Virus record (IMG/VR): IMGVR_UViG_3300029286_000071 | Coordinates: 1-46,380 of that record | DNA: 46,380 nucleotides | Direction: 5' to 3' (one strand) | DNA from: a virus | Part shown: piece after piece, positions 1-46,380 of the stretch | How the letters are laid out: every line of letters starts with the position of its first letter | Numbering within the stretch: the stretch's first letter is position 1 | The notes under the pieces: generated by a model | The model's input: only the letters and a program-made list of their open reading frames with translations | The model's database searches: none | Told to the model about the DNA's origin: nothing | Program-made: the position numbers and the translations under genes

Positions 1-136
1 ATTTAAGAATAAATTCCTTAATTTCTTTTAGGTCTAATTTAATTTCTATAATATCTTTAGCCATTGAGTCGGTAGTTATTGATAAAGTATTAAGTTCTAC
101 TTCTTTTGTGCAATTATGGGTATTTTTATTTATCAT
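1..136 (-). CDS. XhlA-like holin-associated protein, haplotype 1, cut by window edge
   Basis: This is the N-terminal 45 codons of the same gene as 44272-44538. It begins at the ATG whose complement ends at 136 and runs off the left edge. From the ELNTLS segment onward it matches the other copy, but the first dozen residues differ (MINKNTHNCTKEV against MQNKNSPHICTKEV). The coiled-coil part is present and the C-terminal membrane segment is missing because the window ends. Its value is as evidence that the window wraps around a circular or terminally redundant genome and joins two haplotypes. Confidence 0.8.
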   Translation of the reverse strand, partial: MINKNTHNCTKEVELNTLSITTDSMAKDIIEIKLDLKEIKEFILK

Positions 137-185
137 AATTATAATTAAATTTAAAGATTAATCAAGGAAAATTTATAATATTTTT

Positions 186-290
186 TTAATTTTTTTGAGG
201 GTATTCATATACTCCTCTTAAATAATCTCCACAACAAAATAATCACGCACAATAAGTAGAAGAAATAAATATAATCGGTTCTAATAACAT
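186..290 (-). pseudogene. HExxH protein with core deleted, haplotype 1
   Basis: A 34-residue remnant of the gene at 44588-44866. It keeps the first 32 residues (start MLLEPIIFIS, ending VYEYPQ) and then goes directly to the last residues KN and stop. The missing 174 bp stay in frame and contain the whole HELGH zinc-binding motif. The junction lies in a T-run shared by both flanks, which suits slippage or microhomology deletion. It may be a true population variant or an assembly collapse. Confidence 0.6.
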
Positions 291-303
291 AATTTATAAT
301 ATT

Positions 304-460
304 TTAATTTGCTAGTGCAAAGAAACCTGCTCAATTATTAGGAGATGAGAAAGGATAAGCTAATCAGTCACCAGAGTTGTATAGTGCTGTTACTTCTGTA
401 GAAGATAATACTCTACTCCATTAACTTATAGTATCATTTTAAATCATCTATTAATGCCAT
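304..460 (-). pseudogene. Remnant of a LamG/ConA-type lectin gene
   Basis: The frame opens as MALIDDLKGYYKLME and stops at 413-415. A second frame then gives LSSTEVTALYNSGDGLAYPF and ends at 304. These are recognisable as the first and last strands of LamG/concanavalin-like domains common in phage appendage proteins (start Y.K..E; end LS..EV.ALYNSG.GL). The middle of roughly 150-200 residues is absent and the two parts are out of frame, so this is a deleted copy. In the other haplotype the same slot holds an unrelated C-type-lectin gene (44866-45579). Confidence 0.5.
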
Positions 461-476
461 AATTTTTAAAATTAAA

Positions 477-3400
477 TTATACTGCTCATAAAATTACCCA
501 ACTTGTACCATTCCACTCAAATATCATATTAAGTTGTGCTGTTGTTACTGTAGTAGGAGGTAAGGTTACTGTAGAAGCTAAGAATTGTGTGTCATAGGTC
601 AACGCTCTTGCTGCTGTTCAAGTAATAGATACTTTAAGTAGTTGTCATATTCTAGCAGTTCCAGTTGGATTGTTTAGTTTTAAATCTCAAGCTTGTGCAG
701 TAATTATAAAAGTATCCCAATAATCACAATTAAGAGATGTTCAAGTATCTGTGGTATAGCTAGTTGCTGTTACTACATTTTTACCAATCTTTTGGAAAGT
801 CCAATGTGCAGCAGTTGTTGGAGTTGCTTGAGTAGAAGTAAATATTCAAGTACAACCTCAACCAAGAATAAGAATTGTATTTGCTCAAGATGATTGTACA
901 GTAACTACTGATGTTCAAGTAGTTCCTATATTTTGGATAATATATTGTTGTCATTTTACTATTCAGGTGGTCGGAAGCTTAACTGTTTGTGTTGTAGTGC
1001 CTGTAAACTGTTGTATTTTAGTATATGTCTTGTCCATTGTTGTAGTTCAAGCAGCAGTTGCTGTTGATGTGAACCCATTCATTATTTCTCACCCTACAGA
1101 GTATAATCAAGCAGCCTCTCTATGAATTGTAGTATCTGTTAGGTGGCCGAGTTCAATATCTCAAGAAGAGTATATTTTTCAATTTTCTCAATAAAAAGAA
1201 TAATTGTTTGCTCAATTAATAGCACTTCATCTTACTCAGATATTATCTCATCAAGCGTGAGTTCAATTAACATATCAATATACTCAGTTTGCCTTAGCTG
1301 TATCGCCAGTTGCTCCAACTCTTCAGACTCAAGTAACTCAACGAGCTTCATTTGCTCAGTTAGTTACAGATACTCATCATACTCAAGTTCAAGTATCACT
1401 TGCAGAAGCTACACTTTCTCATACTACTCAAATATTTCAAGAGTATGAATGTCAAGAGTCTGCTTGTGAACCAACTATTCTTGCAGTAGCCCAATCGGTT
1501 AGGTTAGCAGTTGCACCGAATAATCAAGTTGTACCAGTTGCAGCTCATAATACAGGAGCAACGAATGTAGGTCAATTAGTTGTTGCTAAGACTGTTCAGG
1601 TTCAAGATAGAGTATATTCAGCAGCAATTCAAGTACTTGCAGCAAATCCTGCAATTGTTGAGGCTGTTCCTGTGTGTCAAGAAGAAGTCCAACCAAGTGA
1701 GCCTAAGTTTGCGTGGGAGGTTACAACCGAAGTAGAGAATTTTGTAGTAAATACGCTCTGTGTTGACACAGGGGCATCTACATTTTGTTTTATTATATAT
1801 CTTCAAAGTAACATTCATAGTTGTGCAATATGAGTTGGAACATTATCAGGTGCAGACTTAGCCTCTGCTTCTGCTGCTGTGTTATATTGTGCTTGTGGGT
1901 ATAATAATGCTATAGATATTGTAGAGCCTGTTATTTCTCAATAAACCCATACATTAGCATATTTGTTAGCTGATAAATTTTGTAAAGTAGTTTGTGAAAT
2001 ATCGTTGTATTGAGTTTTGCTCCATTGAGTTAAGTCTGATTTCTGCCAACCACTTCAAGCTTTATACCAGTATCATTCTACGGTTCAAGTTACGGCAGTA
2101 TCAATTCAAGCAAAATTAGTATCATTAAGTGCTACCCATACAGTTCATTCAGATACGGCGATATTACGAGTTCAAGTTCAAGATAACATTAATCAACCCT
2201 TATAATCATCACGCCTAACTAATCAGAATGAACGAATTGCTTGTATAACGTTAGTCATTCAATCAGTAACCCACCAAGGAGTATTGGCAACATAAAGTTC
2301 CTCTGCACCATTTATAGTTTCATTTACAGCACGAGCTAAAGGAAATTCTGTGTCATAATCCCAAGTAGATGATGTCTTTGTTACAATTTGAGGAGTTCCT
2401 GCATTGTACTTAACTCAGATATAACGAGAAGAATTTGCTGGTATTGTAATATCCGCAGGAGCAGACCAATTAAATGGCAATAATTGTGCATTATCATCAT
2501 CTGTAGCCTTAATAAATCAAGTTCATCAAGTTATTGCTACCTTTGAACTTCCTGCATTAGTAGCAACTCATCAAGTTTTTCTTCAAGTAGAACCAAACGA
2601 ATTTAGAAAATCATTTACAGTTCAATAAGTAGGAGTGCCCACTAAGGTTTCCATAGGTATATTTGAGGGTTTGACTACTATATTTCAAGATAGTGCGAGA
2701 GTGTTTACAGTTGTGGAAGTTGGAACATAAGAAGATAAGTCACTAGTCATAGCGAATGTTCAACTTTTAGCAGGTATAACATTTGTGTAATTATTTGTTG
2801 AAATATTTTCAACTGAAATTATATTAGTTCAAGTGTCATTATTATTATAAAAAGTAATCTGTCATCATACCATTCATACACTTCATAGTTTTAATGTTCA
2901 ATTTTTTGCCACAAATCATTGAGCTCAAAGAACTCAAGTATTAGAATTATAAATAAGAAAGTTGTTAGTTTTGACTGCTTGACTTCAAGTCAATCAAGTA
3001 AAAAATCATAAATAACAAGTTGTGTCAGTTATTTCATTTGCTGTTGTTACAGTTCCTGCATTTCAAGTAACACTTCAAGTTATAGCATTAGTAACTGTAA
3101 TATCAGTTGCCCATAACTTAGTTAATCGGTTTGTTGTATCTCAAATAGTTTGTCAAGTTGTTTGAGATAAATTAAGTTTCAATCATAATTGGTCATATAG
3201 AAGTTTTGCGCTAGCATATTGTGTATCAGTTGAACTTCAAGATATAGAAGTAACCTTATTAGTTACATTTTCGGGAACATATCAAAGTCCAACATTTAAA
3301 AAACTCCAATTACCTACTGTTTGTGCTGGCGCATCTACTTTGGCAATTACCCAATCTCATACAGCTACAGAAATTCATCATAATGTTCAAGTTACAGATA

Positions 3401-3758
3401 TAATCCAAGCATCTCATTTCATTATGGCTCACGCTGTTCAACTTCATCAAGTAGCAGGGAAAGTATTAGAAGAGGCGTTATAAGTTCATCTATAATCTAA
3501 TAATCACGCTACAAGCAAGTCTACATAATCCTTGAAAGCTTTAACACTAGGATATTTTGTAGTTGAAGAGGCGTCAGTACTTATAGAGTTGCTTTTATTT
3601 GAAACATCTTCTTTTGCATTCCAATAAGATTTTTCAACATCTGTAACTAGCCTATGTGTTGCGTCATCTGATAGGTCGGATAACTCATCAGGTAGAAAAT
3701 CTTCATCAGTGATAAGTATATTTTCATCTTCATAATATTTCTTTATTTTAGTTGCCAT
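477..3758 (-). CDS. Long tail fibre / receptor-binding protein (haplotype 1 tip)
   Basis: 1,093 residues, start ATG at 3758 (MATKIKKYYEDEN). Near residue 85 comes the fibre-type segment LLDYRGTYNASSNTFPATGG and then GDAWIISVTG and GYVPENVTNK, typical of phage fibre and upper-baseplate proteins. The middle is a long glycine-, serine- and threonine-rich beta-repeat region in which most glycines are TGA. The last ~220 residues (477-1147) form a tip unrelated to the one at 45591-46165, ending FEWNGTSWVILGAV. It follows the hub and small tail genes and is the likely host-recognition protein. Receptor binding is inferred from position and composition. Confidence 0.85.
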
Positions 3759-3776
3759 TTTTGAAAAAATTAAGAA

Positions 3777-4001
3777 TTAAGCTGGAATATAAGAATAAGT
3801 ATAAGAAGCTCTTTGAGAAGCCTTAAAAACAAATTCATCACTAGGTTGTCACTTTAAGTTCCTAGGATATTTTTTGTTTCAATCTATATCTATAGCAATA
3901 ATTTGCCAAAATGAGTCAGCTTCTGCCCTTCATAAATCAGCTTTACATATATATGTAGTGCCAACTGTTGTAGTACCGTCTACTAGAGTTTGATAATTCA
4001 T
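3777..4001 (-). CDS. Small tail-tip protein of unknown function (74 aa)
   Basis: The start MNYQTLVDGTTTVGTTYICK and the later phrase FWQIIAIDIDGNKKYPRN suggest a compact beta domain. The pattern 'YICKAD.GRAEADSFWQI' recalls short proteins encoded next to phage fibres, but I do not recognise a named family. It sits 18 bp upstream of the fibre gene in the same transcript. A trimeric tail-tip or fibre-chaperone role is possible. Confidence 0.7.
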
Positions 4002-4019
4002 AAATTAAAAAGTTAAAAA

Positions 4020-5249
4020 TTAAGTTACAGTGTTAGTATCTGCTTTTGGTGTAATTGCCAAATCATAATAAAGTCTAAAATTTGTTACGACTGCGTTAAG
4101 TGGGGAAGCTCATCATCTATTAGTATAAATAGAAATTCTATCGCCGTGACTTACTGCAATATCTTCGGAGAATGTTGCAGCAACTGTACTATTATTGGTG
4201 CGTTCTGTTCAAATCGCCACTCAATTTTTATAAATCTTCCCATAAACTGTATAAGTATTTAAGCTTGTAGCTAAATCAAATTTTACTCTAATTGTTCAAG
4301 TTTCCTCAAAATAGCATAATGTTATTGCTTTTGTTTCTGAATAAGGGGCGGAGTCAGCACCATTTTTAGAAGCGTCATTTGAAGTTTTCAGTGTATCACT
4401 TGCTACTCTAGTATAATTTCCGTAATTATCTTTTGCTTGTTTGCTATTAATATAACGAGTTTCATCGCTTCAAGTTGTAGCTTCTGCATCTGTACATAAC
4501 TCAACCAATCATTCATTTGTTACACTTGCTTTAGCTAGATGTTTTCTATTTGCTGTGACCGATTTTTCATACATCACAAGCATATCATCAGAAGCAATAT
4601 CACTCGTGCTTTCTGTGAGTCAATTAATATCAATTGTTGGACTCTCAAAAGTTGGTGCAGAAGTTGTACCATTACTTGTTAATACTTTCGTTGCTGCTCA
4701 AAGAGCAAGTTCAGTAGTTATTCAGCTTCAATTTGTATAAAATACTTTCCAATTTCAACCTATTACTTGTGCAGGTGTTATGCTATCTATTTTGCTTCAT
4801 TCTATCGTTGCAAAAGTTCTTACATCTGTAATAACTCACGCTCAATCAGTTTCGGCAAGAGCAATATAATAATCAGTTGCAGGATATGCAGTATCAACCA
4901 CGATTGTTGCTATTCAAGAACCAGTAGGACTTGTATTAAGTGTGTTGTCATTGATATTGTCTAATGGAACTTTTATAAAAACTTTTTTATTGCTTCAAAT
5001 TGTGATAGCTTCGTTTTGTTGGTTCCACACATAAACCAAAAATGTTTCTGTTGGAGTTGTATTTGTGCGAGTTACAGAAATAAAACACTTTCAACTTGCA
5101 ACCTGTCAGGCTGTGACTTCTAAGTTTCAAGTTCAAGCGTCTGCTATAACTCAAGCATTAATTATTGAAGTTGCTAATATCTGAATATCAGAATCCTTAT
5201 TAAGAACTCATCAGGTAGTAGCATTAATTAGTTTACAAAGTGTTGCCAT
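4020..5249 (-). CDS. Tail appendage / baseplate protein (409 aa)
   Basis: Starts MATLCKLINATTGGVLNKDSD and is rich in Ser, Thr, Asn and TGA-coded glycine, as in phage tail-tip beta proteins. It contains a low-complexity-like linker (ATKVLTSNGTTSAPTFES), a phrase seen in many tail fibres, followed by LVELCTDAEATTGSDETRYI. The order hub - this gene - small protein - fibre fits a baseplate or side-appendage component. Exact role is inferred from synteny. Confidence 0.75.
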
Positions 5250-5258
5250 AGTTTAAAA

Positions 5259-6293
5259 TTAAAGATTTAAAAGTTTTATATTTTTTTCCATTTGTCTAAG
5301 TTTATTAAATATTGAGTCTACATATACATATATGTCTGATACTCCAATACTTTCTATCTTTGTGCGATTTTTAAATTCAATCTTCATTGTATTCACATAA
5401 ACATCTCAATTAAAGTTAAGGTATGTGTTAGCATTTTCAATTATTAGTTTTAATTTATCTCAAACCTTTATTCCTAAGCCATTAACTTCTATATCAAACT
5501 CAAACATTCTTTGTTCTTCTTTTTTGCTATCTAAATATAACTGTGTATTTCCTGCTCTATCTCAATCTCTGAATGTCTTATATTCTCATAATGCTCAAAA
5601 GTTTGTTATACTTGTTGTATCTGAAAGCGTGGTTTTTCAATTGCTATCACTTCCGATTATTACATTGCTTACAGTAGAATAACTTTTAGAAATTAATTTA
5701 GAAATGTTAGACTCGTAAGGGTCAGCTCAATTATAGATTAGTGCAGTATATTCAAGTCAGGTTGTCTTATCAGTTCAGAGTAATTCTGCTACTATAATTT
5801 GTTCTCAAACTATATCCCAAACCATTCAAACAAGTCAACTAAGTTCTTCTAATATATCAAAAACATTATCTCAAATTTCGTAATCTTTACTAACTAAAGT
5901 AGTATCATTTGTGGAGAAAGTCCAAGTTTCACTATAAGCAGTGTTCCAATCTCATAGAATATCATTCATTATTGTAGTTATAGTTTGGCTTGTATAACTT
6001 TTTGCATTCAATACAAGTTTTTTATTCATTAGTTCCTTTGTGGAACGACCTAATAATTTAATTTCATTAACCGATACTTGTAAATCATAAATATAACCAG
6101 TAAAAAGCAATTTATCAATTCAGTCAACTTCATATAGTTCTATTTTATCATATTTTGTTAAACCTGTTATAACTGGAATTGTTAAATCACAAGTTGCAAA
6201 ATTATTTATATCATAATCAATAGTAGCCTCAAATATATTTTGTATTTGAGTTGTTATTACACCTGCGTTATATACTTTAAGTACTAATTCCAT
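5259..6293 (-). CDS. Tail hub / tail-tip protein (Tal or baseplate-hub type)
   Basis: 344 residues, starting MELVLKVYNAGVITTQIQNI. The N-terminal phrase CDLTIPVITGLTKYDKIELYE followed by LLFTGYIYDLQV is the first domain of siphophage hub proteins (compare gp27/Gp37-like hubs). A long acidic middle and a C-terminal amphipathic helix follow. It lies directly after Dit, the usual Dit-Tal order. The protein should plug the tail tube end and carry the appendages. No endopeptidase motif is visible. Confidence 0.75.
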
Positions 6294-6303
6294 AATAAGA
6301 TTG

Positions 6304-7155
6304 TTAAGAACCCATATAAGTATAATTGTATTCTATTGTTACAACTACCGAAGGACTTGCATTATCTCAAAAAATAAATATTTCATTCAATCAAGGATTT
6401 AAAAAAACTGTTGAACTTCAAGAGCCACGATATTTACTTACATCAAGTCAATTATCTTGTACAATTAATGTACTACCACGATTATCAATTACTAAGTCGG
6501 TTGTTGTAATTCAGTCTAATCTGTATGCTGTTACTGTTGTATTATTATAGATAACTGGGTTTTCTAAAGTTCAAACTATTTCAATGCTACAAGGAGCAAC
6601 AAAATCTCATCAGTTAGTTACTTGTAAGGTATTAGCTATTCAAGATAATCCAAAAGGAAGAATTGCAGGTAATATAATTCAAGCTGTATTATTTGTACTT
6701 GCACCAGTAAATATTTGGTCCGTAAATCAGAAATAATAAGGTACTTCCGAATAAAGTTCAAAACTAAATTCAATAGTAGGCTCATTAACTGTATGATTGA
6801 ACTCACAAGATTTATAAACTTTAGCTTGTGTTTTATAAATATTATCATTCCAATCTTTCCAAGTTAATTGATAAAATCAAGTATTAGTTAGACTTGGTAT
6901 TCATTCAGGCTTAATAAGATTGTTGATATAATCAACTCCAATTTGTCTTTCTGCATAAGTTGCACCATAGATTATTCAAGAAAAAGTGAAAAGTCTTCAT
7001 TCTGCTAGAGTACTTGAACTTCTTGCTCAATGAAAGTTTTGTTTTGCGTTTATGTCTGTTCGTAATGATACAGTCTTATTTGACTCACTCATAATAATAT
7101 GATAAGTTTCACTACTTAATGCAAATCCTTTATATGTAATATCTTTTATTATCAT
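6304..7155 (-). CDS. Distal tail protein (Dit-like)
   Basis: 283 residues beginning MIIKDITYKGFALSSETYHI. The pattern N-terminal 'I.YKG..L....Y.I', then LRTDINAKQNFHGARSS, then a long segment ending in beta-strand-rich N-S-G phrases matches siphophage Dit proteins, which form the hexameric ring joining tail tube and hub. It stands between the tape measure (4 bp away) and the hub gene, the canonical place. Confidence 0.8.
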
Positions 7156-7159
7156 AATT

Positions 7160-10100
7160 TTATTGATTTTTAAATAAAGCTCTTAGAAGACTATCTAAGT
7201 CCATACCATTATTAACACTACCTACATTTGTTGTTGTGTTATTTGTTGTAGTATTGTTAACTACTTTTCAAGATTGTAAAGATTGTATTTCTGCATTAAC
7301 TGCTCTTACTTCGGAAGCTAATCTTTGAACATCTGCAATTCTGTTATTAATTTCTCATTTGAAAAATGCTGAATATTCTGTTTCTATTCTTCTTTTTTCT
7401 TCTGCCATTGCAATAATAATATTCTTTTCTTGTCCTAAATAGTTTTCTTGTACTTGTAATTCATTAGCAAGTTCCTCTTGTTTAGCTATTAATTTTTCTG
7501 CAAAATCTCTATTCTCTACATTTTTAATCTCATCAAGATTTAATTCAATTCATTTTAATAAATCCTCATTTATTCGTTTCCTTTCATCAAGAATTGCTTT
7601 ATTATTTGCTTGTTCTTCTAATAACCTTTGTGTTTCTGATAGTTCAGAAACTCTTTTTGCTTCATCTATAGTTGCTTGACTTACATTCTGTGTTGCAAGT
7701 GCTATTTCGTCTTGTAATTTCTTTTGTTGTTCAAGTAAATCAAGAATTTGTAACATATCTGTAACTGTAGATGTTCAAATAGTTTCTGTTCAAGCTTTTT
7801 GCATTCAAAGTAAAGTTTCTTTGCCTAAAGCTTCAGCTAAAGATTGACTTGTTCATCATTCACTTAAATCTTTAATTTCTACCTCAATATTTCCACTTTC
7901 TGCTTGTGCTGACACTACTCTTTCAGCAATATTTTCTGCTGTTTGTGTTTCTAATTCGTCTAGTTGTCTATTTATGTCTTTAATATTAGAAATTGCCTCA
8001 TCTCTCATTTTTCTAAACTCATCATTTATTTTACTTACTTCTTCTTGATAGTTTTTTACTTTGTCTTCACTTGATTTTATTCTTTTATCAATTTCATTAT
8101 AAAAAGACTCTACACTTTTAACTCTTGCCTTTTCTTTTTCTTCTGCAATTTTAATAATTTCCTCTGCGTTTTGTTGTTCTACTTTTAAGTCTTCTCATTT
8201 AATAATAGCAATATCTTTTTGCAGTTTTTCATTAATAGCAACTATTGCTTTTGCCTTTTGTTCTTCTGATAATTCTGAATTTTTAACTGACTGAATATTT
8301 AATCTAGCTTCATCTTCAAGGGATTTTATTTTTATGTCAAGTATTTGCTTGGCCTGTTCTTTTGCTATTGACTCTGCTGATTTTCATTTTCATCAACCTG
8401 CTCATCAGGTTGTTTTATCTGTATTTAATATTTTTGAATAATCTATCTTTAAATTAGTAAAATCAACTTGTGGCAATTTAACTGTTTTACTTCATAAATT
8501 GTCAATATTTTCAGCTAATTTTGTAAAATTATTTTCTGCATTTGTTAAAGTATCTGAAAGAGAAACTATAGAGGCTCTTGAAGTATTAACGAATCAAGGC
8601 AATTTTTTAAATCAAGAAGACATATCAACAAAACTTGATTTTTTAAATCAACTATCTAAATTATCAACTATTTTTCATATTCATAGCTTTTCAGAAATTA
8701 ATCATCATAATCAAAGAGATACGGAATCTATGAAATTTCATAATGCTTTTAAGGAAATTTTAAGTGCTTGTATTAAAGCCGAAGGTAAATTATCAAATGC
8801 TCTTCAGATATTTATTCAAAGATTTTTAAATAACGAAAGGGTGTTTTCTCAAAATACTTTTATATTATCAAATAAGTCTTGGAATATTCCTATAGCAACA
8901 TTAAAAACTCACTTTACAACATCAATTAAAAATGAAAAAACAACTCATAATGCTCATACTCAAGCTGCTAAATATCATAATACTCAAATTTGTTTTTTTC
9001 AGGACTCTTGCACATTTTCTGATAAAGTAACAAATAAATCATTTATTGTATTTCATACAGTAGATGCAAGATTTATAACAGACACCATAACACTTCAAAC
9101 GCTTGATAATATTATATTTAATATATTTCATATTTCTTCTCAATTTTTAGATAAAAAATTTAACATTTCAGTAACGCCACCCTTAATTAATGGAATTATT
9201 TTAGTTCATACGCTTTCTCATAATTGAGTTATAGAGTCAATAACATTAGACCACAATCAAGCTAAAGTTGTTGATTGTTTTTCCATTAAATTAGCGAATT
9301 TACCCCCCTCTCAAGTCATTGTTTCAAAAGCTTTTGTTACTTCCGTAGCTGAAATTTTTCCAGCCTCAATCATTTGCGATATTTCTCAAGTAGTTTTATT
9401 AAGATTTTTTGACAATTCAGCTAAAAGAGGTACTCAAGCCTCTGTAAATTGTTTTAATTCTCATCATTGTAATCTTCATTTTGCCAAAACTTGACCATAA
9501 GCAAGAGCAAGCCTATCAAGTGGAACTGATAATCAAGCGGATACATCTCATAACATTTTCATTGTAGGTATAAGATTCTCACTAGCAATTCACATAGCTA
9601 ATAGTTGCTTTGCATTTTCTCTAATTCAAACTAATTCAAATGGAGTTTTTTTGGCAAAATCTGATAACTCTTGTAATAAAATATTTGCTTTTTCTGCACT
9701 TCAAAGCATTGTAGTAAATGATATTTTAGCCTGTTCTAAATTTGATGCTAATGATAAAATTGCCTTACCAGCTAATCATATTCAAGCTACTACCGCAGTT
9801 CAAATTATAGTTCAAAATCCTATAATGCTTTGTTTTATAGAATCAAATTTAGCTTGTAATCTTGATAGTGAAGTATCTCCAGTATTTACATAGTTATTAA
9901 GCTGTCTTTTTGCTTCTGTAAGTCAAGAAGATAATCTATTTGTTTCTACTCTTAACTCTAAAGTTTCTCATCAATCTTTTTTGGCTTGTCTTAGTTTTGT
10001 TCTGGCTTCTTCTAGTTTTTGTTGAAAATTTGCTATATTAAGTTCTAAATTCATTAATAAGCTCCTATCTAATTCTTTTTTTGTATCACGAGCCAATATT

Positions 10101-10174
10101 TTAGCCTCATTTCATACAGCTTTGAAATTATTTATGTTTCATTTTATTTCTACTTCTATTACTGGTCAAGCCAT
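7160..10174 (-). CDS. Tape measure protein
   Basis: 1,004 residues starting MAGPVIEVEIKGNINNF, the usual start of tape measure proteins ('ei.gni..f...'), followed by long coiled coil (FQQKLEEARTKLRQAKKD). The middle has hydrophobic helices and the C-terminal third is again coiled coil rich in E, K and Q (e.g. LSETQRLLEEQANNKAILDE). The protein ends SLLRALFKNQ. It is the second longest gene, between the tail tube/chaperone genes and Dit. Length sets tail length. The large plus-strand frame at 8499-9227 is its antisense shadow. Confidence 0.9.
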
Positions 10175-10181
10175 ATAAATT

Positions 10182-10724
10182 TTAAATTAAATTTTTAATT
10201 TTTTCTAATTTTTGCTTTATTTGTTCTTCTTCTTCTTTTGTTCTATTTTTTCTCTTATCATAAACAGATTTTAGTCTATTTTTTTGCTGTCATTGTTTTG
10301 TTTGCTCGTTTAAGTTCCATATTACTCATTCACATACTAGTTCTAATTCTTCATAAGTCATTTTATAAAGAATATCTAGCGTAGATATTGCACTTTCTTT
10401 TGCGATAAAAGTTATTAAAGAAATTATAGGAGTATCATCTCAATTTGCTTTAGTGTCTTTAAAAAGTCATTTAAAATAAGTATTTTTTAATTGTTCAAAA
10501 ATTTTACCTGATTGGAAATAAATATTTCATTCATCTCTTTTACTTAGTTTTCAATGTTCTTTTACAAAATTAATTGTCCATATTCATAAATCAAAATCCT
10601 TTTTTTTTGAACATTCTATAAACTTTAAAATTTCAATCATTTTTGCTTGATTGAATGTTAATAAGATATTTTTATGGTAATTAATCCCTAAAAACTCTTT
10701 AATAATCTTTATCCTTATTTGCAT
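10182..10724 (-). CDS. Tail assembly protein (chaperone position)
   Basis: 180 residues, start MQIRIKIIKEFLGINYHKN. Helical, lysine- and glutamate-rich C-terminus (RTKEEEEQIKQKLEKIKN). I do not recognise a family by sequence. It lies between the tail tube gene and the tape measure, where gpG/gpT-type tail assembly chaperones occur. No overlapping -1 frameshift product is evident, so any frameshifting would have to be shown experimentally. Confidence 0.6.
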
Positions 10725-10747
10725 AGGTTACTTAATTAATTATAAAA

Positions 10748-10772
10748 TGGGAGGAGTTTTTAAATCCTCCCA
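10748..10772 (-). terminator. Hairpin after tail tube gene
   Basis: A perfect 8-bp inverted repeat (TGGGAGGA / TCCTCCCA) with a 9-nt loop lies 10 bp past the stop of the tail tube gene, one of the few G+C-rich spots in the region. The following RNA is AU-rich (AUUUUAUAAUU) without a strict U-run, so partial termination or 3'-end stabilisation are both possible. Confidence 0.6.
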
Positions 10773-10781
10773 AAAAATTAA

Positions 10782-11375
10782 CTACGCACCTAAACGCTCT
10801 GAATTTACTAGTACAAATCATCCTTTGTTTCAAGTTAATTCAAATGCAGAAGCTGGCAAGTCGCCTGCTCTTACAACATCAAGGAAAGATAAGACTAACT
10901 CTCAAGATAGTCAAGCATTGTATAGATATACAGTGTCAACATCTCAATTACTATCAGCTACAGTAACAATTTTTACAATTAATTCAGGAATTGTTCTTGT
11001 AGATAGATTAAATCAATAATCAACAGAAGTAGGCGAGCCTGCAACCGCAAGACTATTAATTCATAATAGAATTTTAAGAGCATCGATATCTCAAACCTCA
11101 AACCAATTTCAAGAAATTATAACAGAAGGTCTTGTATACTTTTTTAAAGTTCAAGTGTCATCTGCTTCAACTTCTTTTAAGTTATCAGATAAGTTTAATT
11201 TTAAACTTAAATCTGTAATAGACGCCATACGAGTAAATGTTAAAGCGTCAAGTTCTGTTCTTAATGCTTCTGCTGTTGTTAGATTATCTAAGAAAGCAGT
11301 AGATAGAGTAGACTTTGCTATAACATATAACTGTCATATTTGGTCTTGTAACGCACCATTTTTTATAGCACTCAT
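10782..11375 (-). CDS. Major tail (tube) protein
   Basis: 197 residues starting MSAIKNGALQDQIGQLYVIA. The alternation of beta strands with phrases such as LSLKLNLSDNLKEVEADDTG and a C-terminal FELTGNKGGFVLVN resembles siphophage tube proteins. It ends in a TAG stop followed by a strong hairpin, as expected for an abundantly made protein. Position before the tape measure and after the connector genes supports the call. Confidence 0.75.
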
Positions 11376-11379
11376 AATA

Positions 11380-11574
11380 TTAAATGTTAGAAATTAAAAT
11401 CATTCATTTTTTAAAGAACGGCGTAGATTTCCAATAGTCAACCTGTTCTTTTTCTAAAAAACATTCTCACGAATATATTTCTCAACTGAAATAAATTCTT
11501 TCTTTAAAGAATGCACTTTGTTTTGTTTTTGTATTATAGCCTTCTTGTTGGACTACTCGCTTTCTGACTTTCAT
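11380..11574 (-). CDS. Hypothetical small protein in tail operon (64 aa)
   Basis: Starts MKVRKRVVQQEGYNTKTKQS and ends FFKKGMILISNI. Basic N-terminus and several aromatic residues. No family recognised. It is tightly packed between the tail-completion gene and the tube gene, so it is co-expressed with tail genes. Confidence 0.65.
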
Positions 11575-11579
11575 AAAAA

Positions 11580-11975
11580 TTAATTTAAAAAATAAAATCT
11601 ATAGTCTTGAACAATAACTCTTCTATTCTTTTCATCATATCAATTATTAAGTCCTCAATCTTCATAACAATTATAAACATAAAAACTACTTAGACTCTTA
11701 TTACTTAGAAACTGATTAGATACAAGGTTTTTAAGTATCAAAAGACTATTGAAAGTTGTGTTTTCATTATGCCCAATAAACTTAAATTCTAAAAGTGTTC
11801 ATTTATTTAAAAAAGATTGTTGTTCTCAAAGTATATTAATTGTTATGTAAGTTCAAACTTGGTCATCAGAAATAGGCAATCAAAAATATATTCTATCTCA
11901 AGTAATATTGTGGATAGCAGTTATAGACTTTAGATAAGTGATTATTTTGTCAATTTCTATTTGTCTTACGCTCAT
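11580..11975 (-). CDS. Tail completion / terminator-like protein
   Basis: 131 residues starting MSVRQIEIDKIITYLKSITA, followed by NITGDRIYFGLPISDDQVG and YITINILGEQQSF. This is the pattern of siphophage minor tail proteins that cap the tail tube (helix, then 'v..ri....p.......yi.i'). It overlaps the upstream gp10-like gene by 10 bp and precedes the tube gene, the usual order. Confidence 0.65.
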
Positions 11976-12337
11976 AAATTTTTACTTATTATACTTATAA
12001 TTTCTGACTGATTATTTTCTTTAGCTTTTGTCATCATTCTTGCACCAACTCAAATTTTGAATATATTTCATTTTGGCTTATTATATTTATATATTTTGCC
12101 TCAAACTCAATATTCAACCCAATAGGCATAAGGAGTTTTATTTTTAATCTTTCAACTTACAATATCGCCGTTCCTTGTTGCCTTTTCTGTTTCATAACTT
12201 CAAACAAGTTTTCTTGTATCTTCTGGCGTTCAAGCTTCTATTTTTTCTTTTAAAAAACTTAAACCTTGATTGATACCGATGATAAGTTTATTAGCAATAT
12301 CATTTATAGATTTATCTAAATCTTTTTCAAAACTCAT
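11966..12337 (-). CDS. HK97 gp10-like neck/tail component
   Basis: 123 residues. The phrases GTPEDTRKLVGSYETEK and YAYWVEYGVGGK, then ARMMTKA, are the hallmark of the HK97 gp10 family ('tPvdTG.LR.S......yA..vEyGt......p...mr.a'). These proteins join head and tail. The glycine after the VEY motif is coded by TGA. It lies in a run of four connector genes. Confidence 0.8.
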
Positions 12338-12338
12338 T

Positions 12339-12683
12339 TTAAAGTTCAGTTATTTCTAAGGCAATATGATTGATTTGCGAGAATAATCTTTGTGCTTTTA
12401 CACTACTGATTAAGTAAGTTCAAATCTCTCATAAAGTAGTATCAAATATACTTATCTCATCTCACTCGGCAATATTATTGTTTTCAGGACTAATAATTAC
12501 TTTTATTTTGTTTAAATTTGTTTCTGTTGCTAAATTTGTATTATCTAACCTTTTATTTGTAGAATAATAACAACAAGGCATAAAAGAATAAATTGTAGAA
12601 TAACTTTTATAATCTTCTCAATTAGAATTTAAAATAACAACTCTTTTAATGTCTGCGGTATATGGCAATAATGATTTAAGCAT
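12339..12683 (-). CDS. Head closure / head-tail joining protein candidate
   Basis: 114 residues (MLKSLLPYTADIKRVVILNS...). The segment NKIKVIISPENNNIAEGDEISIFDT has the SPP1 gp16 / HK97 gp10-neighbour style of a small beta-barrel head-closure protein. The family call rests mainly on gene order (adaptor - closure - gp10-like - tail completion). Confidence 0.6.
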
Positions 12684-12685
12684 TT

Positions 12686-13243
12686 TTATATAGAGGCTAA
12701 TTTGTAATTTCAAAGAATTGATTGAATAATTATAGGCGAAGATTCACTAGATATATAATTAATGGACACATCTCACACCTTATAGCTAGATACTTCTTTA
12801 CCTCAATCCCTATTCATCTCTCAAGCAATCATAATATACATTAATAACTGTAAGTCACTAGGAATAGTTGAATATCCACTAGTGTAAGTTATATCAAAAA
12901 AATTAAATTGCTTAGTGGTATCAATGAAAGTAGCAAGATTATTTATAAAAATCTTTCTTCAAAATCTTATCATATAGTCTTGGTTCAAAACTCATACATA
13001 ACTTGTTCAGTCAATAGCTTTAATTACAGTTACATTTGAATTAGAAACATAAAAACTTCAATCTAAACCATTAATATCGCAACAAGATATTTGTTCAGTC
13101 TTATCAGACTGTGAAATATCTCCAATAACATTTATTAAAGTTTTTTGAACTGCAGGTATAAGTATATTAAGCTTATCATCTGAACTACTATCAGTAATTC
13201 AAAGATAACTCTTAACATCTGTAAGTTGTACCCAATTAGACAT
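12686..13243 (-). CDS. Head-tail adaptor (gp6-like)
   Basis: 185 residues starting MSNWVQLTDVKSYLGITDSS, followed by DDKLNILIPAVQKTLINVIG. This is the standard start of phage head-tail connector proteins of the gp6/gp15 type ('vtl.d.K.yL.i....DD..L..li..A...ie...g'). Near the end comes DLQLLMYIMIAGEMNRDGGK. It forms the ring below the portal. Confidence 0.8.
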
Positions 13244-13255
13244 AATTTTTAAAGA

Positions 13256-13651
13256 TTATTTTTTACTCTTTTTACTTTTCTTAGTTTCTGTATAATCATC
13301 TTCAACATTTTCTAACTGTTCATTTAATTTAGAAATTCTTTCTTGTCTCATTTTTTCTTTAACTTCAAAATTATTTTCTAATTCTGAAATTTCTTTGAAT
13401 AAACGAGTTTCAATAGCTTTAATTTCTCTTTCTAAATTAGAACGGTCATTATTTGTTTCTCTCTCTATTTTTTCAATTCATTCTAAAATTTCCTCTTTAC
13501 TTTTTCATCATACCTGCTCAAATGAATTTGATAAAAAGAATTTTTTACTTTCCTCTGGAATTTCTATAATCTCTCAATTAAGTATTTTCTTTTTTTCATT
13601 TCATACTTTTGCAAAAGTATGTTCTGTGCCGATATATTTTACTTTTATCAT
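13256..13651 (-). CDS. Coiled-coil protein between capsid and connector genes
   Basis: 131 residues. The N-terminal ~35 residues (MIKVKYIGTEHTFAKVGNEK...GEIIEIP) look like the small beta domain that often precedes head-tail genes. The rest is a strongly charged coiled coil (LEREIKAIETRLFKEISELE) ending in KKSKKSKK. Such proteins are common just after the major capsid gene. Function unknown; a minor capsid or connector accessory role is a guess. Confidence 0.65.
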
Positions 13652-13680
13652 AAAATGGTTAGTTAATTTTATTGCCTAAA

Positions 13681-13701
13681 GGGGAGCCTAAATAACCCCC
13701 C
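13681..13701 (-). terminator. Hairpin after major capsid gene
   Basis: G4 and C6 runs flank an 11-nt loop just past the stop of the capsid gene. With the hairpin after the tail tube gene, it marks the two structural genes expected to be made in largest amount. No clear U-run follows, so mRNA 3'-end protection is as likely as termination. Confidence 0.45.
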
Positions 13702-13714
13702 AATTAGTTTAAAT

Positions 13715-14842
13715 TTACACAGTTGCATTGATTGCTAATCATACACTTGGAGAAGTTTGACCTGCTTTTTTATTTACTATAGTGAAACCAAATTCAACTG
13801 TAGCAATAACAGCATATCATTTTCAAGGTATTTTGATAACATCAATCTCAATAGGTTGTCAATAACCCCATTGAATAGCTGGTTTGTATATATAGGCAAA
13901 TCAACCTTTAGTGTTTGAAGCAGGAGTTGCTGATTGTTTTCAGTCTGCTTGTGTCAATCCGAAATCTCTACAAACTACATATTCTACTCAAGCAAGTTTG
14001 TTTTGTAATTTTCCATCAACTACTGTTGAAGCAATACCATTTTGATATTGATTTTTGAACTCTGCGATTGTAAGAGTCTTATTGTATGTATTGCCATTAA
14101 TTAATAGTAATAAATTAGCTAAATCATAAGAATAATCTCATAACAAAGCTCTAACTGTAATAAAATCATCAAATTCAAGTGTTCATACATCAATATACCC
14201 AGTATTTGCTCAACCCGCTAATGCTATTTTTCTAATACCATTATCTAGTAATAGTCTATGGTCGTCAGCACCAGAAGCAAATGTAGAAGTTGGAACAGCG
14301 TCATCACAGTTAACATTACCAGTTGAGGCGTTGGAAGTATCACCATTGATAATCATGCTTTCAGCAGTTCTTACAACCTGTTTACTAATATCTTCCATAA
14401 CTGAGGTTTCAACATCAGTAATAGAGTGATTAGTAAGTTTTTTTGAAATATCTACTGAAATTATCATAGGTGCTTGTGTGATAGTAACATCTCCAGTACC
14501 TAGTCTATTTTTCCCTTGTGCAAGGATACCTGCACCAGTAGTCCATTCTGAATTACCTACAGCAAATCATACTTCGCCTTTAACTGCAACCTTAACAGAA
14601 GCCCCCATATTGTTTCAATGAAATCAAGGTAACTTATCAAGGAATGTTGCATAAGCAGGTACTGAATTATATACGGTATCTGAAAGAGTATCAACTGGAA
14701 CTAATTCTTTACCATATCCAGTATTAGTTGTGTGTTCAACTTCGTTTGCATTCTTTTCATAGTCTGCAACCTCTTTTTCAAAAACTTCTGCTGAAATAAT
14801 ATCAGCTCTAAGTTCTTTTATTCTATCTATTAATTTGTTCAT
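13715..14842 (-). CDS. Major capsid protein, HK97 fold
   Basis: 375 residues, start MNKLIDRIKELRADIISAEV. A short N-terminal helix precedes VPVDTLSDTVYNSVPAYATF, the N-arm region of HK97-type capsids, then VTITQAPMIISVDISKKLTN, a long helix (DISKQVVRTAESMII) and NGDTSNASTGNVNC. The end reads VIATVEFGFTIVNKKAGQTS. It follows the protease gene in the usual order. Unlike the tail genes, about two thirds of its glycines use GGN rather than TGA (hand count), which may reflect translation demand. Confidence 0.85.
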
Positions 14843-14863
14843 TTTTTTAAATTAAATTAAATA

Positions 14864-16600
14864 TTAAAATTGTCCTTTTGCTATTTGTAATTTTTTAGCA
14901 AGTTCAGAATTTGATTTTTTTTCAGCTTTATAACTTCAAACTGATGAAAAAATTGTATTCCTTAATTTTCCAAATAATTCGGTTATAGTATCTACTATTT
15001 CCTCATTATCTTTTGTTAATGAATTTATCTTATCAGTTAACTCATTATTTACTAACTCTAAGTTTTCCACAAAGCTATTTTTCAAGCTTTCTATATCCTT
15101 TGTGTGTGTTTCAACACTAATATAATCTTTTTGTAAAGTTTCTAATTTATTGCTTATAGATAATTCCATTTCAGAGATTTTTATTTCAAAATCACTAAAA
15201 AGTTTATCTATAGCTTTTTTTCAAGCAAACTCATTAGACTCTTCGTTTTGATTATCAATTTTATCCTGTTCTACAGGAGCTTCTATCGTTTCAGGAGTTT
15301 CTAAATCTTCTTTTACTTCTTCTTTAATTTCATTAAATTCAGGTGCTTCTTTTTCAAATTCAGAATAATGTTTGCTTAGATGTTTATAAACTGCTTTTCT
15401 TTCTTCTTCTGGTATATCAGCACCACCTCTTGCACCTAATAATGCTCACATTGCAGCCTTTACTCAACCCCAAACAGTTTCAAGTCATCAATCAACTACA
15501 TCGTGATGAGGTAGTTTATACGCTCAAAGTGTTTCTGAATTTTCTTCATCATACCAAGTGAAGCCTTTAGAATACTTAACATAATCAATAGTATCTCAAT
15601 CAGTAGCCCAGTCTTTTAGTCTTTTTTTAGCCCCTACTCAATCCCAAGCTTTTCACTCATCAGATAAAGAGTAAGATTTATAAGATACTACTTTGTTTAT
15701 TTCTGTTTCAACTTCCTCAATAACTTCATCTGTAGTTTCCTCATTAATAGTTTCTGAAACTTCTTCTTGTTTTTCTTCTTGTAACTCTTTCTCTTGGTTT
15801 TCTTCTGTAGTTTCCTCATTTTGTTCTTGTTCTTTTTCTTCTTCGTGTTCTACAACTGCATTTTTTCTTTCGTTTATTTTATCTCAAAGTTTTTCTTTTA
15901 ATTCTTCTGCTTTATTGTGAGCAAATTGTCATATTCAATTTTGAATTGCCATTGCTTCTTCATTGCTTCAAATAGTAACAAGTGAATTTTCTAGCATAGT
16001 TGCTTTAGTTATAACTAATATAAGGGTTTCAGATTGCCCACAAAATGCGTCATATATTCAACCCCATCAATATTTTTCGACTGCTTCTTCTTCTGAGATT
16101 AGTTTTCAAGTTGCTACATCTTCAAATTTATATTCATCAGTCATTGCTCCAGTAGACAATGCAGTTATTAATCATTTTTCAACTCTTACTCTATCTGTTC
16201 ATTCAAGAGTATCTTTATAAACAAAAAACATTATATTTAGATTTTTAGCTTTATCATACCAAAAAGATAAGGCGTGTCAGATTGGCTCTTCTACATTATG
16301 CTGAAATAATATAAGAGGGTTTTTGAAATAATCATCAAAGCTCCAACCTTTCTGATTATACTTGTAACCATTTCTTGATTTTTCTCAAGGTCAATAATTT
16401 TGCGATGCTATTCATTTATAAATTAGTACATCTTCTCAATCAGGCAACTCAATACCTGTTTTAATCATATCTATAGTTTTATCTGCCATTATAGAGTTCA
16501 TTGCTTTATCTTTTAAGATTTTGCAATCTAAATGAAAGAAAAAACCGTTTTTATTGATAAAATCTTTTAGCTCTTTCTTTTTCAAATTTTTAATATCCAT
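14864..16600 (-). CDS. Prohead protease fused to scaffold-like region
   Basis: 578 residues. The N-terminal ~220 match HK97-type prohead proteases: LFQHNVEEPIGHA with the catalytic His near 101, EKGLITALSTGAM with the Ser near 149, then MLENSLVTIGSNEEA. A Glu/Gln-rich coiled linker (~225-310) leads to a domain with WATDGDTIDYVKY, GAYKLPHHDVVDGG and GALLGARGGADIP, seen in proteases of other phages and in scaffolds. A long C-terminal coiled coil follows. The protein should both scaffold and mature the capsid, which fits the absence of a separate scaffold gene. Confidence 0.8.
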
Positions 16601-16619
16601 AATAAAATAAGTTAAATTA

Positions 16620-17858
16620 TTAAATAATACCTGATGATTGCTCTAATGGGATAATATTATTCTTGATTAGAGGTTTTTTGGCTTGGTCTGGCAATTTAGC
16701 TGTATCATATCATCTTTCATTCCATACCATTTCTACAGTTTGTAATCAAAGTTCTATATCTTTTCTTTGGTTTTCTTCAATAGTATCTCTATCATCGAAA
16801 CTTTCACTATCTAGTTTAATAACAAACTTAAATTTTTTATCTACAAACTTTTTATAAAAATTATTCATATCAATTTCAAGTTGGTTTGCAAATTGTGTAA
16901 GAGTTTCTTTAGCTTCTTTCCTTATGCTTGTTATTGACCTATCAGCTCAACTTGATTGTATATAGCCTATAATACGAGGGTCTATTTGATAAACCATTCA
17001 CATTTTTTTTATGAAAAACTCTCTAAGTTGTATCAAATCTAAATCCTTGTTACTCATATCCAACACTTTAGCATCTTTTATTCAATTTGAAACTATATGT
17101 TTAAAACTATTTTCAGTACCTTTGAATTTTTGATTTATCATATCATCTGCAACTTTTACTTCGGTTCCTTTAATTTCGGGGTCAAGCATAAAGATAACAT
17201 TAGGCATTGCATTGTTTTTGAAAAAATAGTAATTACGCCTTGAAGTTTCTTTCTCTGCCATTGCATCATATAATATACTCTCATATAGACTTGCTCAATA
17301 ACTAGGATTATCAGAATTATATCTTACTATAGAGTTATACATATTGTCGGCTTGTATTTCCTTAGAAACTCATCTAGTTGTTTGAGTATATTTAAGGATA
17401 TTTCATAAATTATCTACATTTTTTCTGATTGTTCTACTGTCTACAACTTGTGCTTTAATTTCTCAAAGTACATTTGTTTGAGGGAAAATATAAATATCCC
17501 CACTGCAAAAATGATGAGTAAAATATTTTTCTTTAAATAGTTTGAAAGTATTATCAGAAAAAACATTTAAAACTTTATTAAGTGTTACGGTATCTTCTAT
17601 AATTTTTCAGTTGCTATCTTCTAAGTAAATTCAATTAGTTCAGACCCAACTTACTATTTTAGTTTTGTATGCTTGTGCTTCCGTAGAATAATTTTGAATT
17701 TCATAAAAAGTATTTAAAGAAAATACAACATCTCAACAAGCATTTAATGAAGTTCAAATAAAATTAAATCCTCTTGATGATAGATTAGAAATAACATTAG
17801 TGTCTAATCATTCAATTTTTTGAGTTTTCTTTTTAATTTCAAATCAAAATATATCCAT
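16620..17858 (-). CDS. Portal protein (HK97 family)
   Basis: 412 residues. Recognisable portal features: GASLYESILYDAMAEKETSR, then YYFFKNNAMPNVIFMLDPEI, and KKMGMVYQIDPRIIGYIQ before SSGADRSITSIRKEAKETL (the phage portal 'P...lG......nae......f'). It forms the dodecameric DNA gate. It lies between a small gene after terminase and the protease gene, as expected. Confidence 0.85.
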
Positions 17859-17901
17859 ACAAGATAAATCAGATTAATAAATTATTGTAGTTATACTAAT
17901 A

Positions 17902-18165
17902 CTAATTTTGTGATAGTGTATTTTTTTTGGTATCAAAAAGAGAGTATTTGTCAATTAAGTTAAATATCTTTCTTTTTTTACGAATATATGTAATTTTTTT
18001 ATTTATAAATAATTCATATTTTGTTGTTTTGTTATTTTTCCTCTCAATCAATAATTTTCTAACTAATCAAGACTCAACTAAAAATCATTCAGACTCTAGC
18101 TTATTAGTTAAGTCTTCAATGTTTTCAGAAGTTTTAAAAATGTTTTCTATATTTTTATCAAGCAT
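17902..18165 (-). CDS. Hypothetical protein between terminase and portal (87 aa)
   Basis: MLDKNIENIFKTSENIEDLT at the start, followed by a basic beta-rich segment (TTKYELFINKKITYIRKKRK). No family recognised. It ends in TAG, 6 bp before the terminase gene on the genome map and in the same transcript. Confidence 0.65.
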
Positions 18166-18171
18166 AAAAGA

Positions 18172-19692
18172 TTAATTAACTGATATATAAAATTCTTTGT
18201 GTTCATACTCTTTCCAGCTCCATACTCACGCATCAACTAAGTTGTCAACTCATCATTCATCACCAGTAAAATCTAATAATTCATTTACCCAATCAGAACA
18301 ATCAGGATAAAAGAGTATCTGTCATCTCATTAATTCTCATTCATATTCTTTAAATCTAGTGAGTTTATCTTTCGTGGCATTTACAACCTCAATAGCCATT
18401 CATATTTCCTCTCAATCTTTATTTTTAAATCTTTTCTTTTGTAAGACTCTAGCAAATAATTCTCAACCATTATTCTTCTCAATTAAAACTCTGATAGCAT
18501 TGTATTTAATATAAAGGCTTGTTATAATCTTTTCTGCTATATCTTCGTCTTTTTGGCTTCATTCTAATTTCTTACAATATAATCAATATCTATAAGTAAT
18601 ATTATTAATTGTCTTAAATCCTGTTACAGCAATCCCAATAGCATCACTTCAAGTTTTTAGGCTAAAAGCTGGGTCTATTCATATTTGCACAAAATCAAAA
18701 TCAATTTGTTCTTGTGTGTAGTTAATCCATTCATCTCTTACAATAGTTTGTCCCCTGATTAATGGTATTCAGAGAAAATTTTGGTCAAAATTACTTTTTT
18801 CTTCTCTTCTTATAGCATCAAGACTAATAACATTGCTAGTTCAAATATTATCCTTATTAATTTCTTCTGCCTCCTTATCTGTTTCAACATATCTATTCCA
18901 TAGTATAGTTCAAGATTTAGTTCAAGCTGGTCAATAAATAAAGTTAGAATAAACAATCCAATTAGGATTATTAACAGCCTCTTGCTTCTTTCTTACATTT
19001 CTTCAATCTTTTCTAATAACATTTCACAGCCATATAATCTGTCAGCAAGTCTTATCAAGTCATCATATAACCTCTCAATTCAAGAAGTCCATATCTGCCT
19101 TAATTATTCTTAGATTCTTAGTGTTCTTATCATTATCCAAATCATCAAACAAGATATGAGTAGGTCTTACATTTCATTTAAGCTTTGAATTAAAAATTTC
19201 TCATCTTAAAGCTTCTCACATTCAGAATGCCTTAACTTTAATATAATTAGTTGTTACAAATTCGCTAATTCCTTTTTCAGAAATATCATCGTCTTCATAG
19301 TCACTTGACTTTTTACTGAATAAAACTCAAAAGTCTTCTTCTATTAAGTTATTATGTATAAGTTCTTGTGCAATAAGTTTGTTAAAACTCTTAGCCTTGT
19401 CTTTATCATAACAAAGATTACAAATAAAATCAGTCTTTTCATAACATATTTTCCAAATTTCAAAAGCCATTCATAGAATAGTGGTCTTTGCACTTTCCCT
19501 ATGTCATTCTACATACAGATTTAATCATTTTTGAGCTGATATACACCAGTCTTTATGGAATGGTGCTAATTCAGGGAATTTGATATGTTTTTGGAAATAA
19601 TATAAAAAAAAGTTATAAAAATCTTGCTCTAAGTATATTACTCTAGTATTTTGTTCTGAAATTACATTTAATAATAATTCTTGGTCTGTCAT
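18172..19692 (-). CDS. terL: Terminase large subunit
   Basis: 506 residues. ATPase: Walker A GHRESAKT at about 63-70 (first Gly is TGA) and Walker B HILFDDLD at about 179-186. Nuclease: GIDPAFSLKTGSDAIGI, then LIEKNNGGELFARV and the final DNLVDAGVWSWKEY, typical of the RNase-H-like domain. It packages DNA through the portal. Its start overlaps the stop of the upstream gene by one base (TAATG), so the two are translationally coupled. Confidence 0.92.
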
Positions 19693-20336
19693 TATAGTTT
19701 TTTAAAAAATACTCATAATTTATTATCAGAATGCCCTATTGTTGACTCTCATATATGGGCTATATAAGAATAGCTAGGAAGATAACAAGGTAATCATAAC
19801 TCTTTACCTATTTGTCATATACAAGCATCAATTTGTTGGTTTCTTTTTGGTATATAAGTTTTTAAATGATTTGCATAAAATGGGTGGTTGATTATTCTTT
19901 CAATGTTATTAAACAAATAACAGGCTCAAATATTACTCCAACCATTCCTTATATCATTCCAACCTTGTCTACTTATTACATCGGCAACTCTATAATCAAG
20001 AATAAAATTATAATAAGCAAAATCTTTTCATTCTGATATAATTTTTTCAAGTTCTTCTTTAAATCATTGCCTAAAAATATAATCATCTTGAAAATATATT
20101 ACATATTCCTTGTCTTTATTTTGTTTTATTGAATAATCAAAATTCATAAAACATCATCGTTTTACTTCATTAATTTCTAGTTTAATATTATTATCTTCAA
20201 TCTGATAAGTTCAAGGTTCAGCATAAATATATATGGTTTCATTGATTCAACAATCCCTTAGACTTTGTATTGATTTATTTATTGTTGGTTTTTCTCTTTC
20301 AATAAGAGTAACAACGAATTTAATTCTTGATACCAT
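19692..20336 (-). CDS. Glycosyltransferase-like protein (GT-A type)
   Basis: 214 residues, MVSRIKFVVTLIEREKPTIN. The early TLIER..PTI..S..SL and the acidic motif YFQDDYIF (~95) suit an inverting GT-A fold with a DxD-like metal site; GWSNIGACYLF and the later NQQIDACIGQIGKELGLP fit the acceptor side. It sits within a sugar-gene run right before terL. Target may be virion protein or host envelope glycan. Confidence 0.65.
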
Positions 20337-21144
20337 AAACTTCTTTGGTTATTTCTAAATTTTTTCAGCTATTCGTTAAAAGTTTTATGTTGTATTCTTC
20401 TAATGCTCAAAATAAATTATCTCAAACATAACTCTTATAGGCATAATATTCTCTTAGTGTAGCCACATCTTTGGGAAAACAATGTCATCAAGCTCATCTT
20501 CATCAATCGTCAGAAATATTTAGATGACTTGGTCAAATTCTTGTATCAGTTTCTGCTATATACTTTATGACTTTATAATTAATTCAATCTCTTTGACAAA
20601 TATCATAAACCAAATTTGCCATTAATACTTTTGAGGTTAATAAAAAATTGCAAAAATACTTTCAAAGTTCACTTTCTTTTGCTGTACAGATAATTTCTAT
20701 GCTTTTAGGCAAAATATTCATTAGTTCTTGTGCATAAGGCTTAGATTGTTCAGTATATCCAACAATATTCCGACTTGGACTAGATACATTTTGTTTTGCT
20801 GATTTTTCCATAAGAAACTCTGCTGAATGGAAAAAGTATCTATCTTTGTATTGTTCTTGTAGTCTATCAGTAGTTCAAGGAATAATTGTGGATTTAATTA
20901 CTATTTTCTGTCAAGGCGTAGTGTTCTTGATAGCTTCATCTAAGATAGATGAGTCAAACTTTCTATTTTTGGTGGGAGTAGGGACAGCCACAAAAACAAT
21001 ATCACAAGTTTTAAGTTGTTCTAAGTTTCATTTGTACTTTTCATCTAACGAATATCTTACAATTTCAAATCATCTTTCTTCAAAATCATCAGCCATATTT
21101 CAACCAATAAAACCTTGTCATATAAATCAAATCTTATGAGTCAT
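20320..21144 (-). CDS. UDP-glucose/GlcNAc 6-dehydrogenase family protein
   Basis: 274 residues, shorter than the usual ~390-440. Rossmann start IGFIGQGFIGGNMADDF (6-22), then VFVAVPTPT, VIKSTIIPGTT, and the active site GRGAGGHCFPKD with Cys near 222; most of these glycines are TGA. The family oxidises a UDP-hexose to the uronate with NAD. The C-terminal UDP-binding domain is largely missing, so it may be a minimal enzyme. It overlaps the next gene by 17 bp in a sugar operon. Confidence 0.85.
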
Positions 21145-21146
21145 TT

Positions 21147-21881
21147 TTATTTAAAATTAAGTGGTAAAAATCAATCTAAAATACAATAATCATAAAACTC
21201 TTGATATAAGTTATTTCAGAATTGATTAAATCAGGCGTTCTGGTCGTGTCATAATGTAGGCTCTAAGTTCCCAGTAAGCTCTTGATTGTTCATAGGTGGA
21301 ACATAAGTATTTATTCAATTAGCTAAAGCTCTATAACTAACCCACAATTCTTCTCAACATACTTTGAATTTTTCTAAATCATTAGGCAACTTATCAAACA
21401 TACTAGATAAATTACTCCTTCCAAAAAACCAACTATGACCGCTCATATCAACTTGCGTAATCTTACTTGGTATATTGTTGCTTTCGCTTAATATATCTCT
21501 GTCCTTTCTTATTTTTAAGTTCTTAAAATTAGAACCCCAGCTACCATATATTCAAGGTTTCTGATTATAACAATCAATACAATTCTGAATATATCAAGTT
21601 CAAGGAATTATGTCATCATCAAGAATAAATATAAAATCTGTATTAGCGTTGAATGAAATAAAAAATCGACTCCAAACACCTAAATTAAATGAATGCTCTA
21701 TTATTAATGCTCACGGTATTAGCTTATTAATAATATAAGTATACTCTCTTCTTCGTTCCGTTAGATTTACATTTATAATAAACTTATCAATCTTATAAGT
21801 TTGAGCTAATAATGATTTAATTTGTTTTTCTAAATTATCAACTCTTTTGTAAATTGTTAAAACTGCTGTTACTGTTTGCAT
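21147..21881 (-). CDS. Family 2-like glycosyltransferase
   Basis: 244 residues. Start MQTVTAVLTIYKRVDNLEKQ, then IKSLLAQTYKIDKFIINVN, the GT2 nucleotide-binding region, and FIFILDDDIIPGTGYI with the metal-binding DDD. Further on come GSWGSN and MSGHSWFF. Likely transfers a sugar from a nucleotide donor; partners are the dehydrogenase and the other transferases here. Confidence 0.8.
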
Positions 21882-21886
21882 AGTTT

Positions 21887-22495
21887 TTAAGTAAAATATT
21901 TAAAATACATATTTTTGTTTGTTCGTTTTCACATAACCTTTTTATATCATAGTTCTTCTATAAATTTAAGTGTTTCTATGTTATTAATTTCCACCATTAA
22001 GTCAGGTTTATAACCTATAATAGTTTCAATTCAGCCTTTCAAAACTTCTAATTCCATTCACTCTACATCTATTTTTATTAAATCTATTTTTCAAAAATTA
22101 TAATCATCTAGTATCCTTATTTTAACCTTTTCTCATTTTCATTTTCTACAAGCTCACATATTATTCTGTACAACTTGAAATTCAACTGTTTCTTCTTTTT
22201 CTCACAATCAAAAATTATAAGCCTCTACATTATCTCATAAATTATTTATGAATATATTTTGTAATAACAATTTAAAGTTTTCTTTCATTGGCTCAAAAGC
22301 AATAACCTTATATCACTTGTAAGACCAATATATGGTATGATTACCAATATTAGCTCATACATCTAAGATAACACTTCATTTGCTTAATTGAGTTATTGAA
22401 AATTTTAAATAATCTTCTTCATAGAATTTTCATTTAGATAATTCTTTTCAAAGAAAATCTCAATGGTGTCTTATTTTTAAGTTTCAAATTTGCAT
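21887..22495 (-). CDS. FkbM-type SAM methyltransferase
   Basis: 202 residues. SAM motif LDVGANIGNHT (44-54), then VIAFEPMKENFKLL, and later KIDLIKIDVEGMELEVLKG, the standard FkbM signature. Family members O-methylate sugars or small molecules. Location in the sugar cluster points to methylation of a glycan. Confidence 0.88.
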
Positions 22496-22505
22496 AATAA
22501 TTAAG

Positions 22506-23207
22506 TTAATATCTATCTATTTGATTACAAGTCTTGCTATCTAACTTAAAGTAATTGCGTGTAGGTCTGCCCATTATGTATTCATCAAGTGTTGAGCCTA
22601 TATCTATATAACGATTAGTCTTATTAAGTTTCCAACATTCATAAATCATTAAGTTACTAAGAGGTCAAGCACAGAATAGGACTAACTTGTTATTATTCTT
22701 GGCAATATCCTCACACATCTTTATAATATGCTCTTTGTTTTCTTCATAATAAGAAACAACATCAAAAGGTATTCAATAAAACTTTTTAACTTTAAAAGGA
22801 TAATTTTGTCATTCTCAAATCTTATTAGCAACTAATATAACTTTTTCTTTTATTCATTCTAAAACAAGCTTAAAAGTCTTGTAGTTATTGTTTACAAAGA
22901 TTGTAGCAAATGTTTTGTCTTTAGATTTAATTGCGTGCTTGTAGAAAATATTAGCTCTTAAATGTTGCCTGCTTGCTATACCGAACATAAATCACTCATC
23001 TTGATATTTTAGTATATTATTAATTTCTGTTTTAAGTTTAGATTTATTTTGATGTGTTTTCCAAAATCAGCCAGCACCATTGAAAGTATGTCAAGCAATC
23101 AAAGAATACTCTCACTCATTGTAACGGCTGAATGCTGTTGGTGTTTTATTTATAAATATTCTTTGAATAAGATATTTATAATCTTCAGAAAAGTTTTGTT
23201 GTAACAT
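22506..23207 (-). CDS. GT-D fold glycosyltransferase (DUF1792-like)
   Basis: 233 residues. The phrase FSRYNEGEYSLIAG carries the D/N-GE signature of the GT-D glycosyltransferases, and LVLFCAGPLSNLMIYE with YIDIGSTLDEY is the conserved second half. These enzymes add hexoses to protein-linked glycans in streptococcal systems (family knowledge). Here it is probably part of a virion or host glycan pathway. Confidence 0.7.
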
Positions 23208-23777
23208 TTATTTTGTAATTATATAAAATCTTGAATTACTTTCAGGTGGTATTGAGTTATCTTTAATATAAGTAAACTTCTTTCTTTTGCTTAATTCTTC
23301 TAAATATTCCTCAAAATTATAATCATTAAGATGTGGAGCGTTTGCTGTTCATTTAGGAAAAGAATAGAATATAGCAAACCTAACAGTACTATCTATAACT
23401 TTGTTTATATATTTCTTCCATTCGCTCTTAGGGAAAATATGGAAAGTTACATCTAAAGATAATGTTAATTCGGCTTGATATTCTCAATCGTTCAAAACAC
23501 TAAATTGTTTTGTTTTATCGTCTTTAAATCTATTATTACAAATTTCAATTGCTTTTTCAGAAATATCTAAGCCTTCATAGTTTTTTATTTCATAAAGTTC
23601 AAGATTATTTCAGTCTCAACATCAAAATTCTGTAACCGTTATAATATTATTCTCTTTAATAAAGTTATTTATAAAGTTCGCCTTAAACAAAGCATTTGCT
23701 CAATAACTTCATTTTCAAGAATTTCAATTATTGATATAGCGATTATTCCAATAGGCTTTATAATCAAAATTTTTCAT
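23208..23777 (-). CDS. SAM-dependent methyltransferase
   Basis: 189 residues with motif I TEFGCGDGNN (50-58, first and last glycines TGA) and motif II YEGLDISEKAIEIC. Then LTLSLDVTFHIFPKSEWKKY, as in small-molecule methyltransferases found beside sugar genes. Abuts the GT-D gene (stop and start adjoin). Confidence 0.8.
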
Positions 23778-23788
23778 AGTTTTAAAAT

Positions 23789-24493
23789 TTAAACTTCAAT
23801 AAATTTTTGGTCAGCTAGATGTTTGCAAATCAGACGAGTATCTGCATATAACTTATATCCTAAGCTTTGTGCTCGTTCAAAGAATAGATAGTCTTCACTT
23901 AACTCTCTGCCTCTTATATTAAGTCAACCTTGTTCATTTGTTTTAAATCAAGATTGTCTAAATATGCTTGGTCAAAATTCTACATATCATCAAGCTTCTT
24001 TTTCAATATAATAAGTATATTTATTTTCAAAAGGTCTAGGATAGTTAGCAATCATATCTTCACATACCTTACGAGATAAGCAAACAAGTCAACTACCACA
24101 GTTTCCAATTTCTTCTAAGGTTCATAATCATTCTATATTCTGATAGTTAATATAAGCCTTCATTCATTCAATGACTTGTTCAAAACAAATATTCAAATCT
24201 TCTTGTCTATTCCTAAGTCTAACTATTCAACTTACTATATCCTTATGGTTGTCTACCATAACATCAACAAAATTGTCATACTTACAAGGATTGTCAGAAT
24301 CTATCATAATAAGATAATCTGAATTATGTTCTATCATTTTTTCAATAGCTAAATTCCTTGCTGAATGTATAAGCACCTTACTTGTTGTTATTACTTCAAT
24401 TTTGTACTTTGAATTTACTTTCATAAGATAAGTAGACATAGAAGTTGGTACATCTCACATTGTAGGGATAAAAAGCATTACTGATTTTGGCAT
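23789..24493 (-). CDS. Glycosyltransferase, GT-A like
   Basis: 234 residues, MPKSVMLFIPTMGDVPTSMS. Contains SARNLAIEKMIEHNSDYLIM followed by IDSDNPC, a clear GT-A pattern (A.N.A...m......yl...DsD). GSGLVCLSRKVCEDM and EDYLFFERAQSLGYKLYAD are typical of the acceptor-binding half. It is the first gene of the sugar cluster after the immunity-like gene; its start overlaps that gene's stop. Confidence 0.8.
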
Positions 24494-24663
24494 TATTTTT
24501 TTATGTTATTAGTTAAACTCATTGCTAGTGCAACTACCCAGCCAATGAAAGTCCAGCCAGTGAATAAGTTAATAATCAAAATAGGTCAAATATTATTGTG
24601 TTTTCTATACATAGAAATAAATGTTGGGATAAAGTAAACACATAAAGTTAAGAATGTAGCCAT
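24493..24663 (-). CDS. imm: Superinfection-immunity-like membrane protein
   Basis: 56 residues: MATFLTLCVYFIPTFISMYR, then HNNIGPILIINLF and the hallmark TGWTFIGWVVALAMS. This matches the T4 Imm / superinfection immunity family (two membrane helices, FiPt and GWT.iGWv.AL). In T4, Imm blocks entry of DNA from later phages. Conserved Trp residues are TGG, which also argues that TGA is not Trp. Stop and next start overlap. Confidence 0.8.
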
Positions 24664-24673
24664 AATAATAAAA

Positions 24674-24856
24674 TTAATTAGTAAACTTTTTTATGTAAGC
24701 AAGAATATCTGTAGGATTTTTTGGTTTTAAATTGTTTCTATAAAAATAAGATTTAATTGTTTTAACTTCTTTTCAAGTAACTAAATTTAAAAATCTATAA
24801 ATTAAGTACGAAGTTATAGGTTTTTGTAACCTTATTTTTTTAATTTTTTCTTGCAT
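24674..24856 (-). CDS. Hypothetical first gene of late operon (60 aa)
   Basis: MQEKIKKIRLQKPITSYLIY then RFLNLVTGKEVKTIKSYFYR. Basic, helical, size of a small DNA-binding protein: 'SYLIYRFL...TGKEVKTIKSYFYRNNL' could be a helix-turn-helix, but I cannot confirm it. It lies directly downstream of a promoter with an operator-like repeat, a suitable place for an autoregulator. Confidence 0.6.
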
Positions 24857-24864
24857 TTTGATAG

Positions 24865-24874
24865 CGAATATTCG
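24865..24874. promoter_or_regulatory. 10-bp palindrome CGAATATTCG
   Basis: A perfect palindrome between the late promoter and the first late gene, about 20 bp downstream of the -10. A possible protein-binding site or short leader hairpin. Confidence 0.35.
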
Positions 24875-24881
24875 TATTTAT

Positions 24882-24902
24882 ATAGTATATTTTGCATACT
24901 AT
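24882..24902. promoter_or_regulatory. Operator-like inverted repeat ATAGTAT-7-ATACTAT
   Basis: A perfect 7-bp inverted repeat with a 7-bp centre. One arm coincides with the -10 element of the late promoter (24896-24901), so a dimeric regulator bound here would block or recruit polymerase. None of the other promoters in the family carries it. Confidence 0.5.
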
Positions 24903-24923
24903 TTATTTTTTAGATAAAATCAA
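24896..24923 (-). promoter_or_regulatory. Late-operon promoter
   Basis: On the minus strand TTGATT, 16 bp, TAGTAT. The A-rich spacer (ending AAAAAATAAA) matches the promoter at 43981-44008. It is the only promoter I see ahead of the terminase-to-fibre genes. Confidence 0.55.
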
Positions 24924-24929
24924 GTTTTT

Positions 24930-24958
24930 TTATAAAATAAAAGCCCTTATTAGGGGCT
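24930..24958 (-). terminator. Terminator between early/middle and late halves
   Basis: Stem AGCCCCTAATAAGGGCT (7 bp including one wobble, 3-nt loop) followed on the minus strand by a U-rich tract. It lies 8 bp past the stop of the gene at 24966 and just before the late promoter. Confidence 0.7.
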
Positions 24959-24965
24959 AATATTT

Positions 24966-25238
24966 TTATAATTGTTCAGGTAGTTCTAAGTCTTCCCACT
25001 TATAGTTCTCTTTAGCTTCTACTAATGTTGCCAATCATTCATTGTAGAACTTAGTTATATCTATCTTTCTTTTTTCTAATCCTAAAATCTGATTAGGTAT
25101 CCTATCAATTTCAGCCTTAATTTCTTTAAGCTTAATTAACGAACTTTCAATATCGATTGTATAGGTTTGCTTTGCTGTTTCTGTCAAAATAAACTTTCAA
25201 TCTGTAAACTCTCAAAACTCTCTGTTAAGTATATCCAT
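24966..25238 (-). CDS. Hypothetical protein (90 aa)
   Basis: MDILNREFGEFTDGKFILTE, then a coiled segment SSLIKLKEIKAEIDRIPNQI and a short acidic tail. The layout (small N-terminal part and one long hairpin of helices) is common in phage proteins of unknown role. Last gene before the central terminator. Confidence 0.65.
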
Positions 25239-25262
25239 AATAATAATTGGTTAAAAAAATAA

Positions 25263-25682
25263 TTACTTGTTGTTACGCTTGATTAGTTCATTAATCAATT
25301 GCTTTTGCTCTTCTGATGTTTCTTGTTTAATTTTTCATTTAATTGTTATGTCTTCTGTGGTCTTTGCTTTTCATATTCATCTATCAAGCATTTTTTCTAT
25401 AATATCAAATCCTTTCCCTCATAACATATTTTTTACTAAAATTCTTATAAGCATTGGCTTAGTCTTATCTTCTAACATTACTTTAAGTTCTGTTTCTTCT
25501 AATTGGAGAAGGCTCATATAATTTGTTTCAATGTCTTGCTTTGTTGCTGGTGCATATCATTTTTCAGCTAGTTCAGAATTAACAAGAGATATTCATTTTC
25601 TTGGTTGTCCTGTAGTGTTTCTTACTTCTCATTTCTTTATCTGTGTTGCTTTTCAATACTTTGCTATATTAGGATTGGACAT
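25263..25682 (-). CDS. Putative terminase small subunit / DUF5681-like
   Basis: 139 residues. The N-terminal IAKYGKATQIKKGEVRNTTG followed by QPRKGIS resembles the DUF5681 start ('G..t.fkpGqsGNp.GrPkg') found in phage DNA-packaging proteins. A helical middle and lysine-rich end (ITIKGKIKQETSEEQKQL) would suit DNA recognition. It is separated from terL by the sugar cluster, which is unusual. Confidence 0.5.
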
Positions 25683-25709
25683 AACTTGTAAATAACTTTT
25701 AAAATTTAA

Positions 25710-26630
25710 TTATCAATTATATATGAATAAACATTCGTTTGGCTGATTGTTATGCGATTGACTTCATCATTGTAAACAACTTTTTTGACTAAATTCATAA
25801 ATCTTTCTAAAATCATCTGGTGCAGTATATTCACTAATGAATACTTTATTTGTTTTACTTAAATTTCTTATATATTCCCAAAACTTAGTATGGTCAAATC
25901 ATCATTCAGCATAAGTAGCAGTTCATTTATATGGGGGGTCACAATATACTATTGCATTTTTTGGTATTTCTACTTCGTTATAACTTCACTTTATAATTTG
26001 CTTAATATTTTGCTTATTTTGAAGTCTTTGAAGTCTTTGAAGTCTTTGAAGTCTTTGAAGTCTTTCTAGGTTTTGTAACCTTTGCATTCATTGTAATTTA
26101 TTTCATAGTATCTTTGAAACTTTACTTAATGCTATTCTTCTTGTGTGTATTGATTTTTGTTTTAATATTCAATCAATAAATTTTTGTGGTATTATTTCTC
26201 TAATTAAATTACTTACTTCTCATCTTACAATTAAATCATCTCAACTCTTTTTTAACTCTTCAAATTCTTTTCAATATAAATATCATTTTTGATTATTTCA
26301 AAAACTCCAAATACATTGAATATATCAAACATACCAATCATCATATTTATCAGGATTATCTATAACATCTTTAAATTTATCTCTACTAACCCAATTATAA
26401 ACCTCATCAGGTAGTCAATCAAGAGTTTTTTTTAATAATTCCATTACATATTTATTTTTATCATTATTAATTGTTTGCCATCATTTTTTAATAAAAATTT
26501 CACTTACTGCAAATCATCAAGTAAATAAATCAACTAATAAATTATCTTGTCTATCTTTTGTAAAGGCATTAATTACATTAAATATATGTATTGCACTTTT
26601 ATCTTTACTTCACATATATGGAATACACAT
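25710..26630 (-). CDS. D12-class DNA adenine methyltransferase (Dam-like)
   Basis: 306 residues. YMGSK at 5-9, DLFTGGFAVSE (34-44) for SAM binding, and the catalytic DPPYKGTATYAEG at 231-243. The last part CLFIYNG is usual. An insertion at about 184-203 is a simple run of Leu-Gln-Arg triplets. Such enzymes methylate adenine, here probably to shield phage DNA from restriction. Follows a ParB-like gene with a 10-bp gap. Confidence 0.88.
26021..26065 (-). repeat. 9-bp tandem repeat inside the methyltransferase gene
   Basis: Five exact copies of GAAGTCTTT (plus strand), coding Leu-Gln-Arg on the minus strand and flanked by diverged copies. The unit is a multiple of three, so copy-number change keeps the frame. 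Confidence 0.85.
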
Positions 26631-26640
26631 ATTATATTAA

Positions 26641-27081
26641 TTAAATACTAAATGTTTCTCAACACCTAGGACATTCAACTTGTTTTGTTTTTTTATCTAA
26701 ATCTTCTTTATCTGTTTTTTCTTGTATATCAAAATTAGGTAAATCAACTCACCAATCAATTAATTCTTTTTCGTCCCATTCATTACTTAATAAATCAAAA
26801 TCCCATTCTCAAAATCAAACATTATCTTCTATAATAAATCTTTGTTCTTCTTTGGGGGTAAGGTCTTCTGCTATCTTTACAGGTATATCCTTTATTCATA
26901 ATTCTTGACAGGCTTTAAAACGCATATTTCAACCTAAAATCATATTGTTTTTATCTATAACAATAGGTCTAAGTTTTAACATCTTAGGAAATTCTTTTAT
27001 AGATTTTACTAGTTTTTTAAATTTATCATCTTTAATAAATCTAGGGTTCTTTGGATTAATCTTTATTTCTGATATTTTCAT
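26641..27081 (-). CDS. ParB-like nuclease-domain protein
   Basis: 146 residues, MKISEIKINPKNPRFIKDDK, then LVKSIKEFPKMLKLRPIVID and the signature ILGGNMRFKACQELGIKDIP. This is the ParB N-terminal fold, often placed before a phage DNA methylase. The C-terminus ends in CPRCGETFSI, half of a zinc ribbon. Role in methylation or DNA binding is inferred. An AGGAG lies about 12 nt before the start. Confidence 0.85.
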
Positions 27082-27105
27082 ACTTTTTAAGTTAATTACT
27101 CCTTA

Positions 27106-27133
27106 ATTATATCTAAATATAGTATAAATACAA
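27106..27133 (-). promoter_or_regulatory. Promoter for ParB-like/Dam operon
   Basis: Minus strand TTGTAT, 16 bp, TATAAT, in the gap between the genes ending at 27136 and starting at 27081, followed at once by a rare AGGAG. Confidence 0.6.
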
Positions 27134-27135
27134 GT

Positions 27136-27318
27136 TTAATTTACTAAATAGAAATACTCCTTAGCTATCTTAATATCTCATTGGTCTGTAGATAGACAGA
27201 TAGTTTCTACTCTCTTACTAAAGTATTGTCTCATAATCTCTTCAAATTCTGGAGCGTTAGATAAGTCCTTTTTAACTATAATAATCTTTTCTCAGTTATC
27301 TACAATAAACGTGTTCAT
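27136..27318 (-). CDS. Hypothetical protein (60 aa)
   Basis: MNTFIVDNGEKIIIVKKDLS, then RQYFSKRVETICLSTDQGDI. Beta-hairpin start and a helical middle. No family recognised. Its start lies inside the end of the preceding gene (19-bp overlap). Confidence 0.6.
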
Positions 27319-27491
27319 ACTTTTTTTGAATTATTAATAATAAAATCAATATCAAACCAATCATCTAAATCATAATCTATTCAATTAGAACAATAAGCTA
27401 TTTTGTCTTTCTTATCTATTTCTGTTATTTCAAAAATATATGGTTGTGAACTTTTCCATTGTCTTAATTGTCATATTTTAATTTTATTCAT
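27300..27491 (-). CDS. Hypothetical acidic protein (63 aa)
   Basis: MNKIKIGQLRQWKSSQPYIF then EITEIDKKDKIAYCSNGIDY and DLDDWFDID. Looks like a one-domain beta protein with an acidic surface, reminiscent of small phage proteins described by 'G.ir.w......f.v..id' but not assignable. Overlaps both neighbours. Confidence 0.6.
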
Positions 27492-27774
27492 AAAGTAATA
27501 CAGATAAAAATTTAAGCATTTCCATTTGATGAGATTGACTCATCATTCCTATTCCCATACTCTCATCAACATCAAATATAGGATTAAGTCTAATATATTC
27601 TCGGTAAGAACTTCATTCTATTTCTGAATATTCTAATCTACTTATTTCACTAAGTCTTCTTGAATTTTCTTTATACCATAAATTAAAATCACTCTCACTT
27701 ATAGTCATAGTTGCTATTACATTCTCATTTATATTTGTTCCATTTGGAACTATTTTAAATTTTAAGTTTTTCAT
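27484..27774 (-). CDS. Hypothetical protein (96 aa)
   Basis: MKNLKFKIVPNGTNINENVI followed by a helical, serine-rich section (ENSRRLSEISRLEYSEIEG) and many methionines near the end (MGIGMMSQSHQMEMLKF). No family recognised. Confidence 0.6.
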
Positions 27775-27781
27775 AAGTAAG

Positions 27782-27979
27782 TTAAGGTTTTAAAATATTT
27801 TTAATCTTATTGTTTGTGTCTAAGATAGCAAGTCTATATCCTTCTGATAGATACCTATCTTGCCAAGTAAACTTCATAAATTTTTCGTGGTTCTTTCATT
27901 TGATACACCAATCTCAATTTTTATCTACGATTGCTATATCAAGTTTTTCAGATGAGGGAGCATTTCTATGTTTACTCAT
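27782..27979 (-). CDS. Hypothetical protein (65 aa)
   Basis: MSKHRNAPSSEKLDIAIVDK, then WCIKGKNHEKFMKFTWQDRY. Basic with several tryptophans. No family recognised; spaced by 1 bp from the next gene. Confidence 0.6.
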
Positions 27980-27980
27980 A

Positions 27981-28124
27981 TTATTTTAAAATTAAATTAG
28001 CTAAATACTTTTGTTTTTTAGAAAATTTAAATCTTTTGAATTCTTCTTCTTTAATGAATTTTCACTCATCAGTTTTTGTAAATTGACTTGCTAAATTTAA
28101 TATAAATTGATTTATGTTAATCAT
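27981..28124 (-). CDS. Hypothetical short protein (47 aa)
   Basis: MININQFILNLASQFTKTDE then KFIKEEEFKRFKFSKKQKYL. Helical and basic. Too short for a family call. Its start adjoins the stop of the next gene upstream. Confidence 0.5.
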
Positions 28125-28125
28125 A

Positions 28126-28713
28126 TTAATCTACATAAAATAAATAAAGATTTTCCATCATAACAGTATCTTTCATATTCCTAAGATTAACTTGATATAA
28201 GTTATAGGCTTTTTTGGAAAAATAACTATCCCAAATAAAGTGCTTACCTGTTTCACTACTATTTGTATTTATCCACTTCAAACAATTCGTAGCGTGTTTA
28301 ATATTGCCTTTCATCTTTTCATAGTCTTGTGATTCAATTATTCAGTTATCTTGACTGTCATAAGTATATTTTGCGTTTACTTTAATTCCTAATCTTATCA
28401 TATATCCTTGATTCAATAAGGTAGGGAATAAACTATTATACTTATTAAAGATTTTATATTTAAGTTGTGGGTTGTTTTTCTTAACATAACTATAAACATT
28501 CATAAAATTATCTTCTAATCAACCTCAATCCTTAACGCTTAATATCCCTTTTTTTATTCAATCTTCTACAAGGAAATCTATCTCTCATTGAGATAATTTA
28601 ATTCAAGTATTCCAATATAGATTTATAGCAGATGAAAAAACTGTACAGGCCATACGATGACGAGGGTTTTTAGTTTGGTCTACTTGCAGAAAGCATTCTA
28701 TAGGCTTCTTCAT
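28126..28713 (-). CDS. Possible papain-like cysteine peptidase
   Basis: 195 residues. RHRMACTVFSSAINLYWNTG offers a Cys near 23 at the head of a helix; GYMIRLGIKVNAKYTY then GNIKHATNCLKWI supplies a His near 140 on a strand, and HFIWDSYF an Asp near 162, the order Cys-His-Asp/Asn of papain folds (compare C39-like). The last strand NLYLFYVD also fits. This is a fold-level inference from motif order; it could instead be an inactive relative. No signal peptide. Confidence 0.5.
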
Positions 28714-28787
28714 ATATTATATTGGTTAATTAATTACTCTTGATTATACTCTTAATAAGAAATATATCAAGTTATTTTTGTTGCAAA

Positions 28788-29129
28788 TTATTTACTAATA
28801 TAAATAGTTGATTTAGGGTTTTCATAACAATTCCATAAAATTCTTGTAAGAAATAATTGAGTTGTTTCAAGTGTACCCCATTTATTTTCTGGTTCGTAAA
28901 TCCTTAAATCTAAAAAACTAAATGATTTAGCTTTCCAATCATTATCAGCCAATCTTTCTATTGCATTTTTTAAGATATTAATCACATCTTTAGCGACTTT
29001 TCAATCTATTTCATCACGCCAATAATCTACATCCATAGCTTTACTAATCATTTCACCAGTGTTAGATGTATGATTTATTCTGTCTGTTAAAATTTTTTTT
29101 CATTTTTTAAAATATACATCGTAACTCAT
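28788..29129 (-). CDS. Hypothetical protein (113 aa)
   Basis: MSYDVYFKKGKKILTDRINH then TSNTGEMISKAMDVDYWRDE and a long helical middle INILKNAIERLADNDWKAKS. 'TSNT..M...A......d..G....... L..ai..l' is the usual shape of small phage accessory proteins (a DUF found in other siphophages), which I cannot name. Preceded by a 74-bp gap with no clear feature. Confidence 0.65.
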
Positions 29130-29134
29130 ATTCT

Positions 29135-29293
29135 TTATTTATTTAATAAAATAAAATTAGTCTTATCTTTATGTCTTCTAACATAATCTTGAATAATAAC
29201 TTTAGTCTTCTCATCTTGTGATAGATGAGATTTTTCCATATCAATTAACCTTTTCTCTCATTCGAGAGAATTGGTTGTTCTTTTTAAGTTCAT
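29135..29293 (-). CDS. Hypothetical short protein (52 aa)
   Basis: MNLKRTTNSLEGEKRLIDME then SHLSQDEKTKVIIQDYVRRH. Charged helix. No family recognised. Confidence 0.55.
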
Positions 29294-29297
29294 AAAT

Positions 29298-29650
29298 TTA
29301 TTTGTTAAAAGATAAATGTTTATTTTCTACTAATCAGATAACCATATCGGCAAGTGCATTAGGTAGTGAATTATCTGATGTATAATTTATTCAGAATTTC
29401 ACATAATATTTTCTCCATTTATCAGTAGAAATACTAATATTATCGGCATTTATGTGGGTAGGCATTATATCTAACATCTCCATAACAGAAGGACAAGGAT
29501 AATGATGTAATCAATCATAATCTTCTAATAGCATTATTCATTCTTCTGGATATTTTTCCTCTCTATATCAATATATATTTTCAGTTTTTGGAAATCCTAT
29601 CTTTTCAATTTCTTATATCTATCTAAAGTAGGATAATGTGATTTGTTCAT
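29298..29650 (-). pseudogene. Frameshifted small gene
   Basis: The ATG at 29650 gives MNKSHYPTLDRYKKLKR and a TAG stop. The next frame, open without an ATG, continues as IEKIGFPKTENIYGYREEKY and runs to 29298. Adding one A to the A4 run at 29602-29605 would join both into a ~117-residue protein. A single-base assembly error, a true frameshift or ribosomal slippage are all possible. Function unknown. Confidence 0.55.
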
Positions 29651-29688
29651 AAATCAAAATATTAAAAATTAAAGAGAACAAAGAGGGT

Positions 29689-29879
29689 AAAGAGTCGAAT
29701 CTTAGTTCTTAAGACAACGAACAGTAAAGCCGTACGCTCTGCTACTGTAATTCAGCGGGTAGACCTGCGTACTACCAATGGTCACATAGTAACCATAGAG
29801 ACCATAAGGAGAAGATGACCAATAGTAGCCGTACGTGCCCTGATAGTAGTAGTAGGCATTACTGCCACTGCGGTAACCT
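29689..29879 (-). repeat. Variable repeat 1 (DGR-like)
   Basis: 191 bp, aligned without gaps to 32166-32356. It covers the C-terminal ~58 codons of the gene and 12 bp beyond the stop codon. About 27 substitutions separate the copies; nearly all are in first or second codon positions, while the flanks (including the segment past the stop) are identical. Confidence 0.8.
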
Positions 29880-30229
29880 AGTTTTGGTAATTTTAAAACT
29901 TCTTTATTATTATTTTCTATAATTTCTTCCCAGTCTTCTTTAGTAGGAATTTTCTTTCATAATGTTTTAGCCTCTAGTAAGGCTCAATCAAAATTATAAT
30001 ACCAGTTTCAATTATTCTTCCAAGCTTGTGGTATTGTCTCACTTGCTTCTTTAGGATTAATTTTAATCTGTTCACAAGTAGGTTTTCATAGATTTGAATC
30101 TTCTAATTGTAGTTCTAATCTTTTAGACGGTATACCCATAAATTCAAGAGCAGATAGTATATCTTTACTATCTATTTCTATAAGAGTTTGCTTATAGTAT
30201 TTTCAATCTATAAATGTGTATTTATTCAT
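29702..30229 (-). CDS. C-type-lectin-like variable protein 1
   Basis: 175 residues. N-terminal half: IDGKYYKQTL, then NWYYNFDGALLEAKTLGKKI and PTKEDWEEII, the approach to a C-type-lectin (FGE-sulfatase/FISUMP) fold. The C-terminal 58 residues LGYRSGSNAYYYYQGTYG, YYWSSSP, YGFTVRCLKN are the ligand-binding loop in variable proteins of diversity-generating retroelements. Variable positions are Ser, Asn, Tyr, Gly, Thr and Arg, mostly surface. The repeat part is much richer in G+C than its surroundings and uses GGT/GGC, not TGA, for glycine. A presentation role (virion or host surface) is inferred. Confidence 0.8.
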
Positions 30230-30233
30230 ATAG

Positions 30234-30311
30234 TTATTTATTGGTTAATATTTTAAATAATTTTACTATTGCATTAAAAAATAGTGCTAGTAAATCCTTT
30301 AATAATCTCAT
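30234..30311 (-). CDS. Possible membrane peptide (25 aa)
   Basis: MRLLKDLLALFFNAIVKLFK then ILTNK. One hydrophobic segment with lysines, in a tight gap (5-6 bp) between two genes. Coding is plausible but not certain. Confidence 0.35.
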   Translation of the reverse strand: MRLLKDLLALFFNAIVKLFKILTNK

Positions 30312-30316
30312 ATAGT

Positions 30317-30592
30317 TTATTTAGTTAAATTATAAAGATAAGGTACTAGATTATCAAGATTTTTTAATAATATATATCTAAATCATTCTCATTCTTCATC
30401 TTCATTATTTGTATATTTTATAAACTTATCCATAAACTCTTGAGTAAATATTATTTCTCTTACATCTACTTCACAATCTGTTCAAAAGTTTATTTGTTTG
30501 TGATATTTTGTAGTATTTGTACTCCAAAAATATTTTCTAGGTACAAATCAAATTTTCTTCATTATTTCTTTTAATTGTTTGTGGTTATTCAT
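30317..30592 (-). CDS. Hypothetical acidic protein, paralogue of 35033-35344
   Basis: 91 residues. Second half IIFTQEFMDKFIKYTNNEDE, then GFRYILLKNLDNLVPYLYNL, aligns with MIFTTEFMNKFFTYYKNSNH and FRHLDDITNYLYSLIK of the gene at 35033-35344. N-termini differ. Family unknown. Confidence 0.65.
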
Positions 30593-30598
30593 AATAGT

Positions 30599-30724
30599 TT
30601 ATTTATTAATAATATAAATTACTTTCTTTTTACTTTTATAGATTTTTTCAACAAACTTATCTTGTTGTTTTATAGCCCAATCTATTTGGCGTTGTTTTTC
30701 TATTTTTTCAAAATATTCTGTCAT
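30599..30724 (-). CDS. Hypothetical basic peptide (41 aa)
   Basis: MTEYFEKIEKQRQIDWAIKQ then VEKIYKSKKKVIYIINK. Strongly basic C-terminus. First gene after a good promoter at 30752-30779. Confidence 0.5.
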   Translation of the reverse strand: MTEYFEKIEKQRQIDWAIKQQDKFVEKIYKSKKKVIYIINK

Positions 30725-30751
30725 AATTTTAATTATTAATTATCTGTTCTT

Positions 30752-30779
30752 ATTATACAGATTTTAATTAAAATGCAAA
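30752..30779 (-). promoter_or_regulatory. Promoter TTTGCA-16-TATAAT
   Basis: Minus strand. The sequence TATAATAAGAACAG at the -10 is repeated word for word at the promoter of 38068-38095, so the two may respond alike. Sits between genes 30791 and 30724. Confidence 0.7.
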
Positions 30780-30790
30780 AGATTTTTAAA

Positions 30791-31072
30791 TTATCTTTCT
30801 AAAATCAATGTCCAATAACAATAAAGTGAATTATTGATATTGTCTAAGTAACATCAATTAATATCTTGTACTTTATCCATATAAATTAATCATCTCTTAT
30901 CAATATGAGTTCAAGACTTAGTCTTATATATTGCTCATAATGGGTAATATTCTTGAATATAAGTAATCATACAATCAGCATTACCTTGACCTAGTGTTTT
31001 TGCATATAGATAGGTAGATAATGGGAATATAAAGAGTATTGCAATAAGTATTGAACCCAGTATTGTTTTCAT
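30791..31072 (-). CDS. Small secreted or membrane-anchored protein (93 aa)
   Basis: MKTILGSILIAILFIFPLST at the start is a signal peptide or membrane anchor. The following ~70 residues hold four cysteines (NADCMI, GCYLDN, YCYWTL) able to form disulfides, and end ILER. Lies directly after the endolysin candidate in transcription order, so a role at the host envelope is possible. Confidence 0.65.
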
Positions 31073-31075
31073 AAA

Positions 31076-31927
31076 TTATAATCTAATCATAAAATTTTCA
31101 TTAATTTGCACTCAATGTATGGTGGAAAGACAATTTAAAGTATTTATGTTCCAGTTTTCCTTGCTTGTAGCATAAAAAGGTTTTGTACCTCCTCATCATA
31201 CAGACAAACTTCAAATACTTTGTTTATGTTTTAAATATTTATTGTTCAGAGTCTGGAATATTAAATCTACTCACTTTTCCAAAGTAGAAACCGAAACTCT
31301 GTTACCTCTATCGTTATTGCCAACATTTCAAATATTATTAGGTGTTTTTAAATATCTTCCTAATCAAGAATCAGCCCACGCTATACAAAGTGCTACTTCT
31401 TTTTTTATCTTCCATTTTTTCTCTGAAGCATACCAATAATCAACTGGTATTTTATGGTTTTTACTAATTTCATCGAAAGTGTTTCACATTAATTCTGCCT
31501 TACTTTTACTTTGTCATTGTGAGTTTTTTAACCAAACTGGTTTTGGATTAATAACTGCTATATCTGGCTTAAAATAGTCAGCGTTTGCCTTTGGTATAAA
31601 TCATTGTTCTGGACAACTTTCAAGAGTTCATATTTTTTGCTCGATACACAACTTTTTTCCTTTTAGAGGCATAATCTTATCCTTTAACTCTGAAAACTTA
31701 AGTTTGAGCGGTTTAAGTTGTTCGTTATATCAGTTTAGTTCTTTTTCTAGTTGTTCTAATTGAATTTTTCTAATATCATCCATTTTTTTAATCTCTAGTA
31801 TCTCCTTAACCAAGTAATTAGTAGTAGTTGATATAATTAGGTATAATCCTAATACAATTATAAAACAATATATGTATGTTCGCTTACTGAATAAATAAGC
31901 AATAGTAATTATGATTTTATCTTTCAT
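31076..31927 (-). CDS. Membrane-anchored lytic transglycosylase-like protein (endolysin candidate)
   Basis: 283 residues. Membrane segment YIYCFIIVLGLYLIISTTTN (~18-37), a coiled coil, then a globular part with VALCIAWADSGLGRYLKTPN, NIGNVGNNDRGNRVS, and LNNKYLKHKQSIGSLSVGGG plus KPFYATSKENW. The order resembles lysozyme-fold transglycosylases, with AWADS in the position of the usual catalytic Glu helix; NNIGNVGNNDRG is a phrase I associate with proteins of candidate-phyla bacteria. Likely cuts host peptidoglycan. Two membrane-protein genes follow or precede. Confidence 0.6.
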
Positions 31928-31933
31928 AAAAAA

Positions 31934-32122
31934 TTAATTAGTAATAAATTTAGATAAACTATCAATTTTTTCTTTCTGCCATTCTATTTGGTTTTCAAGA
32001 TTTTTAATATAATCTTTATTAGCCTTATTTAATTTGAGTAATCCCCATATTCTATAGGATAATACTCTTAACATCTTACGAGTGTTTTCTTTAATATCTA
32101 TTATTTCAATTTCTTTTTCCAT
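31934..32122 (-). CDS. Hypothetical coiled-coil protein (62 aa)
   Basis: MEKEIEIIDIKENTRKMLRV then KANKDYIKNLENQIEWQKEK. One helix bundle, no membrane segment. It lies just before the endolysin candidate and starts soon after variable protein 2 ends. Confidence 0.6.
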   Translation of the reverse strand: MEKEIEIIDIKENTRKMLRVLSYRIWGLLKLNKANKDYIKNLENQIEWQKEKIDSLSKFITN

Positions 32123-32165
32123 ATAAATATAAATTAAAGATTAAAAAATAAATAGTCAAAGTATC

Positions 32166-32356
32166 AAAGAGTCGAATCTTAGTTCTTAAGACAACGAACA
32201 GAGAAGCCGTAAGAACTGAAATTGTAAATCAGCGGGTAGACCTGCGTACTATTAAGGTTCACACCGTAACCATAGATACTATTAGGAGAAGATGACCAAT
32301 AGTTGCCGTACCAGCCCCGACCGTAGTAGTAGGCATTACTGCGATAGCGGTAACCT
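32166..32356 (-). repeat. Variable repeat 2 (DGR-like)
   Basis: The second 191-bp copy, identical in length to 29689-29879. Shared blocks include GTTCGTTGTCTTAAGAAC before the stop, the region past the stop, and AGTACGCAGGTCTACCCGC in the middle. A small inverted repeat (TCTTA..TAAGA) overlaps the stop codon in both copies, near where DGRs carry their initiation-of-homing hairpin. Confidence 0.8.
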
Positions 32357-32760
32357 GCTAGTTTTAATCAAAGCCTTTCTCTTACAGAAGTATCATCCTG
32401 CCATCATCATTCTATCCTAATATTAGGATTTATATATTTTATTATCTGTCACCATTCATCTTTTGTTGGTACTTTTTTTCAAACTTTTTTTGTTTCTCTA
32501 ATCATCGCATCAAATGTAAATAATTGTTCTCATTTAAAATCTCAATCTAAAAACTCTGTTATATCTTCTTTTTTATTGATTAAAACTTTAACTCAACCAA
32601 TAGTTTTTTTCTTCCAATTCTTACTATAAACTTTGAAATTTTTATCTTCTAGTTCTAATATAGTGGTTTCAACACTTTTACTTTTATTTAATAGAAAAAG
32701 TATATCTTCATTAGATACTTCTACAGTTTTGTAGAATTTTCAATCTATTAGATTGTACAT
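32179..32760 (-). CDS. C-type-lectin-like variable protein 2
   Basis: 193 residues. Its first ~135 residues differ from variable protein 1 except for general layout (IDGKFYKTV, KKVGKKVPTKDEWGQII), yet the last 58 residues are encoded by the near-identical repeat: LAGYRYRSNAYYYGRGWYG, NYWSSSP, NFSSYGFSVRCLKN. At nearly every changed codon the two proteins differ in residue. Similar ends on dissimilar genes are expected when both receive the same diversified cassette. Confidence 0.8.
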
Positions 32761-32761
32761 A

Positions 32762-32998
32762 TTAATAATTTGTTATTAAAGTAAAATTTCACTCTTTTTT
32801 TGCAAATATAAATACAATTCATCTCCATTTTACACTTAACTTTCAATCTCTTTCTGTTCTTGGGTATACTTTATTCTTCTTAATTCCTTTTTTTATACAT
32901 TCAGCGAATGTTGCCTTAATGTATGATGTAGGGTTAATATTATAATTAAATCTTTCATTTGCACGCAATGTAGCGTGGTAGGTCGCAGTTAGAACCAT
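32762..32998 (-). CDS. Small RelE/ParE-like or DUF4258-like protein (78 aa)
   Basis: MVLTATYHATLRANERFNYN then YIKATFAECIKKGIKK and KWRGIVFIFAKKEGNFTLIT. The order helix (H....R..eR), then beta strands ending 'IFa...g.f.LIT.y' recalls RelE-superfamily or DUF4258 domains. Overlaps the upstream gene by 10 bp; that partner is wing-helix-like, so a toxin-antitoxin-style pair is possible but unproven. Confidence 0.45.
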
Positions 32999-33384
32999 TG
33001 TATAGTTTTTAATATTTTACCCCAAATATTTGGTTTAATATAATCAGGATTTTTTATGCATGTATTTCAAATAAATTCATCTACTGTATTTTTGATATAT
33101 TTTTGCTTAATTTCTCATTTTTCTACTATTGTAGTTTGTATTCAGTATCTATTTATTAAATCTCAATTTACTATTCAGAGAGTTTTTGGAATAAATACTG
33201 CTTTCCATTCAAAATTCTTTCAACTTCATTGTCTAATAATAGTACAACCTTTTCATTTTAGTTGAAAAATCTTATCTTTGAAATTCCAACCTATTAAGCT
33301 ATTTAACTCTTTGTTACTATGCCAGTTATAATCTGACATTAAGTCAAATACTTTTACTATTTCTGATTTTTCTCTTGTTTCCAT
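32989..33384 (-). CDS. Hypothetical winged-helix-like protein (131 aa)
   Basis: METREKSEIVKVFDLMSDYN, then WHSNKELNSLIGWNFKDKI and GKGCTIIRQGSGKNFEWKAV, the pattern of phage winged-helix domains ('kvl.lL.dg.whs..EL....g......RI..Lr..G..I'). The C-terminal half is unassigned. Probably binds DNA. Confidence 0.5.
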
Positions 33385-33389
33385 AATAA

Positions 33390-33482
33390 TTAAAAGTTAA
33401 GAGATAAAATATAAATTACAAGAAGTGTTTGAATTTCTGTGTTTACAATTTTGCAAACTTTTTTTAATTCTTTCATTCTCAT
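33390..33482 (-). CDS. Possible small peptide (30 aa)
   Basis: MRMKELKKVCKIVNTEIQTL then LVIYILSLNF. Basic start and hydrophobic end. Next gene downstream of a structured leader; may be the regulated first gene. Confidence 0.4.
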   Translation of the reverse strand: MRMKELKKVCKIVNTEIQTLLVIYILSLNF

Positions 33483-33509
33483 AATTAATAAAGTTAATGT
33501 TAATGGGCT

Positions 33510-33572
33510 AGATTAAGAGTTTTTTGTTTTATCCAGTTGGTTATTAACCTTGGTTTCCATAACTCTTAATCT
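33510..33572 (-). ncRNA. Structured leader with 12-bp stem and a 15-codon ORF
   Basis: AGATTAAGAGTT (33510-33521) pairs perfectly with AACTCTTAATCT (33561-33572) to enclose about 39 nt, inside which GGTTAATAACC can form a small hairpin. On the minus strand the loop carries an ORF of 15 codons (33513-33560, METKVNNQLDKTKNS). It lies 12 nt downstream of the promoter at 33584-33612 and ahead of the peptide gene at 33482, so control by leader structure or leader peptide is plausible. Confidence 0.5.
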
Positions 33573-33583
33573 TAACTGAGAAT

Positions 33584-33612
33584 AGTATATTCTTTTTTAA
33601 TTAGAATGCAAA
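33584..33612 (-). promoter_or_regulatory. Promoter TTTGCA-17-TATACT
   Basis: Minus strand, downstream of the HTH gene and upstream of the structured leader. The spacer (ends AAAAAAGAA) is close to that of 40095-40122. Probably a target of phage regulators. Confidence 0.65.
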
Positions 33613-33696
33613 TCTTTTTTATAATTTACTTCACTAACTTAGTATTAAAGCCAAACTTTTTTTAAATTTAATTTTATTGTATAAGTTTCGTATACA

Positions 33697-33972
33697 CTAT
33701 TTCAAAAAATCGGTTACAGTAATAGGTCTAATCGCCTTTATTTTGAATATAGAAAGCGTGCGTTCGTTTGCAGAAGCGATAAACTTAGTTAGCACTTTCT
33801 TATTAATAAGTTTACAATTTCATTTTCTATAATTTACTATTGTTTGTTCTGTAATTCAGGCGTGCTTACAGATAAGCTTAATATTAAGCCCATTAGTATA
33901 GTCTATGAACTTATATAAGTCTATTTTGCTTGCTTCAATAAGTCAATCGCTTGCGGTGTATTCTTTTCTCAT
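33697..33972 (-). CDS. Helix-turn-helix transcriptional regulator
   Basis: 91 residues: MRKEYTASDGLIEASKIDLY, then NGLNIKLICKHAGITEQTIV and NYRKGNCKLINKKVLTKFI. ICKHAGITEQTIVNYRKG is a good Cro/CI-type HTH. The protein is short, as for Cro. It stands at the head of a promoter-leader region (33.4-33.7 kb), a sensible position for an early regulator. Ends in TAG. Confidence 0.75.
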
Positions 33973-33983
33973 AATTTTAGTTG

Positions 33984-34271
33984 TTAGTTAATAAATTTAT
34001 ATTTAACAAAATAGTTTCAATGTTTACATTTTTTATTCTTAATAGGAAAGTCTTTTGCTCTCATTATTTTAAGTTCACATTGACAATCATCTGAGTCAAA
34101 ATATAAATATATAGGAATATAGTTTTTCTTTTTTTTAAATGATAAATTAACTCAATTTAATTGTAAGAAATGATTTTTAAAAAAATTAACAGCAAATAAT
34201 GGTTTTTTTAATTTTTCTTTCCATTTTCGTGGAATTTGTAATAATAAATTATAAGGTTTTATTTCTCTCAT
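33984..34271 (-). CDS. Hypothetical zinc-finger-like protein (95 aa)
   Basis: MREIKPYNLLLQIPRKWKEK, a basic start, then DSDDCQCELKIMRAKDFP and KKCKHGNYFVKYKF, three cysteines and a histidine which could bind zinc. No family recognised. Confidence 0.6.
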
Positions 34272-34273
34272 AG

Positions 34274-34690
34274 TTATTTTTTAAATAAATAAAATTTTCA
34301 ATTAATTTGTTTTACATTTTTGTTTTCGTTTCATTTTTTGAAAAAATGTTTTTTAATTTTTTCTCACGAAACTACAAATAATGTTTTTGTATTAGTTGCT
34401 TTATTTGAAATTAATTCTTTTGTAAAATAACAATTTTCAATTCATTTAATTTTAAAATCTTCAAAACTTGCACATCATATACTAGTTGTAGTATCAAAAT
34501 TAATAACTGTAGTAATATCAGATTTAAACTTTTTAAGTTCTTCAAGTTCGGAATGATATTTTTTTAAAACTTCTATTTGTAATGATAGATTTTTATTTAC
34601 TCTTTCTTCTCGTTCTTTATTATGAATTTTTCAACAATTAATAAAATCTGTAAATAATTGTTTAAATTCTGTTCTTAATGTTTTAAACAT
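34274..34690 (-). CDS. Hypothetical coiled-coil protein (138 aa)
   Basis: MFKTLRTEFKQLFTDFINCG, a coiled coil (LSLQIEVLKKYHSELEELKK), then a beta-rich C-terminus (TLFVVSGEKIKKHFFKKGN). Helices plus a small domain; no family recognised. Confidence 0.65.
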
Positions 34691-34709
34691 AATTAATAAA
34701 GTTAATGAA

Positions 34710-35030
34710 TTAAAATATAAGTTTTTTCTCAATATTGAGTTTTTCTGTTGCTCTGTCTACTTTTTGTTTTGCTAGAGCTTTTAGCTTTTGCCATTTACGG
34801 TAGTCTAGTAATTCATTATAAGCTTCAAACTTTAGCAGTTTTTCAAATGCTCATATTGTCATTTTTTGGTCTAAAACTTGTCAAAAGTATTTTGAGTGAA
34901 TTTCTTTCTCCTTAATACTTAGTAAGTCCATAGCCTTTCATTCTTCAATAGTTCTATATTCTAGCACCTTATATGCTTCTTCTAGTTGTCCGTATGCTTG
35001 TTGCATATCTGAATAATCTTTTTCTATCAT
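34710..35030 (-). CDS. Hypothetical helical protein (106 aa)
   Basis: MIEKDYSDMQQAYGQLEEAY, then EKEIHSKYFGQVLDQKMTIG and KWQKLKALAKQKVDRATEKL. All-helical, charged. No family recognised. Confidence 0.65.
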
Positions 35031-35032
35031 AG

Positions 35033-35344
35033 TTATTTAATTAAAGAGTATAAATAGTTTGTAATATCATCAAGATGTCTGAAAACTTCAAGTTTAAATC
35101 ATAACTCTCAAGTATAAACATAATGATTTGAGTTTTTATAATAAGTAAAAAATTTATTCATAAATTCTGTAGTAAATATCATATCTTTTTCACTTATATC
35201 ACTTTTTGCTCAAGAATCATAATAATATCAATTATCTTCACTCCAATATTGCATATCATCATATCATATAGTATCACATATTTTTCTGAAATAATCATCT
35301 TCTGATATATATTCAGATTCTATATCTCAATCTTCTTGTTTCAT
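35033..35344 (-). CDS. Hypothetical acidic protein, paralogue of 30317-30592
   Basis: 103 residues with MKQEDGDIESEYISEDDYFR, a strongly acidic, aromatic start, and the shared second half DMIFTTEFMNKFFTYYKNSN. Acidity and aromatics recall DNA-mimic inhibitors, but this is only a compositional remark. Confidence 0.65.
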
Positions 35345-35351
35345 AATTTAA

Positions 35352-36746
35352 TTATTTAATATTAAGTTCTTTTTTGACATTTATTCCTGTAATATCAAGA
35401 AAAATATCATTATCAAAATTAGGCAAATCTAATACTTTCTTTTTTTCTGATAATTCAGCTCAATTCCAAGCATTTTTCCACGCTTCTTTATAAGAAATTG
35501 GTTTTAGGTATCATCAAGTAGTGATACTATTAGGATTATTAGTTTTTTCTTCTTGTGTCATAAAATCTATTGAACGCCATATATTTAACTCAAAATTGAA
35601 AAAATTTGGAAAATTATAATCTCAAAATTTGATTTTAGTTTTTTTGCCAAAAAAAGTTGCAAATAGTGTAATATTAGAGAAGTATCAAGAGTTCCAGTTT
35701 CAAGAGTTCCAGTCTCAAGAGTTCAAGTTTCAAGAGTTCAAGTTTCAAGAGTTTCAGTTTCAAGAGTTTCAGTTTCAAGAGTTTCAGTATCAAGAGTTCA
35801 AGTTTCAAGAGTTTCGGTTTCAAGAGTTTCAGTCTCAAGAGTTTCAGTATCAAGAGTTTCAGTCTCAAGAGTTTCGGTTTCAAGAGTTTCAGTCTCAAGA
35901 GTTCAAGTTTCAAGAGTTTCAGTTTCAAGAGTTTCAGTTTCAAGAGTTTCAGTATCAAGAGTTTCGGTTTCAAGAGTTCCAGTTTCAAGAGTTCAAGTTT
36001 CAAGAGTTTCAGTTTCAAGAGTTTCAGTATCAAGAGTTCAAGTTTCAAGAGTTTCGGTTTCAAGAGATAATCTTATTATAATCATCAAGTTCTTGAAGTA
36101 TTTTTATTTTTGAAGTACAATTTTTATTTAATCAAAAATCAATTTCCCCTAATATTTCTATTTCACAAATTTTACTATCTTTAGGATAAAAGTCATAAAT
36201 ATCTTGTAACTTATTACAATAATGAATACCACTATTACATAATTTAATACTTTTTTCTTCAAAAATATTTCAAATTTTATATTGTTTTGATTTACATTTT
36301 AGGTTTTTATCAAAACCTTTATATGCTTTATTTGGAATAAAATCTTTAACAACTTGAATAAAATCTTTATTTGATAATGAACCTATTCAGGTTCATAATC
36401 AAGATAGTAATATTGTTTCATTTTCTTCTCAAAATTGAAAAATTGATTGTAATGCTTTATATACTAGAACCTTATTTGATTTAAAATTATTATCTACAGT
36501 TATTATGAATATTACATTTCATACTCTTTGATTTTTTCATTTAACTAAATTTTCGCATTCTTTAGGAAATTTTTCTTTAATCTTAGCGTCTAACCCTCAT
36601 CACATAGTATAATTAGGATTACTTGCACTTACTATAACTCATTCTTGCTGAAATATATCTCATACGATATAATCAGAAAAATAAGGTATTTCTTTTTTAA
36701 CTTGTTCTACAAGTTTTTTATTCAAATCTATAAATTTTATTTTCAT
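35352..36746 (-). CDS. Macro domain + DUF + pentapeptide-type repeat protein
   Basis: 464 residues. Residues ~20-135 form a macro domain: VGDIFQQEGVIVSASNPN, TMGGGLDAKI and LLSGLGTGIGSL, the ADP-ribose-binding loops. Then AYKGFDKNLKCKSKQYKIGN and CNSGIHYCNKLQDI, a small domain that in phages precedes repeat proteins. About 25 five-residue repeats of type NSGNx/NSGYG (~228-356) follow, nearly all with a TGA glycine. The last ~108 residues include NPNSITTGGYLKPISYKEAW and LPNFDNDIFLDITGI, known from phage repeat proteins. ADP-ribose binding or hydrolysis against a host defence signal is possible. Both large opposite or shifted frames here are shadows. Confidence 0.8.
35681..36066 (-). repeat. 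15-bp tandem repeats coding Asn-Ser-Gly pentapeptides
   Basis: About 25 units (plus strand: CAAGAGTTnnAGTnT). Variation is limited to the codons after NSG: AAC/TAC and TGG, TTG, CGA, TGA. The array is a multiple of 15 and so can expand or shrink in frame. Confidence 0.9.
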
Positions 36747-36811
36747 ATTATTTTTGGTTATTAATAAACTACTTACTATCCCTTAATAATAAGGAATAGA
36801 ATAGAAATTTA

Positions 36812-37333
36812 TTAAAAAGGAATTTCTCATAAGTCTTTTTCTGGTTGTTTCCAACATAATGCAGAACAATAAGTTTTCCCAGTTGTTCAGCTAATTTTCA
36901 TTGAAGCTCAACATTTAGGACATTTTACATCAGTTTTTGTTTCTGTTTTTTGTTCAAAATTACTTCATCTATTGATATCCTTATTTACTTCATCAGCACT
37001 TGCTATTCATTCAATTACTCATATTCAAGCAAAAGCACAAGCTCTTCATACTGCAGAAGTTTCGGCATTTTCTAACGCTGATGTAAAATTTACCTTGTTA
37101 ACTTCATTACTTTCAATCTCTTGTGCTAGACCTGTATATATTTCTCCTGTTCCTAATAGAGTAAGTTTAGCTTTTACAACCCACATTTTTCTAGTTTCAA
37201 AATATTGATATTCTGTTTCAATAGAATATTTTTCACTAGTAGCTAGAGCTAGTATTCTTTCTTTAACTTCTACATAAGGTTTTCCTTTAATAGATACTTT
37301 TTTAAAGTCTTTTTCTAATATTTCTTTTTTCAT
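36812..37333 (-). CDS. ssDNA annealing / recombination-associated protein with zinc ribbon
   Basis: 173 residues. The phrase GLAQEIESNEVNKVNFTSAL then ENAETSAVGRACAFAGIGV and EGIASADEV is a well-conserved signature of phage proteins in recombination loci ('eNAeTSA.GRAL...Gig...iASadEv'), several annotated as single-strand annealing or DNA-binding. The C-terminus adds CPKCGASMKISGTTGKTYCS. Neighbours (Gp157-like gene, nucleases, helicase) agree. Biochemical activity is inferred. Confidence 0.6.
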
Positions 37334-37365
37334 AATTAATAATTATTACATAATAAATTACCTTG

Positions 37366-37809
37366 TTAATCATTTTTGATAACTAATTTATAATCTACTT
37401 CTATACTGATATTGTCATCATAAAATTTTCAATCTATATAGTCTTTTTTAAGTTTAGTTTTATCTATTTCGGTCTTAATTCTTTTGTATTCTTCTGGGCA
37501 AGTAAATCACTCTTCTATTTTTAGACTTCAAGGAGTCTTATTAAGTTGCACTGTCACTCAATCAAGAGTTGTAAAATCGTGCAATCAAGCAGTAAACATA
37601 ATTTGTTTTGCTTCGTTTCTTAAATCTTTTTCTTTATTTCCCGCTTCTATTAATTCTTTACTTATTTTAAGATAATTTTTATATTCTTTACTATTTTTAA
37701 ATTTATTCTCCAAAATAGCTTGTTCATTTTTTAATCTTAATTGTTCTCTCTCATAATTTCTAATTTGTGGCACAAGTCATTCAACTTGTGTAGATATTTC
37801 ATTAGTCAT
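37366..37809 (-). CDS. Gp157-like coiled-coil protein
   Basis: 147 residues: a coiled coil (EREQLRLKNEQAILENKFKN) followed by DGVTVQLNKTPGSLKIEEGF and TKLKKDYIDGKFYDDNISIE. The order matches siphovirus Gp157-like proteins (helical hairpin, then '.....st.l.i....... p..y.......D...lk..l..G'). Those lie next to annealing proteins. Family call moderate. Confidence 0.5.
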
Positions 37810-37834
37810 ATTTTTTAAAAGTTAATAAATAAAT

Positions 37835-38038
37835 TTAAATTAAATTATCTCTTTGAAAATTATTATCTCTTTCTAATTCCATATCTTCTTCTACTTTATA
37901 TTCTATATCTTCATTATATTTTAATTTTTCTTTTCTTTCTTCTTTATTTTTTTCTAACCAAATTTTAATTAGTTCGTCAATTACAAAATCTAATTGTTTT
38001 AGATTTAAAGTGTTTGCTTTTTTAATTATGTTTTCCAT
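37835..38038 (-). CDS. Hypothetical acidic small protein (67 aa)
   Basis: MENIIKKANTLNLKQLDFVI then EKNKEERKEKLKYNEDIEYK. Single helix plus charged tail. First gene after the promoter 38068-38095; no family recognised. Confidence 0.6.
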   Translation of the reverse strand: MENIIKKANTLNLKQLDFVIDELIKIWLEKNKEERKEKLKYNEDIEYKVEEDMELERDNNFQRDNLI

Positions 38039-38067
38039 ATTTTTTAAGTTAAATATTAACTGTTCTT

Positions 38068-38095
38068 ATTATACGAATTTTAATTTAAAAACAAA
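38068..38095 (-). promoter_or_regulatory. Promoter TTTGTT-16-TATAAT
   Basis: Minus strand; shares TATAATAAGAACAG with the promoter at 30752-30779. It would drive the recombination genes from 38038 leftward. Confidence 0.7.
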
Positions 38096-38124
38096 TCTTT
38101 TTTTAATTATCTTTTTAAATTGGC

Positions 38125-38772
38125 TTAAAATATATATTTGTTTACTTGTATAAATGGCTTTACTTGATATTTTTTTACGAAAATCTTAAATTCTCAAACT
38201 TTAATTAATAATCACTCCTTTTTATTATAATCTTGTAAGATTCTACACTTGTTTCAGTTATATATTACAAATTCTCATTGTAAGTATTTTTCATATTCTG
38301 TTTTTTTATGTCTTTCTTGAATATCTTTTTTATTTTCTTGAAACCATTTTCGTCTACTTAGTATTAAATGTTCTTTATTTTTTATTCTCCATTCTTTGGA
38401 TTTTTCTCTTTCGTGTTTAAGTTTTTTATAATCTGCTCTATATTTTATATGATGATTTTTAGCCATTTGTTTTCAGTGTTGTGTTTTTCTATATTCTGCT
38501 TTAACTTTATTTCTACATTCCTTGCAAGTTGTAGTATATTTATTTTTACTTTTACTATATTCACTCCATTCTTTGAATAATCAGCATTTATTACATATTC
38601 TTCAATTCTCTTTAATTTTTCCTTGTGTTCTTAAATTTCAAGGAATAATTGCTTTTTCTTTGGAAATTCATTTTAAAAATCTTTCTCTATATAATCAATA
38701 TCTAACCTTATCTCAACAATAAGAGTTATAATATTCATATTCTGTTTTGTATTTTAGATTATTTAGGTTCAT
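38125..38772 (-). CDS. Zinc-finger protein, possible HNH-type endonuclease relative
   Basis: 215 residues. GRICNKCGLFKEWSEYSKSK and TTTCKECRNKVKAEYRKTQH make a four-Cys cluster like the one in HNH-family nucleases ('CskCg..kpls.F......y...CkeCrn'). A long basic helix follows (HEREKSKEWRIKNKEHL), then a small beta domain. No HNH His pair is evident, so DNA binding is surer than cleavage. Its 5' flank is unusually structured. Confidence 0.55.
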
Positions 38773-38774
38773 AA

Positions 38775-38957
38775 TTTAAAAGTTAAAACATAATTTAGAA
38801 GCTAATCCTGAAAGGTGTTTTGTATAAAATTTACTCTTATACAAACTAGTGGTATACCTCGCAAGTATAGCCTCTATTATTTAAGTTATTTAGGCGGATA
38901 AGATAACTTAAATAGATTATGTTAAGTATGTAAGCAAATCAGCTTTTGGCTGTCATT
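38775..38957 (-). ncRNA. Structured non-coding stretch with two long hairpins
   Basis: About 180 bp with no gene. TTTGTATAA/TTATACAAA (38819-38827, 38837-38845) and TATTTAAGTTAT/ATAACTTAAATA (38878-38889, 38903-38914) are perfect 9- and 12-bp inverted repeats, with GGTATACC between them. It could be the leader of the zinc-finger gene, a small RNA or an origin-type structure. I see no tRNA signature. Confidence 0.45.
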
Positions 38958-39215
38958 TTAAAAAATTTCTGTATATCTTACGAATATTCTAACATTCCAT
39001 TCATTATTTCCCCATAATCAATCTCAAACAAGACTTGGTTTTACTTTTGTAAGATATTTTTTAGTTTTTTCTATTTCTTCTTTATGCTCTTCAATTTCTT
39101 TTATTAATTTTTCTTTATTTCTTTTGTTTAAATATTCAACCATTTTATAATGATTATTTATTTGTTCATCACTATATCATTTTTGTTTAAAATATTCTTT
39201 TAAATTTCTTCTCAT
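38958..39215 (-). CDS. Hypothetical helical protein (85 aa)
   Basis: MRRNLKEYFKQKGYSDEQIN, a coiled coil (EKLIKEIEEHKEEIEKTKKY), then LVGDGLWGNNEWNVRIFVRY. No family recognised. Confidence 0.6.
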
Positions 39216-39257
39216 AATTTTATAATTAATAAATAAAAATATTAACTTTATTTTCTT

Positions 39258-39629
39258 TTAATATTCTTCTAAATATCGCTTTAAATACTTAATCTTTTCT
39301 TCTAAATATTCTCTTGTTACTTTCAATGGAAGATGTGCTAGTTTTTCTAAATTATCTAAATAATCTTTTCATCTTTTAGCTTCTATCCATCTTGTAAATT
39401 CTACTGGTGTTTGATGTGGACTAAATGTAGAGCTAAAAGTGTGGTGTCATGAGCATAAGCAAATTCAATTCGATAACTCCCAACGAACACTTTTATTATT
39501 TCTGCTAAAAATATGATGAGCGTTAAGATATTCTGTTTTTCAACAATACTCACACTTTCATATTTTCCGTATACATTCACTCCAAAGTTTATCTGCTTTT
39601 TTCTCTAAAGGTCAAAGTAATTTTTTCAT
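39258..39629 (-). CDS. HNH-type nuclease, NinG-like
   Basis: 123 residues. CEYCGKTEYLNAHHIFSRNN has the first Cys pair (26, 29) and the HH (38-39). VRWELSNGICLCSGHHTFSS gives the second metal site and catalytic region. The tail has HQTPVEFTRWIEAKRGKDYL. This is the phage NinG/HNH arrangement, used in recombination or packaging. Confidence 0.8.
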
Positions 39630-39642
39630 AATTATTTTTTAA

Positions 39643-39948
39643 TTAAAATTTTGCACTTTTAAAATGTTGTGCTAATAATCAAGCCATTTTATTTATAAGT
39701 TTTTCATCTGTTCTAAGTTTATCTTCTTCTAACTTCCATAGAATCATATGTAATAGTTCGTGTAGATATGTTTTAATTAAATTATCTTCGTTAAGATTAT
39801 TTGTTTCAGATATTTTTTGTAGTTCTATTAGTTTTTTTCTATAATATGCCCTACCATTACTATCCTCTTCTGAAGTTAATTTATCAGAATATTTTATATT
39901 AATGGTATCATTCATTAATTCAAACGATTTAGGTATTTTAAAATACAT
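39643..39948 (-). CDS. Zincin-like small protein with HELLH
   Basis: 101 residues. LIKTYLHELLHMILWKLEED carries HExxH at 63-67, followed by DEKLINKMAGLLAQ. This is the size and layout of small phage zincins such as ImmA/IrrE- or SprT-like fragments. Target unknown; proteolysis of a host factor is a guess. Confidence 0.6.
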
Positions 39949-39952
39949 AGTT

Positions 39953-40054
39953 TTATTTAGTTAATATTAAATAAGCTCTACCACATTTACTTTTTAGTAT
40001 ATACTCTTTTCATTTTGTTATTTTATAAGTCTTTCATTCTATTTTTAGTTTCAT
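39953..40054 (-). CDS. Hypothetical peptide (33 aa)
   Basis: MKLKIEGKTYKITKGKEYIL then KSKCGRAYLILTK. Basic beta-hairpin. It follows the promoter at 40095-40122. Confidence 0.45.
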
Positions 40055-40094
40055 AGTTTTAAAATTATAAAGTAAAATAGTTGTAAGCAAAAGT

Positions 40095-40122
40095 ATTATA
40101 TTCTTTTTTAATTTAAAGTCAA
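40095..40122 (-). promoter_or_regulatory. Promoter TTGACT-16-TATAAT
   Basis: Best sigma70-like site in the window: minus strand TTGACT, spacer TTAAATTAAAAAAGAA, TATAAT. In the gap between genes 40168 and 40054. Confidence 0.75.
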
Positions 40123-40167
40123 AACTTTTTTTAATTAAATTGTCATTTTGCCCATTCTATCATATTT

Positions 40168-40302
40168 TTAAAGACTTTCTAAAACTATTTCTTGTTCTAT
40201 TTCTGTTTTATTATTAAATTCTTTTGCACAATCAAAACAAAAATATCACATATATAAGTGCTGAGTTGGGCTATTACATTCTTTACAATAAATATTTTCC
40301 AT
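40168..40302 (-). CDS. Small zinc-ribbon protein (44 aa)
   Basis: MENIYCKECNSPTQHLYMGY then FCFDCAKEFN, a CxxC...CxxC zinc ribbon. It lies 10 bp past the helicase gene and may act with the replication proteins. Confidence 0.6.
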
Positions 40303-40312
40303 AAATATAAGG

Positions 40313-41488
40313 TTAGTTTTTAATTCAAAATTCAGATTCTCATAAATCCTGAAAACTTCACTTAGAAAAGTTTGCTAAAAGTTCAATTTCAATATCATTT
40401 TGTCAAAATTTATTCTTAGCAATATTTAATAATAATCTTCAATCTTTTTTCCTTAATAAAAGTCCAACATCTGCACTATGTACAAGTCATCAACTTCACT
40501 TACTTGGTATTATACCTCATCTTTTAAAATCAAGTCATTCGTTTGATATTTGAGATATATCAAATATTGCTATATTGTTTCTAATCGCAAGTTGTTGTAT
40601 TTCTGTTGCAATAGAAGTAAGTCTTTCGTATTCTGAGTTTCAATTTCATTTTATGTTTTGAATAAAATCTATAAATATTACATCTGGCTTTTTTTGCTCT
40701 GTATATTGAATAATCTCATCAATAGTATAAATATAATCCACTATTTCTAAGTTATTATTATAATATTCAGAAAAATCTATTAATTCCTTACCTTTAGCAA
40801 TAGTATAATAATCTTTATCATACCAATTAGCTAATAAATTAAGAGCTACTCTTGTTGCTGTTACTTCCAGAGAAAAATAGATAACATTTAGATTTTGTCG
40901 TAGAATTTTATTTGCTATAAAATAACTTAGTTTAGATTTTCATACATTAGAATAAGCATTTAATCGCATTACCGTTCATTTTTGAAGTCATTCAGTAAAA
41001 TCATCTAATGTTTTAATTCCAGTTTCATATCAAAGTATTTTTCATTTTTTTCATCTAGCAACCTCAATTTCTTTTTCTACATCAAATAACAAAGTTTTTA
41101 TATTATTATTTTTTCAATTTCAGTTTTCAATCAAAATAATTTTATCTCTTATTTTTTTAATTTCTCAAATATTTGATAAATTAGATAGATTTTCTTTAAC
41201 ATACCAATCAAATAATTCTAGTATATATTTACTTCAATTTCTAATATAATCAAGACTATCATACTTCATAATATCCATATATTCCTCTATTGATATAATT
41301 TTAAGTAAATCTGGTGTAATACTGTTTCAATTTTCAGAAATATAAATAAAAAGTTTTTGATAATTTCAAAACATTTTTGGTTCTAAGATTGTATTATAAA
41401 TTTTTGCTCAATTATTACTCAAAAATCAAGCAATTAAATATCTTTGAATATTTTTTATGTTAAGTGGAGTAAAAGTTTTATTTTGCAT
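40313..41488 (-). CDS. DnaB-type replicative helicase
   Basis: 391 residues. An N-terminal domain (~1-125) lacks clear motifs. The RecA core begins GIKTLDDFTEGLQKGTVMRL, with P-loop AYSNVGKS at 178-185 (the Gly is TGA), then NVIYFSLEVTATRVALNLLA, Walker B VIFIDFIQN, and QISNEGLDFKRGG and KGSGGLVHSADVGLLLRKKD. All are DnaB landmarks. Unwinds DNA at the fork. Overlaps the end of its partner gene by 11 bp. Confidence 0.88.
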
Positions 41489-42188
41489 ATTTTTTTTGAT
41501 TAAGAGGTAAATGAGGACAATTTAAGAATGTGGATTTATAATTTTTTATAACTTTATTGTTAGTTTTCCAATATAATTCAAATTCTTTACAAATATTTTT
41601 AAATTTATCTAAAGAATCTATTTTATGTAATTCTACTATTCATTTTACCCAATTTCTGAAAGAGTCTATAGTTTCATTCTTACTAGGTTTATATCATAAA
41701 TTAATTAAAGATAATAATAACCAATAAGAAGTTGTTTGTTTATTTTCTTCATTTTCAATAAATTCTTTAAATTCTATATTATTATATATTCTTATATTCT
41801 TATATTCTTTAGTTGTTGTTATTTGTTTGTTATTTGTTTGTTGTTCGTTTGTTATTTTGTTTGTTGATTTATTTTCATTACATTGATATTTATCGTAGTT
41901 TAATACCATTACTAAGGTATATTTGTTTGTTGATTTGATTGTTATGTTTTTTGTTTTTTTAAGTTTATCTAAAGAAGTTCGTGTTTGTTGTACTGTTAAT
42001 CACACTTCCTTAGATAAATGTAATAAAGAAGTTATAAAACCTCATCTTTCAATTTCTATTCAATGCCATTGCTTATTTTCCCAATTTGCCAAAACTAAAC
42101 AGTGAATAAATAAAGATAATGTGTTAACATCATCATACCATTCCCAATTTAATATTTTTCTATGTATTTTAATAAATCAATTATCCAT
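41478..42188 (-). CDS. Replication initiator / helicase-loader-like protein
   Basis: 236 residues. MDNGFIKIHRKILNWEWYDD, then FIHCLVLANWENKQWHGIEI and ITSLLHLSKEVGLTVQQTRT, the winged-helix start of DnaD-type phage replisome organisers ('gwikl.Rkil.we.y.d......l...ll..an......g.....G.....s...La...gls..qvR..l..L'). A threonine/asparagine-rich linker follows. It is coupled to the helicase gene, the usual place of a loader. Confidence 0.75.
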
Positions 42189-42195
42189 ATCTTAA

Positions 42196-42453
42196 TTAGT
42201 TAGATAATATTTGTTCTTTTGTTTCTCATTTCTTAATTCTTTTGTTAAAATGATTTTGCATACACTTAAAAAGCAACTGTAAAACACATATCTTAAGTTT
42301 TCATTCAATTCATTGATATTTAATGGATTTATATTTATTGATAAGTTTTTTATAACTTCAAATTGTCCTTTGTTTCTGAATATCAAAAAATTCTTCCTTT
42401 AGAACTATTTTTGCTTGTATTCTTGCCCATCTCCAACTTCATTGTTGTATCAT
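42196..42453 (-). CDS. Hypothetical basic protein (85 aa)
   Basis: With TGA as Gly the frame from the ATG at 42453 reads MIQQGSWRWARIQAKIVLKE and later FKCMQNHFNKRIKKGETKEQ. A competing shifted frame (42192-42386) is also open; I prefer this one because its start follows the terminator closely and it holds the recoded glycines. Function unknown. Confidence 0.45.
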
Positions 42454-42462
42454 AAATAATAG

Positions 42463-42495
42463 AAAAACCCCAGTAAATGTCTAGATTTAATGGGG
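42463..42495 (-). terminator. Rho-independent terminator of small RNA unit A
   Basis: On the minus strand CCCCA...TGGGG with an interrupted AU stem beneath the loop, then UUUUU. It ends the unit that starts at the promoter 42569-42596. Confidence 0.7.
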
Positions 42496-42562
42496 CCAAA
42501 TACATTGTATTTAAATACTTGTCCTAGACAACACAAATATTTAAGAAAGTTTATATCTTTCG
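42463..42562 (-). ncRNA. Small RNA candidate A
   Basis: About 100 nt between a good promoter and a terminator, without a convincing ORF. It can form GAAAG/CTTTC and TTGTC/GACAA hairpins before the terminator stem. Position just before the gene at 42453, next to the replication genes, suggests either a stand-alone regulator or an attenuator for that gene. Confidence 0.55.
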
Positions 42563-42568
42563 TGGTTA

Positions 42569-42596
42569 ATTATACAGTTATTTTTATAATTGCAAA
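42569..42596 (-). promoter_or_regulatory. Promoter TTTGCA-16-TATAAT (unit A)
   Basis: Minus strand. Same design as the other promoters. Upstream of it, AAACTTAG/CTAAGTTT (42616-42639) can fold into an 8-bp hairpin after the gene ending at 42646. Confidence 0.65.
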
Positions 42597-42645
42597 TTTA
42601 TTTTTTATTTTCTTTAAACTTAGGCACGACACTAAGTTTATTGGT

Positions 42646-43005
42646 TTACATTTGGAATACTTCTGGTTCTTTACTTAATTCAATACATTTATTAATCCAT
42701 TCATTGATAATATTTCATCATAATCATCAATCAAAATCAGATATAGGATAGCCTAATGCAGATAATGTATTATAAAGAATGTACCACCCCTCATAATTTT
42801 TTAATCACAATTCTTCTCAAAATTCCTGTTTATCCAATTCAATATAATGTGAGAATGTTTTAAGTTTTCAATTAATATGAATTGTAAAAACTAAAAAAAT
42901 ATATTCTGTAAATCATATATTTTCATTTTCTCAATTAAATTTACTCCTTTTTTGATATTCTCAAACTACAGACATATTATCTGTATCTAATAATTTTGTT
43001 AACAT
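42646..43005 (-). CDS. Hypothetical protein (119 aa)
   Basis: MLTKLLDTDNMSVVGEYQKR, then FTEYIFLVFTIHINGKLKTF and GWYILYNTLSALGYPISDFD. Likely a mixed alpha/beta fold. ALGYPISD.D..LGG is in the style of phage ParB-like or immunity proteins but I cannot assign it. Confidence 0.65.
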
Positions 43006-43050
43006 ATATTTTATAATTTTAATAATAAAAAATTTATGTCGTGCATAAAT

Positions 43051-43078
43051 AGTATATCTTTTTATGATTAAAAGTCAA
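43051..43078 (-). promoter_or_regulatory. Promoter TTGACT-16-TATACT
   Basis: Minus strand, directly after the terminator of unit B and upstream of the gene at 43005. The T-run of that terminator touches the -35. Confidence 0.65.
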
Positions 43079-43108
43079 AAAAAAGACTCTGAAAATTTAT
43101 ACAGAGCC
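43077..43108 (-). terminator. Rho-independent terminator of small RNA unit B
   Basis: On the minus strand GGCTCTG, 10-nt loop, CAGAGTC (CTCTG/CAGAG plus flanking pairs) and then eight U. Strong by the usual criteria. Confidence 0.75.
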
Positions 43109-43168
43109 TATAAAGCAAAGCTTTTACGGATATGTAAGTTTAAATTAACCAATTTAATATGAATCCGT
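43077..43168 (-). ncRNA. Small RNA candidate B
   Basis: About 90 nt from promoter 43175-43202 to the terminator. The RNA can pair ACGGAT with ATCCGT, closing an inner TTAAATT/AATTTAA hairpin, and forms AAAGC/GCTTT next to the terminator. No credible ORF. Different in sequence from unit A but the same promoter-hairpins-terminator-promoter layout. Confidence 0.6.
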
Positions 43169-43174
43169 GAATAT

Positions 43175-43202
43175 ATTATATAGATTATTTTTAATTATCA
43201 AA
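43175..43202 (-). promoter_or_regulatory. Promoter TTTGAT-16-TATAAT (unit B)
   Basis: Minus strand, immediately after the stop of the gene 43205-43408. Confidence 0.65.
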
Positions 43203-43204
43203 TT

Positions 43205-43408
43205 TTAAATAAGACAATATTTCTTTAAAACTTTCTCTCTTTTCTTTTTCTGAAACTCTATTTCGTTCTTAGAATAATTCCTAATGGATACTTTTATTCA
43301 TAATTTGTCACGAATTAGTCTAATTTTATGGGCTATTTGAATATAATCAGTGCAAGAACCGTAGGTATACTGTTCAAGAATAGGATTATAGCCAAAGTTG
43401 TTCGCCAT
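43205..43408 (-). CDS. Hypothetical basic protein (67 aa)
   Basis: MANNFGYNPILEQYTYGSCT then DYIQIAHKIRLIRDKLGIKV and a lysine-rich tail. Uses GGN and TGA glycine. No family recognised. Confidence 0.55.
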
Positions 43409-43434
43409 ATCATAGAGATAATTTAGGAATAAAT

Positions 43435-43629
43435 TTATTCTAAACTTAATATTTCAGTATTAATATACTTTGTAATTAGGTTAAGAATAGGCAATAAAAC
43501 GACCGTATAAGTGTATGAACTGTCTGTGAGATATAATATAGCCAAACTAATCATACCGTTCACAGTAGTCCAATAAAATGCCTTTGCTTTATTGGATTTT
43601 AAAAATTCTAATATTTTATTATAATCCAT
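43435..43629 (-). CDS. Small two-helix membrane protein (holin-like)
   Basis: 64 residues: MDYNKILEFLKSNKAKAFYW, hydrophobic NGMISLAILYLTDS and TYTVVLLPILNLITKYI. Short charged tails and two membrane segments match small class-II holins. It follows a gene with no known function, not the endolysin candidate, so the role is inferred. Confidence 0.55.
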   Translation of the reverse strand: MDYNKILEFLKSNKAKAFYWTTVNGMISLAILYLTDSSYTYTVVLLPILNLITKYINTEILSLE

Positions 43630-43633
43630 AATT

Positions 43634-43939
43634 TTAAATTAATAATTTTTTAAGTTCAAACACACTCTCAGCATCCATTACTCACCAAGTTCTCTCATCT
43701 ATAAGTTTAACTATAAAAACCTTTTGTTCGCTTGTTAATACTAAATATCATTCTGATATTTTATCTTCCTTAACATTCTTCTTAATTTCCTTAAATATAT
43801 CACTAGCAATTTGAAGTTCTGGTAAAGAATAAGTCTTTTGTTTTCATTCCTTATCTACTTGAAGAACTAAATTAATTATTGCTAATTGACTAACCGTAAA
43901 AGCTATTCCTTTTACTTCGGTATTTTTCATTTCACTCAT
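43634..43939 (-). CDS. Hypothetical protein (101 aa)
   Basis: MSEMKNTEVKGIAFTVSQLA then VDKEGKQKTYSLPELQIASD. Mixed helix and strands, ends VMDAESVFELKKLLI. First gene after promoter 43981-44008. No family recognised; an alternative ATG lies three codons in. Confidence 0.65.
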
Positions 43940-43980
43940 ATAAAAATATTATTATAATATAAATTTAACTAACCAATAGT

Positions 43981-44008
43981 ATTATATTTATTTTTTATTT
44001 AAAAGCAA
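43981..44008 (-). promoter_or_regulatory. Promoter TTGCTT-16-TATAAT
   Basis: Minus strand, spacer TTAAATAAAAAATAAA. It overlaps the last codons of 43995-44105 and stands ahead of the gene at 43939; it probably marks the end of the late transcript and start of early genes. Confidence 0.65.
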
Positions 44009-44105
44009 GTCTTCTTCTTTCAGAAGGTCTAATTGTTTTTTTAATTCATTTTCAAACTGTTATTTTAATTGTTTTATTTGGTTTTTTAATAATTAATTTC
44101 CTCAT
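43995..44105 (-). CDS. Short basic peptide (36 aa)
   Basis: MRKLIIKKPNKTIKITVGKG then TIRPSERRRLAFK. Strongly cationic. Open only with TGA as Gly (two sites). It overlaps the end of the preceding shifted frame; coding status uncertain. Confidence 0.4.
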
Positions 44106-44269
44106 AGTTAGTTGGGTTAATAATATAATCATAAATTTGAGTAACTTTGTTATCTATTTCTTTTTGTTTTTTATCTATACAAATTACTATAATTGTTAAT
44201 GATTAATAATAGGATTATTATTAATCATATTGCAACAATAATTAATTTTTCTTTATTTAATTTCTTCAT
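44086..44269 (-). pseudogene. Membrane peptide with apparent frameshift
   Basis: From the ATG at 44269: MKKLNKEKLIIVAIGLIIIL and a stop at 44171, a single membrane segment. An overlapping frame goes on IDKKQKEIDNKVTQIYDYII and ends at 44086. Joined, they would be a ~60-residue membrane protein with a coiled tail, like an inner-membrane spanin or Rz-like fragment. The A6 run near 44165 could cause the shift (assembly error, mutation or slippage). Confidence 0.45.
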
Positions 44270-44271
44270 AA

Positions 44272-44538
44272 TTATAAAGAGTTAAACCAAGTAAGAATTT
44301 GCCAACCTCAAGTAATAATTACAGAAGTTACACCAATTACGGATAACACAATCTTAACACTTTCTAATTTAATATATCTCTTATCACTTTCTTCACGAAA
44401 TTTAAGAATAAATTCCTTAATTTCTTTTAGGTCTAATTTAATTTCTATAATATCTTTAGCCATTGAGTCGGTAGTTATTGATAAAGTATTAAGTTCTACT
44501 TCTTTCGTACATATATGAGGAGAGTTTTTGTTCTGCAT
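44272..44538 (-). CDS. XhlA-like membrane protein (holin/hemolysin family), haplotype 2
   Basis: 88 residues. MAKDIIEIKLDLKEIKEFIL and FREESDKRYIKLESVKIVLS give a coiled coil and then IGVTSVIITGGWQILTWF a membrane segment, the XhlA shape. XhlA works with a holin and endolysin in host lysis in Bacillus (family knowledge). Complete copy; the partial one is at 1-136. Confidence 0.75.
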
Positions 44539-44587
44539 AATTATAATTAAATTTAAAGATTAATCAAGTCAAATTTATAATATTTTT

Positions 44588-44866
44588 TTAATTTTTTGGG
44601 TCTTTCTCTAACCATTTCCTAAAAGCTTCTGCCCACTCTTCTTGTGTGTATTTACTATCTACTATTTTTCTTTGGGTATTATTTAGTTTCTGGAAATAAA
44701 CATAATGACCTAACTCGTGGTAGAGAACTTCTTTTTTATTCTTCTCTTGTTTACATATCATTATATTATTTTGAGGGTATTCATATACTCCTCTTAAATA
44801 ATCTCCACAACAAAATAATCACGCACAATAAGTAGAGGAAATAAATATAATCGGTTCTAATAGCAT
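44588..44866 (-). CDS. Small zincin (HELGH) protein, haplotype 2
   Basis: 92 residues: MLLEPIIFISSTYCAGLFCC, then KEVLYHELGHYVYFQKLNNT with HExxH at 50-54, and EEWAEAFRKWLEKDP. The remaining Glu in EEWAEAF could be the third ligand, as in gluzincins. Could process host envelope or virion proteins. The copy at 186-290 lacks the metal site. Start overlaps the end of the lectin gene (TAATG). Confidence 0.7.
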
Positions 44867-45579
44867 TATGTTAATCAATTAAAAGATTTAATACTAGCCT
44901 TTGTTAGTCAATTTATAGATTTTATAGAGGAATAAGCTAATCAATTTATAGATTTTATATTAGTTGGTGCGGCTTTTATAAGACGTATTGGGAATCCAAA
45001 ACTTCTATAATAATCAAGAGCAGGATAAATATTTTTAGGAGTAACTACCATAGCATATCCATTGTCTGTATTTGGGGTAGATGCCCAATAATGTCAGTTT
45101 ATCCCTATACATCCATCATAAGCAGCAATATCAAATTCACGAAGACCTGCAACTGTAAGTTTTAAGGTAGAATTAAAAGCTTTAGTAGATGAATTTGTGT
45201 CAGTTATTGATTCAGCGGTACATAAAGCTACCCATTCATCTTTGGTTGGTAATCTCCATCAGGTTGGTATATTTATTCAGCTTGCTCAAAGTGTATCTGT
45301 TCTTGAACTTCTCCAATCAGTTCAAGTTACAAATTTACTAGGATTTTCAACTGTTAATGGGTCATTTACTGAGTATTTTGTAGTTGTAGTAGTTGAATTA
45401 TATAATTGTGAACCATCATCTCATCTACCCCATTGAAAATAATCTCAATATGCTGCTGAATCTGTTTTAGAAGTTGCTACTTGAGAAGCTCATAAATTTC
45501 TATCCATCCAAATTTTTCAATCAAGAGCAGTAACTTCTTCATAAGTCCAATCTTCATTATTATATGTTATAGTAGCCAT
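44866..45579 (-). CDS. C-type-lectin (FISUMP/FGE-like) receptor-binding protein, haplotype 2
   Basis: 237 residues. LDGKIWMDRNLGASQVATSK, AYGDYFQWGRGDDGSQLYNS, GWRLPTKDEWVALCTAES, then HYWASTP and YRSFGFPIRLIK, the order of FISUMP / C-type-lectin domains in phage receptor-binding and DGR variable proteins. The end has three short repeats (IKSINGL, IKSINGL, IKSFNGL), as in other phage tail proteins. It has no nucleotide likeness to the repeats at 29.7 and 32.2 kb. It follows the fibre gene and is replaced by a LamG remnant in haplotype 1. Confidence 0.8.
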
Positions 45580-45590
45580 AATTTTTTTAA

Positions 45591-46380
45591 TTAAATAAGT
45601 ACAGTATAATCATTAGATGGATGAAAGTGCAAAACAGTTGCACTTATAGCTTCTCACACCACTCTGATTGCGAAGTTTGTAGTTGTAGGTTGTGCAACTA
45701 CTAAGTCTCAAGCAGTATCATCAAGATAAACAGGAGCTCATATTGTAAATGTAGGAAATGCAGCAGAAGCTATTAATCAGTCTAATAACATTTTTGTTGC
45801 TCCGTTATCATTTGCAGCTAAAACACATATTCAAAGTTTTAGTTTAAATCAAGTATCTGTTCAGTCTAAAATTCAATCATTTAAATACCATTGTCAATCT
45901 GCAGTTTTAAGATAACATACATCTCAAACAGCCAGTGTAGCTCAAGCAACACAATCTAAAACAGTTCAAGACCAAGTTTCATCATTCAAAGCAGAGTCAT
46001 TTAATCTTATTTCACATTTATCAGTTACTGTAGAACCTAGTTTAATTGCTCAAGTGGTTCATAGGGTTTTTACTCAAGTGATTGTATCGGCACTTCATAC
46101 TGTCATTATATTTACATTTTCTATTGCTACCACTCACGCACTTACTCTTGCTATTGTACAATCTGTTAAGTGACCGAGTTCAATATCTCAAGAAGAGTAT
46201 ATTTTTCAATTTTCTCAATAAAAAGAATAATTGTTTGCTCAATTAATAGCACTTCATCTTACTCATATATTATCTCATCAAGCGTGAGTTCAATTAACAT
46301 ATCAATATACTCAGTTTGCCTTAGCTGTATCGCCAGTTGCTCCAACTCTTCAGACTCAAGTAACTCAACGAGCTTCATTT
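45591..46380 (-). CDS. Tail fibre, alternative tip (haplotype 2), partial
   Basis: The fibre enters from the right edge. Residues coded by 46175-46380 match 1148-1353 with rare SNPs (e.g. 1240 against 46267). Past GDIELGHLTD the tip is unrelated: NVNIMTVGSADTITGVKTLG, later LNDGILDGTDTGFKLKLGIC and PVYLDDTAGDLVVA, ending HFHPSNDYTVLI. The last phrases are usual for C-terminal beta domains of tail proteins. The switch point lies at the same codon in both copies. Confidence 0.8.

Follow-up and report, generated by a model that had tools for sequence, protein, structure and literature searches.

Results

Two lectin-like genes of the phage studied here end in a repeat of 191 bp, the copies of which we refer to as the variable repeats VR1 and VR2 (Table 1). 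The window, meaning the whole stretch of DNA that was analyzed, comprises positions 1 to 46,380 of the IMG/VR record IMGVR_UViG_3300029286_000071. The two copies align without a gap at 86% identity, leaving 27 differences (blastn E = 3e-61), and a probe in which every A was replaced by N matched nowhere but VR1 and VR2 even when three mismatches were allowed, with 0 matches expected from shuffles. Codon positions 1, 2, and 3 account for 14, 10, and 3 of the differences, respectively. Read under code 25, the differences affect 20 codons, 19 of them nonsynonymously and one synonymously (TTT/TTC). Identity persists for 13 bp beyond each stop codon and then ends abruptly, and the two copies close with the same invariant 36-bp block. 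An earlier sequence-only reading had described a gapless repeat at the ends of two genes, with about 27 differences that were nearly all amino-acid changing and lay mainly in first and second codon positions, with identical flanks running past the stop codons, and with no third copy. All of these points were borne out, and no third copy was detected in the window. The flanks had also been taken for a homing-initiation site; the identical 3′ block expected of such a site is present, but no significant hairpin follows the stop codon of VR1 or VR2 (z = −1.2 and −0.6).

The same reading considered the two genes otherwise dissimilar, which is wrong at the protein level: the N-termini of the two proteins share 37% identity (E = 2e-14), and by protein comparison they are paralogues over their full length. 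Such paralogy throughout makes the case for a diversity-generating retroelement (DGR) stronger than it would be with dissimilar genes. The assignment to a lectin fold held in part, with Pfam matches to Fib_succ_major in both proteins (E = 3e-7 and 3e-5), each under the curated cut-off of the family. The predicted structures, with a mean pLDDT of 39, were too poor to be used for fold assignment, and a PDB sequence search returned antibody chains only (E > 0.03), which we considered chance. No match was found by tblastn for the VR2 protein in public phages or for the VR1 protein in plasmids. A lysin-like gene, so named as a sequence guess with no family match, lies between the two VR genes, which are away from the tail genes. 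A third Fib_succ_major protein is encoded in one of two versions of the tail-fibre locus and was rejected as a carrier of a third VR, as it has ordinary G+C, uses TGA for glycine, and matches at the protein level only.

Table 1. Features of the window discussed in the text.
Feature	Positions	Strand	Basis and remarks
Tail-fibre 3′ locus, version 1, left contig end	1..1353	-	First 106 bp exact again at 44400
VR1, 3′-terminal variable repeat of the first lectin-like gene, to 13 bp beyond the stop codon	29689..29879	-	Sequence comparison; G+C-richest 191-bp stretch
VR1 invariant 36-bp 3′ block, stop codon and 13 bp beyond; candidate homing-initiation region	29689..29724	-	Sequence comparison
VR1 gene, 175 aa, Fib_succ_major-like C-terminus	29702..30229	-	ORF under code 25, Pfam
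Intervening gene, 93 aa, signal-peptide-like start	30791-31072	-	Inspection only
Intervening gene, 283 aa, membrane-like N-terminal segment, lysin-like by eye	31076-31927	-	No Pfam or PHROG match
VR2, 3′-terminal variable repeat of the second lectin-like gene	32166..32356	-	Sequence comparison; second G+C-richest 191-bp stretch
VR2 invariant 36-bp 3′ block, identical to the VR1 block	32166..32201	-	Sequence comparison
VR2 gene, 193 aa, paralogue of the VR1 gene	32179..32760	-	ORF under code 25, Pfam, protein comparison
Tail-fibre 3′ locus, version 2, right contig end	44400..46380	-	Last 114 bp exact again at 1240-1353
Third Fib_succ_major protein, 237 aa, in one tail-fibre locus version	44866..45579	-	Pfam; ordinary composition, has TGA-Gly

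Under table 11 or the standard code nearly every gene of the window is disrupted, while reading TGA as a sense codon yields long minus-strand genes. Among the conserved glycines encoded by TGA are ones in a methyltransferase (SAM-binding motif) and in a sugar dehydrogenase (NAD-binding motif), and the genome contains 606 TGA codons versus 207 GGN codons. The phage genome reads TGA as glycine throughout, which is code 25 of the Gracilibacteria/Absconditabacteria type. Because of this code, we take a Gracilibacteria- or Absconditabacteria-type bacterium as the probable host; phages of such code 25 bacteria have been described (PMC10746230). Terminase, portal, and DnaB-type helicase genes were recognized by Pfam matches, and capsid, tape-measure, and fibre genes were assigned by size and gene order. 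Next to the terminase, positions 19692-24493 encode a UDP-sugar dehydrogenase, glycosyltransferases, and methyltransferases, possibly for modification of virion or host-surface glycans. An adenine-methyltransferase-like gene (25710-26630) has a central run of RLQ repeats (QRLQNLERLQRLQRLQRLQRLQ), and the gene at 35352-36746 combines a weak Macro-domain match and DUF7666 with NSG-type pentapeptides repeated many times in 15-bp units, in which nearly every glycine is TGA.

That the genome wraps on itself, as the first reading had it, is not simply the case. The contig ends are two versions of one tail-fibre locus with exact repeats of 106 and 114 bp as bounds, and only one version contains the Fib_succ_major lectin gene. 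Since these exact repeats bound a variable locus at the contig ends, the genome probably closes, which suggests a closed genome in a population holding two fibre-locus versions. The two versions resemble fibre-tip exchange at the population level. A terminase scan of IMG/VR found a single sibling (L006/G001), which is 99.9% identical over window positions 22445-1299 and whose contig likewise ends in the fibre locus, at 1299. This fragment stops short of the repeats, and the IMG/VR scans found no sibling carrying the VR region. When the window was compared with the sibling contig (L024), 10 of the 12 differences in a 7-kb stretch clustered in a 157-bp part (2094-2250) of the fibre gene, a local hot spot of variation.

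A protein search of IMG/VR returned 15 lectin loci, and a second search added one more. Nine of these 16 records contain a reverse transcriptase (RT) by Pfam, and the RT-bearing relatives found are phage records. Six relatives with an RT, a template repeat (TR), and the same C-terminal domain served as controls (L008, L010, L011, L015, L020, and L021). They have Fib_succ_major/C-lectin targets and resemble the window in this domain, in the gapless 3′ VR, and in the variable columns. Unlike the window, which has two targets, code 25, and neither RT nor TR, they use the standard code and carry both parts ~1 kb downstream of the VR (within about 1-2 kb). In the controls, 115 of 116 VR-TR differences lie at TR adenines. 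The TRs of the relatives have 17 columns with a majority of AAC/AAT codons, of which 10 are variable in the window and seven are tyrosine (TAC/TAT) in both copies; variable codons are enriched in these columns (10/17 versus 10/38 elsewhere, P = 0.02).

The pattern of a gapless repeat at the 3′ gene ends would fit a DGR target, and A occurs in one of the two copies at 19 of the 27 differing sites, where 12.6 were expected (P = 0.011); C is depleted at differing sites (6, P = 0.006). Eight sites have A in neither copy, and the third-position changes, including TTT/TTC, could be ordinary drift. Eleven invariant tyrosine codons retain A in both copies. VR1 and VR2 were each rejected as the template of the other, as each lacks A at some differing sites in addition to the eight lacking it in both. 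We also simulated VR-VR pairs from the real templates and mutation rates of the relatives. The simulated pairs averaged 27 differences, of which 79% involved A and 4% a third codon position, as compared with 27, 70%, and 11% observed, and a Bayes factor of ~13 favored the template-based simulation over composition-random change. By itself, the A-bias is modest evidence.

Where both copies encode the same residue, the codons differ in 14 of 46 pairs in the upstream part of the two genes, as against 1 of 38 pairs in the repeats (P = 0.001). Because synonymous sites are homogenized inside the repeats and not upstream, we conclude that a common source was written into both genes after their separation. 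The copies nevertheless differ where the amino acid changes, an outcome produced by mutagenic retrohoming and not by plain gene conversion. Together with the agreement in the template columns, the 19 of 20 differing codons that are nonsynonymous and the near-invariant same-residue codons give the picture of a DGR target, with change at AAY-type codons in a conserved scaffold.

The repeats also stand out in composition. Their G+C contents of 0.466 (VR1) and 0.450 (VR2) are the two highest of any 191-bp stretch, against a genome mean of 0.268 (sd 0.051), and they contain no TGA-Gly. Codons free of A are in excess in the repeats (z = 5.1 and 6.0) and not in the rest of the same genes (z = −0.1 and −1.1). 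This codon shift would reflect a template from another sequence background or a template forced to avoid A in scaffold codons. We rejected A-avoidance imposed by the template as a general rule, as the relatives avoid A in the VR only slightly relative to the gene body. Since the avoidance is so slight there, a foreign origin of the template explains the shift equally well.

As the first reading had stated, the phage record contains neither an RT nor a TR, both parts of a complete DGR cassette. Pfam RVT_1 had no match in the window, and a DGR-RT profile built from the RTs of the relatives and run on all frames under code 25 gave a best E of 0.29. An A-tolerant detector that recovers the TR in 6/6 controls found none in the window. 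Avd (PF05635) had no match in the window, yet none in the control genomes either. The search was extended beyond the record for a template that would match the repeat save at A, as the first reading had envisaged. Exact patterns in which every A of the template is free (for GTDB contigs, e.g., GTNCGCNGGTCTNCCCGCTGNNTTNCNNTNNCNG) gave no true match in IMG/VR, in scans that may leave out records very near the window, and nothing in the GTDB contigs. Five IMG/VR probe matches (L001-L005) were rejected as TRs, being chance matches in unrelated DNA. A GTDB protein-alignment scan from N-terminal peptide patterns found no match, which is weak evidence of absence.

Discussion

VR1 and VR2 were very probably written by a DGR, judging from their sequence pattern. 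The DGR-like nature of the repeats proposed at the outset finds good independent support in relatives with an intact RT and template, in the agreement of template-codon columns, in the homogenized synonymous sites, and in the foreign composition, although 8 of the 27 sites have A in neither copy. We consider it reasonably probable that both repeats are targets of one DGR whose RT and TR are absent from the phage, and that they were written recently by mutagenic retrohoming in trans, with a host DGR as the likeliest source. Action in trans by a host DGR was one of the two possibilities raised at first, and it is the best remaining explanation, although exact-pattern scans found no host TR or RT. 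The chances seem to us about even for the more specific proposal that the phage carries DGR targets only and exploits the retroelement of a CPR-type host in trans to diversify two lectins, with the foreign, A-poor scaffold codons seen as a loss of TGA-Gly.

We infer that the donor would be a DGR residing outside the phage in the same cell, with a Gracilibacteria/Absconditabacteria-type host chromosome as its most likely site, and active during infection or lysogeny. Error-prone cDNA would be copied from a template with A at all 27 differing sites and, by analogy with BPP-1, would enter via the shared 3′ block as putative homing site and overwrite both lectin gene ends. The template inferred from the repeats has 60 A positions in all. 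Such writing would leave gene ends like those seen in the sequence, where the non-A backbone is shared, synonymous sites are near-identical, and residues differ at the presumed template-A sites. The differing sites alone allow ~10^15 protein variants per gene, so that a phage lacking its own mutator might obtain up to about 10^15 variants of each putative binding surface. In natural populations, trans action of DGRs inside one bacterial genome has been inferred (PMC10907252), and one clade of cellular DGR RTs is limited to Patescibacteria according to a survey that is blind to remote targets (PMC8144416).

The repeats might instead be relics, the other possibility raised at first, in which the phage or its ancestor had or used a DGR, lost the RT and TR, and kept the repeats as frozen leftovers. 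The absence of both parts from the record agrees with such a loss, and there are precedents: orphan targets of Treponema denticola strains lacking core DGR parts were taken as remnants (PMC4891356), and the orphan VRs of nanoarchaea were read as either fossils or targets at a distance (PMC4372165). Against this, codons for the same residue differ in 1 of 38 pairs in the repeats, while the rest of the genes is far diverged (37% protein identity), and the repeats are still G+C-rich within a 27% G+C genome. With synonymous sites near-identical and the G+C-rich composition retained, any loss of the DGR must be recent, and we regard relics as unlikely.

It is quite improbable that the RT and TR are provided by a helper, for instance a plasmid, a co-resident prophage, or another phage of the same host. 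The sequence evidence is equal for a helper and for the host, and the RT-bearing relatives are phage records; the template pattern, however, occurs in no IMG/VR record, in scans that may omit records very near the window. We give an equally small chance to a history with no DGR, in which partial gene conversion or a duplication recently copied a lectin end, whose binding residues then came under strong positive selection. Positive selection alone could produce the nonsynonymous excess between VR1 and VR2 (pN 0.18 versus pS 0.05, P = 0.07), but it does not account for the preference of the differences for the AAC/AAT columns of the relatives, the excess of A, the near-zero synonymous change, the segment of foreign composition, or the RT and TR that adjoin relatives of the Fib_succ_major domain. 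Least probable is that the phage genome does contain an RT and TR that the record lacks, with the fibre-locus versions being a tandem duplication around unsequenced DNA: at both contig ends the assembly broke at an exact repeat, and the sibling contig breaks there too (1299), but a closed genome with two population versions accounts for the ends with no extra DNA, and in the relatives no more than about 1-2 kb separates the RT and TR from the VR, as against ~14 kb or more between the contig ends and either VR here.

A DGR acting in trans on the two lectin genes would have partial parallels in known systems. The DGR of the Bordetella phage BPP-1 (mtd/avd/brt) has, like the putative lectin genes of the window, a lectin-type target with a 3′ VR and a conserved 3′ block. 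Its parts act on a separately supplied target and, when provided from a plasmid, retarget a gene carried by a replicating phage (PMC3240598). Unlike the window, where none of these was found, BPP-1 encodes its own RT, Avd, and TR, and a hairpin follows its VR. The trans-acting DGRs of Thiohalocapsa PB-PSB1 (PMC10907252) include VRs with no local RT or TR, as here, explained by a distant TR that matches every non-adenine site. Donor and target there share one bacterial genome; in the present case a phage holds the target, and the donor would lie elsewhere. Target genes with a VR and no RT also occur in the DUSEL4 nanoarchaea (PMC4372165) and among the remote or remnant targets of Treponema denticola (PMC4891356), which are cellular genomes and not a phage. 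The cellular DGRs of Patescibacteria (CPR), RT clade 2 of Roux et al. (PMC8144416), come from a plausible host lineage for a code 25 phage. In the literature that we covered, mostly outside subscription journals, orphan or trans DGR targets are described for cells and not for phages.

To our knowledge, all phage DGRs described bring their own mutator. If trans-acting writing of VR1 and VR2 is true, this phage would carry landing sites only, with target and mutator split across two genomes, which would explain why such targets are missed by surveys that start from RT genes. It would also connect the DGRs of CPR bacteria to CPR viruses, and gapless 3′ repeats that are G+C-rich and TGA-free would provide a cheap search rule for code 25 phages.
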